From: Paludibacteraceae bacterium
GTDB lineage: Bacteria > Bacteroidota > Bacteroidia > Bacteroidales > Paludibacteraceae
DNA: 64,000 nucleotides
NCBI GenBank assembly: GCA_905235225.1
Contig: CAJOKE010000005.1
Span: forward strand, 27,291-91,290
Direction: 5' to 3'
The notes under the pieces are model-generated. The model saw only the letters and a list, made by a program, of their open reading frames with translations, was not told the origin of the DNA and did no database searches. The position numbers and the translations under genes are program-made. The stretch's first letter is position 1; each line of letters begins with the position of its first letter. Below are positions 1-64,000 of this stretch, piece by piece.

Positions 1-648
1 GCGGAATGGTTGAAACTACCGCTCGGCGAATACGATCTTGCCCGCCTTGCGTATGAGATAGAGCGCATCGACCTGAAGATGGCAGGCGGCAAACAAGACC
101 AGTATGCGGCGACCTTCGGCGGATTCAATTACATGCAGTTTCTACAAGACGACAAAGTGATTGTCAATCCGCTGCGAATCAGGCAACGTTATCAAGACGA
201 ATTAGCGCACAACCTGCTGCTGTATTATACCGAAACGAGCCATGTGAGTGCGGAAATCATCCAGGGACAGATAGACAACGTAAAAGCCAACAATGACGCA
301 TCCATAACGGCAATGCACCAATTAAAAGAGCAGGCAATCCGGATGAAAGAAAGCCTTTTGAAGGGCGAAATAGACGCTATCGGAGAGATACTTAATTTCG
401 GATGGGAGCATAAGAAAAAGACCGCGTCCGGCATTACCAACCCGCTGTTGGACGACATCTACCAAACGGCCTTGTCAGCGGGAGCGACAGGCGGAAAAGT
501 CAGCGGTGCAGGCGGCGGCGGATTTATGTTTTTCTATTGTCCGGCAACCAGCCGATATGCAGTAGAGAAAGCATTGCGCGACAAGTTTTCGGGGCAAGTG
601 AAACGTTACGAATTTACACAAGAAGGTTTGAAAACATGGACACTATAA
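1..648 (+). CDS. hddA: D-glycero-D-manno-heptose 7-phosphate kinase (GHMP kinase), C-terminal part, 5' end outside window
   Basis: Frame open from base 1; GHMP C-terminal motif KVSGAGGGGFMFFYC; followed directly by gmhA and a heptose guanylyltransferase. Confidence 0.85.
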   Translation, partial: AEWLKLPLGEYDLARLAYEIERIDLKMAGGKQDQYAATFGGFNYMQFLQDDKVIVNPLRIRQRYQDELAHNLLLYYTETSHVSAEIIQGQIDNVKANNDASITAMHQLKEQAIRMKESLLKGEIDAIGEILNFGWEHKKKTASGITNPLLDDIYQTALSAGATGGKVSGAGGGGFMFFYCPATSRYAVEKALRDKFSGQVKRYEFTQEGLKTWTL

Positions 649-1214
649 GACAGGCAATCACATCCAGCATAGCCACCAAGGAGCAGATATTAGCGAACGA
701 GACGCTGTTAGAAACCATACGCCAAGTGGCAGAAGTTATGGTTCAGGCGTTACGTGACGGCAAACGAATATTATGGTGCGGCAACGGTGGCAGTGCGGCA
801 GACGCCCAGCATTTAGCGGCAGAGTTATCGGGTCGCTTCTATTATGATCGCCCGCCTCTGAATTCAGAGGCACTCCATTGCAACACATCATACATGACGG
901 CGGTTGCGAATGACTATGGCTATGATATGATTTATTCGCGGATGATAGACGGAGCCTGTCGTCCGGGGGATGTGCTGGTCGGTATTTCCACGTCAGGCAA
1001 CTCAAAAAACATCTGCAACGCCTTCCATAAGGCGAAAGAACTTCAAGTGGTTACGGTTGCGATGACCGGTGCAAGCGGCGGTGCGATGAAGTCGATGTCG
1101 GACTACCTGCTGAATGTGCCGTCCGAAGACACTCCCCGTATTCAGGAATCCCATATAATGATTGGACATATCATCTGCGAAATGGTAGAGTCCAAGATGT
1201 TTCCCCGTGTTTGA
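636..1214 (+). CDS. gmhA: Phosphoheptose isomerase (SIS domain)
   Basis: ATG at 636 (MDTIRQAI...); CGNGGSAADAQHLAAELSGRF and GISTSGNSKN motifs; overlaps the upstream gene by 13 nt. Confidence 0.93.
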   Translation: MDTIRQAITSSIATKEQILANETLLETIRQVAEVMVQALRDGKRILWCGNGGSAADAQHLAAELSGRFYYDRPPLNSEALHCNTSYMTAVANDYGYDMIYSRMIDGACRPGDVLVGISTSGNSKNICNAFHKAKELQVVTVAMTGASGGAMKSMSDYLLNVPSEDTPRIQESHIMIGHIICEMVESKMFPRV

Positions 1215-2436
1215 AGAAGCCGTAATATTAGCAGGCGGATTCGGCACACGCCTTAGTCACGTATTGGGGAACGTCCCCAAGCCGATGGCTCCGGTATATG
1301 GCAAACCGTTTCTCAGTTATCTGATAGACAGGCTTGCCGATGCAGGTATCAAGCGGGTTGTGCTGGCAACCGGTCACAAGCATGAGTCCATTCAGTCATG
1401 GTTTGGCGAACAATACCGCGGTGTTCAGATTGTATATTCACGTGAGTACACCCCTCTGCTGACCGGCGGTGCCATTCGGCAAGCAGCCACGAAATTGGTC
1501 AGCGACACGTTCGTGGTACTGAACGGAGACACTCTATTTGATATTGATTTACGGAAACTATATGATTTTCACACTTCGCGAAATGGTAAATTAACAGTAG
1601 CTTTGCGCGAAGTTGAAGACACAAGCCGCTATGGCTCAGTTATTTGCCGCGACGGACAAATTACCGCATTTCAAGAAAAGGCGGAAAGTCAAGGAAAAGG
1701 CTATATCAATGGCGGCATATACGCCATCAATCGTACATGGTTGATGCAACAAGACCTGCCCGCAGCATTCTCCTTTGAAAAAGAGCTGATGCAACCAATC
1801 GCCGGTGAAGAAGGCTTTCTCGGTCTCAGTTTCAGCAACTATTTTATAGATATAGGTGTGCCGGAAGATTACCGGCGTGCGCAACACGAGTTTGCCGGAT
1901 TATTCAAGGCAGATGAGTTTTTGTTTCTGGATCGCGACGGGGTCTTAAACAAGCATCTTGTCGGCGATTATGTACGCAACCGTGATATGTGGGAATGGCT
2001 GCCTAATGTGCTGCCTGCCATGGCACAATTGAGCAAGCGATTCCGCCGCATCCTATTGATTAGCAACCAGCAAGGTGTCGGGAAAGGAGTGATGAGCATG
2101 GCGGATCTTGATGACATTCACCAAATGATGCTTGCGGATATAACGGCAGCCGGAGGTCGGATAGATAAAGTGTACACATGTACAGACCTTGCAGAGTCAG
2201 GAAGCAAAAACCGCAAGCCCGAAATCGGTATGGCATTACAGGCACAAGATGATTTTCCCGAAGTGGACTTTCACTATTCGGTGATGGTCGGCGACAATGT
2301 GACCGACATGCAATTCGCTCAAAAAGCACGCATGAGAGCGGTCTATATCACAAAAAACAACCCCGTACCGGAAGCAGTACGGGATATAACAGATTTGTAT
2401 ATCAGCGATTTAGCCGAGTTTGCTACTCTTGTTTGA
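1207..2436 (+). CDS. Fused heptose-1-phosphate guanylyltransferase (HddC-like) and HAD-IIIA heptose-bisphosphate phosphatase (GmhB-like)
   Basis: GTG start at 1207; N-terminus AVILAGGFGTRL...PKPMAPV nucleotidyltransferase; C-terminus FLDRDGVLN...ISNQQGVGKG...VGDNVTDM HAD phosphatase. Confidence 0.88.
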   Translation: MFEEAVILAGGFGTRLSHVLGNVPKPMAPVYGKPFLSYLIDRLADAGIKRVVLATGHKHESIQSWFGEQYRGVQIVYSREYTPLLTGGAIRQAATKLVSDTFVVLNGDTLFDIDLRKLYDFHTSRNGKLTVALREVEDTSRYGSVICRDGQITAFQEKAESQGKGYINGGIYAINRTWLMQQDLPAAFSFEKELMQPIAGEEGFLGLSFSNYFIDIGVPEDYRRAQHEFAGLFKADEFLFLDRDGVLNKHLVGDYVRNRDMWEWLPNVLPAMAQLSKRFRRILLISNQQGVGKGVMSMADLDDIHQMMLADITAAGGRIDKVYTCTDLAESGSKNRKPEIGMALQAQDDFPEVDFHYSVMVGDNVTDMQFAQKARMRAVYITKNNPVPEAVRDITDLYISDLAEFATLV

Positions 2437-3475
2437 AGGCTTGCCATCCTTGCGCCTGCAATGATAATTCTTCCCCGTTGCGTCCGATGAGAAGTGTACC
2501 GTATTCAGGTTGAGTGATGTGTCCGATGATATACACATCATCCAGCGGCACCAGTTTCTCATAATCTTTTATGTCACACGTGAAGAGCAGTTCGTAATCC
2601 TCTCCACCGTTAAGCGCACAGGTGACAATATTCAAGTTCATTTCCTCAGCCAGCACAGCAGCCTGATAATCAATCGGCAATTTATCCTCATAAATAGCAC
2701 ACCCGCACTTAGACTGGTGGCAGATGTGCATGATTTCGGATGAGAGTCCGTCGCTGACATCCATCATGGCAGTCGGTTTAATCCCCGCCTTACGAAGCTG
2801 CTCAACGATATCGCGCCGAGCCTCGGGTTTCAGTTGGCGTTCCAAGAGGTACTCCCGTCCTTCAAAGGCATCGATAGTAGAGCCGTTTACGGATGTACCA
2901 TTATAGGCAAGCCGCTCACGCTCAAGCAGTTGCAAACCCATATATGCAGTTCCGAGATTACCGGACACACAAATAAGGTCATTATTTTTGGCACCATTCC
3001 GATAGACAATATCTTTATCCGCCGCCATACCGATACATGTGATAGAAATAGTCAAGCCCGTCATGGATGCAGAAGTGTCACCACCTACCAGATCGACACC
3101 ATACCGCTCGCACGCCAATCGGATACCGGCATACAATTCCTCGACATCCTCAAGGGCGAACCGCGCCGACAAGCCAAGCGAAACAGTAATCTGTGTCGGG
3201 GTTCCGTTCATCGCGTAAATATCACTGAAATTAACGACAGCCGCCTTGTATCCAAGATGTTTGAGCGGCACATATTCAAGGTTGAAATGAATGCCCTCCA
3301 GCAATAAATCCGTTGTCATTAACAAGCGAGCATCCTTACCTAATTTAGCAGGATTGATTACCGCAGCATCATCCCCTACTCCCTTTTGGGAAGAAGGCTG
3401 GCGGAGGGTAAGTTGCTTGGTCAGATGTTCGATAAGTCCGAATTCGCCGAGTGCGGCGATTTGAGTTTTTTCCAT
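2423..3475 (-). CDS. thiL: Thiamine-monophosphate kinase
   Basis: GVGDDAAVI, LLMTTDLLLEGIHF, LVGGDTSAS, MMDVSDGLSSE motifs. Confidence 0.93.
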   Translation of the reverse strand: MEKTQIAALGEFGLIEHLTKQLTLRQPSSQKGVGDDAAVINPAKLGKDARLLMTTDLLLEGIHFNLEYVPLKHLGYKAAVVNFSDIYAMNGTPTQITVSLGLSARFALEDVEELYAGIRLACERYGVDLVGGDTSASMTGLTISITCIGMAADKDIVYRNGAKNNDLICVSGNLGTAYMGLQLLERERLAYNGTSVNGSTIDAFEGREYLLERQLKPEARRDIVEQLRKAGIKPTAMMDVSDGLSSEIMHICHQSKCGCAIYEDKLPIDYQAAVLAEEMNLNIVTCALNGGEDYELLFTCDIKDYEKLVPLDDVYIIGHITQPEYGTLLIGRNGEELSLQAQGWQAFKQE

Positions 3476-3487
3476 ATCTTCAATTTA

Positions 3488-4300
3488 TTATTTCTTACTG
3501 ATTGCTTCAAGCGTCAAACGGTTATAGAACCGACGCTCGGGGTCATAAATCCACCCCCATTTGTTAAAGTACCGGCACATGTTAATGATATGAACCCATA
3601 AGAGGTGCAGGCTATGATACGACCCGCGGGCGTGATTATGCACAATGGTGACAGACGGATAAAAGAGTGTCAGCCAATCGCAGTGAATTGTCCGAGAGAG
3701 GTCTATATCTTCCGAATACATAAAGTAACGTTCATCAAAAAGTCGCGCCTGAAGAACCGCCTTTGTACGCAGAAACATAAAGCAGCCGCTTAGATACGGG
3801 ACATTCATCGGTCTGTCATACCCGGATGCGCGCAGTTCGTATCGAGCAGTACGGCGGCGCATCATCCATTCAGGCAGGAAACGCCTTCCGAACAAATCAA
3901 ACGGCGTCGGTAATAATTTGGCAAGATACTGCAGTGAGCCATCAGGATAAACCACTTTAGGCATCAGTTGTCCCACTTCCGGATTTGCATCCATAAAATC
4001 GCACAAGGCATCAATATCCGCAGCCTTCACAATAATATCCGCATTCATTACAAGGTGATACGGCGTATCATAATAGACAGACTCCCGAATGGCGATATTA
4101 TGCGCCCTGCCATAACCAAGGTTGGCGTTATTGTAGATATACCTTACTTTCTTGTCAATTTTAGCCAGCGGCTCGGAAGCGGACGGAGAATTATCCAGCA
4201 AATATATACGCCTTAGGCGGCGGCAATGCAGCAGTTCCGTTACCAATCCGGTGACTTGGCTAATATCAGGGCGATATAGAACGATGGAAATATTAAACAT
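3488..4300 (-). CDS. Glycosyltransferase family 2
   Basis: SIVLYRPD...NLGYGRAHNIAI...NADI...FMYSEDIDLS GT2 pattern. Confidence 0.85.
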   Translation of the reverse strand: MFNISIVLYRPDISQVTGLVTELLHCRRLRRIYLLDNSPSASEPLAKIDKKVRYIYNNANLGYGRAHNIAIRESVYYDTPYHLVMNADIIVKAADIDALCDFMDANPEVGQLMPKVVYPDGSLQYLAKLLPTPFDLFGRRFLPEWMMRRRTARYELRASGYDRPMNVPYLSGCFMFLRTKAVLQARLFDERYFMYSEDIDLSRTIHCDWLTLFYPSVTIVHNHARGSYHSLHLLWVHIINMCRYFNKWGWIYDPERRFYNRLTLEAISKK

Positions 4301-5415
4301 TATTTGGCGAAGTATTTGTTGAGTAAATCCTTATATTCCTTAATAATAAGACGTTCATCAAATTTGCGGAGCATAAGTTCCCGCCCGTTTTTCCCCATTT
4401 CGGCAAGACAGTCTTGCGGCATATGCAACATTCGGCGCATGGTGTCCGTAAGGCTGTCAAGGTTATTCGGTTCGCAAAGCAAGCCATTCTCACCTTCAAT
4501 GACGACATCCTTGCAGCCAACGGAATTGGTTGCGATAATCGGACGTTGCATGGCAGCGGCTTCCATCAAAGATCGTGGAACTCCTTCGCGGAAATATGAC
4601 GGCAGGACAAGACACGTACATTGCTCCAAATATGGTCTCACATCTTTCGCTACGCCCAGATACTCAACCAGCCCCTGCCGCGCCCATAATTCCATCTCAT
4701 TGGGTTTGATTCCGGCGAGATTGTTCGCATCCAAAGGTCCCAGCAACTGCCAACGTGCAGACGGGAACTCCTTCTTCAGCAACTCCGCCGCACGAACAAA
4801 TAACTCCACTCCCTTATAACGTAACATCCTGCCACAGAAAAGGAACGTAAACCGCTCCGGCAAAGGCTGCTGCGAGGAAAAATATGCTGTATCAACCCCT
4901 TCCCCGGGAATCACATGCACTTTTTTAGGACTAACCAAACCAAGCTGCACAAACATACCGCAATCATCGTCGTTGAGGAACCATACCGATTCCGCTTTAC
5001 GCAAAGCGGTTCTGTGCAACAGGCATGAAAGGTGGAATAGCCAGTTGCGTTTAATAAAGGTGTATCCGAGTCCTGTAACGACACTGACATATCTTGTATT
5101 CGTCACTGCCGCAGCCATCGAACCATAAATAACGGGTTTGATGGTATAGTGAAAGACAAAATCGAACCGTTCGCGCCGATATACTGCAATCAAATGCCGA
5201 TACAGCCGTATATCCTTGAACGGATTCGTACCTTTGCTGTCCATTTCCACAGAAATAAAACGTATATCAGTACCTTCAAGAGGTGTCAATTCGCAATCCT
5301 TGGGGGCGATCATAACAACCTCATATTCGGAAGAAAGCACTTTCATCAGTCCCAATCGGAAATTCATCATCGTCAACGCACTATTTCCGACAAAGGCTAT
5401 TTTCATATTTTTCAT
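4300..5415 (-). CDS. Glycosyltransferase family 4 (group 1)
   Basis: FLFCGRMLRYKGVELFVRAAELL, PSYFREGVPRSLMEAAAMQRPIIATNSVGCKD. Confidence 0.87.
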   Translation of the reverse strand: MKNMKIAFVGNSALTMMNFRLGLMKVLSSEYEVVMIAPKDCELTPLEGTDIRFISVEMDSKGTNPFKDIRLYRHLIAVYRRERFDFVFHYTIKPVIYGSMAAAVTNTRYVSVVTGLGYTFIKRNWLFHLSCLLHRTALRKAESVWFLNDDDCGMFVQLGLVSPKKVHVIPGEGVDTAYFSSQQPLPERFTFLFCGRMLRYKGVELFVRAAELLKKEFPSARWQLLGPLDANNLAGIKPNEMELWARQGLVEYLGVAKDVRPYLEQCTCLVLPSYFREGVPRSLMEAAAMQRPIIATNSVGCKDVVIEGENGLLCEPNNLDSLTDTMRRMLHMPQDCLAEMGKNGRELMLRKFDERLIIKEYKDLLNKYFAK

Positions 5416-6524
5416 GGTAAGAGTGTATTTACTAATTTATCCAACTGCTCTGCCGTTGACGCCCAACTGAACGCCGCCAAACGCGCCTCGCCTTTATTTG
5501 CCCACGCTTCTTGTTCCGCATCTGACATTTGCAGTGCCTCCAACAGACGCGCCGCCATCTGTTCAGGTTGTGCCGGGTCAAAGTATATGGCAGCATCACC
5601 GGCAACTTCGGGCAAGGAAGAAGCATTGCTTAGCAACAGCGGCTTGCGGTAATAGAACGCCTCCAGCACAGGAATACCGAATCCTTCACACAAAGAGGGG
5701 AAAACAACCGCCTTTGCGGCTTTGTAATACGCATTCAACTCCGTCGTATTCAGCCAACCGGTGGTCATTATCCTGTCCTTATGCGCGGCAATCATAGCCC
5801 GCTGCTCCGCAGTTATCATCCGGTCATCACCTGCAATAACCAATCCGGTTCCGGCTGGCATTTGGTCACCGGCTATCTCCATCGCGGCAAGTAGTCCTTT
5901 AAGGTTTTTATGCCCGCGCGAACTGCCTATATACAGCACATAATCCTTGAAAGGGACTTTCACTTTCACCGGTTCAAAATTCTGACGAAGATGTTCCCAA
6001 CCTTCATAGACCACCTGTATTTTATCCGCATCGGCATGTGGGTGAAAGCGAAGTATCTCTTGTTTGGTAAAGTGACTGACCGCAACCACAACTTGCGCTT
6101 GCCGCAGTCCGGCAGCCACATTGCGATGCAGCCAAAAGCGTTTGAGTGCAGACAGTCTCCCCAATTGTGACGGATAACGCTCATAGATTATATCATGCAC
6201 AACATACAGCGTCGGAATAGTCAATGCTGTCGGGAACTGGTTGCTGGGTGCCACTGCCGCATCAAACTGAGGCTGTGTGCGAAGCCAACGGCGGAATTGT
6301 ATCTCACGCTTGGGACCGATTGGCGCAATCGCCGCCTTCAAAATAACAATGCCCCGCGTCCGCCACAACTGCAGGTATGTTTCGGGACATTCGCCGGGAC
6401 GGACAACTATATAATATTGTCTGTCATCATGTTGCGGAAGGCGGCTCACCACATTCAATATATATTGCGAGAGTCCGTCCATATGCCTCGAAATAGTTGT
6501 TCCGTCTATCAGTATCTTGTTCAT
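5412..6524 (-). CDS. Glycosyltransferase family 4
   Basis: Start taken at MNKILIDGTTISRHMDGLSQY (4-nt overlap with upstream stop); VFPSLCEGFGIPVLEAFYYRKPLLLSNASSLPEVAGDAAIYFDP. Confidence 0.88.
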   Translation of the reverse strand: MNKILIDGTTISRHMDGLSQYILNVVSRLPQHDDRQYYIVVRPGECPETYLQLWRTRGIVILKAAIAPIGPKREIQFRRWLRTQPQFDAAVAPSNQFPTALTIPTLYVVHDIIYERYPSQLGRLSALKRFWLHRNVAAGLRQAQVVVAVSHFTKQEILRFHPHADADKIQVVYEGWEHLRQNFEPVKVKVPFKDYVLYIGSSRGHKNLKGLLAAMEIAGDQMPAGTGLVIAGDDRMITAEQRAMIAAHKDRIMTTGWLNTTELNAYYKAAKAVVFPSLCEGFGIPVLEAFYYRKPLLLSNASSLPEVAGDAAIYFDPAQPEQMAARLLEALQMSDAEQEAWANKGEARLAAFSWASTAEQLDKLVNTLLP

Positions 6525-7432
6525 ATATATCGTCTTATACACAATTTGATCCATAGGAGCATGCGCGACCCCATCAAGGTGAATCGCGTTTGCCGGATGA
6601 TGTGGAACCGCCGCAGCCACGAGCATTCCGGCAGGTGAAGAAACGTCTGTATCACATCCTCGTCATCCGATTTCAGTTGTTCGCCAAAACAATCATTGAA
6701 TGCACGCAATCCGTGCAGGTGTTCGCGGGAAACTACCGGCACATGCCGGTTGGTCCACATCAACTCAAATTTCCGCCACTTACTGCCGGGCGCATTGCCG
6801 GTCACGTTAGCATTATGCTGCCGATAGTACATCAGCGACTTTTTCACATATACAACCTCGCCCATCGTCAGACCTGCCAGCAGAAGCACATGATCATGCA
6901 TGGCATAGAAACTCAGCGGTGTCTTCACCAATTCGCGCATTGCCGCATTAAACAATGCCGAAGCACCCTGAACGCCCGAGTTCAGAAAGAGTGTGTCACG
7001 CAGATTAGTCGGATAAAACAGCGTATTGATGGGGGCAATCACACCCTTTTCAGGATTCCATAGCATCGCATTGGCATACACCACGCCCGCGCCTTTGAAG
7101 GCAGCCCTCTGTCCTGCCGCAAGCATAGTTGCCACTTTATCGGCAAACCACACATCATCCTGGTCGCTCCACATCACCCACTCCGCATCGGAATACTGCA
7201 ACATGTGAATAAAATGCTTTGCCGGACCGAGTCCCTGCACACCATCTTCAATGAACACTATACGCGGGTCACGCGACACCCATTCGCGAATGATTTGCTG
7301 CGTGCCGTCTGTTGAACCGTCATCATGAACTATACAACGCCAGTCGCTATAAGTCTGACGGCAGAACGAGCGGATTTGTTCATCCACATACTTTGCCCCG
7401 TTATATGTTGCCATCAGTATATCAACCATCAT
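6521..7432 (-). CDS. Glycosyltransferase family 2
   Basis: DILMATYNGAKYVDEQIRSFCRQTYSDW...VHDDGSTDGT...WSDQDDVW. Confidence 0.88.
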   Translation of the reverse strand: MMVDILMATYNGAKYVDEQIRSFCRQTYSDWRCIVHDDGSTDGTQQIIREWVSRDPRIVFIEDGVQGLGPAKHFIHMLQYSDAEWVMWSDQDDVWFADKVATMLAAGQRAAFKGAGVVYANAMLWNPEKGVIAPINTLFYPTNLRDTLFLNSGVQGASALFNAAMRELVKTPLSFYAMHDHVLLLAGLTMGEVVYVKKSLMYYRQHNANVTGNAPGSKWRKFELMWTNRHVPVVSREHLHGLRAFNDCFGEQLKSDDEDVIQTFLHLPECSWLRRFHIIRQTRFTLMGSRMLLWIKLCIRRYI

Positions 7433-8622
7433 GAATGTTTCTCTAACAATCGGTACTTACTCATCACAAACGGTATCAGTGCAGCCACCAAATACTGGAT
7501 ATTCTGCGACAACACCGTAAAGAAAGTGTCACCGATAATCTGCATCGGGATACACCCCGCCCATATGGCATATAACACCAGCGCGCACACACTGCCGTCC
7601 TCTGCCGCCTTGAACAACATCCCGAACAGCAAACCGAAAAAAACAGTGAATATCCAAATACCTGCCATACCGAAATCCTTATAGAACGGATACAGTGCCG
7701 TATAGGTATTCGAACCGAAACCGTGCCTGCCGATCTTGACGCCCTTGAATTTCAATATCGGGTTGACAACCGGCGTGCGGCCACCGTCCAACTTGCTCTT
7801 GACGGCATAATACAGCCGGAAAGTATTCTCCCCGGGCTGCTGTGAAGAACCAGGTTCAACGTACTTGTTGAAGTTTCCCAAACCGGTGCATACATACAAT
7901 GCCGTAAAACGCTCCAGACTGCTGTCCGAATTGCGAAGCGAACCGCGCGCATATTGAAGCCCTAACATCAATCCAATCAGCAACGGAACAGCCACAAACA
8001 GGTGCTTGAGTTTGATGATTCCCTTTTCTGTCAATATAATAACCGTACTGAGGAACAATATCATCAGATTCATTTTGCCCAACGAAATCGCCACATAAAA
8101 CAAATTGACAAGGAACAGCACTATTACACGCAGCAGGTTGGATTTGGATAACACCCGCAGTTCCATAATATAACTTACCATCCAGAACACCACAAAGAAT
8201 CCTGTTGTTCGGACACCCTGGTCATTCTCCCTGACATTGGCATCGCGCAAGGCGGAAAAAGGATTTCCCCCCGAATGTTGCAGAATGGATATTACCGCCC
8301 ACAACATAATCGGCAGCGTGAGCAGCGTAAAGAAATAATATACATCGCGCACCGGCAAACTGGGCGTTACATCCTTGAGCAACGGTTTGACATACAACGA
8401 CTGCACACACCATGTAGTTACCGTGAAACCGGCTACCCAAACAAGTATGGCATTGATGACAGACTCCCGCAAGGGGTGCATTCCGTGGTCCAGAACAGCG
8501 TATGTCACTACACACAGTAACCACACGCCGGACTGCAAAACCGCCGGAGCATACCACCTGCGGCGGGCAAAGAGACAACTGCCCGCAAACAACAGCGATA
8601 ATATGATTATCAGTTTCGTCAT
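7429..8622 (-). CDS. O-antigen/oligosaccharide repeat-unit polymerase (Wzy-like)
   Basis: Polytopic membrane protein between flippase and glycosyltransferase genes; RTTGFFVVFWMVSYIMEL and HGFGSNTYTALYPFYKDFGMAGI resemble EpsG/Wzy-type polymerases. Confidence 0.75.
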   Translation of the reverse strand: MTKLIIILSLLFAGSCLFARRRWYAPAVLQSGVWLLCVVTYAVLDHGMHPLRESVINAILVWVAGFTVTTWCVQSLYVKPLLKDVTPSLPVRDVYYFFTLLTLPIMLWAVISILQHSGGNPFSALRDANVRENDQGVRTTGFFVVFWMVSYIMELRVLSKSNLLRVIVLFLVNLFYVAISLGKMNLMILFLSTVIILTEKGIIKLKHLFVAVPLLIGLMLGLQYARGSLRNSDSSLERFTALYVCTGLGNFNKYVEPGSSQQPGENTFRLYYAVKSKLDGGRTPVVNPILKFKGVKIGRHGFGSNTYTALYPFYKDFGMAGIWIFTVFFGLLFGMLFKAAEDGSVCALVLYAIWAGCIPMQIIGDTFFTVLSQNIQYLVAALIPFVMSKYRLLEKHS

Positions 8623-9848
8623 CTTCTTTTATTAAGCACGGTCATTGACACACACACTGTTCCTTCCGTCAGTACAAGGGCATAAGCGGCACCCAAGACA
8701 CCCCAAAAGTAAGCAAACCAGCACACACTGACCAACGCCACTGCTCCCGCCGCAAAATACACATTGCGGAACGAGCGTTTCTCTTTCTTACCACCCAATG
8801 CAATCAGTCCGAACTGCCCCTGCGCACCGCCTACTCCGACCAGCACAGGTACAACCGCCATGATTGCACTCAGTTTCCCCAAACCGGCATAGTTCTTTCC
8901 AAGCAGCCCCGCAATCGGTTCCGCGAAGAAGAACAACAGCACTCCCGCAACACCAAGGCACACAGCCAGTAACAGGGTCAGACGCCTCACCAGGTTTTCC
9001 CCTTCGGAGGGGTTCGTTTGCCCCAAACGGCTTACTTTCGGGAAATACGCTTGGCATACAGGAATCCATATCAGATAGCACGCCGCCCGCATGATTTTCT
9101 CGGCTGCCGCATACTTACCCACCTCATCTGACGTCACAAAGCAACCTAAAATAACCACAAACAACGCTGTATAGGTGCTGGTAGCGGCATTACTCAGGAA
9201 AATGGGAGAACTGCTGCGCAACTGAACTGCGACATCACTCCAACTCACTTTCACCCAGGATGCCAACCCCATTGTTTTGGTCAGAACAGTCGTCACACAT
9301 CCGGCACCGATATATACAGCCACCTGAATCCATGCCGCGGTAGCTACATCATCTCCGCTCCTAACCAATATAAATGTCAGCGGCATAATAAGCAATTTCA
9401 TACATGCGTTCACAATAGCCACCAAACGCACTTTTCCCACACCCTGATACAGCCAGAACATTGAGGACGTATGACCCGTCACCATGCCCCACATAATCCA
9501 CATCACCTTGCGATACACCGCAAAACGCGGTACGGCACTCAGTCCCGCCATAATCACAGCACTGACTGCCAACAGCAGGAATTTGGCATACATCGTGGAA
9601 GAGAATATCCGGTCTGTCCAATCCCTATTACCCTTGGCAAGAGCAATCTGTTTCGTTGCGGTCAGGTTAAAACCGAAATCAACCAGCAACATCAGATATT
9701 GTGCGAGGGCGACACCGAAACTGAACACACCGAACTGTCCCGCATCAAGCACAACCATCAGATAAGGCCAAACTAACAAAGGAGCAAGGTAATTGATGCC
9801 CTGCAAACCCATAAGCCATACCGTATCTTTTCCCTCCTTACTGAGCAT
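8619..9848 (-). CDS. Oligosaccharide flippase (Wzx/MATE-like)
   Basis: Multi-TM protein; YLAPLLVWPYLMVVLDAGQFGVFSFGVALAQYLMLLVDFGFNLTATKQIA flippase N-terminus. Confidence 0.87.
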   Translation of the reverse strand: MLSKEGKDTVWLMGLQGINYLAPLLVWPYLMVVLDAGQFGVFSFGVALAQYLMLLVDFGFNLTATKQIALAKGNRDWTDRIFSSTMYAKFLLLAVSAVIMAGLSAVPRFAVYRKVMWIMWGMVTGHTSSMFWLYQGVGKVRLVAIVNACMKLLIMPLTFILVRSGDDVATAAWIQVAVYIGAGCVTTVLTKTMGLASWVKVSWSDVAVQLRSSSPIFLSNAATSTYTALFVVILGCFVTSDEVGKYAAAEKIMRAACYLIWIPVCQAYFPKVSRLGQTNPSEGENLVRRLTLLLAVCLGVAGVLLFFFAEPIAGLLGKNYAGLGKLSAIMAVVPVLVGVGGAQGQFGLIALGGKKEKRSFRNVYFAAGAVALVSVCWFAYFWGVLGAAYALVLTEGTVCVSMTVLNKRR

Positions 9849-9962
9849 AAACAGTCAAATAGCCTGCAAAGGTACAACAAAAAATCCGAATGCACAAATA
9901 ATTGTCACATTTCTAAATGACAAAGTAATAAAATGTCAAATGTCAAATGGAATAAATGATTT

Positions 9963-10017
9963 CACGACTCGCTTACGGGAGACATACGGGACGGTTACGG
10001 GAAACTTACGACCGAAG
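9963..10017. repeat. 11-bp tandem array, about 5 units (TACGGGNGACN-like)
   Basis: Units CACGACTCGCT/TACGGGAGACA/TACGGGACGGT/TACGGGAAACT/TACGACCGAAG at 9963, 9974, 9985, 9996, 10007. Confidence 0.85.
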
Positions 10018-10044
10018 AAATTCACCAGCGGACGAAATTTTCTG

Positions 10045-10052
10045 CAAAGATA
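10045..10052 (-). promoter_or_regulatory. Putative Bacteroidetes -7 element (TATCTTTG) upstream of flippase gene
   Basis: CAAAGATA on + strand equals TATCTTTG on -, fitting TAnnTTTG; no good -33 TTTG at 19-20 nt. Confidence 0.4.
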
Positions 10053-10159
10053 ATACAAAACCCCTTTTAGTGTATCGTTTGACCTGCATTTTTTTGAAAA
10101 ATTAACATATTTTTACCATACTGCCCGTCTTTTCAATCACCAAAACAAAAAGTCACTAT

Positions 10160-10190
10160 CAAAACAAAAGAGAGACCGGAAAGTCTCTCT
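10160..10190 (-). terminator. Rho-independent terminator downstream of tRNA-Ala
   Basis: AGAGAGAC-TTTCCG-GTCTCTCT hairpin followed by TTTGTTTTG on the minus strand. Confidence 0.8.
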
Positions 10191-10194
10191 CAAG

Positions 10195-10268
10195 TGGAGT
10201 ATAGCGGACTCGAACCGCTCACCTCGACACTGCCAGTGTCGCGCTCTAGCCAGATGAGCTAATACCCC
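10195..10268 (-). tRNA. tRNA-Ala (anticodon GGC)
   Basis: Cloverleaf: acceptor GGGGTAT/ATACTCC, anticodon arm CGACA-CTGGCAG-TGTCG, T arm AGCGG-TTCGAGT-CCGCT. Confidence 0.93.
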
Positions 10269-10336
10269 TCATTTAATTGCCATTCGAACATGTAAAATTT
10301 AACTGTTTGCAGACCCTTATATATCCAAATGCGCTG

Positions 10337-10384
10337 CAAAAGTAGACTTTTATTTTGACATATACAAATATTTTTGTAATTTTG
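10337..10384. promoter_or_regulatory. Interleaved divergent promoters for tRNA-Ala (-) and the acetyltransferase-like gene (+)
   Basis: Plus: TTTG 10354-10357, 19 nt, TAATTTTG 10377-10384. Minus: TTTG 10368-10365, 20 nt, TACTTTTG 10344-10337. Confidence 0.7.
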
Positions 10385-10404
10385 CGAAAAATTTGATAAA
10401 AATC

Positions 10405-11394
10405 ATGTCCAATAAGGAAATATATGCGGAATGGGTGCAGTCCCAGCAGACAATTCCGCTGTTTATGCAACCATGGTGGATGGATGCCGTCTGTGCCGGC
10501 AAAGCATGGGATGTCATTTTGGTTAAACGCCCTGTTTCTGACACAGAAAAGGATGAGTTGTCCCCAACTGATATTGTTGCTGCCATGCCTTATCTTTGGC
10601 GAAAAAAATGGTGGATGAAGTGGATTGCCATGCCGCAACAGACCCAAATAGGCGGATTATGGTTGGACGAAAACAGAACTTTCGAACCGGAAGAACTGAC
10701 CGCAATCTGTCAGGATGTTGCAAAACAACTTGCCGGATTGAGCCTCAACTACTATTACCAGCAGTTCCCGCTATCCAGCCCTTGTCCCGACCTGTTCCGC
10801 GAACTCGGATTCAAGGTCAAAGAACGCGTTACATACCGCATAAACGACCTGACTGATCTTGACAAGGTTATTGACAATTTCTCCAAGAATAAAAAACGGC
10901 AACTCCAGAAAGCACTGTCATTACATGCCGAAAAACACATCACCGCTGAGGAGTTTTATGCACTGCATTTGTCATGGCTTGCCTTGCAAAAGAAACAAAT
11001 CACATATTCACGCGAATTCTTTTTAGTACTGGAGCAGAAACTCCGCAAACGCCATCAATCACAGATACTGACCATCTGCAATCCCGATCATATTCCCTAT
11101 GCTGCCGCATTATTGGTTTGGGACAAACAACGGATGTATTACCTCATTCCGTGTTTTAATCCCGAATACAAGGAATCCGGTGCCGGAGCTTTGCTTGTCT
11201 TGGAAGCACTCAAACTTGCCCGCGAAAAAGGCCTTGTCTTCGATTTCGAGGGCAGCATGATTCGCGGTGTCGCACAGCATTACAAGCAGTTCGGTTCCGT
11301 TCCCTGCAACTATTACAGTGTTGAAAAGTATTATAGCTGGTGGTTCCGAATTGTCCTTCTGTGGAACTGGCTTAGAAACAAAAAATACAGGTAA
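10405..11394 (+). CDS. FemAB/GNAT-like acetyltransferase-domain protein
   Basis: ATG at 10405 (MSNKEIYAEW); KNKKRQLQKAL...AALLVWDKQRMYYLIP...SGAGALLVLEALKLAREKGLVFDFEGSM resembles FemAB-type/BioF2-like acetyltransferases. Confidence 0.65.
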   Translation: MSNKEIYAEWVQSQQTIPLFMQPWWMDAVCAGKAWDVILVKRPVSDTEKDELSPTDIVAAMPYLWRKKWWMKWIAMPQQTQIGGLWLDENRTFEPEELTAICQDVAKQLAGLSLNYYYQQFPLSSPCPDLFRELGFKVKERVTYRINDLTDLDKVIDNFSKNKKRQLQKALSLHAEKHITAEEFYALHLSWLALQKKQITYSREFFLVLEQKLRKRHQSQILTICNPDHIPYAAALLVWDKQRMYYLIPCFNPEYKESGAGALLVLEALKLAREKGLVFDFEGSMIRGVAQHYKQFGSVPCNYYSVEKYYSWWFRIVLLWNWLRNKKYR

Positions 11395-11398
11395 GCAG

Positions 11399-12943
11399 TC
11401 AGCCTCTGCCCTCTAAAACACGATTAAGATACCATTTGCTAATTAAATCGTTAATCCCGATGTAGCGATTAAAGTTTTTTGTGTTGCGTGAACCATTCAG
11501 TTCCTCACGTAACGGCTGCGCGAGACACCATTCACCTAAAGGGTCGGCTATGGAGTCCGACGACCAAGGGCGGTATCGGAGTAATGGTTTCAGAACATAT
11601 TTTCCCCACCGTTTCCACCACACAACCGGTTGATATTCAATTGCTGAAGGCGCGCCGTTTCTTTGGAAAATATATTCCGCAAATGAACAATATAACCGCC
11701 CGTTACGTAATGACTCATACGGCAAACGGGCAAATATATCATATAACTCGTTATCCCAAAGAGGCAAGCGAACTTCATGATTAAAGAAAGTATATGCCCT
11801 GACCGAATTAACAATATTATGCGCCTGTCTGTGTACCATTATCCAATTCTGGTATGCGGATATAGGAGTTACCCCCGCTGCCAACTGATGTTTGAAATAC
11901 GTATAAAGCCGCCGTTCGACTGTTTTTGAATACCGATACTCAAAACCAAGGCGCATCATCTTACGTGACAAAGTCTTTGCCGTATCTGTCGGTTTCACAT
12001 GAGCCTTGACAAGATGACTTCCTGCAAACGAATCACCTGAATGCCCCGGAACAAATACAGCGTCCTGATTTATCAGGTCGGATGCCTTCAGCACCTTGAT
12101 AGCCGCATATTCAAACAGCCATACAAAGTTGGTATAACAACCGACATGACGATAATATCGCCCAAATTCCGCTCCACCGATTTCAGTTAACCTTTGAATC
12201 TCAGGGTCTTGAGGGGAAATACGGTAATGCGGATACCCTAAATGTTGCGCAGTTGCATGTGCTGTTTCCCACTCCGTATCGTCCGGACCTGTGACAGTAT
12301 AGCACACAACATTTTTATATCCGGCTTCACGCAACAGACAAAGGATTAGCCGCGAGTCGTTTCCTGCCGTCAGAGGTATAACTATTTGTCTTTGTCCGAT
12401 ACTGCCTGTCAATCGCATTATAGCACGACGCATGGCGGATTCCAATTCATAAAGTTGCACCGACTGTTCCTCGCCACGATGACACAAATAATTACAATAT
12501 TCACCCGTCTTCCATTGTTCCTGTTCATAGATTACATAGCATCCGGGCATCACCTGGTGTACGTTATTCAATAATGTATGTCCGGGCATGACCGATCCTG
12601 ATGACTTGTAGAAAGCCAGAGCTTCCTCATCTATGTCAGCAGACTCAAATAATTTATGCGGATTGTCCGATATACTGCCCGAATCCGTATAAAAAAGAGG
12701 AATTGAACGCAGTCTGTCCACACCGGCTGCACAAAATCCGTCTTTCTCAATTATAACGGAAAACAATCCATTCGCTTCACGCAAACGCTTTTCCAAGGAA
12801 TACACATCCTCTACATTAGCGAAAAACCCGCACAGACTTTCTGCCGCATAAAGATTTCCGGCGGTATCATAGCAATAGCCACAAGCATACATACTGCCGT
12901 CAGAGTACCATTGTTTATTATCAACCAATATGTGCGTCTTCAT
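11399..12943 (-). CDS. Asparagine synthase-like protein lacking the N-terminal catalytic Cys
   Basis: VIPLTAGNDSRLILCLLREAGYKNVVCYTV ATP-pyrophosphatase loop; FAGSHLVK; N-terminal domain begins MKTHILVDN rather than MC. Confidence 0.75.
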   Translation of the reverse strand: MKTHILVDNKQWYSDGSMYACGYCYDTAGNLYAAESLCGFFANVEDVYSLEKRLREANGLFSVIIEKDGFCAAGVDRLRSIPLFYTDSGSISDNPHKLFESADIDEEALAFYKSSGSVMPGHTLLNNVHQVMPGCYVIYEQEQWKTGEYCNYLCHRGEEQSVQLYELESAMRRAIMRLTGSIGQRQIVIPLTAGNDSRLILCLLREAGYKNVVCYTVTGPDDTEWETAHATAQHLGYPHYRISPQDPEIQRLTEIGGAEFGRYYRHVGCYTNFVWLFEYAAIKVLKASDLINQDAVFVPGHSGDSFAGSHLVKAHVKPTDTAKTLSRKMMRLGFEYRYSKTVERRLYTYFKHQLAAGVTPISAYQNWIMVHRQAHNIVNSVRAYTFFNHEVRLPLWDNELYDIFARLPYESLRNGRLYCSFAEYIFQRNGAPSAIEYQPVVWWKRWGKYVLKPLLRYRPWSSDSIADPLGEWCLAQPLREELNGSRNTKNFNRYIGINDLISKWYLNRVLEGRG

Positions 12944-14192
12944 ATAATTGTCTGTCAAAACGATATGCTACAATAAGAAACCACACCAACTCACACAGTA
13001 ACACTATAGCACTTGAATACGCATACCAACGAACCGCAAACATTAGCGAGCCGATATATATACCCAATCCCAAAGCTAAAACACGTACTATCAGATACCC
13101 TATTTCTATCCACATCATAACTCTCTGTTTTCCAAAAATATCGGGGATAAAATTTATGCCCGTAGCCATCAATACCATTAACAGCCACACCAACAAACTA
13201 CGAATATACTCGCCGGATACAACATAGTCTTTCCCAAGCAGCCATGCTGTAATATCGGGTAAAAAACAATATAGTAATACAAAGACAGGGACAGTTATCA
13301 GAATTACAGCAACCAAATATCGCATCAGAAAAGCCAAAATCGGCTGCCTTCTATTCACAAAATCAGCTGTTTGCCTGAACAACACCTGATAAAACGAAGC
13401 ACAAATCATATTTATCGGACGAAACGCCAATGCAAAAGCCATAGAAAAGAACCCCATCTCAGTTACCCCGAATACAGGCGTCAGCATAAATACCGGCAAA
13501 TTTATACTGACGGAATTGAGCAATGAGCGGGGCAGGGAATATTTAGGAAACCGGCTGAATTCCCCGGCAACCTGTTTATAAGTAGTCATCGGATAGCGTA
13601 TCAATAATAATGAAACGCATTTCCGCCACCCGCAGATAATTACCCCGATGAGCGATCCCAAAGGAGCTAACACGCAGGACACAATCAATCCGCCCGGTAG
13701 ATGGACACCCCCGAAACCCACCTTGAAAGCAGCCCCCGCTATGGATTGTGAGGCTTGAAACCCGCCAATCAAGGAAAATCGTCTCATGCGCGTATAATAA
13801 TAATTAAGCAGAGACCATAAGCCCAATGCCGCCACATAAAAGGGCATCACCCACCAAAAACGAGCAAGAGAAGGCGTATTAAAAAGGGCGGCAACTGAGT
13901 TCGAAAAAGGAACCGAAAGTAATAAAACAAACGTCAACGCAGCAAGGATAACCATACCAACATGGGTAACGGCACGCGCTTTATCATCTGATTTCGGCAA
14001 TAATATTGCATATTGGTATTCAGCAGTGGAAAGCAATACCAAAACACCCCCTATACTCATAAACAAATTCAGCAAGCCGAAATCGTCCGGAGAATATAAG
14101 CGGGACAGAACAGGATAAACAGCCAAACCGACCGCCTGAGCAATCACGTTCGCACTTAACAATTTAGCACTATCCTTGATTATTTTGTTCAT
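12921..14192 (-). CDS. Second polysaccharide flippase (Wzx-like)
   Basis: AQAVGLAVYPVLSRLYSPDDFGLLNLFMSIGGVLVLLSTAEYQYAILLPKSDDKA, typical flippase N-terminus. Confidence 0.87.
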   Translation of the reverse strand: MNKIIKDSAKLLSANVIAQAVGLAVYPVLSRLYSPDDFGLLNLFMSIGGVLVLLSTAEYQYAILLPKSDDKARAVTHVGMVILAALTFVLLLSVPFSNSVAALFNTPSLARFWWVMPFYVAALGLWSLLNYYYTRMRRFSLIGGFQASQSIAGAAFKVGFGGVHLPGGLIVSCVLAPLGSLIGVIICGWRKCVSLLLIRYPMTTYKQVAGEFSRFPKYSLPRSLLNSVSINLPVFMLTPVFGVTEMGFFSMAFALAFRPINMICASFYQVLFRQTADFVNRRQPILAFLMRYLVAVILITVPVFVLLYCFLPDITAWLLGKDYVVSGEYIRSLLVWLLMVLMATGINFIPDIFGKQRVMMWIEIGYLIVRVLALGLGIYIGSLMFAVRWYAYSSAIVLLCELVWFLIVAYRFDRQLYEDAHIG

Positions 14193-14258
14193 TCAGGGTA
14201 CAAAATTACTGCTTTTTAGGCAAAACTCCAACTAATATCACATTTTTTTATAAAAAAA

Positions 14259-14290
14259 TTTGTTCATTCCACAAAAAAGCTGTAAATTTG
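14259..14290 (+). promoter_or_regulatory. Putative Bacteroidetes promoter for tonB-like gene
   Basis: TTTG 14259-14262, 20 nt, TAAATTTG 14283-14290. Confidence 0.6.
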
Positions 14291-14318
14291 CAGCTCGAAA
14301 ATAATACCAATACACAAT

Positions 14319-14999
14319 ATGCAAATCAAAAAGTCACAAAAAGCCAGTCTGGAGGACAAAAAGCTGACCTACGTTCTGCTGGGGTTTGTATTTGTTCTCA
14401 GCTTGTGCTATGTAGCCTTGGAATGGACCGAAAAAGAGGTCACCAAGTACGAAGTCGCAGACATGGACTTCCAGTTTGAGGAAGAAATCGAGATTCAGCA
14501 GACATCTCAGGAGACAACACCTCCGCCCCCACCACCTCCTGTACAGGAAGTAGAGGTTCTCAATGTGGTGGAAGATGATGTTGAGACCGAGACTATTGAG
14601 ATTAACACCGAGGACGACAAGGATGTCGAGGTGATTATTCAGGCTCCCGTTGAGGTTAAAGAAGAGGAAGAGGAAGAAGAAGTAGTGTTCGTTGTTGTAG
14701 AAAAAATGCCGGAATTCCCGGGCGGACAACAAGCATTGTTCAAATACCTCAGTGAGAATGTCAAATACCCTGTTATTGCTCAGGAGAACGGTATCCAAGG
14801 TCGTGTTATTTGCCAGTTCGTGGTAAATAAAGACGGTAAGATTGTGGATGTTGAGGTCGTTCGTTCAGGCGGTGACCCGTCATTGGATAAAGAGGCTGTT
14901 CGTGTCATCAAGTCCATGCCGCCATGGAAGCCCGGTCAGCAACGTGGTAAGGCCGTGCGTGTAAAATACACGGTTCCCGTAAACTTCCGCTTACAATAA
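14319..14999 (+). CDS. tonB: Energy transducer TonB
   Basis: Single N-terminal TM, PPPPPPP/acidic linker, EFPGGQQALFKYLSENVKYP...GRVICQFVVNKDGKIVDVEVVRSGGDPSLDKEAVRVIKSMPPWKPG. Confidence 0.92.
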   Translation: MQIKKSQKASLEDKKLTYVLLGFVFVLSLCYVALEWTEKEVTKYEVADMDFQFEEEIEIQQTSQETTPPPPPPPVQEVEVLNVVEDDVETETIEINTEDDKDVEVIIQAPVEVKEEEEEEEVVFVVVEKMPEFPGGQQALFKYLSENVKYPVIAQENGIQGRVICQFVVNKDGKIVDVEVVRSGGDPSLDKEAVRVIKSMPPWKPGQQRGKAVRVKYTVPVNFRLQ

Positions 15000-15001
15000 A
15001 C

Positions 15002-17089
15002 GTGGAATTAGCACACCAGAATATAGGTTATTGCAAGGGTGTCGGTACCAAACGTGCCGACACTCTTCGTAAAGAGTTGGGCGTAGAGACTGCGCTCGAC
15101 ATGCTGCGTGTCTATCCATACAAGTACACTGACCGAAGCCGATTCTACAAGATACATGAGATTGCAGATGAGGAGACCTCAGTGCAGATTATCGGTGAAA
15201 TCATAGAGTGGCATACTATCGGAGTAGGGAAAGGGCAACGCTTGAGTGCGACCTTCACCGACGGGCAGCACACCATCGAATTGGTGTGGTTCCGCGGGGT
15301 GCAGTATATCAAGTTGGACAAAAACGTCCCGTATCTTCTGTTCGGCAAGCCTACACGGTTTAATCACCAGTACAATTTTGTACACCCCGAACTGACTCCC
15401 ATGTCGAAGGTCACGCCTCAGATGACACAGGGATTAGAGCCGGACTATACCACCACTGACAAGATGAAGCAATGCGGACTCAACTCCAAAGGTGTCCGCA
15501 CTATCATAGCGGGATTGCTGCCCCAACTCAAAGCCGGAATTCCCGAAACCATCGGACAAGACGTATTAGACCGTTACCACCTCATGGGGCTGACTGAGTC
15601 ACTGGTCAACATCCACTTCCCGAAAGACACTCCCACTATGCAGAAAGCCCGCGAACGTTTGAAATTCGAGGAGCTGTTCTTTATCCAATTGCAGATACTG
15701 AAAAAGAAGAAGCGTCACGAAAAGAATGCCGGTTTCGCCATGCCGACTGTGGGCAGGCGTTTTAACCGGTTCTACCACGATTATCTGCCGTTCGAACTGA
15801 CGAACGCCCAAAAGCGTGTTATCCGTGAGATTCACGGAGATATGAAATCGGGACATCAGATGAACCGCCTACTGCAAGGTGATGTGGGCAGCGGCAAAAC
15901 CTTGGTGGCATTACTATGCGCACTATTGGCTGCAGATAACGGCTACCAAACCTGTATTATGGCACCGACCGAGATACTTGCCAACCAGCATTACCAGACA
16001 CTGCGTTCCATGGTACCGCCTGAAATAGAACGTATTGAGTTATTGACCGGAAGCACGACCAAGAAACAACGTGAGCCATTACATGAAGCACTGCGCGCAG
16101 GTGAAGTGGATATATTAATAGGAACGCACGCACTGATAGAGGATGAGGTGCAGTTTGCCAACCTCGGATTGGTTATCATTGACGAGCAGCACCGTTTCGG
16201 TGTGGCACAACGTGCCAAACTATGGAACAAGAATATACAGCCGCCGCATGTTTTAGTCATGACGGCGACCCCCATTCCGCGCACGTTGGCAATGACCTTA
16301 TACGGCGACCTGCAAGTGAGTGTAATCGACGAACTGCCCCCCGGCCGCAAGCCGGTGCATACATTGCACTACTCCATTGCCCGCAAGACCAGTGTCAACC
16401 AATTCATTACCCAACAGATTGAGCAAGGGCGTCAAGTGTATGTCGTTTTCCCGCTGATAAAGGAGAATGAGAAATTAGACCTGCTGGATCTGCAGAACGG
16501 TTTTAACGAGTTGTGCGAGACATTTCCGCAATACCGCATTTCGATGGTTCACGGGCAAATGAAAGCGAAGGACAAGGACGAACAGATGCAGCGTTTCGTC
16601 AAGGGAGAGACACAGATATTAGTGGCAACGACCGTTATCGAAGTCGGTGTCAATGTACCGAATGCAAGTGTGATGATTATCGAGAACGCTGAGCGGTTCG
16701 GTCTAAGCCAACTCCACCAGTTACGCGGACGTGTAGGTCGTGGGGCTGACCAAAGCTATTGCCTGCTACTGACGAAGATGGAATTAACCTCAGACACCCG
16801 CAAGCGCATGGACATTATGGTGGCGACCAATGACGGTTTCCGTATTGCAGAGGCAGATCTGCAGTTACGCGGTCCCGGTGATATGGAAGGGACACTGCAA
16901 TCCGGCACACCGTTCGATTTGAAGATAGCCAACCTTGGTACAGACGGCCAGTTGTTAGAAGTGGCACGCAAGGCGGCAAGTGAAATATTAGACGCCGACC
17001 CTGAACTATCAGACGAGTTCAACCGTATATACAAGCGTCAACTCGACCTTATGCGACAGACACAAGATTACTTCGGCGAAATCTCTTAG
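15002..17089 (+). CDS. recG: ATP-dependent DNA helicase RecG
   Basis: GTG start; MNRLLQGDVGSGKTLVALL, IIDEQHRFGVAQR, VMTATPIPRTLAMTLYGDL, LRGRVGRGADQSYCLLL. Confidence 0.96.
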   Translation: MELAHQNIGYCKGVGTKRADTLRKELGVETALDMLRVYPYKYTDRSRFYKIHEIADEETSVQIIGEIIEWHTIGVGKGQRLSATFTDGQHTIELVWFRGVQYIKLDKNVPYLLFGKPTRFNHQYNFVHPELTPMSKVTPQMTQGLEPDYTTTDKMKQCGLNSKGVRTIIAGLLPQLKAGIPETIGQDVLDRYHLMGLTESLVNIHFPKDTPTMQKARERLKFEELFFIQLQILKKKKRHEKNAGFAMPTVGRRFNRFYHDYLPFELTNAQKRVIREIHGDMKSGHQMNRLLQGDVGSGKTLVALLCALLAADNGYQTCIMAPTEILANQHYQTLRSMVPPEIERIELLTGSTTKKQREPLHEALRAGEVDILIGTHALIEDEVQFANLGLVIIDEQHRFGVAQRAKLWNKNIQPPHVLVMTATPIPRTLAMTLYGDLQVSVIDELPPGRKPVHTLHYSIARKTSVNQFITQQIEQGRQVYVVFPLIKENEKLDLLDLQNGFNELCETFPQYRISMVHGQMKAKDKDEQMQRFVKGETQILVATTVIEVGVNVPNASVMIIENAERFGLSQLHQLRGRVGRGADQSYCLLLTKMELTSDTRKRMDIMVATNDGFRIAEADLQLRGPGDMEGTLQSGTPFDLKIANLGTDGQLLEVARKAASEILDADPELSDEFNRIYKRQLDLMRQTQDYFGEIS

Positions 17090-17132
17090 TCAGGAACAAG
17101 CGTCCTTATATTCCCTAATACTTATAGCAGAG

Positions 17133-17447
17133 TTATTCTGCAATACCTATTTCAAGCCAGTTGGCTATAGTCAGATTGGCGTCTTCCAATGCCTGTTCGG
17201 GTGAAACCTCATATTCATCCAAGAGCCATTGCTGCATTTTTTCCGCAGAAACTTCTTCTTTGAATTCAGCGGCTTTTTTCCACAGGAAAGCAGCAGTCTC
17301 ATTCATTGTGATCATCTTATTGAAGTTGATTTGTTCAATCCCTTCTCCAATCAAAATCCACTCATCGCCTAACTGACGAAGTTTGAATCCCTTTTTACAT
17401 TTTATCATTTTGTCATTTTCCATATTATCATTTATTATTTTAGCCAA
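17133..17447 (-). CDS. PqqD-family protein (RRE-like fold)
   Basis: KKGFKLRQLGDEWILIGEGIEQINFNKMITMNETAAFLWKKA pattern; start may be downstream at MIKCKKGF. Confidence 0.7.
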   Translation of the reverse strand: MAKIINDNMENDKMIKCKKGFKLRQLGDEWILIGEGIEQINFNKMITMNETAAFLWKKAAEFKEEVSAEKMQQWLLDEYEVSPEQALEDANLTIANWLEIGIAE

Positions 17448-17478
17448 CCGGTCATTATTTTTTTATAAAACTTTGACA

Positions 17479-17533
17479 GCAGTTTACGTTTACATCTCGT
17501 TCGCATCACGTTCGCATTCAGTACGTCACAATA
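17479..17533. repeat. 11-bp degenerate tandem array overlapping the 3' end of the S24/S26 peptidase gene
   Basis: GCAGTTTACGT/TTACATCTCGT/TCGCATCACGT/TCGCATTCAGT/ACGTCACAATA in 11-nt register from 17479. Confidence 0.65.
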
Positions 17534-18003
17534 CCGGTTCTATTCAGTTTGATTATTTTCCGATATACTTTCAACAATATTCTGCGGCAGGGATAGAGCA
17601 TGTTCCATATCCGCCCGCGTGTCAACGGTTTGCGCCTGCCCTTGTCGTTCTCAATGCGGATGACGGTACCTAACACATCCGCCTTGGTGCATTGCTCCGT
17701 ACTACCTATATTGCCATCACCCATGAGTGTCACCGCCTCACCGTCCACTGCTATGACGCGGTGTAGTACAAAAGCCCGTGGCGTTTGCTGCGCCAAAGTC
17801 GAACCGGCAGGTCTATGTATCTGCGCCAAAGCAATATCCCCCACCCTGACATCCGGTTGCTTACGCAGGACAACAATATCTTTTCCCCCCTCGATAAACG
17901 GTCTCATACTGACACCGGTGGGTGTAAAGCGAACATCTTTCCCTTCGCTCAACAACTCTCCGATTTCGGGAATCAGAATGTCATTTTCAATACTTTTTTT
18001 CAT
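17518..18003 (-). CDS. S24/S26 family signal-peptidase-like protein
   Basis: FTPTGVSMRPFI (S26 catalytic Ser region), VGDIALAQ, FVLHRVIAVDGEAVTLMGDGNI. Confidence 0.75.
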   Translation of the reverse strand: MKKSIENDILIPEIGELLSEGKDVRFTPTGVSMRPFIEGGKDIVVLRKQPDVRVGDIALAQIHRPAGSTLAQQTPRAFVLHRVIAVDGEAVTLMGDGNIGSTEQCTKADVLGTVIRIENDKGRRKPLTRGRIWNMLYPCRRILLKVYRKIIKLNRTGIVTY

Positions 18004-18031
18004 TTAATCCGACACACAACTTGCCATTTTA

Positions 18032-18217
18032 TCATTTATCCTGATTATCGGGGTTATCGTCTTTTTCGCGGATGCGCATGGAACCGCGGATAACGACAAG
18101 GAGCAAGCCCGCCACCAATACATAATTAGCGTATTCCTTTAGCGGTGTGAAGGTCATTATTGCTCCGACAAGCAGCACAACCAAGGCAATGATCAATACT
18201 ATCTTTGATTTCTTCAT
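18032..18217 (-). CDS. Small two-TM membrane protein (61 aa), unknown function
   Basis: MKKSKIVLIIALVVLLVGAIMTFTPLKEYANYVLVAGLLLVVIRGS; 4-nt overlap with upstream gene. Confidence 0.6.
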   Translation of the reverse strand: MKKSKIVLIIALVVLLVGAIMTFTPLKEYANYVLVAGLLLVVIRGSMRIREKDDNPDNQDK

Positions 18218-18966
18218 ACAGTTTGTTTACGACGATAAATGATTACAACTATATAAGCAGCCGCCAAAGCAAGCAGTATCCATATGCCGTCTCCAACGGG
18301 ATCGGGGAAAGGAATATCAGGATAACCGTTTACCTTTTTTATACCGGGTTTGGCAGCATGTTCCTGTGCCGTGGCTTCAATAACCTGCGCTTCGGCAGCC
18401 ATTGTGTTGGCAGCAGTCAGACTGCGCGAGGAAGTCCATGCAGCAGTGGACAACACCATATTAGATGTAGAGACAGCAAATGCCGAACCTGCTCCTGTTA
18501 TAGAAGTGGAAGAACCTCCGCCACCACCGGCAGCACCACCGCCGCCACCGCCACCAATAGTTTTGACAGTAGCAGACGAGGTTGTATGTACCCTCAAGGC
18601 ACCACTGTTAGGCGATTGGAAATTATGTTTTGGGGCAGCAGGCGTACTAACCGCAGACGGTGCCGAATGATGTATTACACCCGCATGGCGGTAAGCCCGT
18701 GTTGCGGGAGTTACCGTATTGGATGTAGCGGCAACAGCGGCAGATTCGCTTTGTGCAGTTTGCCTAATAACTTCCCCTTCGTATTTAGCTACAGCGGCTT
18801 GTCCGGAGATGGCGGTATCATTTCTTTTGGCGAGCATGACAGTGGTCAAAATACCGAGGTAAGCCAAAACAGCCAAACCGAAGAAGAAGATAACCGTCCG
18901 GCGGTAGTTTTTCGCTTTCTCCCGACGGTATATGTCTTTCATGTTTTTGATATAGTCGATACGCAT
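18214..18966 (-). CDS. Membrane protein with N- and C-terminal TM segments and a Gly-rich middle, unknown function
   Basis: TM near residues 25-45; GGGGGGGAAGGGGGSS; C-terminal DPVGDGIWILLALAAAYIVVIIYRRKQ. Confidence 0.65.
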   Translation of the reverse strand: MRIDYIKNMKDIYRREKAKNYRRTVIFFFGLAVLAYLGILTTVMLAKRNDTAISGQAAVAKYEGEVIRQTAQSESAAVAATSNTVTPATRAYRHAGVIHHSAPSAVSTPAAPKHNFQSPNSGALRVHTTSSATVKTIGGGGGGGAAGGGGGSSTSITGAGSAFAVSTSNMVLSTAAWTSSRSLTAANTMAAEAQVIEATAQEHAAKPGIKKVNGYPDIPFPDPVGDGIWILLALAAAYIVVIIYRRKQTV

Positions 18967-18993
18967 AGTAGTGTATTTATCAGGTTAAGCGTT

Positions 18994-21900
18994 TTAGTAA
19001 ACAATGGTATTCAGTGTCTGTTGTTCCGTTCCGTTGATTACACGGACGAAATATACTCCTTGCGCCGGTACAGTGGTTCGCCATGCACTATTGTTTCCAT
19101 CCGTCACATAGCGGTCGGCAGCCATGAGTTTGCCGCTCATATCATAAACGTATATGTCTGCGTTGTATTGCAAACCGCTGAGGACGAGTGTTTTATCAAC
19201 AGCCGTCAGTGTAAGCGGTCCGTAGATATTATCAACATCCGTCGGTGTCTGCGGCTGTTTGCGTTCAACGGTGACATAGAGTGTGAAACGAGTGGTGTTG
19301 TCACCCCTCTTGGCATTGAAAGTGTAGTCCCCGGTCATGAGGTTATGCCAAACGCCCAGTTCGCTATCGAAGAGTTGTACCTCTTTGACTTCGTCCAAGC
19401 TGTACCGTCCGTCAAGAGCAAGCGTATATTGTCCTTGTGCGGCAGCGAAGAAGTTAAGCGGCACACCGGCTTTAGCGGAATTGTCAGGCAGCGCGTTGAA
19501 TGCCATCTCTCCGGCATCGTTGCGGCTTGCGAGTACAGGTTTCTGATAGTACTGATAATAATCACCACGCCACTTGATAAGGTCATCCATCATGTCGTAT
19601 CCGTTAGTGAAGTTATCCGAGATGAGCAGGGCTGTTTCGTCCTTTTCCCTATTAGCGTCAGCCGTGAGTACTACGCCGCACCAAACAGGATGTTTGTCAT
19701 CTTCATATTCAGCAGGATTGCGCCGGATGAGAGAGGAGCGTTTGGTGGCGGTAAATTCCACGCCTTGTATATCTGTCGGCAACGTGGAACCGGTTATACC
19801 GATTTGCACGAAGTAGGATGTAAACGGTTTCATTTCATATCCGACACCGATAGGTACTTGTTGGTATCCGCTCCATCCGTTTTCAATCGGTTCTACGAAG
19901 TAACGCAGATTAAGGGTATTGTCATCCACTGTCCATTTTCCATCCCACGGGTCAACGGAATGGTCCTCGATCAGTTTGCCTGTCTGTAAAGGTTCTGCTA
20001 TATCCGAAGTATATGGCATCATGTACGGGTTACCGAGCAAGTTCCATCCTTTATGATTCGGTCGGAGTTCTTCATTGGTTTTATCGCCGCCGTAGCCATA
20101 CAGTCCCTCAATCTGTTTGTCGGCTTTTTCTTCCTCAATGACAGCATTCGCCATTGGGAAGCGGAATTCCCGTTTTACTTTTCCGCTACCGGGAATGGCC
20201 ATGATATATCCCAGACCTTTCTTGAGAGTAGCGTCCGGCGCGACATCTGTCCATCCGCCGGTTTTATGTTCAGCGCGATATGCTCCGTCATACCAAGCGA
20301 GCAGATAGTCCGTACCGAGTACAGCGGGTGTTATACCATCGGAGAAGGTGATGTCACTGACATTAACGTCATAAGGCAGGGAAATATAGTGCCAATTCGT
20401 TGGGTCAATACGTACATCAAGGTATGTATTAGCCGCACTACTTGCACGGCGGGCAGGTGCTGCTCCGGCACCCGCGGATTTGAAGTTCAGTGTACCCTGA
20501 ATATCTGCATGAGCGACCTCATCTTCCTGACGACGGAGTGCAAGGGAGTTAATTGTGTAGTTAGTGCCGGAAGGTACAATCAGTTTACCACCCGGGTACA
20601 CTTTCACATCATGTACCTGCGGAACATCCTTGTCATCCGAATCAGGGGATTTAGTCAGTGTAACATTGCTAAGCACAACGACATTACATGTTTTGCATCG
20701 TTTTTCGGATTGTTCCTGAACCAAAGCGGCATTTGTCGGGTCTGCCACTTTATCCTTCATGATTTCACTAAAGATAGCGTCACTGGTAGTGGCATCAGCA
20801 GAAATGATGATAGGCACTTGCGTGGGTGCTTCGGTCAAGACCTCATCACCTTGTTTAAGTTGGAAGCGCAAATTCAAACAGGTATATTTGGACAAATCAT
20901 CAATGGGAATAGTATAAAGTTTTTCTTCGGGATCGGTTAATTTAGAATCGAGTTCCTTACCCGGTTCAATATTCGTATAATCAATGTAGTATTCGCTATA
21001 GTCAAACGCGGCAAGGTCTTGATAGGAGTTACAGGTAGCCTGTGCATCGTTGTCAACGCCGGCAGCAGTCTTCATAGCTTGATCCATACATACAGAGCGT
21101 CCATACCATTCGGAAGAATAGTTTTCGCCTTCGTAGGTATAATTACTGAATGTTACAAAATCGGCTCCCGTATTTAGTGCAGCCGCCTTTTCACCGGATG
21201 TGACTTCCTTATTACGGAAGAGAATACAGCGTGCAGTGGTCAAGTCAATGTATTCATTCTCCAAATCTATTCCGAAGCCCGCCAAAATCTCAATTGATTC
21301 GGCAGTAGTACCAGGTGTTTTCGAAGACGCATCAAACATCGGATCAAATGCAGGATCGGATGGTGATTTCCCATAATCCATGTTCTTCACATAACCGCTC
21401 CATCCATATTCACTATTACCTCCACGGCAGTTTGATACCCGTCCCGGTGTGGATAAAGCACCTATAACATCGATGATAGTGCCGTTTTTCTTCAATAAAA
21501 GCGCATCATTTCCATTAAAGGTGATATCCTTATCTGCGAATTTATTTTTTCCGCATTCAATCCATCTCGGATTATCCGTTTCAGAAGAATGTGTTCTGAC
21601 TTCCTCCAAAAACGCAGCAGAACAATCAGCCACACCAGTAGAAGCATCCGGAGTAAAGAATATTATTTCCTGTCCTGCATAAATAGTACCCAAGCCACTT
21701 AACGGATACTCCGTATCTGTTGTAGCAAAACTTGATGTATTTCCCCCTCCCGCATGATGGTCACAGAACATATAATTAGCGAGGTTGATGTCATTAGGCG
21801 TACCATTAAAGATGGATAGCAGTTTCATAGTACCGGCACCTTCGAAGTATTTGGCGAAGAAGAGTTCCGTAGCGGAGCCTCCGCCTCCGATGGTACCATG

Positions 21901-24900
21901 TTCTTCCTGTCCGTCAATAACTACAACGGGGTGGAGATTTTCATCTTTGTCAACGAATATGACCGCAGCGTTTTCCTGCCACTCAACGATGTCGATAATC
22001 GGTCCCGTTGTTTTGAAAGTTCCTGTTACGGCGCATGTTTCATCTGTACCGGGTATGATTTTATACCAATAATCGGTGAGTTCCGAGAGTCCATACATGG
22101 TATATGGAGAAGAAGCAGCATTCTCTGTTTTGGCAAGTGCTGTCATTTGTTCATCGGTATAGACTTGAATAGTAACCGAAGCAGCATTAGTCATCCAAGA
22201 GAATGTAGCATCGACACGTCTCGGGCTGACATTGACATCCTGCGGTTGTGAGGTACATCCGGCTGGAGCGATGCAGAAGGTAGTGACATCTTTATACAGT
22301 CCGAACTTAGAGCCATAGGCTAATATACGCCCGGCGGTGGCATCGGGATGAGCGGGATTAGAGACAGTATAGTGAACACCATCGGTTGTAGCGAGTTTCC
22401 ACTCATACTGCTCAGCATTGGATTCACTGAGTGCGGCATAGTTTTGTATGCCGGTGGCTCCGCTGCTGCCATTTGCCCAAAGAGCTTTGTTGTTATTTCC
22501 GACAAGTCGCACATATTGTCCGGCAGTGCTGTATCGTGCATTTGCGACACTCTTGAGGCTATATATCGCCGTAGGTGGAGCAATCGGTACAATAGTCGGT
22601 TCAGCAGCATCATCGGGTGAAACCGTTATACCGTCATATTGTCCGGAACCGTTAGACATATTAGCAGGGAGTGCGTACCAGAGTGTTTTCTTTGTGATGA
22701 GAAGGAACTCATCAGGCAGCGAGCGTCCGTTAACGGTAATAGTTTTGGTTATATCCCCGGCAGTGAGGGTGATGGTGGTAGCTTCGGTAACATCACTTGC
22801 TGTCGGAGTATATTCAACGGTGAGTACTGTTGTTAACCCATCTGCCCCGACAGGGACATCTGTTGCTGCCAGTGATAAAGTGAACTTGGAATTGGATGAA
22901 GTAGCAGACAACGTTTCTGCTGTTTCAAATCCTTTAGCCACCACATCTATCAAGGCGCGTACTTTCTGTCCGTTAGCAGCCGTAATCCACGTATTGTCAT
23001 TTACACGTATATTAGCCCCCGAAGTACAACCAACAAGATCGGTTGTGACAGATGATGACGAAGAAGTTTCCACCTCCATCGCAGTGCCGGTACGGCGGTA
23101 GAGCAGTACGCCCTTCTGTGAAGCAGAGCCATAACATGAAAAACGTTTACTTGAGTAGTTATGCTGGAGAACATTTCGAGAATTATCCCCTTTTGCGACA
23201 ATGGATGTTGCTTCATCTGTTATAGTTATATTCCACAATCCATTAGCATCAGAATTGGTTTCACGGGATTGCAAATTATTAGCAGAAGATGAAGATGCAT
23301 AAATATATTCGGCTCCATCATAGAAAGACCATCCATCTGTTGAGTTCCCACCTAAGGTAAATACAACAACGCCATCGGTTGAGAGGAAATAGGTTTGCGT
23401 ACTATGCCCTTCGACTTCGTGAGTAGTAGCGATCTCTCTATATTTTCCAGAATTTTGAACCCCCATAGCCAACCAATATTCGGCGGAAGCAATAATGACT
23501 TTATCCCCCGCTGCTATTTGGCTGATGTCTGTCACTTCTTCATAAATATCGACTGTTTCTTTTGTGCCACTTGAAATTCCCCAGCAGGCGTACCAAGTAG
23601 CCGCCGCCGATGCGGTAACTTCCGCGCCCGCAGTTTTTTCGACAGCAGTAGCAGTAGATGTGCTTGCCCATCCCACGAACGACTTGCCGGATGTCCCGCA
23701 ATCATAATCGTCCGCAATATTCGGCATTGTATATTTATCGCCATCGGTGACGGTAATCGTACTATGCTGTGATTCCGCCCCTTCTTCTATTGTTTTGAAG
23801 GTGATTACAAACTGTGTTTTGACGGTGATGTTCCGTGAGACGGTGGCACCGCAGATAACGTTGTCGGGGTCGGTATCGTCATCAGGTTGTGTAGCGGTGA
23901 CGGTATAGACTTTAGTTGTTGCAGCGGTCGGAGCATTAAGTGTTGCACCGGAGTTGGATGTGTTAGCAAGGTATGCCGAGCAGTCCGTGTTATTATTATC
24001 AACACAGGTCCATGTGATGTCTTTGCCATTTCCACCATTGAGTGTAAAGTCGATTACGCCGCTACCAACAACGGTATTGATTTCGGTACTGATTGCGAGC
24101 GGTGTAGCGGGTTCGTGGCAGCAGTCAGGGTGCGATGTGTAAGAACCTATGGACGGAACACGTTTATATAATCTAATCGGTGAATTCTGTGCTGTAAGGG
24201 ACTTAAAATTATAGTCATAAGCAAGTTGGTAACCGGCAACGGAAGCCGATTCGAAGATTACGTTATTGCCATCAAATACGGCATTAAAGTTATGCGGTTC
24301 TGTCTGTCGAGCAGGTGCGGAATTAGTTAATGCCAGATATTTGTCAACACTTTCGTTATAGATGGTATAATTAGAACCTGTCTTGGTGATATGCCAAATG
24401 AGTGCGGCAGAGGAGTTGGTAATCTTATCATTAGTGATAGTTACCGATGATTCGTTCACATATCCGGAGCTGTTTATTGTATTGCTCATAGCATATTTAG
24501 ACGATGAGCTATAGTGTGCCACCACGAGATAGTCGGATGTCACCAATTCAGCGAGTGAGTTAATGAGTTGGTATTCATTAGAAACAGCGTCACTCAATAT
24601 ACCATAGACAGCGACGAAAGTGGTATTGGCAGTGATGTCCACATCTGTGCCGCCTGCGGTGTATCCCGGGTTAGTGGAAGTACCTGTAGCGTGGTCTGTA
24701 TATTCGCCTGCAGCCCAACCAAGGAAAGTTATGTCAGGGCAGGTGGATTTATACTCATCGGGCAAGGTGTATGGTGTACCCTCGTATGCTGTTTCGGTAT
24801 AAGTTACGCCATTGTCAATGAGTGTGACGGTGTATGCTTCGGGGACTTTGACAGTCGCCGTGGCGGACTTAGTGGTTGAGCCATCTGATGCGGTACACGT

Positions 24901-25117
24901 GATAGTACATGTTCCGGAAACCTTGTAAGTTACCGTAGCGGTAGCGGTTGTGCCGGAAACAGTAGCTACAGAAGCGTCCGATGTAGTCCATGTCCAAGAA
25001 GTGGGTGTAAAGAGGTTAGCCGTTGCGGTGAGTGTACCAGTTCCCTCATTCGGTTTGGCAGCGGTGAGAGTTTCGGGTGCAATGGTAATGGACGGACCGC
25101 AGGAGATGGTGTATTCA
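18994..25117 (-). CDS. C-terminal part of a giant secreted T9SS-cargo-like protein (Listeria-Bacteroides-type repeats, lamin-tail-like region, type A sorting domain)
   Basis: Long ORF whose frame extends upstream of the listed start to about 25117 (EYTISCGPSITIAPETL...); ends TVPAQGVYFVRVINGTEQQTLNTIVY, a T9SS type A CTD-like terminus. Confidence 0.75.
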
Positions 25118-26143
25118 AGTACTCCATGTGATACTTACTTTATCTAAATACAAAGCATTTGAGCGCGAACGAAGTCCTACATATGCATAATCTCCAGTAA
25201 CATTCAATTCTACTCCAATGTTATTATTATCAAAACACAAGCTTCCCAACAGTGTTCCTTGAGTTGATGTATTATATAGATTACTTGCAGCAGAATAAGC
25301 TGTATTACTACCATAAATATCAACATATCGAGTAGCAGAAGTGTTTGAATTCCACTCGATAACAATCTTTGTTACTTTTCCACCAGAAGTAGTAGAAACA
25401 ATACCTGCGGTAGAATTACTTGAGCGTAACTGAATTGAGTTATTACCACCTGCACTATTACCTGCATAAAAAGCAGCAGATTTATCAGATTTGTTTTCCC
25501 AATCAGCATATGAAGTTCCTGTCACGCCAATTGTACTATACGTTATTTCGTCGGTTACAGTTGTCGTGCCGCTGCCTTCACCTTTTTTAGCGAAGACGGC
25601 GTAGTAGGTGATGCCTGATGCCGGCATAGTGAGGTCAGCAGTGGACGTGATGATAGCAGCGATGTGGTCCGCATTTGAACCATCGAAGTCAGGATTGGTA
25701 GTCCATCCGACAAAGACCTTGACATTATCGCAAGAAGCTGATGTAGGTTCAGGTATTGCAGGTGTGAGTTCGGAGAGTTTAGTACCTGCTATAGCTGTTT
25801 GGGTGGTAGTACTTCCATTTACTGACCAAACGGCGTTATATGTAGGAATAGCTGTTACAGTGGCCGTAACGGATACATCACTTGCCGGCATAGTGAAAGT
25901 ACGTGTATTACCTTCGCCGGACAGCGTAAGGGTATTATCGTCTGCATCTTTGACAACGAGTGTGCCGAACACATATCCCGCAGCGGGTGTTACGGTGACC
26001 GTGACGGTAGATTCAAATTCTGCCGTTTGTGGTGAAGTAGAGTTGGAGTTAACCGTAACCGTTCCGTTGGATATGGACGGTGTGAAAGTTACGTTGTAGT
26101 TTTTCTTCTGCCAAAGGGCGTATAGGTTGGTGTTTTTGGTGAG
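25115..26143 (-). CDS. Middle fragment of the same giant protein, separated by apparent frameshifts at both ends
   Basis: Frame carries LTKNTNLYALWQKKNYNVTFTPSISNGTVTVNS...VFGTLVVKDADDNTL...ITWST*, continuing the repeat of the upstream ORF. Confidence 0.7.
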   Translation of the reverse strand, partial: LTKNTNLYALWQKKNYNVTFTPSISNGTVTVNSNSTSPQTAEFESTVTVTVTPAAGYVFGTLVVKDADDNTLTLSGEGNTRTFTMPASDVSVTATVTAIPTYNAVWSVNGSTTTQTAIAGTKLSELTPAIPEPTSASCDNVKVFVGWTTNPDFDGSNADHIAAIITSTADLTMPASGITYYAVFAKKGEGSGTTTVTDEITYSTIGVTGTSYADWENKSDKSAAFYAGNSAGGNNSIQLRSSNSTAGIVSTTSGGKVTKIVIEWNSNTSATRYVDIYGSNTAYSAASNLYNTSTQGTLLGSLCFDNNNIGVELNVTGDYAYVGLRSRSNALYLDKVSITWST

Positions 26144-29100
26144 TGTGTGTGACAGAAGCTTGGTTATCGTAAACTTTGGTGCCGGAAGCAGATGTTGCCC
26201 AACCTATAAACTCATATCCTGTGCGGGAGAAGGTATTATCCGTCAGTGCCGTAGCGGTGTTGTAGGGTATGGTTTGTGAAATAGTAGCGTCCGAGCCATC
26301 GTTTTTGTAGAAGGTAACGGTTACTTCGGTCGGAGTGACACAGTTTTTAGTGCCGGTATAGTAGGTGGTGGAAGAGCCGGAGCCGGAAACAGTAATCTTC
26401 GCATTACTAAATTGAGCATAACTCGAAGCGTTGGATGGACGCGTAAACGACACAGAGGTAGCGTCACCCGTCCAAGAAAGAACAGATGAAGTTGCAGTAC
26501 ATGTTCCAACATTTGAGGTTATATCCGTTTGATACGTACTACATGTAAACACAATCGAAGTTATAGAACCTGTAGAAACAGTAAAAGTGAGAGTATTATC
26601 TTTGTAGAACCTTGTCGAAGTTGAATTAGCGTACATGGATCCAGTACCTCTTGTATGAGTAACGGTAACACCACCTTTTGTCGCTTCCACAGTACTTCTA
26701 TCATTTCCTGACCATGAAGAAGTTTGACCCCAATCGTTTGCATAACCAAAATTAAATTCTACATCACCACTTCCACCACCGCTGCCGCCGTCTTCGGTGT
26801 GGGAGTAAACGGCATAATAGTCTTGGTTTTGTGTGGCGGTGAAGTCAGTAATCCATCCTGATGTGACGGTGGTATTATCGTCAGCGAGTTTGGAAGAGTA
26901 CCATCCGACGAAAGTATAGCCGTTATCTGTACAATCGGCAGGGTCGGAAGGTTTGGTTGCGGATTGTCCTTGCGTGACGGTTTGGTTAGAGCCTATTTGG
27001 GTTGTGCCATCAAAGAAACGGATGGTGTAGGTGGGCAGGGGATTAACCGTGATTGTGTATATTGCTGTTTTGGTGGTGCTGCCCTCGGTATAAGTGACGG
27101 TAACGGTTTTTGAGCCGGTGGTGGTCATGTCGGGTGTTGAGACAGAGGTGGGCGAAACGGTTCTGTCTGAACAATCGCTGTATTTAGCAGTAACGCCCAG
27201 CCCTTCGGATGAGAAAGCATCGCCTTGTGTGAAGGTTTTGGTTACAGCATCCGTATTAAGCGTAATACTTGACAGGGTGCAAGTAGAGCAGGTGGTCGAA
27301 TAGTCGGCATAGGAGGTGGAAGAACCGCCGGAAATAGTTATGACAATAGTTTTTATTCGCGCCTGTTTACCACTGTTTCCTGAAGTACAAGCAGGAGATG
27401 TCCATGTGGCTGAATTTGGCGTATATGAAGTATCCCAATTACCGCCATTATATGTGCCATCAAACGTAAACTCTATAGATGAAATGTCACCAACTGAAGA
27501 TTCTATTGTAAGTGTTGCACCCTTATAGATTCGATAATCTGTTCCATTATTCAATACACCATTAGAAGTTGATAAAGTTATTCCGTCTACAGGAAATAAA
27601 GTGTTTGTCTTAGCATCTAAAGTTATTGTACTGCTACCGCTGCCGGAACCGGCAGTGGCATAGACGGCGTAGTAGGTAGAAACGGAATAGGTGTCGCCGG
27701 TTTTAGCGAAGGTTGGAGCTGTCGTAGCATTAGTATAAGAACTATTAGTACACCATCCTACGAACTTTTTACCGCCGGTGCCGGAGCAGTCAGACGGAAC
27801 GGAGGGGAGTGTTATTTTATCATCGGCAGCAATATTTGTGGCATGTGTAACGCTATTAGCGACCCACGTAATGAGGTGTGCTGCTTCAGCCAGTATAGTT
27901 ACATCGCCCGTGACGGTAGTAATCGTGAACGTGTTAGTAGAAGGGTTGTAGGTAAAATCCGTTCCATAAGTCAGTTCAGTGTCCCCCATCTCAACCATCC
28001 AGCAGGCAGCGTCTGCAAGAGAGTATCCAGCGTCAGGAGTAATGGTCAGGTTAAGCGTTCCGTTTAGAGCGACTGTACCATCAGCAGGAACGGTGCAGTT
28101 ATCTCCTAACAAAGAATAATCCCATTGGGTTTTTGTCTCTCCGCCGTTATATTTGAAGGTGATGTTTCCGGCAGACTCAGTAATTTCAGTTAAGGCGCAG
28201 CCTGTAGCCGGGGTATAGGAACGAACATTGCCTGTGCCGGGGAAGGTGGTGCCGGATGTACTGGTTGCAGTAGGGTCAATCACATAGGGTGTATATGGGC
28301 GGGTGAGGCTATTGGCTGTAACCACCGTGTAACCAACTGCACTATTATTAGGAGTATTATTCGTCCAATTGGAAGAATTATATTGTACTTCCCAAACGAC
28401 CATACCATGTCCGGGCAGATATTTATCCCATCCGGTTTTTTGACGGTTTTCGAGATACCAAACTCGATCAGAAGCGGTAGCGGCTTTTAGAGCAGTACCT
28501 CCGGTAATTTGATATGCACTTCCATAAGTGGTAGTCAAGGTGCAATTCTTCTTCGCCTCTTTTGCGAGCAGTGTGGGTGTTGTCCATCCGAAATAGTATT
28601 TGTCATGCGGAGAATAATTGGGTGGTGTACGTCCGTCGTTATTATAACTTCCGTAGTCCATGATATGCCAAGACCCCGGGGTATAGTCTTTTTCGTCATT
28701 AGCAGCCGAAGAAGATGTAACATAGTAATCAGGAAGTCCGAGTACATGTCCGAACTCATGGGCAATAGTACCAATCGGACAGCGCGTAGTACTTCTTCCT
28801 CTTAATTCACCGGAGCAAGCATAGTTATTGATGTAGAGGTTATCCACCTTTCTTTCTGATTTTGCATACGTGCAGTTGTTGTAATAAGAGGCACTCTCGA
28901 GTGTCCAGTTATGAGGCCAAACCGCATCAGCGTCATCCGAATCCGCTTCTCCCTCACCAGCATAGATGACATATACAAAATCCACCTCATTGTCTCCGTC
29001 ATTGTTGTATTTGGTAAAGTCCACGCCATCCGCATCGGCTGCTTTGCAGGCTTCAACAATCATATCACCTGCCAAGAGGTCGTCATCATTACTATCGTTA

Positions 29101-29654
29101 CCGCCATAGTGTGCTTGGGTATTCGAGATAGTATATGGTCCTACTACATCAAAGTCAGGAACATAAGCACCGTTGGACTGCGCTTTGAAGAATTCCCGCA
29201 CAGATCCGGTGGCGGAGTTATAGGTATAGTTCTCTGCGTTCATCATGTCCGACATAGCCGCACGGGTGTTCTCCGATCGGAAGGATTTATCCGTAAAATT
29301 CACCAGAATAACCAAGCCTCGCGGAGCAAGATTAATTGAACCGGCTGCTTTACGGATAGGTGAAGATGGTTGGTAATACCGTCGAGAAGCCTGTTTAGCC
29401 TTTTGCGTGTCGGTTTGTACAGCGGGTGTGCTATTGACATTCCACCAGCCGTTGGCATCTTTTGTAACCTGCTGTCCGTCTTCGTTCTGCCAATAATGGA
29501 AGAACTCGTCGCCCATGAGGCGGACGGTGATGGTAGTGCCATCGGGCTGTGTTTTAGTCTGCCATCCGCGGTAAGCAGGTACGGCAGATAGTTGGTTAAG
29601 ACCAAGAATAATCACGCACAGGAACGTGCAGAAGCGTTTGAAGTTTAGTTTCAT
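26049..29654 (-). CDS. N-terminal part of the giant protein: signal peptide plus M6-family metalloprotease domain
   Basis: Signal peptide MKLNFKRFCTFLCVIILGLNQLSAVPAYRG; CPIGTIAHEFGHVLGLPDYY zinc motif; C-terminal InlB-type repeats; tail ASVTHTHQKHQPIRPLAEE is out of frame. Confidence 0.85.
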   Translation of the reverse strand: MKLNFKRFCTFLCVIILGLNQLSAVPAYRGWQTKTQPDGTTITVRLMGDEFFHYWQNEDGQQVTKDANGWWNVNSTPAVQTDTQKAKQASRRYYQPSSPIRKAAGSINLAPRGLVILVNFTDKSFRSENTRAAMSDMMNAENYTYNSATGSVREFFKAQSNGAYVPDFDVVGPYTISNTQAHYGGNDSNDDDLLAGDMIVEACKAADADGVDFTKYNNDGDNEVDFVYVIYAGEGEADSDDADAVWPHNWTLESASYYNNCTYAKSERKVDNLYINNYACSGELRGRSTTRCPIGTIAHEFGHVLGLPDYYVTSSSAANDEKDYTPGSWHIMDYGSYNNDGRTPPNYSPHDKYYFGWTTPTLLAKEAKKNCTLTTTYGSAYQITGGTALKAATASDRVWYLENRQKTGWDKYLPGHGMVVWEVQYNSSNWTNNTPNNSAVGYTVVTANSLTRPYTPYVIDPTATSTSGTTFPGTGNVRSYTPATGCALTEITESAGNITFKYNGGETKTQWDYSLLGDNCTVPADGTVALNGTLNLTITPDAGYSLADAACWMVEMGDTELTYGTDFTYNPSTNTFTITTVTGDVTILAEAAHLITWVANSVTHATNIAADDKITLPSVPSDCSGTGGKKFVGWCTNSSYTNATTAPTFAKTGDTYSVSTYYAVYATAGSGSGSSTITLDAKTNTLFPVDGITLSTSNGVLNNGTDYRIYKGATLTIESSVGDISSIEFTFDGTYNGGNWDTSYTPNSATWTSPACTSGNSGKQARIKTIVITISGGSSTSYADYSTTCSTCTLSSITLNTDAVTKTFTQGDAFSSEGLGVTAKYSDCSDRTVSPTSVSTPDMTTTGSKTVTVTYTEGSTTKTAIYTITVNPLPTYTIRFFDGTTQIGSNQTVTQGQSATKPSDPADCTDNGYTFVGWYSSKLADDNTTVTSGWITDFTATQNQDYYAVYSHTEDGGSGGGSGDVEFNFGYANDWGQTSSWSGNDRSTVEATKGGVTVTHTRGTGSMYANSTSTRFYKDNTLTFTVSTGSITSIVFTCSTYQTDITSNVGTCTATSSVLSWTGDATSVSFTRPSNASSYAQFSNAKITVSGSGSSTTYYTGTKNCVTPTEVTVTFYKNDGSDATISQTIPYNTATALTDNTFSRTGYEFIGWATSASGTKVYDNQASVTHTHQKHQPIRPLAEEKLQRNFHTVHIQRNGYG

Positions 29655-29697
29655 TGTATTAGAATTTTTTATTTTCGGGATGGTTATATTTTTTTCG

Positions 29698-29729
29698 TAC
29701 TGACGTGATGACGTGATGGCGTACTGTAT
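29698..29729. repeat. 8-bp tandem array
   Basis: TACTGACG TGATGACG TGATGGCG TACTGTAT. Confidence 0.65.
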
Positions 29730-29741
29730 TATTCAAGCGCG

Positions 29742-29773
29742 CAAAGGTACGAAAAAAAAACGAGATACGCAAA
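29742..29773 (-). promoter_or_regulatory. Putative promoter of the M6 metalloprotease gene
   Basis: Minus strand TTTG (29773-29770), 20 nt, TACCTTTG (29749-29742). Confidence 0.65.
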
Positions 29774-29968
29774 TGAGGGAGCAAATTTTTTGGGAAAAAT
29801 TGTTAAAGAACACAATTATGACGATTGAAGCCCCACATATTTAAGTCTTTTTAACATTAATGATTCAGGGGGGCTATCGGGATCGCGGGAGTTTTTGGGC
29901 AAGTACAGCGTGAGCATTTGAAAAATATTTTTCAAGTATTCATAGGTTATTTATCTATGCCTTATGAC

Positions 29969-30078
29969 CTATGGGTGAGCTTTGGGGGACTTGTGGTTGA
30001 CTTATGGGCGACCTTTGGGTGACCTTTGGGCGACCTTTGGGTGACCTTTGGGCGACCTTTGGGCGACCTTTGGGAAGA
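29969..30078. repeat. 11-bp tandem array, 10 units, consensus CTTTGGGYGAC
   Basis: CTATGGGTGAG CTTTGGGGGAC TTGTGGTTGAC TTATGGGCGAC CTTTGGGTGAC CTTTGGGCGAC CTTTGGGTGAC CTTTGGGCGAC CTTTGGGCGAC CTTTGGGAAGA. Confidence 0.95.
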
Positions 30079-30121
30079 AGTCGGAAAGAGAGGGGGTGTT
30101 TTTTTGAAAAAATGGGTGCCG

Positions 30122-30181
30122 TACTGACGGGATGGTGATTATTTTTTCGTACTGACGGGATGACGGACTGACGTACTGATT
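30122..30181. repeat. 8-bp tandem array, related to 29698-29729
   Basis: TACTGACG GGATGGTG (12-nt spacer) TACTGACG GGATGACG GACTGACG TACTGATT. Confidence 0.7.
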
Positions 30182-30231
30182 TTTCGGGCTGGCGGGAGGA
30201 TGAAGTTTTTCTCAAAAAAAAGGACGAACGC

Positions 30232-30262
30232 TTGCACATGTGCAATTTTTGTAGTACCTTTG
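30232..30262 (+). promoter_or_regulatory. Putative promoter with a 14-bp palindrome at the -33 element
   Basis: TTGCACATGTGCAA 30232-30245 containing -33 TTG; TACCTTTG -7 at 30255-30262. Confidence 0.65.
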
Positions 30263-30300
30263 CGCGGAAGTTAAGGAGAACGAGGGTGAGGGGGATGAAG

Positions 30301-30380
30301 GATGAGGAAGAAGAGGAGTGGGTGAGAATGAAGAGGAGAGGGTGAGGATGAAGCGGAAAGGGTAAAGATGAAGAGGAGAA
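30301..30380. repeat. 20-bp purine-rich tandem repeats, 4 units, inside a ~200-nt polypurine leader
   Basis: GATGAGGAAGAAGAGGAGTG / GGTGAGAATGAAGAGGAGAG / GGTGAGGATGAAGCGGAAAG / GGTAAAGATGAAGAGGAGAA. Confidence 0.75.
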
Positions 30381-30478
30381 GATGAATGAGGATGAAAGAT
30401 GAGGATAAGAACGAGGACAGGAAGGAGAATACAGAATATAGAAAATATAAAAGGAAAATATAGAAGGGAAAATATATC

Positions 30479-32590
30479 ATGAAAAGGCAAGGAATGTTAT
30501 TGGCAGGAATGGTGCTGAGTGTGTTATCCGTATTCGGGACAAGTACGACGTATATGTTCCGTTCGGCGGAGTGGCAAAGTTCGGTTGGTCCGGTGGTATG
30601 CGACGGTAAAAGTGACGGCTGGGTATGCGTGAAAGCCGGTGCGAGTTATGACGCGGGGCGTACATGGGCAGACGGGAGTCTTCACGGTGCGGGTATCAAA
30701 GTAGAAAAGGCGCAGAGCGGTGCGGGTGCGACATCCGTGATGGCGTTCGAGAAGGTCCGCAAGGTGATTGTGGATTTCTGTCTGAGCAGCAAAGGCAAAG
30801 GGGATATAACGATAGCAATCGGGGACACGGTGATGTCCGTGCCAGTCAGCAAATCAATGAAGACCAACGAGAGTGCGGACCTGAATGAGGAAGTGACATT
30901 TACGCTGCTGAGCGAGAAAAGCGGCAAGATAACGCTGAGCGTTGAGAACGTGACGAACAGTTCGGTTTATATCCGCAGTATCACCATCAAAGCGGACAAC
31001 GGGAGCGGGGAGGTGTTCAGCCACAATGTGTATCACCTTGTGACGGATGTGAACCAGCTTCAGGACAGCGACCTCATTATGATCGGCATCGCCGACGGGA
31101 AGACAAACAAGGCTTTGGGGTACTTTGACACGGATATAAGCAAGAACAATATCCATGCGGTGAATGCGACATATGACTCGGAGCGCGAGTATATCCGTGC
31201 GAACGAAGAGGTGACATATGTGCTTCGCAAGGCCGTGTCGGAGAAGGGCAAAGCGGCATGCTATACGATAATCGACCCCTATGCAGAGGCGTACCTTGTG
31301 GCGTCCGGCGGCAAGACGAAGAATGCGCTTCGGTTGTGGGACAAGCCGTATGACCCAACGACTTACGGCGACTACGGTTACTGGGATATACAGATAGCGT
31401 CCGATGGCACGGCGACGATCATGTGCCTCGGCAACTCGTTAGGCAAATACATCCAGTACAACCCGACGTTCGAGTTGTTCGGGTGCTACCAGCAAGAGAC
31501 AATGGGTGCGGTGAGCATTTACCGTCAGGAGGAAGAGAAAGACCCGAACCAGCCGATGATAGTAGCACCGATAGTGAACTGCGGCACAGCGGTGATGCGC
31601 GGTGTGAAGGAAATAGAAGGGAGCAAGACGATAGAAGTGAAAGCGAACAAACTGTCAGAAGACATCAGCGTGAGTCTGAAAGGCGGGACGGTGTTTGCGC
31701 TGAGCAGCGCGACCGTTGACCGCGACGGAGAGCAACTGACCATTATATATAAGGTGTCGGAAGCAGGGAAGTACTCGGATACATTAGTGCTGAGCAGCGG
31801 GGATGTGAAGGCGGAAGTGCCGGTGCATCTGACCGTAGCGCGCGAGTTGAGTATCGCGGAAGCCGTACAAAGCAAGGACTTCGAATATATATACCTCAAC
31901 CCCGTGACGGTGACGAAGAAATATGACCGCCAAGTGTATGTGCGCGACGCAAGCGGTGCGATGATGCTGTATGACGAAGGACCTGACGCGCAACGGTATG
32001 CGAAAGATTTGCAGAAAGGGCATGTGCTTCGCGGTGTTGAAGGCAAATACCAGAACTATTGGGGAGTGCCGGAACTGCACCTGATGGCTGCGCCGATGCA
32101 TGATGCGAAACCGGCTGAGTGTCTGCCGGATACGATGGTGGCGGCGGTCGATTCCGCGGATGTGTGCCGTTATGTGCTGTATGACAGTGTGGCGATTGTA
32201 TATGGCGAATTGGAAGCGGCGGACGGCATTGTCCTCTGGCCAGCCATTGAGGCGGAAGACGGGAATGTGCTGCTGAGCGAATGGTTCACGCTTGGCGACC
32301 AGAGCGAGAGTTTCTATGTGATAGAGGAGCGAATCAAGAACGGCGGCAGTTACCTGTACCGCGTGGAAGGAATCGTGTCGTACGATTACGATGAAGTCGT
32401 ACTGTACCCGACCATGATAACGCTATTAGATAATGAGCCTGAACCGGAACCTGAGCCGGAGCCGGATCCTGAAGGGATTGAAGATACACAAGTGATAGAA
32501 GGCACAGGTTACCGCATAGAGTTACGCAAAGGAATGATGGTCATCACGAACGGCGAGAAGTCGTATGACCTTGTCGGTCGCGAGCAATAA
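30479..32590 (+). CDS. Secreted protein of unknown function with EPEPEPEPDP linker and T9SS-like C-terminal motif
   Basis: Signal peptide MKRQGMLLAGMVLSVLSVFGTS; C-terminus EPEPEPEPDPEGIEDTQ...RIELRKGMMVITNGEKSYDLVGREQ. Confidence 0.75.
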   Translation: MKRQGMLLAGMVLSVLSVFGTSTTYMFRSAEWQSSVGPVVCDGKSDGWVCVKAGASYDAGRTWADGSLHGAGIKVEKAQSGAGATSVMAFEKVRKVIVDFCLSSKGKGDITIAIGDTVMSVPVSKSMKTNESADLNEEVTFTLLSEKSGKITLSVENVTNSSVYIRSITIKADNGSGEVFSHNVYHLVTDVNQLQDSDLIMIGIADGKTNKALGYFDTDISKNNIHAVNATYDSEREYIRANEEVTYVLRKAVSEKGKAACYTIIDPYAEAYLVASGGKTKNALRLWDKPYDPTTYGDYGYWDIQIASDGTATIMCLGNSLGKYIQYNPTFELFGCYQQETMGAVSIYRQEEEKDPNQPMIVAPIVNCGTAVMRGVKEIEGSKTIEVKANKLSEDISVSLKGGTVFALSSATVDRDGEQLTIIYKVSEAGKYSDTLVLSSGDVKAEVPVHLTVARELSIAEAVQSKDFEYIYLNPVTVTKKYDRQVYVRDASGAMMLYDEGPDAQRYAKDLQKGHVLRGVEGKYQNYWGVPELHLMAAPMHDAKPAECLPDTMVAAVDSADVCRYVLYDSVAIVYGELEAADGIVLWPAIEAEDGNVLLSEWFTLGDQSESFYVIEERIKNGGSYLYRVEGIVSYDYDEVVLYPTMITLLDNEPEPEPEPEPDPEGIEDTQVIEGTGYRIELRKGMMVITNGEKSYDLVGREQ

Positions 32591-32616
32591 AAAAGAGCCA
32601 TAAGTGATTATGGCTC
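32588..32616 (-). terminator. Rho-independent terminator of phoH, overlapping its stop codon
   Basis: GAGCCATAA-TCAC-TTATGGCTC followed by TTTTTT on the minus strand; phoH stop TAA at 32608-32610 lies in the stem. Confidence 0.75.
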
Positions 32617-33549
32617 AGTATGATGCTCGGCGTAGGCATCGACGATATGCTTGACCAGCGGGTGACGTACAATATCCTTTTGATTGAACTGCACAATAGC
32701 GATACCGCGAATATTGTGCAGTTTTTCTATGGCATCCTTCAAGCCGGACTTCTGGGTAGCAGGCAAGTCGATTTGCGTGAGGTCGCCGGTGACAATCATT
32801 TTGCCGTTAATGCCGAGGCGTGTGAGGAACATCTTGAGCTGTGCGGCGGTGGTGTTCTGCGCCTCGTCAAGGATAACGACAGCGTCAGCAAGCGTGCGTC
32901 CGCGCATGAAAGCAAGCGGTGCAATCTGGATTGTTCCGCGCTCGATGTATTCATTAAGTTTAGCGGTAGGCAGCATATCGGCAAGTGCGTCATAGAGCGG
33001 CTGCAGATAGGGGTCAATCTTCTCCTTGAGGTCACCTGGAAGGAAGCCGAGTTTCTCGCCCGCCTCGACAGCAGGGCGTGAGAGGATAATGCGCTTGACC
33101 TCATGGTTTTTGAGTGCGCGCACCGCCAAGGCGATTGCCGTATAAGTCTTACCGCTACCGGCTGGACCGATAGCGAAGAGGAGGTCGTTGTCGTCATAGG
33201 CATTGACGAGTGCCTGCTGGTTAAGTGAACGGGCGAGGACAGGTTTGCCGTTGACACCGTGCAGGATAAGGTTGTCCTGCGCAAACTCATGCGGGTGTTC
33301 GCCGTGTATGAGTTGGAGAATATGATTCTCGGTCAAGGTGTTATGCTGAATGCAGAACGATTCGATGGTATGGAGATTCCTGGCGAATCGTTCCACAGCT
33401 TCCTCAGAGCCGGAGACCTTAATCTGGTAGCCACGCGCAACGATGCGCACGTCGGGGTGCTGGTTCTTGAGGCAGATGATATTCTGGTTGTTGACGCCGT
33501 AGAAAGTAGCGGTGTCAAGAGTATCTTTCAGTTCGATAATTGATTCCAT
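32608..33549 (-). CDS. phoH: PhoH family ATPase
   Basis: FAIGPAGSGKTYTAIALAV, ILSRPAVEAGEKLGFLPGDL, VILDEAQNTTAAQLKMFLTRLG. Confidence 0.95.
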   Translation of the reverse strand: MESIIELKDTLDTATFYGVNNQNIICLKNQHPDVRIVARGYQIKVSGSEEAVERFARNLHTIESFCIQHNTLTENHILQLIHGEHPHEFAQDNLILHGVNGKPVLARSLNQQALVNAYDDNDLLFAIGPAGSGKTYTAIALAVRALKNHEVKRIILSRPAVEAGEKLGFLPGDLKEKIDPYLQPLYDALADMLPTAKLNEYIERGTIQIAPLAFMRGRTLADAVVILDEAQNTTAAQLKMFLTRLGINGKMIVTGDLTQIDLPATQKSGLKDAIEKLHNIRGIAIVQFNQKDIVRHPLVKHIVDAYAEHHTEP

Positions 33550-33926
33550 TCCTGAATGCTTGGTAAGAAAGCTATTTCATTGTTAGTGACATGGGCGAAA
33601 ACGGTCTGCGGTCCGTTATGAAGAATAAGATACGGTACATTGAGCTGGCGGTTATAGACGACTGCCTGGTCAAGTGTTTTCTGCGTGAGCGGAACCGTTT
33701 CCGCCTTGAACTCGATGAGAACCAATGGCGTCAGATCCTTCGTATAGACGATGGCGTCGGCGCGTTTGTTTTGCAAGGGGACTTCGACAGCAATGAGGTT
33801 CATCGGATAGCCGAAATGGTCTACGAGGCGGTGCAGAAAATTCTGCCGAACCCACTCTTCGGGAGTGAGCCGGACATATTTTCTGCGCCAGTCACAAAAG
33901 ACCTGTCCGTTTTGCGTCCGAATCAT
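33528..33926 (-). CDS. Stand-alone type I restriction R-subunit N-terminal-like (HSDR_N) nuclease-fold protein
   Basis: Start at MIRTQNGQVFCDW; EEWVRQNFLHRLVDHFGYP...RADAIVYTKDLTPLVLIEFKAE (D-ExK-like core). Confidence 0.75.
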   Translation of the reverse strand: MIRTQNGQVFCDWRRKYVRLTPEEWVRQNFLHRLVDHFGYPMNLIAVEVPLQNKRADAIVYTKDLTPLVLIEFKAETVPLTQKTLDQAVVYNRQLNVPYLILHNGPQTVFAHVTNNEIAFLPSIQEWNQLSN

Positions 33927-33939
33927 TACGCCCTGTATG

Positions 33940-35637
33940 TTACTTTTGCCAGTTATCTTTGAGCGAAGCAGTGCGGTTGAAGATGAGATGCTGCGGTGTG
34001 CTGTCATCATCAACGACGAAGTAGCCCTGTTTGAGGAACTGGAAGTGGTCCTGCACCTTAGCCTGAGCGAGTGAGGGTTCGACTTTCGCGGTTACGATTT
34101 TGAGGCTATCGGGGTTAAGGAGTTCACGGAAATCGCGCTCATCGGCAGATGGGTTCTCCACCGCGAAGAGGCGGTCATACAAGCGTACTTCGGCATCCAT
34201 AGCCGAGCTGCATTCCACCCAGTTGATGGTAGCTTTTGTTTTGCGGTTGCCGCCTTCGGTTCCGGATTTGGAATCAGGGTCATAGGTAGCAAAAACAGTT
34301 GTGATATTTCCGTTGGCATCCTTCTCGCAGCCGGTAGCCTGGATGATATATGAAGCCTTGAGTCTGACTTCGCGTCCGCCCGGGCTGAGACGATAGAACT
34401 TATTGTCCGCCTGCTCGAGGAAGTCAGCACGTTCGATATAGAGTTCCTTGGCAAAGCGCATTTCACGTGTACCCAGTTCGGGATGACCGTCGATATTCTC
34501 GGCAACGAGGATTTCCGGCTTGTCCGGAGATTCCGGGTAGTTGGTTATAATCAGCTTCACGGGATCGAAGATGGCACATACCCGCGGGGCGGTCTCTTTG
34601 AGATCCTCACGGATAGTGTGTTCCAGCAGTCCCTGGTCAATCATGCCCTCAACCTTGGTATAACCAATCTTATCCATGAAGGTTCTGATAGCGCGAGCCG
34701 TGTAGCCACGCCGGCGCAGTCCGCAAACAGTCGGCATACGCGGGTCATCCCAGCCGGCGACCAGTCCTTCTTTGACGAGTTGCAGCATTTTGCGCTTCGA
34801 CATGACTGTATAGGTAATATTGAGTCGGTTGAACTCGCGCTGTTTGGGGCGATAATCCGGTCCGTAGGGTGAAAGTCCGGCGAAGTTAGGTCCGGTGATC
34901 TGGTCAAGGAAGTAGTCATAAAGAGGACGGTGTACCTCAAACTCCAAGGTACAGATAGAGTGTGTAACGCCCTCGAAGTAGTCAGACTGTCCGTGTGCAA
35001 AATCGTACATGGGATAGACATTCCAGCGTCGCCCGGTTCTGTGGTGCGGATGGGAAGTGATGATACGGTACATAATCGGGTCGCGGAAGTGCATGTTGGG
35101 ATTCGCCATGTCAATCTTGGCACGCAGAACCATCTTTCCTTCCTCGATTTCACCATTCTGCATGGCTTGGAACAAGCGCAAGTTCTCCTCTACAGGACGG
35201 TCGCGATAAGGCGAAGCGACACCGGGTTCGGTAGGCGTGCCTTTCTGCTCGGCAATCTGTTCGGGGGTTTGCTCGTCCACATAGGCTTTACCTTCTTTTA
35301 TAAAGCGGATAGCAAGGTCATAGAGCTGCTCGAAATAGTCAGAGGCATAGAAGATCTTGCCCCATTTGAATCCGAGCCACGCGATGTCGCGCTCAATCGT
35401 CTCGACATACTCGGTATCTTCTTTGGCAGGGTTGGTATCGTCAAAACGCAGATTGCAGACACCGTTGTACTTCTCTGCGATACCGAAATCCATACATATC
35501 GCCTTGACGTGACCGATATGCAGGTAGCCGTTCGGCTCCGGCGGGAAACGTGTTTGGATACGACCGTTATTTACTCCTTCTGCAAGGTCTTTCTCTACGA
35601 TTTGCTCAATGAAATTGAGACTGCGTTCTTCTTCCAT
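33940..35637 (-). CDS. glnS: Glutaminyl-tRNA synthetase
   Basis: TRFPPEPNGYLHIGHVKAICMDFGIAEKYNG, VMSKRKMLQLV. Confidence 0.97.
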   Translation of the reverse strand: MEEERSLNFIEQIVEKDLAEGVNNGRIQTRFPPEPNGYLHIGHVKAICMDFGIAEKYNGVCNLRFDDTNPAKEDTEYVETIERDIAWLGFKWGKIFYASDYFEQLYDLAIRFIKEGKAYVDEQTPEQIAEQKGTPTEPGVASPYRDRPVEENLRLFQAMQNGEIEEGKMVLRAKIDMANPNMHFRDPIMYRIITSHPHHRTGRRWNVYPMYDFAHGQSDYFEGVTHSICTLEFEVHRPLYDYFLDQITGPNFAGLSPYGPDYRPKQREFNRLNITYTVMSKRKMLQLVKEGLVAGWDDPRMPTVCGLRRRGYTARAIRTFMDKIGYTKVEGMIDQGLLEHTIREDLKETAPRVCAIFDPVKLIITNYPESPDKPEILVAENIDGHPELGTREMRFAKELYIERADFLEQADNKFYRLSPGGREVRLKASYIIQATGCEKDANGNITTVFATYDPDSKSGTEGGNRKTKATINWVECSSAMDAEVRLYDRLFAVENPSADERDFRELLNPDSLKIVTAKVEPSLAQAKVQDHFQFLKQGYFVVDDDSTPQHLIFNRTASLKDNWQK

Positions 35638-35668
35638 AAGTGTATTCTGTTTTTCAAAAATTCAAGAC

Positions 35669-36442
35669 TTAATGTCCGCGGATGACCCCGCGTGGTGATG
35701 ATTTGACGAAGTTAACGATTTGATTCCGTGTCTCGCTTTCGGGAACGGTTTCAAGGATACGCTCGACCGCCTGCGACATGTTCAGCCCGCTTTGGTAAAG
35801 GATGCGGTAAATCATGTGGATGGACTCAATCTGTTCCTCGGAGAATCCTCTGCGGTGCAAACCGACGGAGTTCAATCCGCAGTAGCAAATGGGGTCCCTC
35901 CCCGCCAAGACATACGGGGGAACGTCCTTCAGCACCTTGGTGCCACCCTGAATCATGACATATGAGCCGACATGGCTGAACTGGTGAACCAACGTACCAC
36001 CGCCCAGAACGGCACAATCGTCCAAAACGACCTCTCCGGCAAGTTGGGTGAGGTTGGACATAATATTATGATTACCGACGGAACAGTCATGCGCCACATG
36101 GCAATACGCCATAATAAGGTTACCGTCACCGATGACGGTTTTACCCATGGAAGCGGTACCACGGTGAACAGTACAACATTCGCGGAAGACATTATTATCG
36201 CCGATAATGGTGTATGTCAATTCGCCATGGAACTTGAGGTCCTGAGGAACAGCTCCAATCACTGCCGAGGGGAAAATATGGCAGTTCTTACCAATACGGG
36301 TATGCGCACAAATTGTGGCATTAGCGTCCACCACTGTTCCGGCACCAATCTCGACATCATCGTCGATAAACACAAACGGTCCGATTTGGGCGGTCTCATC
36401 TATTTTTGCGTTCGGGTGAACGCAAGCTAAGGCATGTATCAT
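35669..36442 (-). CDS. lpxA: UDP-N-acetylglucosamine O-acyltransferase
   Basis: Hexapeptide repeats; HPNAKIDETAQIGPFVFIDDDVEIGAGTVVDANATI; located after lpxD-lpxC. Confidence 0.95.
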   Translation of the reverse strand: MIHALACVHPNAKIDETAQIGPFVFIDDDVEIGAGTVVDANATICAHTRIGKNCHIFPSAVIGAVPQDLKFHGELTYTIIGDNNVFRECCTVHRGTASMGKTVIGDGNLIMAYCHVAHDCSVGNHNIMSNLTQLAGEVVLDDCAVLGGGTLVHQFSHVGSYVMIQGGTKVLKDVPPYVLAGRDPICYCGLNSVGLHRRGFSEEQIESIHMIYRILYQSGLNMSQAVERILETVPESETRNQIVNFVKSSPRGVIRGH

Positions 36443-36471
36443 TATTATTTTAGCATTATATATTTACGATT

Positions 36472-37368
36472 TTATTTAATCATGCGGCGAAGTTGCTTGG
36501 CGCAAGCGGTGTTAAAGCCGTGTCCGGGGCAACGTGCCTCTATTTTGGCGCGAATACGCACCCCGACCAAAGCAAGGTCACCAATGACATCCAGGAGTTT
36601 GTGGCGTGAGGGTTCGTTCTCATACAAAAGCGGACTGAGATAGCCAAGTTTGGAAGCGTCCAAGTGCGGTTGGTTCAGTTTGTCCGTCATTTTATCCAAA
36701 ACCCGCTGGGATATCTGTTTATCATAGATAACCAAGGCATTATTGAGGTCACCGCCTTTAATAAGTCCGAGGCGGAGCAGCCATTCAATCTCTCTCAAGA
36801 AACAGAAGGTGCGCGCTTTGGCAATCTGCTCGGGATACAAGGTGATATCCGTCAATTCGGCATGCTGCTCGTGCAAGATAGGAGACGGATAATCCACATC
36901 AACCGCCACCTGATATTGGTCGGAAGGTGTCAGTGTCATTGTGCAACCCTTTCCGTTATCAAAACGGACAGGCTCGGTAATGATCCACTCTTTCGCGTCA
37001 GCCACCTGCTCCTGAATGCCTGCTTCAAGAATATGTTGGACAAAAGGTTTGGCACTACCATCCAAAATGGGAACTTCCGGCGCATCGACCTCAATAAGGC
37101 AGTTTGTAATCCCCAAGGCATACAAAGCAGACAACGCATGTTCCACCGTTGACACACGCCAATCACCATTCTCCAGAACAGTTCCGCGCCGTGTCTGGGT
37201 CACATAGTCCGCCAACGCCTCATAGGTCGGCTGTCCGGGCAAATCGGTACGGCAAATCCGAATACCGGAATTCTCCGGCGCGGGGCAGAACCGTGCGGTG
37301 ATAACGATACCGGTGTGCAGACCTTTGCCTGAAACGGTAAAATCCGATTTAAGTGTATGCTGTTTCAT
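36472..37368 (-). CDS. lpxC: UDP-3-O-acyl-N-acetylglucosamine deacetylase, not fused to FabZ
   Basis: Start at MKQHTLKSDFTVSGKGLHTG; VSTVEHALSALYALGITNCLIEVDAPEVPILDGSAKPF; ends ...RRMIK with no FabZ domain. Confidence 0.95.
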   Translation of the reverse strand: MKQHTLKSDFTVSGKGLHTGIVITARFCPAPENSGIRICRTDLPGQPTYEALADYVTQTRRGTVLENGDWRVSTVEHALSALYALGITNCLIEVDAPEVPILDGSAKPFVQHILEAGIQEQVADAKEWIITEPVRFDNGKGCTMTLTPSDQYQVAVDVDYPSPILHEQHAELTDITLYPEQIAKARTFCFLREIEWLLRLGLIKGGDLNNALVIYDKQISQRVLDKMTDKLNQPHLDASKLGYLSPLLYENEPSRHKLLDVIGDLALVGVRIRAKIEARCPGHGFNTACAKQLRRMIK

Positions 37369-38393
37369 TTGGAACTTGCAAGCCGGTTGACTTGTTTCAT
37401 AAGATCGGGCAACTGTTTGAATCCGATTGTCGATTTGCGCCATGCCAGGGCATCCATAGCAGGCGAACCCTGATACGTTCCGCCCTTACGGATGGATGAC
37501 GGCACACCTGTTTGGGCACCGAAGATACAATTATCCGCAATCTCGATATGCCCGTTGACGCCGACCTGTCCGGCAAGGATACAATGATTGCCGATAGTCG
37601 TTGAGCCTGCAATCCCGACCTGCGCGCAGAGGAAGCAGCTCTCGCCAATCTGAACATTATGCGCCACCTGAACGAGGTTATCGATTTTGGTATTGCGCTT
37701 GATGCGGGTCGAACCCATCATTGCACGGTCCACGGTTGTGTTAGCCCCGATTTCGACATCATCCTCAATGACCACATTGCCAATCTGCGGAATTTTCCGA
37801 TTCACCCCGTCAGCGTCCGGCTCAAAGCCGAAACCGTCACCGCCAACCACGACCCCGCCATGCAGGATACAATCCTTGCCGATCACACAGTTATAGTACA
37901 CTTTGACTCCGGCATAGAGGATGGTGTTGTCACCGATACTGACATTATCGCCGATATAACAATTCGGGTATATTTGAACGCCCTTTCCAAGGCGGACATT
38001 CTTTCCTATATACGCAAACGCGCCGACATAAGCGTCCTGCGGCACTTCCACTCCATCGCTAATATAGCATGGTTGCTCAATGCCCTGACGGGCAGGATTC
38101 ATTGCCTTGGCAACGAGTTGTAACAGCTGCGCCATGGCACCGCGGGCGTTTTCCACCAAAATAAGGCTAGCGGGAGAAACGGTCTGCTCCCAACTATCCT
38201 GCAAGTTCTTTGTCACCAATACGACAGAGGCACCCGTTGATTCCAATGCCGGCAAGTACTTCTCCTCACAAAGAAAAGACAACTGCCCTTCCCGAGCCGC
38301 CTCAATCGGACCGACATCATTCACTTTGCGGTTACCGTCACCTATCAATTTGCCGCCAAGCAGCATGGCTATTTGTTGTGCAGAAAATTCCAT
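37365..38393 (-). CDS. lpxD: UDP-3-O-(3-hydroxyacyl)glucosamine N-acyltransferase
   Basis: Hexapeptide repeats; GGDGFGFEPDADGVNRKIPQIGNVVIEDDVEIGANTTVDRAMMGSTRI. Confidence 0.95.
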   Translation of the reverse strand: MEFSAQQIAMLLGGKLIGDGNRKVNDVGPIEAAREGQLSFLCEEKYLPALESTGASVVLVTKNLQDSWEQTVSPASLILVENARGAMAQLLQLVAKAMNPARQGIEQPCYISDGVEVPQDAYVGAFAYIGKNVRLGKGVQIYPNCYIGDNVSIGDNTILYAGVKVYYNCVIGKDCILHGGVVVGGDGFGFEPDADGVNRKIPQIGNVVIEDDVEIGANTTVDRAMMGSTRIKRNTKIDNLVQVAHNVQIGESCFLCAQVGIAGSTTIGNHCILAGQVGVNGHIEIADNCIFGAQTGVPSSIRKGGTYQGSPAMDALAWRKSTIGFKQLPDLMKQVNRLASSK

Positions 38394-39646
38394 TACGCTC
38401 TAAATTGAAACAAATACAACTTTTTGGGTTTACGGGTCAACGACCTTAAGTCCAGTATCTCACTGGCGGAAGCAATATCACGCACCGTTCCGTCATTATA
38501 AAGAATATCGATTGAATCGTCCTTTTCGGAATAGGTATTGCTGGTGGACACATGTTCGACAAAGAAATAATGCGCGTCTTCCGGAGCAATACCCAGCACA
38601 TCCACATAGTGGCGTGACAGGACACCTTTTTCCTGTTCGGACAGCGGCTCCGTCAATAAGCGTCCACGGTACAATTTGCGATTGGTGAATGCCTCGGAAA
38701 GAAGCCGCAGCACGGCGTCATCACAAGACATCCAAGCCTTGATTGCAGACAGCACATCACTGTCGTCCAACAAAGCATATTGTTTCATCGCCTCGCTGCC
38801 CAAAGAAAAGTCTTTGGATGAAACATGGTTGTAGAGGAAATAATGCAATGACGGAGCGCAGAACAACTCAACACCACGGTCAGCCAGTTCCTTCGCACGC
38901 ATCAGTATCTTGATGAGCAGCTGTTCAGCCGCGACACTGGTCTTATGCAAGTAAACCTGCCAATACATCAAGCGGCGAGCAACGAGGAATTTCTCCACAG
39001 AGTAAATCCCCTTATACTCCACCACCAACCGGTCATCCACCACATTGAGCATTTTCAACAGACGCTCGCTTGCCACACGCCCTTCCTGAACGCCGCTGAA
39101 AAACGAATCGCGGCAGAGATAATCCATACGGTCCACGTCCAACTGGCTGGAGATAAGCTGGTGCAGGAAATGGCGTGGATACTGGTCCTTGAAAATAGCA
39201 ATAGCCAAGTCTAACGGACGCTGAGTCCATAGTTGCTGCTCGGTTTTGGAAGATAGGTCCAGATTTATCTGCTCCATCATGAGAAGCGATATTTCTTCAT
39301 GGGTGATTCCATCAACCAAAGTATGCTCCAATACATGCGAGAACGGTCCGTGTCCTATATCATGCAGCAAAATCGCCGCCATAGCACCGGTCATTTCACT
39401 TTCCGAAATAGTCACCCCCTTGCGGCGCATGGACAGCAAGCCCTCTTGCATAAGGTGCATAGCTCCAATAGAATGCAAAAAACGGGTGTGCATGGCACCC
39501 GGATAAACGAAGTTACTTAATCCGAGCTGACGGATACGACCGAGCCGCTGCACGTAAGGGTGCTGAAGCACGTCAAATAACAAATCGTTTGGTATAGTCA
39601 GGAACCCGAAAACCGGGTCATTGATAATCTTGTGCTTATTTACCAT
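38393..39646 (-). CDS. HD-domain phosphohydrolase (dNTPase-like)
   Basis: VYPGAMHTRFLHSIGAMHLM, ILLHDIGHGPFSHVLEHT, SSQLDVDRMDYLCRDSFFSGV. Confidence 0.9.
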   Translation of the reverse strand: MVNKHKIINDPVFGFLTIPNDLLFDVLQHPYVQRLGRIRQLGLSNFVYPGAMHTRFLHSIGAMHLMQEGLLSMRRKGVTISESEMTGAMAAILLHDIGHGPFSHVLEHTLVDGITHEEISLLMMEQINLDLSSKTEQQLWTQRPLDLAIAIFKDQYPRHFLHQLISSQLDVDRMDYLCRDSFFSGVQEGRVASERLLKMLNVVDDRLVVEYKGIYSVEKFLVARRLMYWQVYLHKTSVAAEQLLIKILMRAKELADRGVELFCAPSLHYFLYNHVSSKDFSLGSEAMKQYALLDDSDVLSAIKAWMSCDDAVLRLLSEAFTNRKLYRGRLLTEPLSEQEKGVLSRHYVDVLGIAPEDAHYFFVEHVSTSNTYSEKDDSIDILYNDGTVRDIASASEILDLRSLTRKPKKLYLFQFRA

Positions 39647-40479
39647 TTCGATATACGGCAGGTCTCGCAATTATGCCAACGATACGATAGTGACAAACCG
39701 ATTTGGAAATATCCATCGCCCCATTGGAACTTAGATGTCGACTCTAACGGCCAGGCATCCAGATTAGCTTTGCCCATATCCATCAAGCCTTGGTGGCAAG
39801 CCACCGAAATGCCCAAGAAGAAACTGCCTCCTAAATAAAAATTGTACCCTATTTCCACCGGAAGAACCGGCAACACGCTCACCGTTTTACCTTCCGGAAT
39901 ACCATACTTTATAAAATCATATTTGATGTGACTAACCGCCAATCCCAATCCGACATACACATAAAATCCTGCTCTCGGGAACGGATAGAACTCAACGCCC
40001 GCATCAAACTCACCGAACACGCTGCTAAAGGAGCCTTTACCTGCATTCTTGGTCACACCACCAACCGTCCGTGTCTCAGTTCTCGCACTGTCATTACCAT
40101 GCAAGTAGCCTGCCCCCAATGTGAAACGCCAGTTGGCAAAACGTCCCATCGGCTGAAGATAAGCGAAATGCAATCCTCCACCTACGCTAAAGTTCTGCGG
40201 TTGAAAACCATGTATAAACGCCTGATCCAGCATATCCACATCACCGTAGTAGTACAAAGCGTTGAAATTAAGACATACGCCGTTACCCACGGATTTGTTG
40301 CGGATTGTGTAAAGACCGGTTCTGCTATTCGCCTTCTTACCCCATATTGGTTTGTTATACTGGGCTGTACGTGCGCCATGTGCAATCTCGGTTTTATTGC
40401 TTCCTTCGGCATAGACATCCGGGATATGTACCATGACACCTAACAAGACGAAAGAAAGGCAAACGAATATATTCTTCAT
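39640..40479 (-). CDS. Secreted/outer-membrane beta-barrel-like protein, unknown function
   Basis: Signal peptide MKNIFVCLSFVLLGVMVHIPDVYA; alternating-strand GVEFYPFPRAGFYVYVGLGLAVSHIKYDF...EIGYNFYLGGSFFLGIS. Confidence 0.6.
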   Translation of the reverse strand: MKNIFVCLSFVLLGVMVHIPDVYAEGSNKTEIAHGARTAQYNKPIWGKKANSRTGLYTIRNKSVGNGVCLNFNALYYYGDVDMLDQAFIHGFQPQNFSVGGGLHFAYLQPMGRFANWRFTLGAGYLHGNDSARTETRTVGGVTKNAGKGSFSSVFGEFDAGVEFYPFPRAGFYVYVGLGLAVSHIKYDFIKYGIPEGKTVSVLPVLPVEIGYNFYLGGSFFLGISVACHQGLMDMGKANLDAWPLESTSKFQWGDGYFQIGLSLSYRWHNCETCRISKW

Positions 40480-40500
40480 GGTTTCCAACATTTGAGCGCA

Positions 40501-40531
40501 CAAAATTACTACTTTTTTTTTACGTGTGCAA
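40501..40531 (-). promoter_or_regulatory. Putative promoter of the outer-membrane-protein/lpx operon
   Basis: Minus strand TTGCACACGT at -33 and TAATTTTG at -7, about 20 nt apart. Confidence 0.6.
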
Positions 40532-40571
40532 GTTTTTATGCATGAAAAAATATTTTTTCATAAAAATAGGC

Positions 40572-40605
40572 ATAAAAAAAGCGTCACTCCATATTGAGTA
40601 ACGCT
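40572..40605 (-). terminator. Rho-independent terminator after rpsO
   Basis: Minus strand AGCGTTACTC-AATATG-GAGTGACGCT followed by T-run. Confidence 0.8.
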
Positions 40606-40612
40606 CTTTCTC

Positions 40613-40882
40613 TTACTTACGAATACCAAGCTCTTTGATGATTGCACGGTAACGCTCAATGTCTTTTGCTTTCAAATAATCCAGCATACGACGACGTTTA
40701 CCTACCAAAGTGGTCAGAGCGCGCTCTGTCCCGAAGTCCTTGCGGTTTTGTTTCAGGTGCTCTGTCAAGTGGTTAATACGAAATGTAAAGAGTGCGATTT
40801 GGCTCTCTGCCAGACCGGTGTTCTTGGCATCCTTGCCGTACTTGGCAAATAACTCTGCCTTTTTTTCAGCTGTCAAATACAT
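40613..40882 (-). CDS. rpsO: 30S ribosomal protein S15
   Basis: GLAESQIALFTFRINHLTEHLKQNRKDFGTERALTTLVGKRRRMLDYLK. Confidence 0.97.
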   Translation of the reverse strand: MYLTAEKKAELFAKYGKDAKNTGLAESQIALFTFRINHLTEHLKQNRKDFGTERALTTLVGKRRRMLDYLKAKDIERYRAIIKELGIRK

Positions 40883-40985
40883 GACTTTTAAGTAATTTTA
40901 TTGGTTATACAATCACCGCCAATGCAGCATGTAGCATGTCAACATCGCGGCATTAATAGGCTTTTTCCACCGAAAAAGCGTAGTA

Positions 40986-41456
40986 TCAATAATTGGTACG
41001 TTGCGTGGCAGCGTAGCTGATCTTCAACGCATAGGCACGGCGCAATTCCTGTTTGATGTCGGCAATGATACCCATCCGGGTCTCCTTGTCTGCCTTGATA
41101 GACACCGTCATCAAGCCTTGGTCTTGCTCCTTCATCGAAGAACGCTCGTTAACGATATACTCGCCAATTTCAGTCTTCTCTGCAAAAGCATCATCCAACT
41201 GGATACGGGTCTCTGCACCATACTGCTTGCGGAACTCGGCTGTCGGCGTACCGACATAGATATAACGCACCAATGATTTCTTCTCCAACTTGGTCAACTC
41301 CGTCGCCTGAGGGGTCTGGAACTGAACCTTGTACGTAACTTCCTTCATCGAAGTAACCGACATAAAGAAGAAAAGCAGCATGAAGATAATATCAGGGAGA
41401 GACGACGTATTGAGTGCCGGCATCTCACGTTTATCATTTCTACGTATCTTTGCCAT
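40986..41456 (-). CDS. ExbD-family biopolymer transporter
   Basis: Start at MAKIRRNDKREMPALNTSSLPDIIFMLLFFFMSVTSM. Confidence 0.88.
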   Translation of the reverse strand: MAKIRRNDKREMPALNTSSLPDIIFMLLFFFMSVTSMKEVTYKVQFQTPQATELTKLEKKSLVRYIYVGTPTAEFRKQYGAETRIQLDDAFAEKTEIGEYIVNERSSMKEQDQGLMTVSIKADKETRMGIIADIKQELRRAYALKISYAATQRTNY

Positions 41457-41457
41457 A

Positions 41458-42039
41458 TCAGTTTCCTCCGTAATTTTTAGGCTCGGCTTCGGAAATCTTC
41501 TGCGGGTAAACCTTCTGTACCTGCTTTTGCTGATCCTCGTCAAGCTCGTTATAGCCCTTGTGGTAATATTTGCGCGCACATTCGTCACGCAACTCGTTAT
41601 AGGCAGCTACTAATTCGTTCTGAACATCAAGGTATGACTGATAACGGGTGTCCACGTCGTTCTGAACCGAAATCACATGCTCCTTCGTATATTTGACAAT
41701 ACCGATCGGCTCACCGAAATCCTCTTCGAACAACTTTGGCATATTCGCATCGTCATTGACATTCTGGATAAACTCCTTGGCTTTCTCCCGCAATTGTTTA
41801 ACGTCCATCAATTGCCCCTGCACCATCAACTGGTTCGCCGAGTTAATCTTGACGACCATCAGGTTACGTTTGTTAATATCCGTGTCCTCGATTTTCTGAT
41901 CGGGCGGAATAGGAGCAGGCAGACGGCGCGCCAAACCTTGGTTGACATCCATTGAGGTTGTCACAAGGAAGAAGATGAGCAGCAAGAAGGATATATCTGC
42001 CATCGAACTCGCGTTGATTGCCGGAATTTTCTTTGCCAT
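41458..42039 (-). CDS. ExbD-family biopolymer transporter
   Basis: MAKKIPAINASSMADISFLLLIFFLVTTSMD. Confidence 0.88.
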   Translation of the reverse strand: MAKKIPAINASSMADISFLLLIFFLVTTSMDVNQGLARRLPAPIPPDQKIEDTDINKRNLMVVKINSANQLMVQGQLMDVKQLREKAKEFIQNVNDDANMPKLFEEDFGEPIGIVKYTKEHVISVQNDVDTRYQSYLDVQNELVAAYNELRDECARKYYHKGYNELDEDQQKQVQKVYPQKISEAEPKNYGGN

Positions 42040-42515
42040 TATTTCAAACGTTTAGTATGAATAACTCCCCATATGAGCGCGCAAACCGTACCGCATACAA
42101 GGATATAGGTCAAATACAGACACGCATCACTCAACTGAGCCATTGTGCCAACATTATCTTCACCTTCGTAACCGATAATCTTCACTTCCGCAGGACTGCC
42201 GAGGAACCAGCATACCAATATCAAGCAAATAAAACCGACTACCACCGCCAAACTGCGGAGAGCTTTCTTCTTGTCCACCTGATAGGTCTTGACAAACTCC
42301 CAAATGACAACGCCAAGAGTAATGCAGCACACGAGACATACCAAGATGTAATTCCAGACAAGGAAGAGGTTCGTAAACAGAGGTATATTCAGGAAATCAC
42401 CTGCAACCTCCAATTGACCTTCCGAACCGCCGGCATAAAACATCACCGATACGATGATGCCCAAAGCCATCAGCACCCAGAGGGTAATCTTTGGAATTAA
42501 CTTATAGTTCTTCAT
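42039..42515 (-). CDS. Polytopic membrane protein in ExbB/ExbD operon, unknown function
   Basis: Several hydrophobic TM segments; tightly linked between exbB-like and exbD-like genes. Confidence 0.65.
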   Translation of the reverse strand: MKNYKLIPKITLWVLMALGIIVSVMFYAGGSEGQLEVAGDFLNIPLFTNLFLVWNYILVCLVCCITLGVVIWEFVKTYQVDKKKALRSLAVVVGFICLILVCWFLGSPAEVKIIGYEGEDNVGTMAQLSDACLYLTYILVCGTVCALIWGVIHTKRLK

Positions 42516-42517
42516 GA

Positions 42518-43342
42518 TTACTTCTTCTTTTGTTGTTCGTCATACTTAACCACGAGGTCGAGCAAACTGATTGAGCTGTCTTCCATCTCGTTAACAAGAC
42601 CTTCGATTACGCTCAGAATATAGTTGTAGAATACTTGCAGAATAATTGCAATAATCAAACCGAGAAGGGTCGTCAGCAAGGCAACCTTGATACCACCGGC
42701 AACAACCGTTGCGGAAATATCACCTACCTGTTGAATCTTATCGAACGCGGCAATCATACCGATAATGGTTCCCAAGAATCCCAACGACGGAGCGATGGAG
42801 ATGAACAGCGAAATCCAGCTGAGGTTCTTCTCTAACAAACCGAGTTGAACGCCACCGTAAGAAGAAACTGTCTTCTCTACCACTTCGATACCCTCGTCAT
42901 AACGGCTCAAACCCTGATAGAATATACTTGCAACAGGACCACGGGTGTTGCGGCATACGTCCAATGCTGCCTCAATTCCGCCCTTCTGCAAAGCTTCCTC
43001 AATCTTGGCAAGCAGAGCCTTCGTGTTTGTCTTACTCAAACTTAAATAAATAATACGCTCAATACAGAGTGCAAGACCGAATACCAAGCACAACAAAGTT
43101 GCTGCCATAAAACCGGCACCACCTTCAATGAATTTCGTTTTCAATGTCTTGTGGAGAGCCACTACACCACCTGCCTCGGCGGCCTCTGCCTCTACTGCCT
43201 CAGCTGCGGGAGCCTCAGCCACATCTTCTGCTACTTGTTCTGTTGCCTCAGGAGCCTGACCGGCAGCCTCTTGAGCCATCACGGCAACGTTACCAAATGT
43301 CAACGCTGCAAGCACCATTACGGTTGCAAATACTTTTTTCAT
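42518..43342 (-). CDS. exbB: MotA/TolQ/ExbB proton channel family protein
   Basis: Start at MKKVFATVMVLAALTFG; SIAPSLGFLGTIIGMIAAFDKIQQVGDISATVVAGGIKVALLTTLLGLIIAIILQVFYN. Confidence 0.92.
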   Translation of the reverse strand: MKKVFATVMVLAALTFGNVAVMAQEAAGQAPEATEQVAEDVAEAPAAEAVEAEAAEAGGVVALHKTLKTKFIEGGAGFMAATLLCLVFGLALCIERIIYLSLSKTNTKALLAKIEEALQKGGIEAALDVCRNTRGPVASIFYQGLSRYDEGIEVVEKTVSSYGGVQLGLLEKNLSWISLFISIAPSLGFLGTIIGMIAAFDKIQQVGDISATVVAGGIKVALLTTLLGLIIAIILQVFYNYILSVIEGLVNEMEDSSISLLDLVVKYDEQQKKK

Positions 43343-43422
43343 GAGATTGAATGAATTATTATTTGGGTTAATTAACTGTTTTTCAAACGTAAAGACAAGG
43401 ATTGACCTGCATTCCGATCTTG

Positions 43423-43510
43423 CGGAAAGACGGGGATTCGAACCCCGGAAACGCTTTTGGCGTTTACACGCTTTCCAGGCGTGCCTCTTCAACCACTCGA
43501 GCATCTTTCC
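43423..43510 (-). tRNA. tRNA-Ser (anticodon GGA)
   Basis: GGAAAGA/TCTTTCC acceptor, CACGC-CTGGAAA-GCGTG anticodon arm, long variable arm, GGGGTTCGAATCCCC T arm. Confidence 0.95.
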
Positions 43511-43595
43511 TTTGCCGTTTTCACGAAACGACCCGCAAAATTACACAAAAAAAACGAAATACCAAAAAAAATGAGTTCTTTTTTGCGTTTTTTTG

Positions 43596-44360
43596 CTATT
43601 TTAACCTAAAAAGAGCCTTTGCATTGGCTGTTGTCACCTCATACACATGCTCTATCGGCGTTTGATACACTTCCGACAACACCGACGCCGCATACCTCAT
43701 CCAACGGCTTTCGTTACGCTTGCCGCGGTACGGAACGGGTGCCATGTACGGCGCATCCGTTTCCAATACCAGACGCTCCAAAGGAATACCGACGAGATTC
43801 TCGCGCAATTTGCAGTTCTTGAACGTAATGACTCCCCCTATTCCGAGATACAGCCCCATATCCACTATACGCTTGGCCGTCTCATTGCTCCCGCTGAAAC
43901 AATGCATCACACCGCGCAAACCGCGATACACCTTTAATATATTAAGGCAGTCTTCCGTCGCATCCCTGTTGTGAATCATCACCGGCAAATCATATTGCAT
44001 CGCCCACTCCGTCTGCTTGTGCAACGCAACCTGCTGCTCTTTCTTGAACGTCGTGTCAAAATGATAATCCAGTCCTATCTCTCCTATCGCAATATAATCC
44101 CGCGCATGCGTTTTCAATATATCCTCTATCTGCTCCAGTTGCGACATCCAGTCTTCGCTGATATTTTCGGGATGCAGACCGATGGCGGGATACAGATACC
44201 CGGGGAATTGGCGGCACACATCCATTACCGGCACAATGGACGACACGTCCACTCCCGGCACCAGAATGGCTTCCACTCCTTCCGCCTGCTGCTGCGCAAT
44301 GAATCCCGGCAGGTCATCCAGATACTGCGGGTCATCTATATGGGCATGGGTGTCTATCAT
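43596..44360 (-). CDS. tatD: TatD family metal-dependent hydrolase/DNase
   Basis: MIDTHAHIDDPQY, AIGEIGLDYHFD, VMIHNRDATEDCLNIL, GVMHCFSGS, LVLETDAPYMAPVPYRGKRNE. Confidence 0.95.
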   Translation of the reverse strand: MIDTHAHIDDPQYLDDLPGFIAQQQAEGVEAILVPGVDVSSIVPVMDVCRQFPGYLYPAIGLHPENISEDWMSQLEQIEDILKTHARDYIAIGEIGLDYHFDTTFKKEQQVALHKQTEWAMQYDLPVMIHNRDATEDCLNILKVYRGLRGVMHCFSGSNETAKRIVDMGLYLGIGGVITFKNCKLRENLVGIPLERLVLETDAPYMAPVPYRGKRNESRWMRYAASVLSEVYQTPIEHVYEVTTANAKALFRLK

Positions 44361-45535
44361 CTTCTCCTGTTCAATATACTGCTGTCACCATAACTCAGAA
44401 ACCGGAAATCATGGGCAAGCGCATAATTATATATGGTGTGCCAGTCCCCGCCGACAAACGCGCTCACTAACAGCAAAAGCGTCGATTTGGGCTGGTGGAA
44501 GTTCGTTATCAGCTGCTCCACCACCCTGAACGTATACCCCGGCTTGATCATAATCTGCGTCTCGGCATGCAAAGTCTCCTGTCCCGTATGGTCCAGATAT
44601 TCAAGAATCGCCCCCAACGCCTCAGCCACCGGCATCGGATGCTCACCCTCATACGGCTCAAACTGACCCACATGAATCACCTCGCCCGCCGAACCGTTAC
44701 GCAACTGCTCACCGATAAAGTACAGGCTCTCCAATGTCCGCATGGACGTCGTGCCGACTGCCACGATATGACCGATATTGTCACGCACATCTGCAATAGC
44801 CCTCCGGGGGACGGCAATTATCTCCGTATGCATCGTATGCTCATCTGCATCTTCCGTCTTCACCGGCTGAAACGTTCCCGCACCCACATGCAGCGTCAGT
44901 TCAGTCGTCTGTATACCGCGCCCGCGAAGATCGTCCAGCACCTTCTCCGTAAAATGCAACCCCGCCGTCGGTGCCGCTACAGAACCCTTGATACGGCTAT
45001 ACACGGTCTGATAAGTTGTCTTGTCGCTTTCCTCTGTGTCCCTGTTCAGATATGGCGGAATAGGCAGTTCGCCCGCCATGTCTAACAACTGCGCAAATGA
45101 TACGTTCCCATCATCCCACGTAAAACGCACCTCATGCGTGTTACCCGTAGTCGCTATCCGCTCAGCATGCAGGACACCGTTGCTCAACACTCCCGATTTC
45201 CACTTCTTCAGATTACCGATCATGCACTTCCATGTGCAACCCGTTGTGCTGCTTAGCGACAACTGGTAATCCCGCGGGGACAATGGCTCCAGACAGAACA
45301 CCTCTATCCTTGCACCCGTATCCTTATGGAAAACCATACGCGCCGGAATAACGCGCGTATTGTTGTAAACTAACAGCGACTGGGGCGCAATATAATCGCC
45401 CACATTATAAAACAGGTCTTCCGACACCACTCCGTCCCGATATACCAGCAACTTCGAGTGGTCCCGCTCCGCTAACGGATACTTCGCTATCCGTTCATCC
45501 GCCAACGGATAATCATATTCACTTATTCGTATCAC
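44357..45535 (-). CDS. queA: S-adenosylmethionine:tRNA ribosyltransferase-isomerase
   Basis: YPLAERDHSKLLVY, NNTRVIPAR, GSVAAPTAGLHFTEKVLDDL, GYTFRVVEQLITNFHQPKSTLLLLVSAFVG. Confidence 0.95.
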   Translation of the reverse strand: MIRISEYDYPLADERIAKYPLAERDHSKLLVYRDGVVSEDLFYNVGDYIAPQSLLVYNNTRVIPARMVFHKDTGARIEVFCLEPLSPRDYQLSLSSTTGCTWKCMIGNLKKWKSGVLSNGVLHAERIATTGNTHEVRFTWDDGNVSFAQLLDMAGELPIPPYLNRDTEESDKTTYQTVYSRIKGSVAAPTAGLHFTEKVLDDLRGRGIQTTELTLHVGAGTFQPVKTEDADEHTMHTEIIAVPRRAIADVRDNIGHIVAVGTTSMRTLESLYFIGEQLRNGSAGEVIHVGQFEPYEGEHPMPVAEALGAILEYLDHTGQETLHAETQIMIKPGYTFRVVEQLITNFHQPKSTLLLLVSAFVGGDWHTIYNYALAHDFRFLSYGDSSILNRRR

Positions 45536-45586
45536 TTTCTAAAACTATTCTTCTTTCTGCCAACACTCATTTATACTACCCTTTTC

Positions 45587-45685
45587 CGACTGCCTTCCGA
45601 CGCTCTATCTCGGTTGCTGCTCGGTTGCTGATCGGTTGCTGATCAGTTGCTAATCAGTTGCTGATCAGTTCCTGCGACTGACATC
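45587..45685. repeat. 11-bp tandem array, about 9 units, core MTCRGTTGCTG
   Basis: CGACTGCCTTC CGACGCTCTAT CTCGGTTGCTG CTCGGTTGCTG ATCGGTTGCTG ATCAGTTGCTA ATCAGTTGCTG ATCAGTTCCTG CGACTGACATC. Confidence 0.93.
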
Positions 45686-46876
45686 TTTATGACCAACATA
45701 TGACCGGCGACTGCCTGTTTTCCCCGTCTGGACACGTTTCTTCACAAACTCACGACGCTCACCCGCAAACAACTCATACTGGTTAAACAGGCACTCCAGC
45801 TCGCCGTTCATCAGTTTGATTCGCTTGCTTGGCTTCAGCCCTATACTCTTCAAAGCGTCCTCGTTCGATGAAATCACCCATGCGGTCGAACCTGTAAACT
45901 GATGCTTGAACGCTGTTCCCATATCCCCATACAAACGCAGCACATCCTTGTCCTGCGACAAACGCTCACCATATGGCGGATTTACCATTACCAAAGCAGG
46001 TTCCTGACTGTCGCGCTTGATTTCCTGAATACGAATCTGGCGAACTTCGATAACTCGCTGTTGACCTGCTGCCTTCACATTCTTCAATGACGCTTGAACG
46101 GCATAAAATCCTGCATCTGAACCATATATCTTATGCGTAAACGGTTTTTCCTGAGAATCATCATTATACACATCCTCAAACAAGTCTTTGTCAAAATCTC
46201 GCCAACGCTCAAAGGCAAAACCCTTCCTGAATATACCGGGAGCGATGTTCTGGGCAATTAGTGCCGCCTCTATCAGAAGCGTGCCGGAACCGCACATCGG
46301 ATCATAAAAATCTGTCTCGCCTTTCCATCCCGCCATCAGCAGCATTCCTGCTGCCAACGCCTCATTAATCGGAGCTTCCGTATTCGCCACACGGTATCCC
46401 CGCTTGTGCAAACTCTCTCCGGAACTGTCCATGGACAAGGTCACCTGCTCATTTGCTATATGGACATTCAGACACAAATCAGGATCCGACAAACGGACAC
46501 TCGGCCGTTTCCCCTCACGCTCGTTCCACCAGTCCGCTATAGCATCCTTGACACGGTAGGTCACGTACCGCGAATGACGGAAAGTGTCCGAATATACCGT
46601 TGAATCTATCTGAAAACCGGTCTGCAATGTCATATACTGCGACCAGTCTAACTTCTTCACTTCCTCATACACGGCATCGGCATCTTTTGCCTTGAACGAC
46701 ATTATCGGCACCAATACACGTGAGGCGGTACGCAGACACATGTTGGCACGGTACAGCAATCGCTTGTCACCCGTAAAAGACACTGCGCGACGCTCTAATT
46801 GCACATTGTTCGCACCCAATGCAACCAACTCGCCTGCAAGCACCTCTTCCAAGCCTTTAAAGGTCTTGGCTATCAT
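45665..46876 (-). CDS. THUMP-domain class I SAM-dependent RNA methyltransferase (RlmL-N-like)
   Basis: Start at MIAKTFKGLEEVLAGELVALGANNV; FYDPMCGSGTLLIEAALIAQNIAPG; VMVNPPYGERL. Confidence 0.92.
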   Translation of the reverse strand: MIAKTFKGLEEVLAGELVALGANNVQLERRAVSFTGDKRLLYRANMCLRTASRVLVPIMSFKAKDADAVYEEVKKLDWSQYMTLQTGFQIDSTVYSDTFRHSRYVTYRVKDAIADWWNEREGKRPSVRLSDPDLCLNVHIANEQVTLSMDSSGESLHKRGYRVANTEAPINEALAAGMLLMAGWKGETDFYDPMCGSGTLLIEAALIAQNIAPGIFRKGFAFERWRDFDKDLFEDVYNDDSQEKPFTHKIYGSDAGFYAVQASLKNVKAAGQQRVIEVRQIRIQEIKRDSQEPALVMVNPPYGERLSQDKDVLRLYGDMGTAFKHQFTGSTAWVISSNEDALKSIGLKPSKRIKLMNGELECLFNQYELFAGERREFVKKRVQTGKTGSRRSYVGHKDVSRRN

Positions 46877-46899
46877 CTGAAATTCTTTCACAATCACTC

Positions 46900-48297
46900 T
46901 TATTTAAGCCATTTATGACCGTTTTGTATCACTATTCCATGGTACTCCCCGCCTACACGTTTGCCGGTTACATCATACATCGGCTGCATCAAATCAAGTT
47001 CTTCCGAATAAGTCTGCTCAATAGAGGTAATCACCTTCTGGTCACGCACATACTGTTCCTCCGTCTTGACACCCGTCACTCCGTAAACGCCCAGATACTT
47101 CTTCAATCCGCCATAGACAAATATCTCCTGCCCCACTAACTCGGCATTGTCCACTACGTTCAGATTGTCACGGGCAGCACCCGCATTCAACTGAACCGTC
47201 AGCACTTTGCTCATATTGCTTTCATCAGCCGTACCTGCTATAACCAACGATAATTTGTCCGTCTTGTTGACACCCGTAAACTGGTCACTGCTGTTACGCG
47301 CAGCACTGCCAAGCACATAACCGCGCACCCAGTATTCATCACCTTCAAACAACACATCATTCTCCCATAACTTTAGCACATCCGCTACCGTATAGGGATC
47401 AGCCTTTGTCCCGGAACCGTCCAGAACAATTCCCGCTACCGCATAACTGAAATACACCTTCTTTTCTATTTTCTCTGCCCCGTTCTTTGCCGATACTCCG
47501 CTTAATGTCAATGCCGCGGAATATTCTCCCGTCGGCATTCCTGTCTTGATAGAAACCACTATCTTTCCGCCCGTTTTCGTAAATAATGACTTGTCTAACA
47601 CAAAAGCACTTTGCGCATCATCAAATTGCACACTCACACCCGCCGCAGAAAGATTCTTGGATTCCACATTGATGGATTGGCTGTGAGTGCCGTAACCGGT
47701 TCCGAACAAACCGAACGGAACAAAACCCTTGGGCGAAACGCGGAGCATGGCATCCGACGGATCCGACGGAAAAACCTTCACCTCGTCTAAAAAGAAACGG
47801 TTCTTGTTGCCGGACGCGAATGTTATCCGGACACTCGACTCTACATCATATATCTTCACCGATATGTCATTCCACTTGTTCCTGTTGATGATGAATTTCG
47901 ACACATCAATATCACCTCCTGTGACCGACAGATTGATAACCGAATCCTCTTTGGTACTAATCCATGGAGCAGCACGAAATGTCAATGTAATATCACCGCT
48001 GCACGCTATCTCAGGTGTGGTAATACTTCCGTTTTGCTTGTTCAATCCGACTTTCACACACTGGTTGGCACCATTGCAGTTGGTATAATCCCAACTGTTC
48101 TCCGCATCATTATTGTCTGTGTAGATAACATACTCCTTCGCTACATCACCTCCCCACTGACCGTCATTGCCACCCGTATAGCCTTTGTAGTAATCATCGT
48201 TGACACATTTGTTGAAAGACTCGTAAAAAATCGGCTCTGCGCCGAACACCATCATGCTCGCACCCAGCAAGCATAGTACTGAAAAATTCTTTTTCAT
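46900..48297 (-). CDS. Secreted protein with DUF6359-like OB-fold region and Bacteroidales C-terminal sorting-like motif
   Basis: Signal peptide MKKNFSVLCLLGASMMVFG; GSGTKADPYTVADVLKLWEND...YWVRGYVLG; C-terminus MYDVTGKRVGGEYHGIVIQNGHKWLK. Confidence 0.7.
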   Translation of the reverse strand: MKKNFSVLCLLGASMMVFGAEPIFYESFNKCVNDDYYKGYTGGNDGQWGGDVAKEYVIYTDNNDAENSWDYTNCNGANQCVKVGLNKQNGSITTPEIACSGDITLTFRAAPWISTKEDSVINLSVTGGDIDVSKFIINRNKWNDISVKIYDVESSVRITFASGNKNRFFLDEVKVFPSDPSDAMLRVSPKGFVPFGLFGTGYGTHSQSINVESKNLSAAGVSVQFDDAQSAFVLDKSLFTKTGGKIVVSIKTGMPTGEYSAALTLSGVSAKNGAEKIEKKVYFSYAVAGIVLDGSGTKADPYTVADVLKLWENDVLFEGDEYWVRGYVLGSAARNSSDQFTGVNKTDKLSLVIAGTADESNMSKVLTVQLNAGAARDNLNVVDNAELVGQEIFVYGGLKKYLGVYGVTGVKTEEQYVRDQKVITSIEQTYSEELDLMQPMYDVTGKRVGGEYHGIVIQNGHKWLK

Positions 48298-48308
48298 GAT
48301 TATATGGT

Positions 48309-49109
48309 TCAAAAAAGGTATCGCTCCCGCAATAACGCCATATCATCCGGCGTCACAAACAAACATTCGTTCATATATTGCTCCATTCCCCCATACTCGC
48401 GGTCTATCAAATCAAGAGTTGAGATGAAGTTTTTCGTACTTACACCCATAAAAGCCTGTATTACAGCCATCTCGGCTTCACCCCCGCCCTTGTCTAATAT
48501 ATCTTGGTTAAGACGCCTGACTAATGGCTCATAAGACGCATTACTGCTGTCAAAGTCCTGAATAACTGCCTCACGCGGGACACCAAGTGCAAATAGCACA
48601 AATGCAGCACCCCAACCGGTACGATCCTTGCCCTGCGCACAATGCCAAAGCACCGCACCTTCCTCAGTTTCCACTATCAAACGCATAAAAGCCGCATATT
48701 GCAACTGCGAATATTCACTCCTTATTAATGACGGATACATGTTTGCAGCCATTCGCTGGACCTCAGGATAAAACGAATAACTGACTATGTATTTCTCCAA
48801 ATCATAGAACGCCTCTTGAGGTATCGCTTGACCCGTATCCTGCTCCACACGCATATCTATTGTCGGCAGTATATGATGGCTCGCACCGGGTACATCACAG
48901 TCGGGCTGATGCTCCGCCTCATTATACGAACGGAAATCAAACACGCGGCGAAGATGATACTCGTCACGCAAACGCGCTATATCGCTATCTGTGGCATCAT
49001 GCAGATGAGCGGTACGAAGCAATAGACCGGACTTGATCGTTTTGCCGTCTGCCGCCGGAAGACCACCAAGATCACGGGCATTCACAATATTCTCAAACCA
49101 TATATTCAC
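48309..49109 (-). CDS. Tyrosine-phosphatase family protein (Y_phosphatase3-like)
   Basis: NARDLGGLPAADGKTIKSGLLLRTAHL; VLWHCAQGKDRTGWGAAFVL (HCxxGKDRTG). Confidence 0.9.
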   Translation of the reverse strand: MNIWFENIVNARDLGGLPAADGKTIKSGLLLRTAHLHDATDSDIARLRDEYHLRRVFDFRSYNEAEHQPDCDVPGASHHILPTIDMRVEQDTGQAIPQEAFYDLEKYIVSYSFYPEVQRMAANMYPSLIRSEYSQLQYAAFMRLIVETEEGAVLWHCAQGKDRTGWGAAFVLFALGVPREAVIQDFDSSNASYEPLVRRLNQDILDKGGGEAEMAVIQAFMGVSTKNFISTLDLIDREYGGMEQYMNECLFVTPDDMALLRERYLF

Positions 49110-49684
49110 GCCTTGAACACCTTGTCTATCAGTTCTACAAACTCACGGTACGCAAATGTGCCTTCCAACTCCGATAACGCACTCGCAAGACCACGATAAT
49201 GCCACTCATGAGACGCCTTGTCCTTGACATGGAAAATGTTCCACAATGTATCACCTTGCATGGCATAGTCGCGCGCTATTGCACGCATATTGCTCAACTT
49301 GTCACCCATTGCAACCACCTTGGCGTCATGGGATGCCGACATCAAACGGTTTATTGCAGCCTGCTTGCGGTCATGCCAGCTGTCCTCTTCCGACACGCCT
49401 TCCTCAAACTGGTCACTCTCCGAATGTACCAAGTCCGCTATCCTGTCACCGAATTCACGACGAATATCATCTACCGTCACATCCGTATCCTCTACTGTAT
49501 CATGCAAGGCCGCAGCAGCTAACAATTCCTGATCTGCAGTCATCGTTGCCACTATCTCCATCGCCTCCATCGGGTGAACAATATACGGGAAACCTTTTCC
49601 TCTACGCTCGGTATTGTGATGTGCTTTTACCGCATAAACAATAGCACGGTCCAACAATGTGCTGTCTATGTACTTGTTTGCCAT
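49106..49684 (-). CDS. HD-domain protein resembling stand-alone (p)ppGpp hydrolases (MESH1/SpoT-HD-like)
   Basis: YIVHPMEAMEIVATMTADQELLAAAALHDTVEDTDVTVDDIRREFGDRIADLV; VVAMGDKLSNMRAI. Confidence 0.83.
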   Translation of the reverse strand: MANKYIDSTLLDRAIVYAVKAHHNTERRGKGFPYIVHPMEAMEIVATMTADQELLAAAALHDTVEDTDVTVDDIRREFGDRIADLVHSESDQFEEGVSEEDSWHDRKQAAINRLMSASHDAKVVAMGDKLSNMRAIARDYAMQGDTLWNIFHVKDKASHEWHYRGLASALSELEGTFAYREFVELIDKVFKA

Positions 49685-49696
49685 AATTCGTCTGTA

Positions 49697-50536
49697 CTAA
49701 TATATCGTTCCTTCCAACATCGCACGGAAAGCGGGCATGGGGAAATGGGTATCACGTTCCACAATCAAGGTCTTCAATCCGGCATATATACGAACCTCTT
49801 TTTCGATAGCTTCTATATCGGCATCCTCTCCGAAATAAGCGGGAACAAATGCCTTCCAGAACCGCGCTGCTGTTGCATTCGACATATGATACTGCTCCAT
49901 CGTCCACTCCTCATTATTCAGATTGCAAGTCAGGTAAACCATTCCCAAATCAAACATCGGATAACCGTAACCGAAATCGCCGAGGTCTATAAAATAGGGC
50001 GTATGGACGCCGTTCTCCTCTACAAAAATTCCGTTACTGAACTGCAAATCACCGTGAATGGCGGTCTTTGCATCGGGAGCAGCTTGGATAAATGCCCCTA
50101 TCTTTTCCTTTTGATCCGCTGTGAAGAACGGATTATCAGCCAATAACTGCATATAATGTGTCTTCACATCCATAAACTGTGATGTATCTACTTCCGTTGA
50201 ATGCAACTTCTTGCATAATGCAGCAAACTCCGCTGCATATTGCTCGGTATGCGCGGGATCATCGCCTGTTGCCCGGGAATAGGATTTTTTGTTCGATATT
50301 CGATGGAAACGGATACCAAGCCGCTCACCGTCTGTCACCAAATCACCGGGTTCTGGGGTCGGAATACCTGCCTTATACACTTTTTGAGCCAACTCCAACT
50401 CTAAGCGGGCGGCTTCAAAATTGCGGAAATACATCTTCAGCATAACCGTTGAATCGGTCTTGTGGTTATAACTGCTGCCATTCGCTCCTTCACCGGACAA
50501 CACGTAGTCATCCATATTAATTCTGATCGGATCCAT
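49697..50536 (-). CDS. Aminoglycoside-phosphotransferase-fold kinase (TIGR02172-like)
   Basis: AIHGDLQFSNGIFVEENGVHTPYFIDLGDFGYGYPMFDLGMVYLT catalytic loop and Mg site. Confidence 0.8.
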   Translation of the reverse strand: MDPIRINMDDYVLSGEGANGSSYNHKTDSTVMLKMYFRNFEAARLELELAQKVYKAGIPTPEPGDLVTDGERLGIRFHRISNKKSYSRATGDDPAHTEQYAAEFAALCKKLHSTEVDTSQFMDVKTHYMQLLADNPFFTADQKEKIGAFIQAAPDAKTAIHGDLQFSNGIFVEENGVHTPYFIDLGDFGYGYPMFDLGMVYLTCNLNNEEWTMEQYHMSNATAARFWKAFVPAYFGEDADIEAIEKEVRIYAGLKTLIVERDTHFPMPAFRAMLEGTIY

Positions 50537-50608
50537 TTTTTATTCCTAATTGGTTATTGGTATTTGACAACTCCCCGGTTCGGTCTGACAACCTGTGGGG
50601 ATAATTAT

Positions 50609-51697
50609 TTATTGTTTCATAAAAGGTAATGCAGAAGCCTGACTATAGGTCAGTTCTGCCAATTGTTCATTCTGCGGGCTGACTCCGTTCAATTCGTCAA
50701 ACAGCAACCGCAATCCTATTTTGCCGCCGCCCTCACGGAGTATATACACAATACAGATATTTTGTATTCCGATTGCCGAAGAAACTATATCCAGATCTGT
50801 CATGCCCAACTGGTGACGGGCAAGACGGTATGCGTCATCCTCGCATTGCTTAACCAAACGGTTGACATCACCCAGCGTGCGGCAACCGACTTGCTTCATT
50901 ACTGATAAATAAGGCATTAAAGGAGTATCGAATATCTCTGCCTGATTAATTGCGGCAATGCGTTTGTTCAATGCCTCAAAAGGACGTGTCTCAAGATAAC
51001 TGCGGAATGTTTCACCGTCTAACTGAACATCATCCAACTTGCCGTTGCTGACCAAATGCTGCACACGACGGCGATAATCGTTCAACTCCGTCCGAATACG
51101 GCTGAACTCGTCATCCGCCATCTCCAATATACCGGCAAGACGGTTCATCTGACGCATATATTCTCGGGGAATCTCAACACCCGACTTGTAACCGGTATCA
51201 TGATTGGCGGCTGCCCAGGCGTGTTGCAGAGTGGTACGCAACTGTAACTCAAACCGAATCGTATTCAACTGTGGATATTCAGGGTCGTCAATCAGCGTCT
51301 TGGGCAAACGGCATATATAATGCAGCGAGTTATAGCCGAAACTGTCCAACTCATGCAGTTTACGCTTGTCCACGCTATTCTCCCAGTCTATATCAAACAA
51401 CCGCTCTGCCATGGCGGCTATACGGTCCACATCATCGGTGTAGAATGTCACAACACGAACTCCGACAAGGTCAGTCACATCATTCAAATCACTATACTTG
51501 CCACCCTTGCGTTCCAACTTGCCCGACAAACTCTCCAATGTCTTGACACGGCCTTCTACGGTTGTAACATATATGCCGCTCTTCTCCAATGTACTACGGA
51601 GAATTCCTACAACTACCTCTAAAAGACGCTCAAAAACAGGACGTCCTTCCCTGAAGTCGTCCAACAGCATTTGCGAGTGTAAATTCAACACCGCCAT
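50609..51697 (-). CDS. RelA/SpoT nucleotidyltransferase-domain protein (alarmone synthetase-like)
   Basis: SDLNDVTDLVGVRVVTFYTDDVDRIAAM; FGYNSLHYICRLP; FELQLRTTLQHAWAAANHDTGYKSG. Confidence 0.88.
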   Translation of the reverse strand: MAVLNLHSQMLLDDFREGRPVFERLLEVVVGILRSTLEKSGIYVTTVEGRVKTLESLSGKLERKGGKYSDLNDVTDLVGVRVVTFYTDDVDRIAAMAERLFDIDWENSVDKRKLHELDSFGYNSLHYICRLPKTLIDDPEYPQLNTIRFELQLRTTLQHAWAAANHDTGYKSGVEIPREYMRQMNRLAGILEMADDEFSRIRTELNDYRRRVQHLVSNGKLDDVQLDGETFRSYLETRPFEALNKRIAAINQAEIFDTPLMPYLSVMKQVGCRTLGDVNRLVKQCEDDAYRLARHQLGMTDLDIVSSAIGIQNICIVYILREGGGKIGLRLLFDELNGVSPQNEQLAELTYSQASALPFMKQ

Positions 51698-51698
51698 C

Positions 51699-52001
51699 TT
51701 ACCGTATCTCAAACAGACTGATGAAACCCGTCATCATAAACACTTGACGGATATCCTGATTGATATTGCAAACCACAACCTTGCTGCCCTTCGAGGCTGC
51801 TTCTTTGCGGATGGTCAGAAAAATACGCAGACCTGACGAAGATATATACTCAAGATTCTTGCAATCAAGAATAATCTCCTTATTGGATGCCTCTAACAAT
51901 GGTTTGACATCTTCCGCGGTCTGTACTGCGGCTGCAGTATCAAGACGACCGTCAAAACAAGCAATCAGTTGGTTGCCGACTGCTTCAATTGTTGTTTTCA
52001 T
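51699..52001 (-). CDS. STAS-domain anti-sigma-factor-antagonist-like protein
   Basis: GRLDTAAAVQTAEDVKPLLEASNKEIILDCKNLEYISSSGLRIFLTI (conserved Ser context). Confidence 0.9.
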   Translation of the reverse strand: MKTTIEAVGNQLIACFDGRLDTAAAVQTAEDVKPLLEASNKEIILDCKNLEYISSSGLRIFLTIRKEAASKGSKVVVCNINQDIRQVFMMTGFISLFEIR

Positions 52002-54088
52002 ATGTTCTTTGTAAGTGTTAATATATTCTTTCCGTCTATCCGCTCATAGCGAATATCGTCCATTATCTGCCGCACAAGATGAATGCCAAGACCACCGATC
52101 GCACGGTCTTCTGCTGACAATGTAATATCTGCTTCTGCCTGCTGGGTTGGATCAAAAGCTATTCCGCTATCTGATATCACAAACTTGATCTGGTCAGCAC
52201 GTTTCTCCGCCTCTATCAGTACACTGCCCTTCTTATCTTTCGGATACGCATACAGCATGACATTAGTCACCGCCTCTTCCAAGGCAAGATTGATGGTCAT
52301 GTTCAATGCACTGGGCACACCCAAACTCTCTACCCACTCGGCAAGTGTCGGTATCTGCTCAATATCATTGCGCATAACTATACTATGCCGCTTCACATCT
52401 TCCGAACCGGCTGGACATAAACCCGCTTGAGGAATATAGCGTATTGCAAGCATGGTCAGATCATCACTCTGCTCTGCTGAACCCACATACGACTCTACTG
52501 CCTGCAACATGGACTCTATTTGGGCATGGGCATCAAAATCATTCTTCCAACTGCTTATGACCGATTCGACACGGCTCTCGCCAAACAACTGCTTCGCGGT
52601 ATTCTCCGCCTCTGTCAGACCGTCTGTGTATAAGAACAATGTGTCACCCGCATGCAGACTTGTACATTCGGCATGGAATGAAAAACCCGACAATATACCG
52701 ACCGGCAGATTCGCTGCAGCCACTTTTTCATCTCTTAGATAGTATTGCTCGCCGGACGAACTGCGTACAATCGGAGCATTATGACCCGCATTGCAGTAAT
52801 TCAACTCACCGGTCTTCAAATCCAACACACCAAGGAACATCGTAATGAACATATTCATATCATTCACTTCTGACAACGACTCGTTCATCATCACGACTAT
52901 CTTTGCCGGTATATCTTCATGCGCACCTATCGTTCGGAATTGAGAACGGACAACCGCCATCACCAACGATGCCGGAACGCCCTTACCGCTTACATCACCT
53001 ATACAGAAAAACAATTTGTTCTCACGGATGAAGAAATCATACAAATCACCGCCGACTTCCTTGGCAGGACGTACAAAACCGTACATATTCAAATCCTGAC
53101 AATCCGAAAATGGCGGAAAACGCTTGGGCAACATCGCCATCTGGATACTCTTCGCTATCGACAACTCACCCTCTATACGCTCCTCTTGCACCCGGGATGC
53201 AATCATATGCTCGTTGGTCTTTGCCACACGATACATAATAAACACCAACGTCAGCAAACCTATCAGCATCAGAATACTGATCAAACGACCGAAACGGCGA
53301 AGATCTGCAAACATCACATCCTCGGGAATAATGATTCCTATCTTCCAGCCCGTTGCATCTATCTCCTCTTCAAATACCGCATATTTCCTTCCGGGTATGG
53401 TATCAGGCGGGGGAACAATATCAATACCTTTCCCCGAACTGATTGAATAATAACTCTCGGGATATATCTGCAAATATTCACTCAGGTGTTTCAAATGCGC
53501 CAACGACAAATCTACCAATGCCACTGCCACAACTTCACCCGCCTTGTTGCGGATTGGATAGGAACAACTCACTACCATCGCCCGCGCACCGGCATCATCA
53601 AGGTATGGTTCACACCACCAGCAACTGTCTATCGTCATTCCGTTATGAAACCACTCGCTCTGCAGATAATCATGATCCTCACCGCCTATTTCACGGGTAT
53701 AGATTTCTCCGTCCACACGGCTGCTGCAAACCTCATACCACTTTCCTTTTTGTGGATAGTAACCATCCTTGAATGCAATGCCCGCACTCTCCACATTATC
53801 AAGAGTCTCAAGCAACACGCGGGTCGCTGAATACATTGACTCAGGCTTGTCTAAATTTTGCTCCGCAAACATGGCAAGCACCTTCACCGCTTCTTCCAAC
53901 TGGCTGGTCTGAACCTGTATCTCCAACTCCGCACGACGCAGTTCCAACGAAGCACGCTGCTCCGCTGACACACGAAGACCATATCGGGATGCAAAATATT
54001 GAAGACACGCAGTCAGTTCCAACACAACTGCTGCTATTAGAATTATCCACAAACCACCACGGGATACCTTCCTTCTTTTTAGACTCAT
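51998..54088 (-). CDS. Membrane sensor (Cache-like) with SpoIIE-type PP2C phosphatase and C-terminal RsbW-like HATPase domain
   Basis: N-terminal TM and extracytoplasmic domain; FCIGDVSGKGVPASLVMAVVRSQFR, FLYTDGLTEAEN, then NLALEEAVTNVMLYAYPKDKKG...ISDSGIAFDP...GGLGIHLVRQIMDDI. Confidence 0.92.
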   Translation of the reverse strand: MSLKRRKVSRGGLWIILIAAVVLELTACLQYFASRYGLRVSAEQRASLELRRAELEIQVQTSQLEEAVKVLAMFAEQNLDKPESMYSATRVLLETLDNVESAGIAFKDGYYPQKGKWYEVCSSRVDGEIYTREIGGEDHDYLQSEWFHNGMTIDSCWWCEPYLDDAGARAMVVSCSYPIRNKAGEVVAVALVDLSLAHLKHLSEYLQIYPESYYSISSGKGIDIVPPPDTIPGRKYAVFEEEIDATGWKIGIIIPEDVMFADLRRFGRLISILMLIGLLTLVFIMYRVAKTNEHMIASRVQEERIEGELSIAKSIQMAMLPKRFPPFSDCQDLNMYGFVRPAKEVGGDLYDFFIRENKLFFCIGDVSGKGVPASLVMAVVRSQFRTIGAHEDIPAKIVVMMNESLSEVNDMNMFITMFLGVLDLKTGELNYCNAGHNAPIVRSSSGEQYYLRDEKVAAANLPVGILSGFSFHAECTSLHAGDTLFLYTDGLTEAENTAKQLFGESRVESVISSWKNDFDAHAQIESMLQAVESYVGSAEQSDDLTMLAIRYIPQAGLCPAGSEDVKRHSIVMRNDIEQIPTLAEWVESLGVPSALNMTINLALEEAVTNVMLYAYPKDKKGSVLIEAEKRADQIKFVISDSGIAFDPTQQAEADITLSAEDRAIGGLGIHLVRQIMDDIRYERIDGKNILTLTKNI

Positions 54089-54126
54089 AAATGTAATTGT
54101 AGGGGCGTCTTATTCACTTTCCGCCG

Positions 54127-54158
54127 CAAAAGTACTACAAATTTTCGAAATGTGCAAA
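54127..54158 (-). promoter_or_regulatory. Putative promoter of the SpoIIE/STAS/RelA-SpoT operon
   Basis: Minus strand TTTGCACA at -33 (from 54158), 20 nt, TACTTTTG -7 (54134-54127). Confidence 0.65.
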
Positions 54159-54204
54159 AAAAAAGTATAATTACTGCACTTTTTATTCGCTTTTTGCCTA
54201 TAAA

Positions 54205-54236
54205 TTTGCACATGTCAATTAATTATACTAATTTTG
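54205..54236 (+). promoter_or_regulatory. Putative promoter of aroC
   Basis: TTTGCACATG -33 at 54205, 20 nt, TAATTTTG -7 at 54229-54236. Confidence 0.65.
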
Positions 54237-54251
54237 TGCCGTTTTGGCAAA

Positions 54252-55169
54252 ATGAATACCTTTGGACGACATATCAGGTTTACCGATTTCGGGGAATCAC
54301 ACGGTCCCGCTGTCGGCGGCGTTCTGGACGGAATACCGTCACAGGTCATTATTGACACGGACGCTATCCGGCATGATTTGGATCGCAGAGCCGGCAGGAC
54401 CGGGGACTTGATTGTTTCCGATCGCGCCAAAAATGAACATGACGACATCGAATGGCTCAGCGGGGTCATATATGACCATCGGCAATTAGTTTCCCTCGGT
54501 TCCCCCATTGCCTTCATTATCCGTAACACCGATGCCCGAAGCGAGGACTATGAGAACCTCAAGGATACATACCGGCAGGGGCATGCAGACTTGGCATACG
54601 AAATCAAATACGGTATCCGCGACTACCGCGGCGGGGGACGCGCATCTGCACGGGAAACGGCGGCACGGGTGGTTGCAGGCTCTATTGCAAAACAACTGCT
54701 GGCGCAAAAAGGCATACATATCGAGGCACAGCTCTGTCAGGTCGGCGATGTCACCGACCCCCAACAGTTCCTTTCGGTTCTACGCCAAATGCAACAGGAA
54801 GGGGACTCCGTTGGCGGAGTCATTCAATGCCGCATCAACGGTGTTCCCGCTGGTATCGGCGAGCCTATATTTGACAAACTGCAGGCACAACTCGCCTATG
54901 CGGTCATGTCAATCAACGGTTGCAAAGGCTTTGAATACGGAGAAGGATTCGCCACCGCACTCCGCCACGGCAGCGAGCGATATGACTCCGGCGGTATCGT
55001 CGGTGGTATCGCGGACGGACATACCATCACCTTCCGTTGCGCTTTCAAACCTACCGCCACTATCGCAAAACTATATGGCGGACGCCATGATGTATGTATC
55101 GCCGTCAGGGCGGTTCCCGTTGTGGAAGCAATGACCGCCCTTACACTGGCTGACTTGATGAGTACATAA
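54252..55169 (+). CDS. aroC: Chorismate synthase, compact form
   Basis: MNTFGRHIRFTDFGESHGPAVGGVLDGIP; GGGRASARETAARV; SINGCKGFEYGEGF; FKPTATI; GRHDVCIAVRAVPVVEAM. Confidence 0.93.
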   Translation: MNTFGRHIRFTDFGESHGPAVGGVLDGIPSQVIIDTDAIRHDLDRRAGRTGDLIVSDRAKNEHDDIEWLSGVIYDHRQLVSLGSPIAFIIRNTDARSEDYENLKDTYRQGHADLAYEIKYGIRDYRGGGRASARETAARVVAGSIAKQLLAQKGIHIEAQLCQVGDVTDPQQFLSVLRQMQQEGDSVGGVIQCRINGVPAGIGEPIFDKLQAQLAYAVMSINGCKGFEYGEGFATALRHGSERYDSGGIVGGIADGHTITFRCAFKPTATIAKLYGGRHDVCIAVRAVPVVEAMTALTLADLMST

Positions 55170-55177
55170 ATAACGCA

Positions 55178-56164
55178 ATGATTAACATTGATGACATAAG
55201 ACAACCGATTGCAGACGAATTCTATCGCTACGAGAAAATGTTTGCACAAATCATGCAGAGTAACAACAGCCTGCTCAACGAAGTGCTGGACTATATCCGC
55301 GCCAAGACCGGAAAACAACTCCGCCCGCTCCTCGTTCTGCTTTCCGCACAACTCTGCCATGGTGTCACCGACAAATCGATTCTCACAGCAGTTGCCCTTG
55401 AAATGCTGCACAACGCCAGCCTCGTACACGATGATGTGGTGGACTCTTCTCCCATGCGGCGGGGGACGGCTTCCGTTCAAGCCAAATGGACAAACAAAGT
55501 TGCCGTACTCGTTGGCGATTACATGCTCGCTAAAGTCATTGACACCACCGCCGCAATACGGAACCTGCCTATTCTCAATATCGTGGCTAAATTAGGGCGC
55601 AATCTCAGCAGCGGTGAAATCATGCAGTTGCACGCCGGATCATCCATGTGGATTGACGAACCGCAATACTTCCGTATCATTGACCATAAAACCGCACAAC
55701 TCTTTGCCGCCTGCACGGAAGCCGGTGCCGAGTCTTCCGGCGCATCCATGAGGCAGACCACCGCCCTGCGCACCTTCGGTCAGGAATTGGGTATATGCTT
55801 CCAACTCAAAGACGACATCTTTGACTATTCCGATACGGAAGATTTGGGCAAACCGACCATGAATGACATCAGGGACGGAAAAGCCACACTGCCCTTAATC
55901 ATTTCACTGCAACGTGCACCGCAACCCGAAGCCGAACACATCAAGCAGGTGGCGGAAGACTTGATTAACGGACTGGCAGACCCGACAGATGCCGAACAGG
56001 AAATCAAATCCTTCGTTTTGCGATATGCCGGAGTACGGTATGCAACCGCACGTATGAACGAGCATAAAAAAAGTGCCATTGAGGCACTTAATGTATTCCG
56101 CGATTCGCCGGTCAAAACGGCACTGTTATCCCTGCTCGAGTATGCGGTCAATCGTGACCACTAA
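55178..56164 (+). CDS. Polyprenyl (long-chain isoprenyl) diphosphate synthase
   Basis: GKQLRPLLVLLSAQL, LVHDDVVDSSPMRRG, FQLKDDIFDY, GKPTMNDIRDGKATLPLI. Confidence 0.94.
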   Translation: MINIDDIRQPIADEFYRYEKMFAQIMQSNNSLLNEVLDYIRAKTGKQLRPLLVLLSAQLCHGVTDKSILTAVALEMLHNASLVHDDVVDSSPMRRGTASVQAKWTNKVAVLVGDYMLAKVIDTTAAIRNLPILNIVAKLGRNLSSGEIMQLHAGSSMWIDEPQYFRIIDHKTAQLFAACTEAGAESSGASMRQTTALRTFGQELGICFQLKDDIFDYSDTEDLGKPTMNDIRDGKATLPLIISLQRAPQPEAEHIKQVAEDLINGLADPTDAEQEIKSFVLRYAGVRYATARMNEHKKSAIEALNVFRDSPVKTALLSLLEYAVNRDH

Positions 56165-56788
56165 CTCTTCCGCTATCGGATTGGCAGATGTCTGACCATC
56201 TCCTCCCTCATTGATTTTGTCAATTATATCCGCCATAAAGGCACGCAATAACATGCGACGCCCTTCTTCAGGCGCAATACCGCGCTGCTGCATATAGAAC
56301 AAAGCGGACTCATCCAACTGACCGGTCGTTGCACCATGCGATGCTTTCACATCGTCCGCATAAATCTCCAACTGCGGGCGCGTACGCATAACCGCTTGCT
56401 TGGACAGCAACAGATTACGGTTGTTCTGCTGCGCATCCACATGTTGCGCATCCTGCTTGATTCGCAGTTCGCCGAGAAACTCGCCGGAGGAATGATCATC
56501 CAGCACAAACTTGACAAGTTGTCTGCTCACACCTTCACCTGATTCATGGTGCATCCGCGTGTGTGTGCTCACTTTGTCCTGACCGTGCAGAAATGCCAAA
56601 TGGTATATCTCTGTCCGGCAATCCGGCGCAAGATGGTCTATGTGCAACACATTCTCCGCCGAATGAAAATCAAACACAAACAGCCGCAGCACTGAACCCG
56701 AAGCCTGCTTGCAATGAAAATCAAGCAGCGGCTCATCAACATAAATCAAATCGCGGCGTTCACCTTTATTCAAATTCAGCGTATCCAT
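56126..56788 (-). CDS. sufD: SufD-like Fe-S assembly scaffold protein, short form
   Basis: [24 protein letters not shown]-type core ([35 protein letters not shown]); only about 220 aa. Confidence 0.85.
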
Positions 56789-57512
56789 TCTTCTCCAACT
56801 CAAGAGCTAATGTTTTGTCCCCCGACTTGACAATTTGTCCGTCTGCCAGCACATGCACATAATCCGGCACGATATAATCCAACAGACGCTGATAGTGGGT
56901 AATGACGATGGACGCATTCTCGGGAGTCTTCAACCGGTTAACACCTTCAGCCACCACACGAAGGGCATCTATGTCCAGACCGGAATCCGTCTCATCCAAT
57001 ATACTCAAACAGGGCTGTAACATCGCCATTTGCAGAATCTCGTTTTTCTTCTTCTCGCCACCCGAAAAACCCTCATTCACCGAGCGGTTGTTCAGTTTGT
57101 CCGCCATATCTAACATGGCACGCTTCTCACGCATCAGTTTCAGGAACTCCGATGCCGACAATGCCGCCTTGCCCTCATATTTGCGTTTCTCATTGACGGC
57201 CGTTCGCATAAAATTCACCATCGATACACCGGGGATTTCCACCGGATACTGGAAGGACAGGAACACTCCCTCGCGGGCGCGCACTTCCGGTGCCATTGCC
57301 AGTAAGTCTTTTCCCTTCAGCAACACCGTTCCACCCGTCACCTCATACTGCGGATTACCCGTCAGTACTGCCGACAACGTGGATTTACCCGCCCCGTTCG
57401 GTCCCATGATGGCATGTACTTCCCCCTCACGGATAGTGAGGTTCACGCCCTTCAAAATTTCCTTGCCCGCTATGGAAGCGTGCAAGTCACATATTTCCAA
57501 TAAAGTTTTCAC
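56766..57512 (-). CDS. sufC: Fe-S cluster assembly ATPase SufC
   Basis: [76 protein letters not shown]. Confidence 0.97.
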
Positions 57513-57540
57513 GCTAAATAAACTAATCTGATTATTACTG

Positions 57541-58512
57541 CTACAGAAGCGACATTACAACTTCGCCCACTGCCTGCAGCGTGGTACGATCCACATTCTC
57601 TATATCGTCATTACGGGTATGCCACCATTCGGCAAAGCCCGCCGCATTATGCGAATCATAATGTATTATATCCACACACGGAATTCCCGCAAGATTCAGA
57701 TAATAGTGGTCATCCGTTATCGGGAATGACACCTTGTCCGAAAAATAGCGTCCGTAACCCAACGCATGGGCCTTGCGCCAAATCAACTCGACATAGTTTT
57801 GAGCGTACTGCACGGAGTACATCTCGCGCGGAAAGACCGCATTAGGCGCACCTACCATGTCCAGCAATACACCATACATATACCGTTCCGAACGGTTCGG
57901 ATATTGCATGGCAAACAGTTGCGAACCGAGGCACCATGTATTCTCACGCTGGACACCGGTGTAAATACGCGGAGTCCCCTGATCCTCATAATCAAAGAAC
58001 ACTATATCCACCGGCTGCTTCAGAGTATTGGATAGACCTATTTGACGGGCAACCTCCAATAGTACTGCCACACCGCTTGCTCCGTCATTGGCTCCGGGGA
58101 CATTGTACAGACGATCCTCATAAATGGACTCCTCATCACACCACGCACGTGTGTCATAGTGGGCGCACAATATAATACTCCCCTTATTGTCACTCACGCT
58201 GTCAGCGGAAAAATGCCCGATGATATTTATAATGGGTTGCACCCGTCCCGCATAGTCCGGCAAAGACCCTTTCTGCAACTCGACACTCGCACCATACCTG
58301 CGCAACTGCTGAACAAGCCATACGGCACAATCGGTATGACCCTTGCTCAGCGGCACACGCGGACCGAACGCCAACTGCTGCTCTATAAACGCATATGCGG
58401 AATCCGAACTGAACGCCCGACGCTCCACCTGAACAGTACCGACACTCTTCCGGCATGACATCAGACCCGCCGCAACCAGCAGCAGACACACAATAACTTT
58501 CTTACCGCACAT
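57541..58512 (-). CDS. M28-family peptidase / glutaminyl-cyclase-like lipoprotein
   Basis: Lipobox [73 protein letters not shown]. Confidence 0.9.
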
Positions 58513-59464
58513 TGATTTCTGAAATGGATTTATGCTCTTGAATGGCTTGGATCGTATCGGCGAACGGGGCTGCCACACTGACAATCTTTGCCTTGGGGCA
58601 GCGCGTCACATCAAACGGAATGGAGTCGGTAAAGACTATCTCCTCAAGATCACTGTCCATAATCCGCTGGCACGCATCACCCGACATGATACCATGACTG
58701 ACAACCGCACGCACGGACTTCGCACCGCCTTCTTTCATCACCGACGCAGCCTTGCACAATGTTCCTGCGGTATCGGCTATATCATCTATCAGCACCACAT
58801 CCTTGCCATACACATCACCTAAAACGCGGATCTCGCTCACTTTATTAAAGTCCGGGCGGTTCTTATAACAAATGACCATCGGCACCTCGCGGTCGGTCAG
58901 TATATGCAGTTTCTTGGCAAACGCAGCCGCGCGCTTGGAGCCGCCTACATCCGGCGACGCGACAATCAGCTTGCGAAGGTTCAGACTCTGGATATAGTTC
59001 GCCAGCACATTGCCGCCATACAAATGATCCACAGGAATATCAAAAAATCCTTGAATCTGGTCTGCATGCAAATCAAGCGTGATAACACGCTCCGCACCCG
59101 CAACCTGCAACATGTTCGCCACCAACTTGGCACCGATACTCACACGAGGTTTGTCCTTGCGGTCCTGACGCGCCCAACCGAAATACGGAATGACCGCTAC
59201 CACTTTGTACGCACTGGCACGCTTCGCGGCATCAATCATAAGCAACAACTCCATCAGGTTGTCGCTACTCGGATTCGTGGATTGAACCAAATACACTGAT
59301 TGTCCGCGTACACTGTCATCAAAGGCGGCACAGAACTCACCATCGGAAAAACGGGTAACCGTCACTTTACCAAGCTTGCAGCCGAGATGCTCGCATATAC
59401 GCTGTGCGATGGCTTCACCCTGACTTCCGGCAAAAACTTTGAACTGAGAAGCTTCCTGTAGCAT
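58502..59464 (-). CDS. prs: Ribose-phosphate pyrophosphokinase
   Basis: FAGSQGEAIAQRICEHLG, RDKPRVSIGAKLVANMLQVAGAERVITLDLHADQIQGFFDIPVDHL, VLIDDIADTAGT. Confidence 0.96.
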   Translation of the reverse strand: MLQEASQFKVFAGSQGEAIAQRICEHLGCKLGKVTVTRFSDGEFCAAFDDSVRGQSVYLVQSTNPSSDNLMELLLMIDAAKRASAYKVVAVIPYFGWARQDRKDKPRVSIGAKLVANMLQVAGAERVITLDLHADQIQGFFDIPVDHLYGGNVLANYIQSLNLRKLIVASPDVGGSKRAAAFAKKLHILTDREVPMVICYKNRPDFNKVSEIRVLGDVYGKDVVLIDDIADTAGTLCKAASVMKEGGAKSVRAVVSHGIMSGDACQRIMDSDLEEIVFTDSIPFDVTRCPKAKIVSVAAPFADTIQAIQEHKSISEINVR

Positions 59465-59466
59465 GA

Positions 59467-59778
59467 TTATTTCTTCTTTTTCTTGGTTTGACCTTGTTGT
59501 GAACCCTGTCGGGGGGCATCTAAATTGAGCAATGCCACCACATCATCCAAACGGCCGTCAGACAATGTATGCAGGTCTGCTTTGATACGTTCCATGCCGG
59601 ATTCCTGATCGCGGTTCCAAGTCAGATTCTTCTGCCGCATACATTGCGCAATATATGCAGTGAGTGCCTGCCGCTCTGACGGATCAGTCAGCGTGCAGGC
59701 ATACTCAATGGTGTCTTGGATAATACGCCCGTAATTCCGCATTTTGATGGGCGTAGTGTTTCGACGAATTGCTATCAT
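59467..59778 (-). CDS. DUF4290-like protein, short
   Basis: MRNYGRIIQDTIEYACTLTDPSERQALTAYIAQCM resembles the DUF4290 N-terminus; Lys-rich tail. Confidence 0.55.
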   Translation of the reverse strand: MIAIRRNTTPIKMRNYGRIIQDTIEYACTLTDPSERQALTAYIAQCMRQKNLTWNRDQESGMERIKADLHTLSDGRLDDVVALLNLDAPRQGSQQGQTKKKKK

Positions 59779-60837
59779 TTATTTCTTTTCCTTTATCAGA
59801 TATATCATTGTCGGATAGTGGTCACCGTAACCGTCCAACCAAACGCCGCCCTTATGGGTACGCAGCGGAGTTCCCTTGTCCTTACCATCCTGTATGGTCA
59901 GAAAGTCCTTGTTGAAAATCTGTGACTTCCAATATGTCCAGTTTCCGCTTTCAAGCTTCTCATTCATCATCGGCTCCGATATGATAATCTGGTCAAACAG
60001 GTTCCAGCTTCCGTTGTATGCCAGCGAGCCGATTCCGCGGTCCAGCTTTTGCCACAGCGTATTGAAGAATCCCTGCGGCTCCACTTCCTCGCGGGTCTTG
60101 CGGGCTTTGAGCACCTCGGCACAGCTGTGGTTGTACGGATCATCGTTCAGGTCACCCATGATAACTATCTTGGCGCGAGGCTCCTTGCGGTAAATACTGT
60201 CCGTAATGGACAATGTCAGCATTGCCGCAGAGTCGCGGGTCGGGCGGGAACGCAATTCTCCGCCGTAACGGCTCGGCCAGTGATTGACGATGATATGAAT
60301 CTTCTCGGGCTTGCCCTCACCGATCAGATAACCGGTAACCAACAGTTGCAGACGTGTTTTGACAACGCCGCCGTCCTCATAATGCGCCTTCAGTTCATGT
60401 CCCTTCACATTTGCCACCTTGAACATATCCGGGTTATACAAAAAGCCGCAATCCACGCCGCGGCGGTCAGGACCTTCCAACAGTATTGGCACCATGTTAC
60501 GCCCGTATTCCTTCATTTTGTCTGCCACTGCTTGGAGACAACGCATATTCTCAACCTCGCAAACACCGATACAGGCTGCACCGCGAGGATCATAATCCGT
60601 ACCCAACTGAGACAAGGCATATGCCATATTCTTTACCTTGTGTTCATACTTCAGCCCGGTCCATTTGTTACCGCCGTCCGGCAGATATTCGTAGTCATTC
60701 TTACCCTCGTCATGAATGGTGTCGAACAAGTTCTCAAGGTTATAAAAAGCAATACAGCGAATCATCTTTTCCGATTGCGCCGATACGGTCATGGACAAAC
60801 ATAATGCCAGACCTAATAAAAAAGAGGTGTGTTTCAT
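59779..60837 (-). CDS. Endonuclease/exonuclease/phosphatase family protein
   Basis: Signal peptide; FYNLENLFDTIHDEGKNDYEYLP, IGVCEVENMRCLQAV, IIVNHWPSRYGGELRSRPTRDSAAMLT, IVIMGDLNDDPYN. Confidence 0.92.
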   Translation of the reverse strand: MKHTSFLLGLALCLSMTVSAQSEKMIRCIAFYNLENLFDTIHDEGKNDYEYLPDGGNKWTGLKYEHKVKNMAYALSQLGTDYDPRGAACIGVCEVENMRCLQAVADKMKEYGRNMVPILLEGPDRRGVDCGFLYNPDMFKVANVKGHELKAHYEDGGVVKTRLQLLVTGYLIGEGKPEKIHIIVNHWPSRYGGELRSRPTRDSAAMLTLSITDSIYRKEPRAKIVIMGDLNDDPYNHSCAEVLKARKTREEVEPQGFFNTLWQKLDRGIGSLAYNGSWNLFDQIIISEPMMNEKLESGNWTYWKSQIFNKDFLTIQDGKDKGTPLRTHKGGVWLDGYGDHYPTMIYLIKEKK

Positions 60838-60875
60838 ATGATTGGATTTATTGTTACTTTTTCCAAAAATTTGCG

Positions 60876-60923
60876 CAAAGTTACAACATTATTTTGATAT
60901 ATACAAAACTTTTTGTACTTTTG
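60876..60923. promoter_or_regulatory. Interleaved divergent promoters for ssb (+) and the EEP gene (-)
   Basis: Plus: TTTG 60893-60896, 19 nt, TACTTTTG 60916-60923. Minus: TTTG 60907-60904, 20 nt, TAACTTTG 60883-60876. Confidence 0.7.
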
Positions 60924-60975
60924 CACCAAAAATATCCGAAAACCATACATTTTGTATTAAATTGAACATTGAATT

Positions 60976-61425
60976 ATGAGTAGCGTAAACAAAGTAATCT
61001 TAATCGGCAACGTCGGTAATGACCCCGAGGTTCGTTATTTAGACCGTGGTGTAGCAATTGCTAATTTCAATTTGGCAACAACGGAACGTGGCTATGTAAT
61101 GCAGAACGGTACACAAGTGCCTGACAAAACGGATTGGCACGCCATCGTCCTTTGGCGGAATCTTGCCGAATGGGCGGAACGATTTGTCCGCAAAGGTATG
61201 AAACTATATATCGAAGGCAAACTCCAGACACGCACGTGGGAAAAGGATGGACAGATTCGTCGCAAAACCGAAGTCATTGCCGAAAATGTACAAATTCTTT
61301 ACCGTCCTGAGGAATATCGCAATTTAGGCAGAGAAGACAGGAATACCAACCGTGACGAAGCTCCCGTGCAGCATGAGGAACAAACGCCCGCCGCTCCCGT
61401 TTTTGATGACGATAACATCTTCTAA
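60976..61425 (+). CDS. ssb: Single-stranded DNA-binding protein
   Basis: MSSVNKVILIGNVGNDPEVRYLDRGVAIANFNLATTERG...DWHAIVLWRNLAEWAERFVRKGMKLYIEGKLQTRTWEKDG. Confidence 0.96.
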   Translation: MSSVNKVILIGNVGNDPEVRYLDRGVAIANFNLATTERGYVMQNGTQVPDKTDWHAIVLWRNLAEWAERFVRKGMKLYIEGKLQTRTWEKDGQIRRKTEVIAENVQILYRPEEYRNLGREDRNTNRDEAPVQHEEQTPAAPVFDDDNIF

Positions 61426-61432
61426 CCGGTTT

Positions 61433-61476
61433 TACGACTCGCTTACGGGACGGATACGGCACGGTTACGAGCAGGA
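61433..61476. repeat. 11-bp tandem array, 4 units, homologous to 9963-10017
   Basis: TACGACTCGCT TACGGGACGGA TACGGCACGGT TACGAGCAGGA, followed by the same CTGCAAAGATAAT...CCCCTTTTAGTGTATC tail. Confidence 0.85.
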
Positions 61477-61615
61477 GTGCGACGAATTTTTCTGCAAAGA
61501 TAATGCAAAAACCCCTTTTAGTGTATCCTATCCGAAAAATACGTTTTTTTTCAAAAAACAGCCTTATTTTTCCTTTTTAGCTTCATTTTGCTTAGAAAAT
61601 ATTTTTATACAAAAA

Positions 61616-61668
61616 AAGGTTCTTCTTCTTTTCACCATTCATTGAATAATATAAAGAAGAAGAACCTT
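61616..61668. terminator. Strong hairpin, likely bidirectional terminator
   Basis: Perfect 16-bp stem AAGGTTCTTCTTCTTT/AAAGAAGAAGAACCTT, 21-nt loop, A-run before and T-run after. Confidence 0.75.
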
Positions 61669-61804
61669 ATTTTTTTTACTTTTCTTTTTTGCTTCTTTTT
61701 TCTTTTCGTTTTTATTTTTTTCATTTGCAGACAAAAAGCCTGCATGGATTCATCGTATCCGACAGTTAGATTTTTGAAATTTTCCCATTCATAGTTCGTT
61801 GTAT

Positions 61805-61960
61805 TTATATGGCTATGCACCCTCTCCAAAGCTCTGTGCCATCGGTAAACTGGACCGTATCGGGCAGGTTGAGTTGGTTATATTTAATAAGATATATACC
61901 TCTATCTCTGTCACTAATCATATTTCCATTGGCATAGCTTGTGTATGGGTGTTGTGATAC
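61805..61960 (-). pseudogene. RHS/YD-repeat core remnant
   Basis: Minus-frame translation PYTSYANGNMISDRDRGIYLIKYNQLNLPDTVQFTDGTELWRGCIAI* matches the Bacteroidetes RHS YDANGNMTSDxxKGIxxIxYNxLNLPxxxxFxxG pattern. Confidence 0.7.
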
Positions 61961-61991
61961 TCAATAGTGGAATATGACTTTCTGCTTAGTT

Positions 61992-62561
61992 TCATACACT
62001 TCGTTCAAGTTGCTCTATATATGCCTTAAAAGATTTGTATCTCTCATACTGACCATCTGCTAAATACTCTTTAGGGAATCCTAATTCCTTGCTATTATAA
62101 TATATAAAACGCACGGCATCTCCAATCCCTGTGGAAATAACAATATGTTCTCCATTCTTAAGTTTTATTTCTAATATTTCAACATATTTGGCAAAAACTG
62201 GACCACATTCATACATCCACCACTGATCAATATCGCATGGACTAAAACTAATAGTTTTTTCTCTGTTCATGTAAGTAAAGACATAACATGTAGTATCTAT
62301 AATAAGTGCCGATTTTTTATCGTATTTTAGCATTAACCAACGGTAGTATATATATTTTAGGCCAGATACACTGATCATGAAATATGCTGCGAGAATCAAA
62401 ACCAGAATAAGTGGAATACCGTGATTATTGAATATCCCTGTATAAATCATAACTCCTCCAAATAGCCAGAATACTAAAACATTAATCACAATACTCGGAG
62501 AAAGAAGTTTTACATCCGCGCTCGAAAACTCGTAGATGTTTTTTAGTTCTTTATTTTCCAT
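61992..62561 (-). CDS. Small membrane protein, unknown function (possible immunity-type protein)
   Basis: Start at MENKELKNIYEFSSADVKLL; two TM segments; located in an AT-rich cassette region. Confidence 0.55.
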   Translation of the reverse strand: MENKELKNIYEFSSADVKLLSPSIVINVLVFWLFGGVMIYTGIFNNHGIPLILVLILAAYFMISVSGLKYIYYRWLMLKYDKKSALIIDTTCYVFTYMNREKTISFSPCDIDQWWMYECGPVFAKYVEILEIKLKNGEHIVISTGIGDAVRFIYYNSKELGFPKEYLADGQYERYKSFKAYIEQLERSV

Positions 62562-62563
62562 TG

Positions 62564-62752
62564 TTAGAAACCGCATTTGTTTTTCCAAAATTCTATGCTA
62601 TTGCCTTGTGCATTAATATAATTTATCATTGGAGTCATACATGTTGCAAATCCGTACGCGCAAGCATATACACCACCTGCAATTACGCCAGCTCCTAAAG
62701 CAAAAGCGGCACCAGTCCCTATTGTTGTTGCGACACCTGTGATACCGCTTTC
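62564..62752 (-). other. Gly/Ala-rich hydrophobic peptide-coding frame with no evident start
   Basis: ESGITGVATTIGTGAAFALGAGVIAGGVYACAYGFATCMTPMINYINAQGNSIEFWKNKCGF*, open directly after TAG at 62753-62755. Confidence 0.4.
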
Positions 62753-63110
62753 CTACTTTTCGTAGGCATTTAACAATTCCTGAGCCGCAGGTGGCATTGA
62801 GTCATAAATCGGTTTTTTTATTGTAGGATTGTATATGAGCTAATATTGGTGTCGCTTTTGTACTTCCTGATAGTAATATCCAACCATCATCAACAGGAAC
62901 CAACCACATATTTGCCTTTCCTAAAGGAGAAATTTGCTCTGGAACACGGATGCCATGAGAAATCACATCTGCTTCAAAAATTCCTGCTCTTCCTGCCTTG
63001 ATTCGCTGAAAATAGTTATTCGCCATTTTTACTGCCATCGATTCAGAAACGTATTGAGAATAGATAGATGGGGAGAAAAATAATAGTATCAAAATTATTC
63101 GATTTTTCAT
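62753..63110 (-). pseudogene. Spi-like (streptopain propeptide/inhibitor) secreted protein, interrupted by an A7 frameshift
   Basis: Signal peptide MKNRIILILLFFSPSIYSQ; YVSESMAVKMANNYFQRI...DDGWILLSGSTKATPILAHIQSYNKK, continuing in another frame as PIYDSMPPAAQELLNAYEK*. Confidence 0.6.
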
Positions 63111-63129
63111 ATTCAATCAAGTAATTTCC

Positions 63130-63885
63130 TCATTTCACATTTCCTAACAATTTTTGAATATCTGCTGATGGGAGGTTATCTAAATCACCGTTCTTTATGA
63201 CAGTTATTAATTGTTGGCGTATAAATTCCCATAGAGTATCCATTTCGCTTACTCTACTGCATACACATTCCCCTTCATTTCCAAGATATGGTAATGCTTT
63301 TCCTTCATAACTATAAAGTCCCCCATATAGTGTGTGAAAATATCTGAATTCGTTTAACATAACACTATCATACTTAAACATCGGATAATTGCCGTCTGGG
63401 TATAAGTAATTAACCAACTTCCCTATTTCGATTTCTTTTTTCTCATAGATATCATCCCCAGAAATATAAGAAACTGAACGATCAAAAAGATGTTCTCCGT
63501 GATAATTATCCCATGTAACATCTGTCAGTAATACTTTACCATTATATGGATAGTATTGCCATGTCCAGTCGATTAGATACCATCCATCTGCCAATTCAAT
63601 ATACGGAATCCTATCTTCAATACTTGGAAACTCATAAATCCAATCACGACCGGATGTGTTCTTCAGAAAATTGGCACTGCAACAATTTCCTCTCATCAAA
63701 ATAAAGTGTTCCCAACCATAATCGGTTACGATAAGATTATTCACATAGGATGGTTTTGTAAATTTGACTATATATACTGCCGAATCAGCAGGTTCTGGCA
63801 TTTGTCGATTATTTTCGCACGATAACAATACTGCACCTATTATAATACACATGCACAGATGCAGAAAAAAAGAAATGCTCTTCAT
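63130..63885 (-). CDS. Lipoprotein of unknown function
   Basis: Lipobox IIIGAVLLSC; acidic/aromatic-rich mature protein with no recognised domain. Confidence 0.65.
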   Translation of the reverse strand: MKSISFFLHLCMCIIIGAVLLSCENNRQMPEPADSAVYIVKFTKPSYVNNLIVTDYGWEHFILMRGNCCSANFLKNTSGRDWIYEFPSIEDRIPYIELADGWYLIDWTWQYYPYNGKVLLTDVTWDNYHGEHLFDRSVSYISGDDIYEKKEIEIGKLVNYLYPDGNYPMFKYDSVMLNEFRYFHTLYGGLYSYEGKALPYLGNEGECVCSRVSEMDTLWEFIRQQLITVIKNGDLDNLPSADIQKLLGNVK

Positions 63886-63925
63886 AACTTTATTCTCCTA
63901 TTTTTAACGTGAGTTCGATATAATT

Positions 63926-64000
63926 TTAAAAGAGACAAAGCTGATTCGACTTCTCAAATTCCAGATTAAGCGAAGGTTTCTTCGGGAAATAGCAGTACGC
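63926..64000 (-). CDS. C-terminal end of an unidentified CDS continuing beyond the window
   Basis: Open minus frame ...AYCYFPKKPSLNLEFEKSNQLCLF* running off the right edge. Confidence 0.3.
   Translation of the reverse strand, partial: AYCYFPKKPSLNLEFEKSNQLCLF

Follow-up and report, generated by a model that had tools for sequence, protein, structure and literature searches.

The locus raises the question of what a row of 11-bp direct repeats represents when it lies about midway in the gap between two divergent genes of a Paludibacteraceae bacterium. We analysed a window of 64,000 nucleotides (positions 27,291–91,290 of contig CAJOKE010000005.1, assembly GCA_905235225.1), and all coordinates below count from its first letter. 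The gap, 29654–30479, separates an M6 peptidase gene (26049–29654, minus strand; 1201 aa, Pfam PF05547) from an open reading frame called at 30479–32590 (plus strand; 703 aa), for which there is no Pfam match, and it holds the array just as the first-pass annotation had placed it. TRF describes the focal array as period 11 over 29966–30074, with 9.9 copies, 82% matches and 0% indels; read from the sequence, nine units and a partial one occupy 29969–30074 of the plus strand. Five units (30013–30067) are exact copies of CTTTGGGYGAC, those starting at 29969, 29980 and 30002 carry one or two mismatches each, the unit at 29991 is more diverged, and a partial unit (30068–30074) closes the array. The array first annotated as ten units ending at 30078 is therefore real and advances in 11-bp steps, but it ends at 30074 after 9.9 copies, and the units other than the five exact ones are degenerate.

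The array is the core of a dispersed element, which we assign to family E. At least 12 copies are present in the same genome, and 12 of them align over ~200 bp; this alignment places the focal element, composed of leader, array and tail, at 29926–30120 (plus strand), with a left end at ~29926 and a ragged right end. The 12 copies have arrays whose lengths vary in whole steps of 11 bp, and their tail, AAGAAGTCGGAAAGAGAGGGG, is almost unchanged; the corresponding focal segment, AAGAAGTCGGAAAGAGAGGGGG (30075–30096, plus strand), is nearly invariant among the copies. The focal leader (29935–29968, plus strand) consists of diverged 11-bp units (AAGTATTCATA, GGTTATTTATC and TATGCCTTATG) that lag-11 identity places in the register of the array. 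Since the family E leader (AAGTATTCATC plus transitional units) itself follows the 11-bp period and keeps phase with the CTTTGGGYGAC units, two unit types share one register within one element. In a sister copy, the leader has a lag-11 identity of 0.53, a value reached in 0 of 5000 shuffles. Searches for the focal element in phages and plasmids, as its possible source, gave no match. Short 8-bp repeats (TGACGTGA, ACTGACGG) lie on either side of the element, at 29701–29722 and 30151–30179, and segment TTTTTTCGTACTGACG is found again beside most family E copies.

Both flanking genes are preceded by TACCTTTGC, which, from the sequence and knowledge of the motif, we take to be a Bacteroidota-type −7 box (TAnnTTTG). 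One box lies before the M6 peptidase gene (29741–29749, minus strand) and the other before the divergent open reading frame (30255–30263, plus strand). The element starts (29926) ~177 bp from the left-hand box, and the array ends ~181 bp upstream of the right-hand box. Between the right-hand box and the start of the open reading frame is a second kind of tandem array (30299–30379), with 4.1 copies of the purine-rich 20-bp unit AGGGTGAGGATGAAGAGGAG.

The four further 11-bp arrays listed in the first-pass annotation all exist. A family J array of the CCCGTAAGCGA type (9972–10010, minus strand; TRF and family comparison) lies in a leader, downstream of a −7 box that belongs to it (10044–10052, minus strand). 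Family comparison identifies a second family J array (61437–61470, minus strand) just 3′ of the ssb stop codon and antisense to ssb. A family I array of three units, ATGCGAACGTG, ATGCGAACGAG and ATGTAAACGTA, occupies 17485–17517 (minus strand; sequence and unit clustering), and a family F array of six units lies at the 3′ end of rlmL (45609–45674, plus strand; TRF and unit clustering). Since the arrays at 9972–10010 and 61437–61470 belong to one family, the window contains four families rather than five.

The 11-bp period extends across the genome. The draft assembly is incomplete (2.24 Mb in 82 contigs), and we scanned 1.57 Mb (70%) of it, finding 99 intergenic lag-11 arrays against 1–7 for each of the lags 8–10 and 12–14. 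Dinucleotide-preserving shuffles of the intergenic DNA gave 0 lag-11 arrays in each of 12 trials, so that a chance origin is rejected and the excess over shuffled sequence expected of a genuine 11-bp class is borne out. Multiples of 11 aside, a separate lag scan with a strict threshold counts 55 intergenic arrays for lag 11 and no more than 2 for any other lag, and TRF finds 86 intergenic period-11 arrays in the 1.57 Mb and at most 9 at any other period; relaxed TRF settings reveal some indels inside period-11 arrays. Although coding DNA makes up 90.7% of the sequence, 91 of 93 period-11 arrays are intergenic according to a simple trained hexamer gene caller. Coding repeats are rejected on this count, in agreement with the original view that a coding function is unlikely. 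Outside arrays, the 11-bp signal in all intergenic DNA is only weak. Immediately to the left of arrays in general, lag-11 identity is 0.36 versus ~0.27 at neighbouring lags, and the right side is less raised.

Clustering of the units yields about ten recurrent families and a set of singletons. The family units are TAACCGAACGA (A), TTATTGTATGG (B), AATAGTGCAAT (C), AATAACCTAAT (D), GACCTTTGGGC (E, the focal family), ATCAGTTGCTG (F), ACGATAGATAY (G), GGTAAGTGGCA (H), ATGCGAACGAG (I) and CCCGTAAGCGA (J). Most families have their own conserved flanks around the 11-bp tandem core, and the family G flanks, compared column by column, carry on both sides a weak pattern recurring every 11 bases. Because the units fall into recurrent dispersed families with flanks of their own, part of the shared period is plain copying; the initial observation of a shared period without a shared unit holds, with this copying within about ten families as part of its explanation. 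Judged by eye, a GGAAA-type tail may recur in different families; no argument here depends on it. A CRISPR array was considered and rejected, as the units stand head to tail rather than being split by unique spacers.

Five congeners show the identical period peak with partly different units, which upholds the proposal of an intergenic class set by its period and not by its unit. Among 121 genomes of the genus, our own included, family G occurs in 51–56, family E in 14 and family B in 8; controls with the pattern reversed gave counts near zero, and a single congener has 178 overlapping family G matches. By comparison, 20 regions drawn from the family's other genera contain one array in 398 kb. 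Array positions turn over between species: a search of the other 29 congener loci did not recover the family F array of 45609–45674 next to rlmL. Closer pairs keep family G elements at orthologous sites, so that conservation at orthologous loci, raised in the first-pass annotation, is seen for family G but not for the rlmL array. When the family G lattice is aligned between different species, many substitutions and few or no gaps are observed. In six aligned pairs both members have the same copy number, and in others the lengths differ; these pairs were picked by similarity and are therefore not a random sample.

These comparisons bear on the idea of a mutational machine that creates 11-bp tandem duplications de novo, for example by slippage set by the helical turn or by primer length. 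Such a machine would account for the 13 singleton arrays, which likewise have period 11, and for compound arrays, in which different units stand side by side. However, most arrays fall into families that recur in dispersed copies, the six aligned cross-species pairs have equal copy number, and only 2 of 93 arrays are coding in a genome with 90.7% coding DNA, a distribution for which a blind machine would need strong selection. We consider this origin improbable, and the equal copy numbers also speak against a slippage hotspot as the general role of the arrays.

To what extent the units have anything but spacing in common was addressed by aligning 24 units circularly and on both strands, which revealed no common motif beyond that of shuffled units; one shared binding motif was accordingly rejected. 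Folding z-scores of the arrays are mixed, with several families at about zero or above, and a long form of family J (z −1.28) is not unusually stable, so a general RNA fold was rejected as well. At gathering scores Rfam returned tRNAs only, and this long family J form has no match near the gathering score. Arrays working through intrinsic DNA curvature or RNA folding would be in keeping with a period near the helical turn and with family F, which folds better than shuffles on both strands. Nevertheless, the units have no A-tracts (by inspection), for several families folding does not surpass that of shuffles on at least one strand, and no array matched Rfam; we regard this mode of action as very unlikely indeed, and neither curvature nor RNA structure, both initially suggested, stands as a general role.

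Some families show oriented placement. In 40 of 42 cases, a family G array is in the sense orientation relative to the gene that follows it (5/5 in our genome, 35/37 in congeners); against a baseline of 0.573 from gap counts, this corresponds to ~4e-8 if loci are taken as independent, which they are only in part. Where −7 boxes are seen near family G, they lie either 22–34 bp before the array or after it, there mostly at 88–131 bp. Family H is in sense orientation upstream of a gene in 5/5 cases, and for family E the gene on the left mostly points away (6/7 in our genome, 8/10 in congeners). Families B, C and I have no clear orientation bias. The family J copies are dispersed cassettes in which a −7 box is followed first by a middle segment that varies in length and then by a highly conserved lattice around CTCGTAACCGTCCCGTATCCGTCCCGTAAGCGAGTCGTAA; of 16 array-bearing copies, 14 are in sense orientation to the next gene. 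Because the promoter-like box of the cassette lies upstream of the array, the array should be in the transcribed leader. Long family J forms have a GC-rich hairpin insert between −7 box and array (L076:3559-3777, L088:1593-1776 and L071:19707-19955). In two close congeners (L200 and L207), a −7 box, a family G array and a terminator-like hairpin follow one another with no obvious open reading frame between them, an arrangement that resembles a small RNA gene.

Oriented placement and retained register fit an array of sites, as would be expected of the phased protein binding that the first-pass annotation listed among possible roles, and two known systems have direct repeats with this spacing. 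OmpR/PhoB-type sites are direct repeats with 11-bp centre-to-centre spacing upstream of promoters, few in number and of one motif. Our arrays resemble them in their 11-bp-spaced direct repeats and differ in having 3–13 units and no shared motif. The parC centromere of plasmid R1 is likewise a row of 11-bp direct repeats, at least two of which are needed by ParR (PMC9426499). This requirement favours chromosomal sites for partition-like or ribbon-helix-helix proteins, with one protein per unit family. On the other hand, one genome has dozens of sites in ten unit families and no common motif was found. Furthermore, parC is a plasmid locus beside parM with one unit, whereas here ~100 chromosomal sites have many units, and the focal array neighbours the M6 peptidase gene and an open reading frame lacking a Pfam match on a 91-kb contig, not parM/parR on a plasmid. 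A partition-like role is quite improbable in our view; by analogy, ParR/parC of R1 is a model for how an 11-bp row may be read and not a family to which the arrays are assigned.

The nearest known kind of element is BrickBuilt of Porphyromonas gingivalis, a minisatellite MITE with 23-nt units that is always intergenic and present in 19 copies in ATCC 33277 (PMC4596501); our literature search was limited, and an earlier description elsewhere is possible. Both have a leader, a spacerless tandem core and a tail, and both are intergenic, dispersed in many copies and found in Bacteroidales; BrickBuilt is one family with a 23-nt unit, whereas here about ten families, all of 11 bp, extend through the genus. 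The main rival explanation follows from this likeness: the arrays may be neutral or selfish BrickBuilt-style, MITE-like minisatellites that owe their period to an ancestral array and their orientation to insertion bias or the purging of harmful insertions. The leader–array–tail anatomy, the multi-copy dispersal, the patchy distribution of families in congeners and the occurrence of BrickBuilt in the same order all agree with it. It sits less well with the 40/42 orientation of family G, with the lattice of diverged pairs showing few indels and with families that have no common sequence to prove shared descent. The ends of the focal element are ragged, and in the alignment of the 12 family E copies neither terminal inverted repeats nor target duplications were seen. 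We judge this explanation possible but rather unlikely.

We tentatively favour, a little short of even confidence, the reading that the focal array is the family E core within a genus-specific superfamily of 11-bp-register intergenic elements, which would most likely act as oriented 5′ cis elements. New families would arise by drift of the unit while the register is held, elements would spread by copying or transposition, and constraint would maintain the 11-bp register. The array would then present a row of weak sites spaced by one helical turn, and a cooperatively assembling protein may read these sites in fixed register, either on DNA or on the transcribed leader, and so tune the gene downstream. 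This reading is supported by the period-11 peak, the recurrent flanked families, the in-register leader and flanks, the register kept across species and the sense orientation. Against it stand the absence of a common unit motif, the unoriented families B, C and I, the turnover of positions between species, the family G arrays both before and after promoters and the indels under relaxed TRF; insertion bias could also mimic orientation.

With ~100 intergenic arrays of at least ten unrelated sequences in this bacterium and its sister species, nearly all in 11-bp steps, the evidence points to lineage-specific spreading or control elements built on spacing. Bacterial minisatellites normally differ in unit length between loci. 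It is possible, if doubtful, that the conserved feature is the 11-bp register and not a motif, forming a genus-wide cis-regulatory architecture for a factor that senses spacing or weak, degenerate contacts, with some families (J) acting as portable promoter-plus-leader cassettes. If true, unrelated units in oriented 5′ positions would be read in register by a spacing-sensing factor. One period across the genus, with a sequence that changes by family, provides a natural test of whether spacing alone can be under selection, and the 11-bp arrays may offer a handle on gene regulation in Bacteroidota as well as marker loci for strain tracking.
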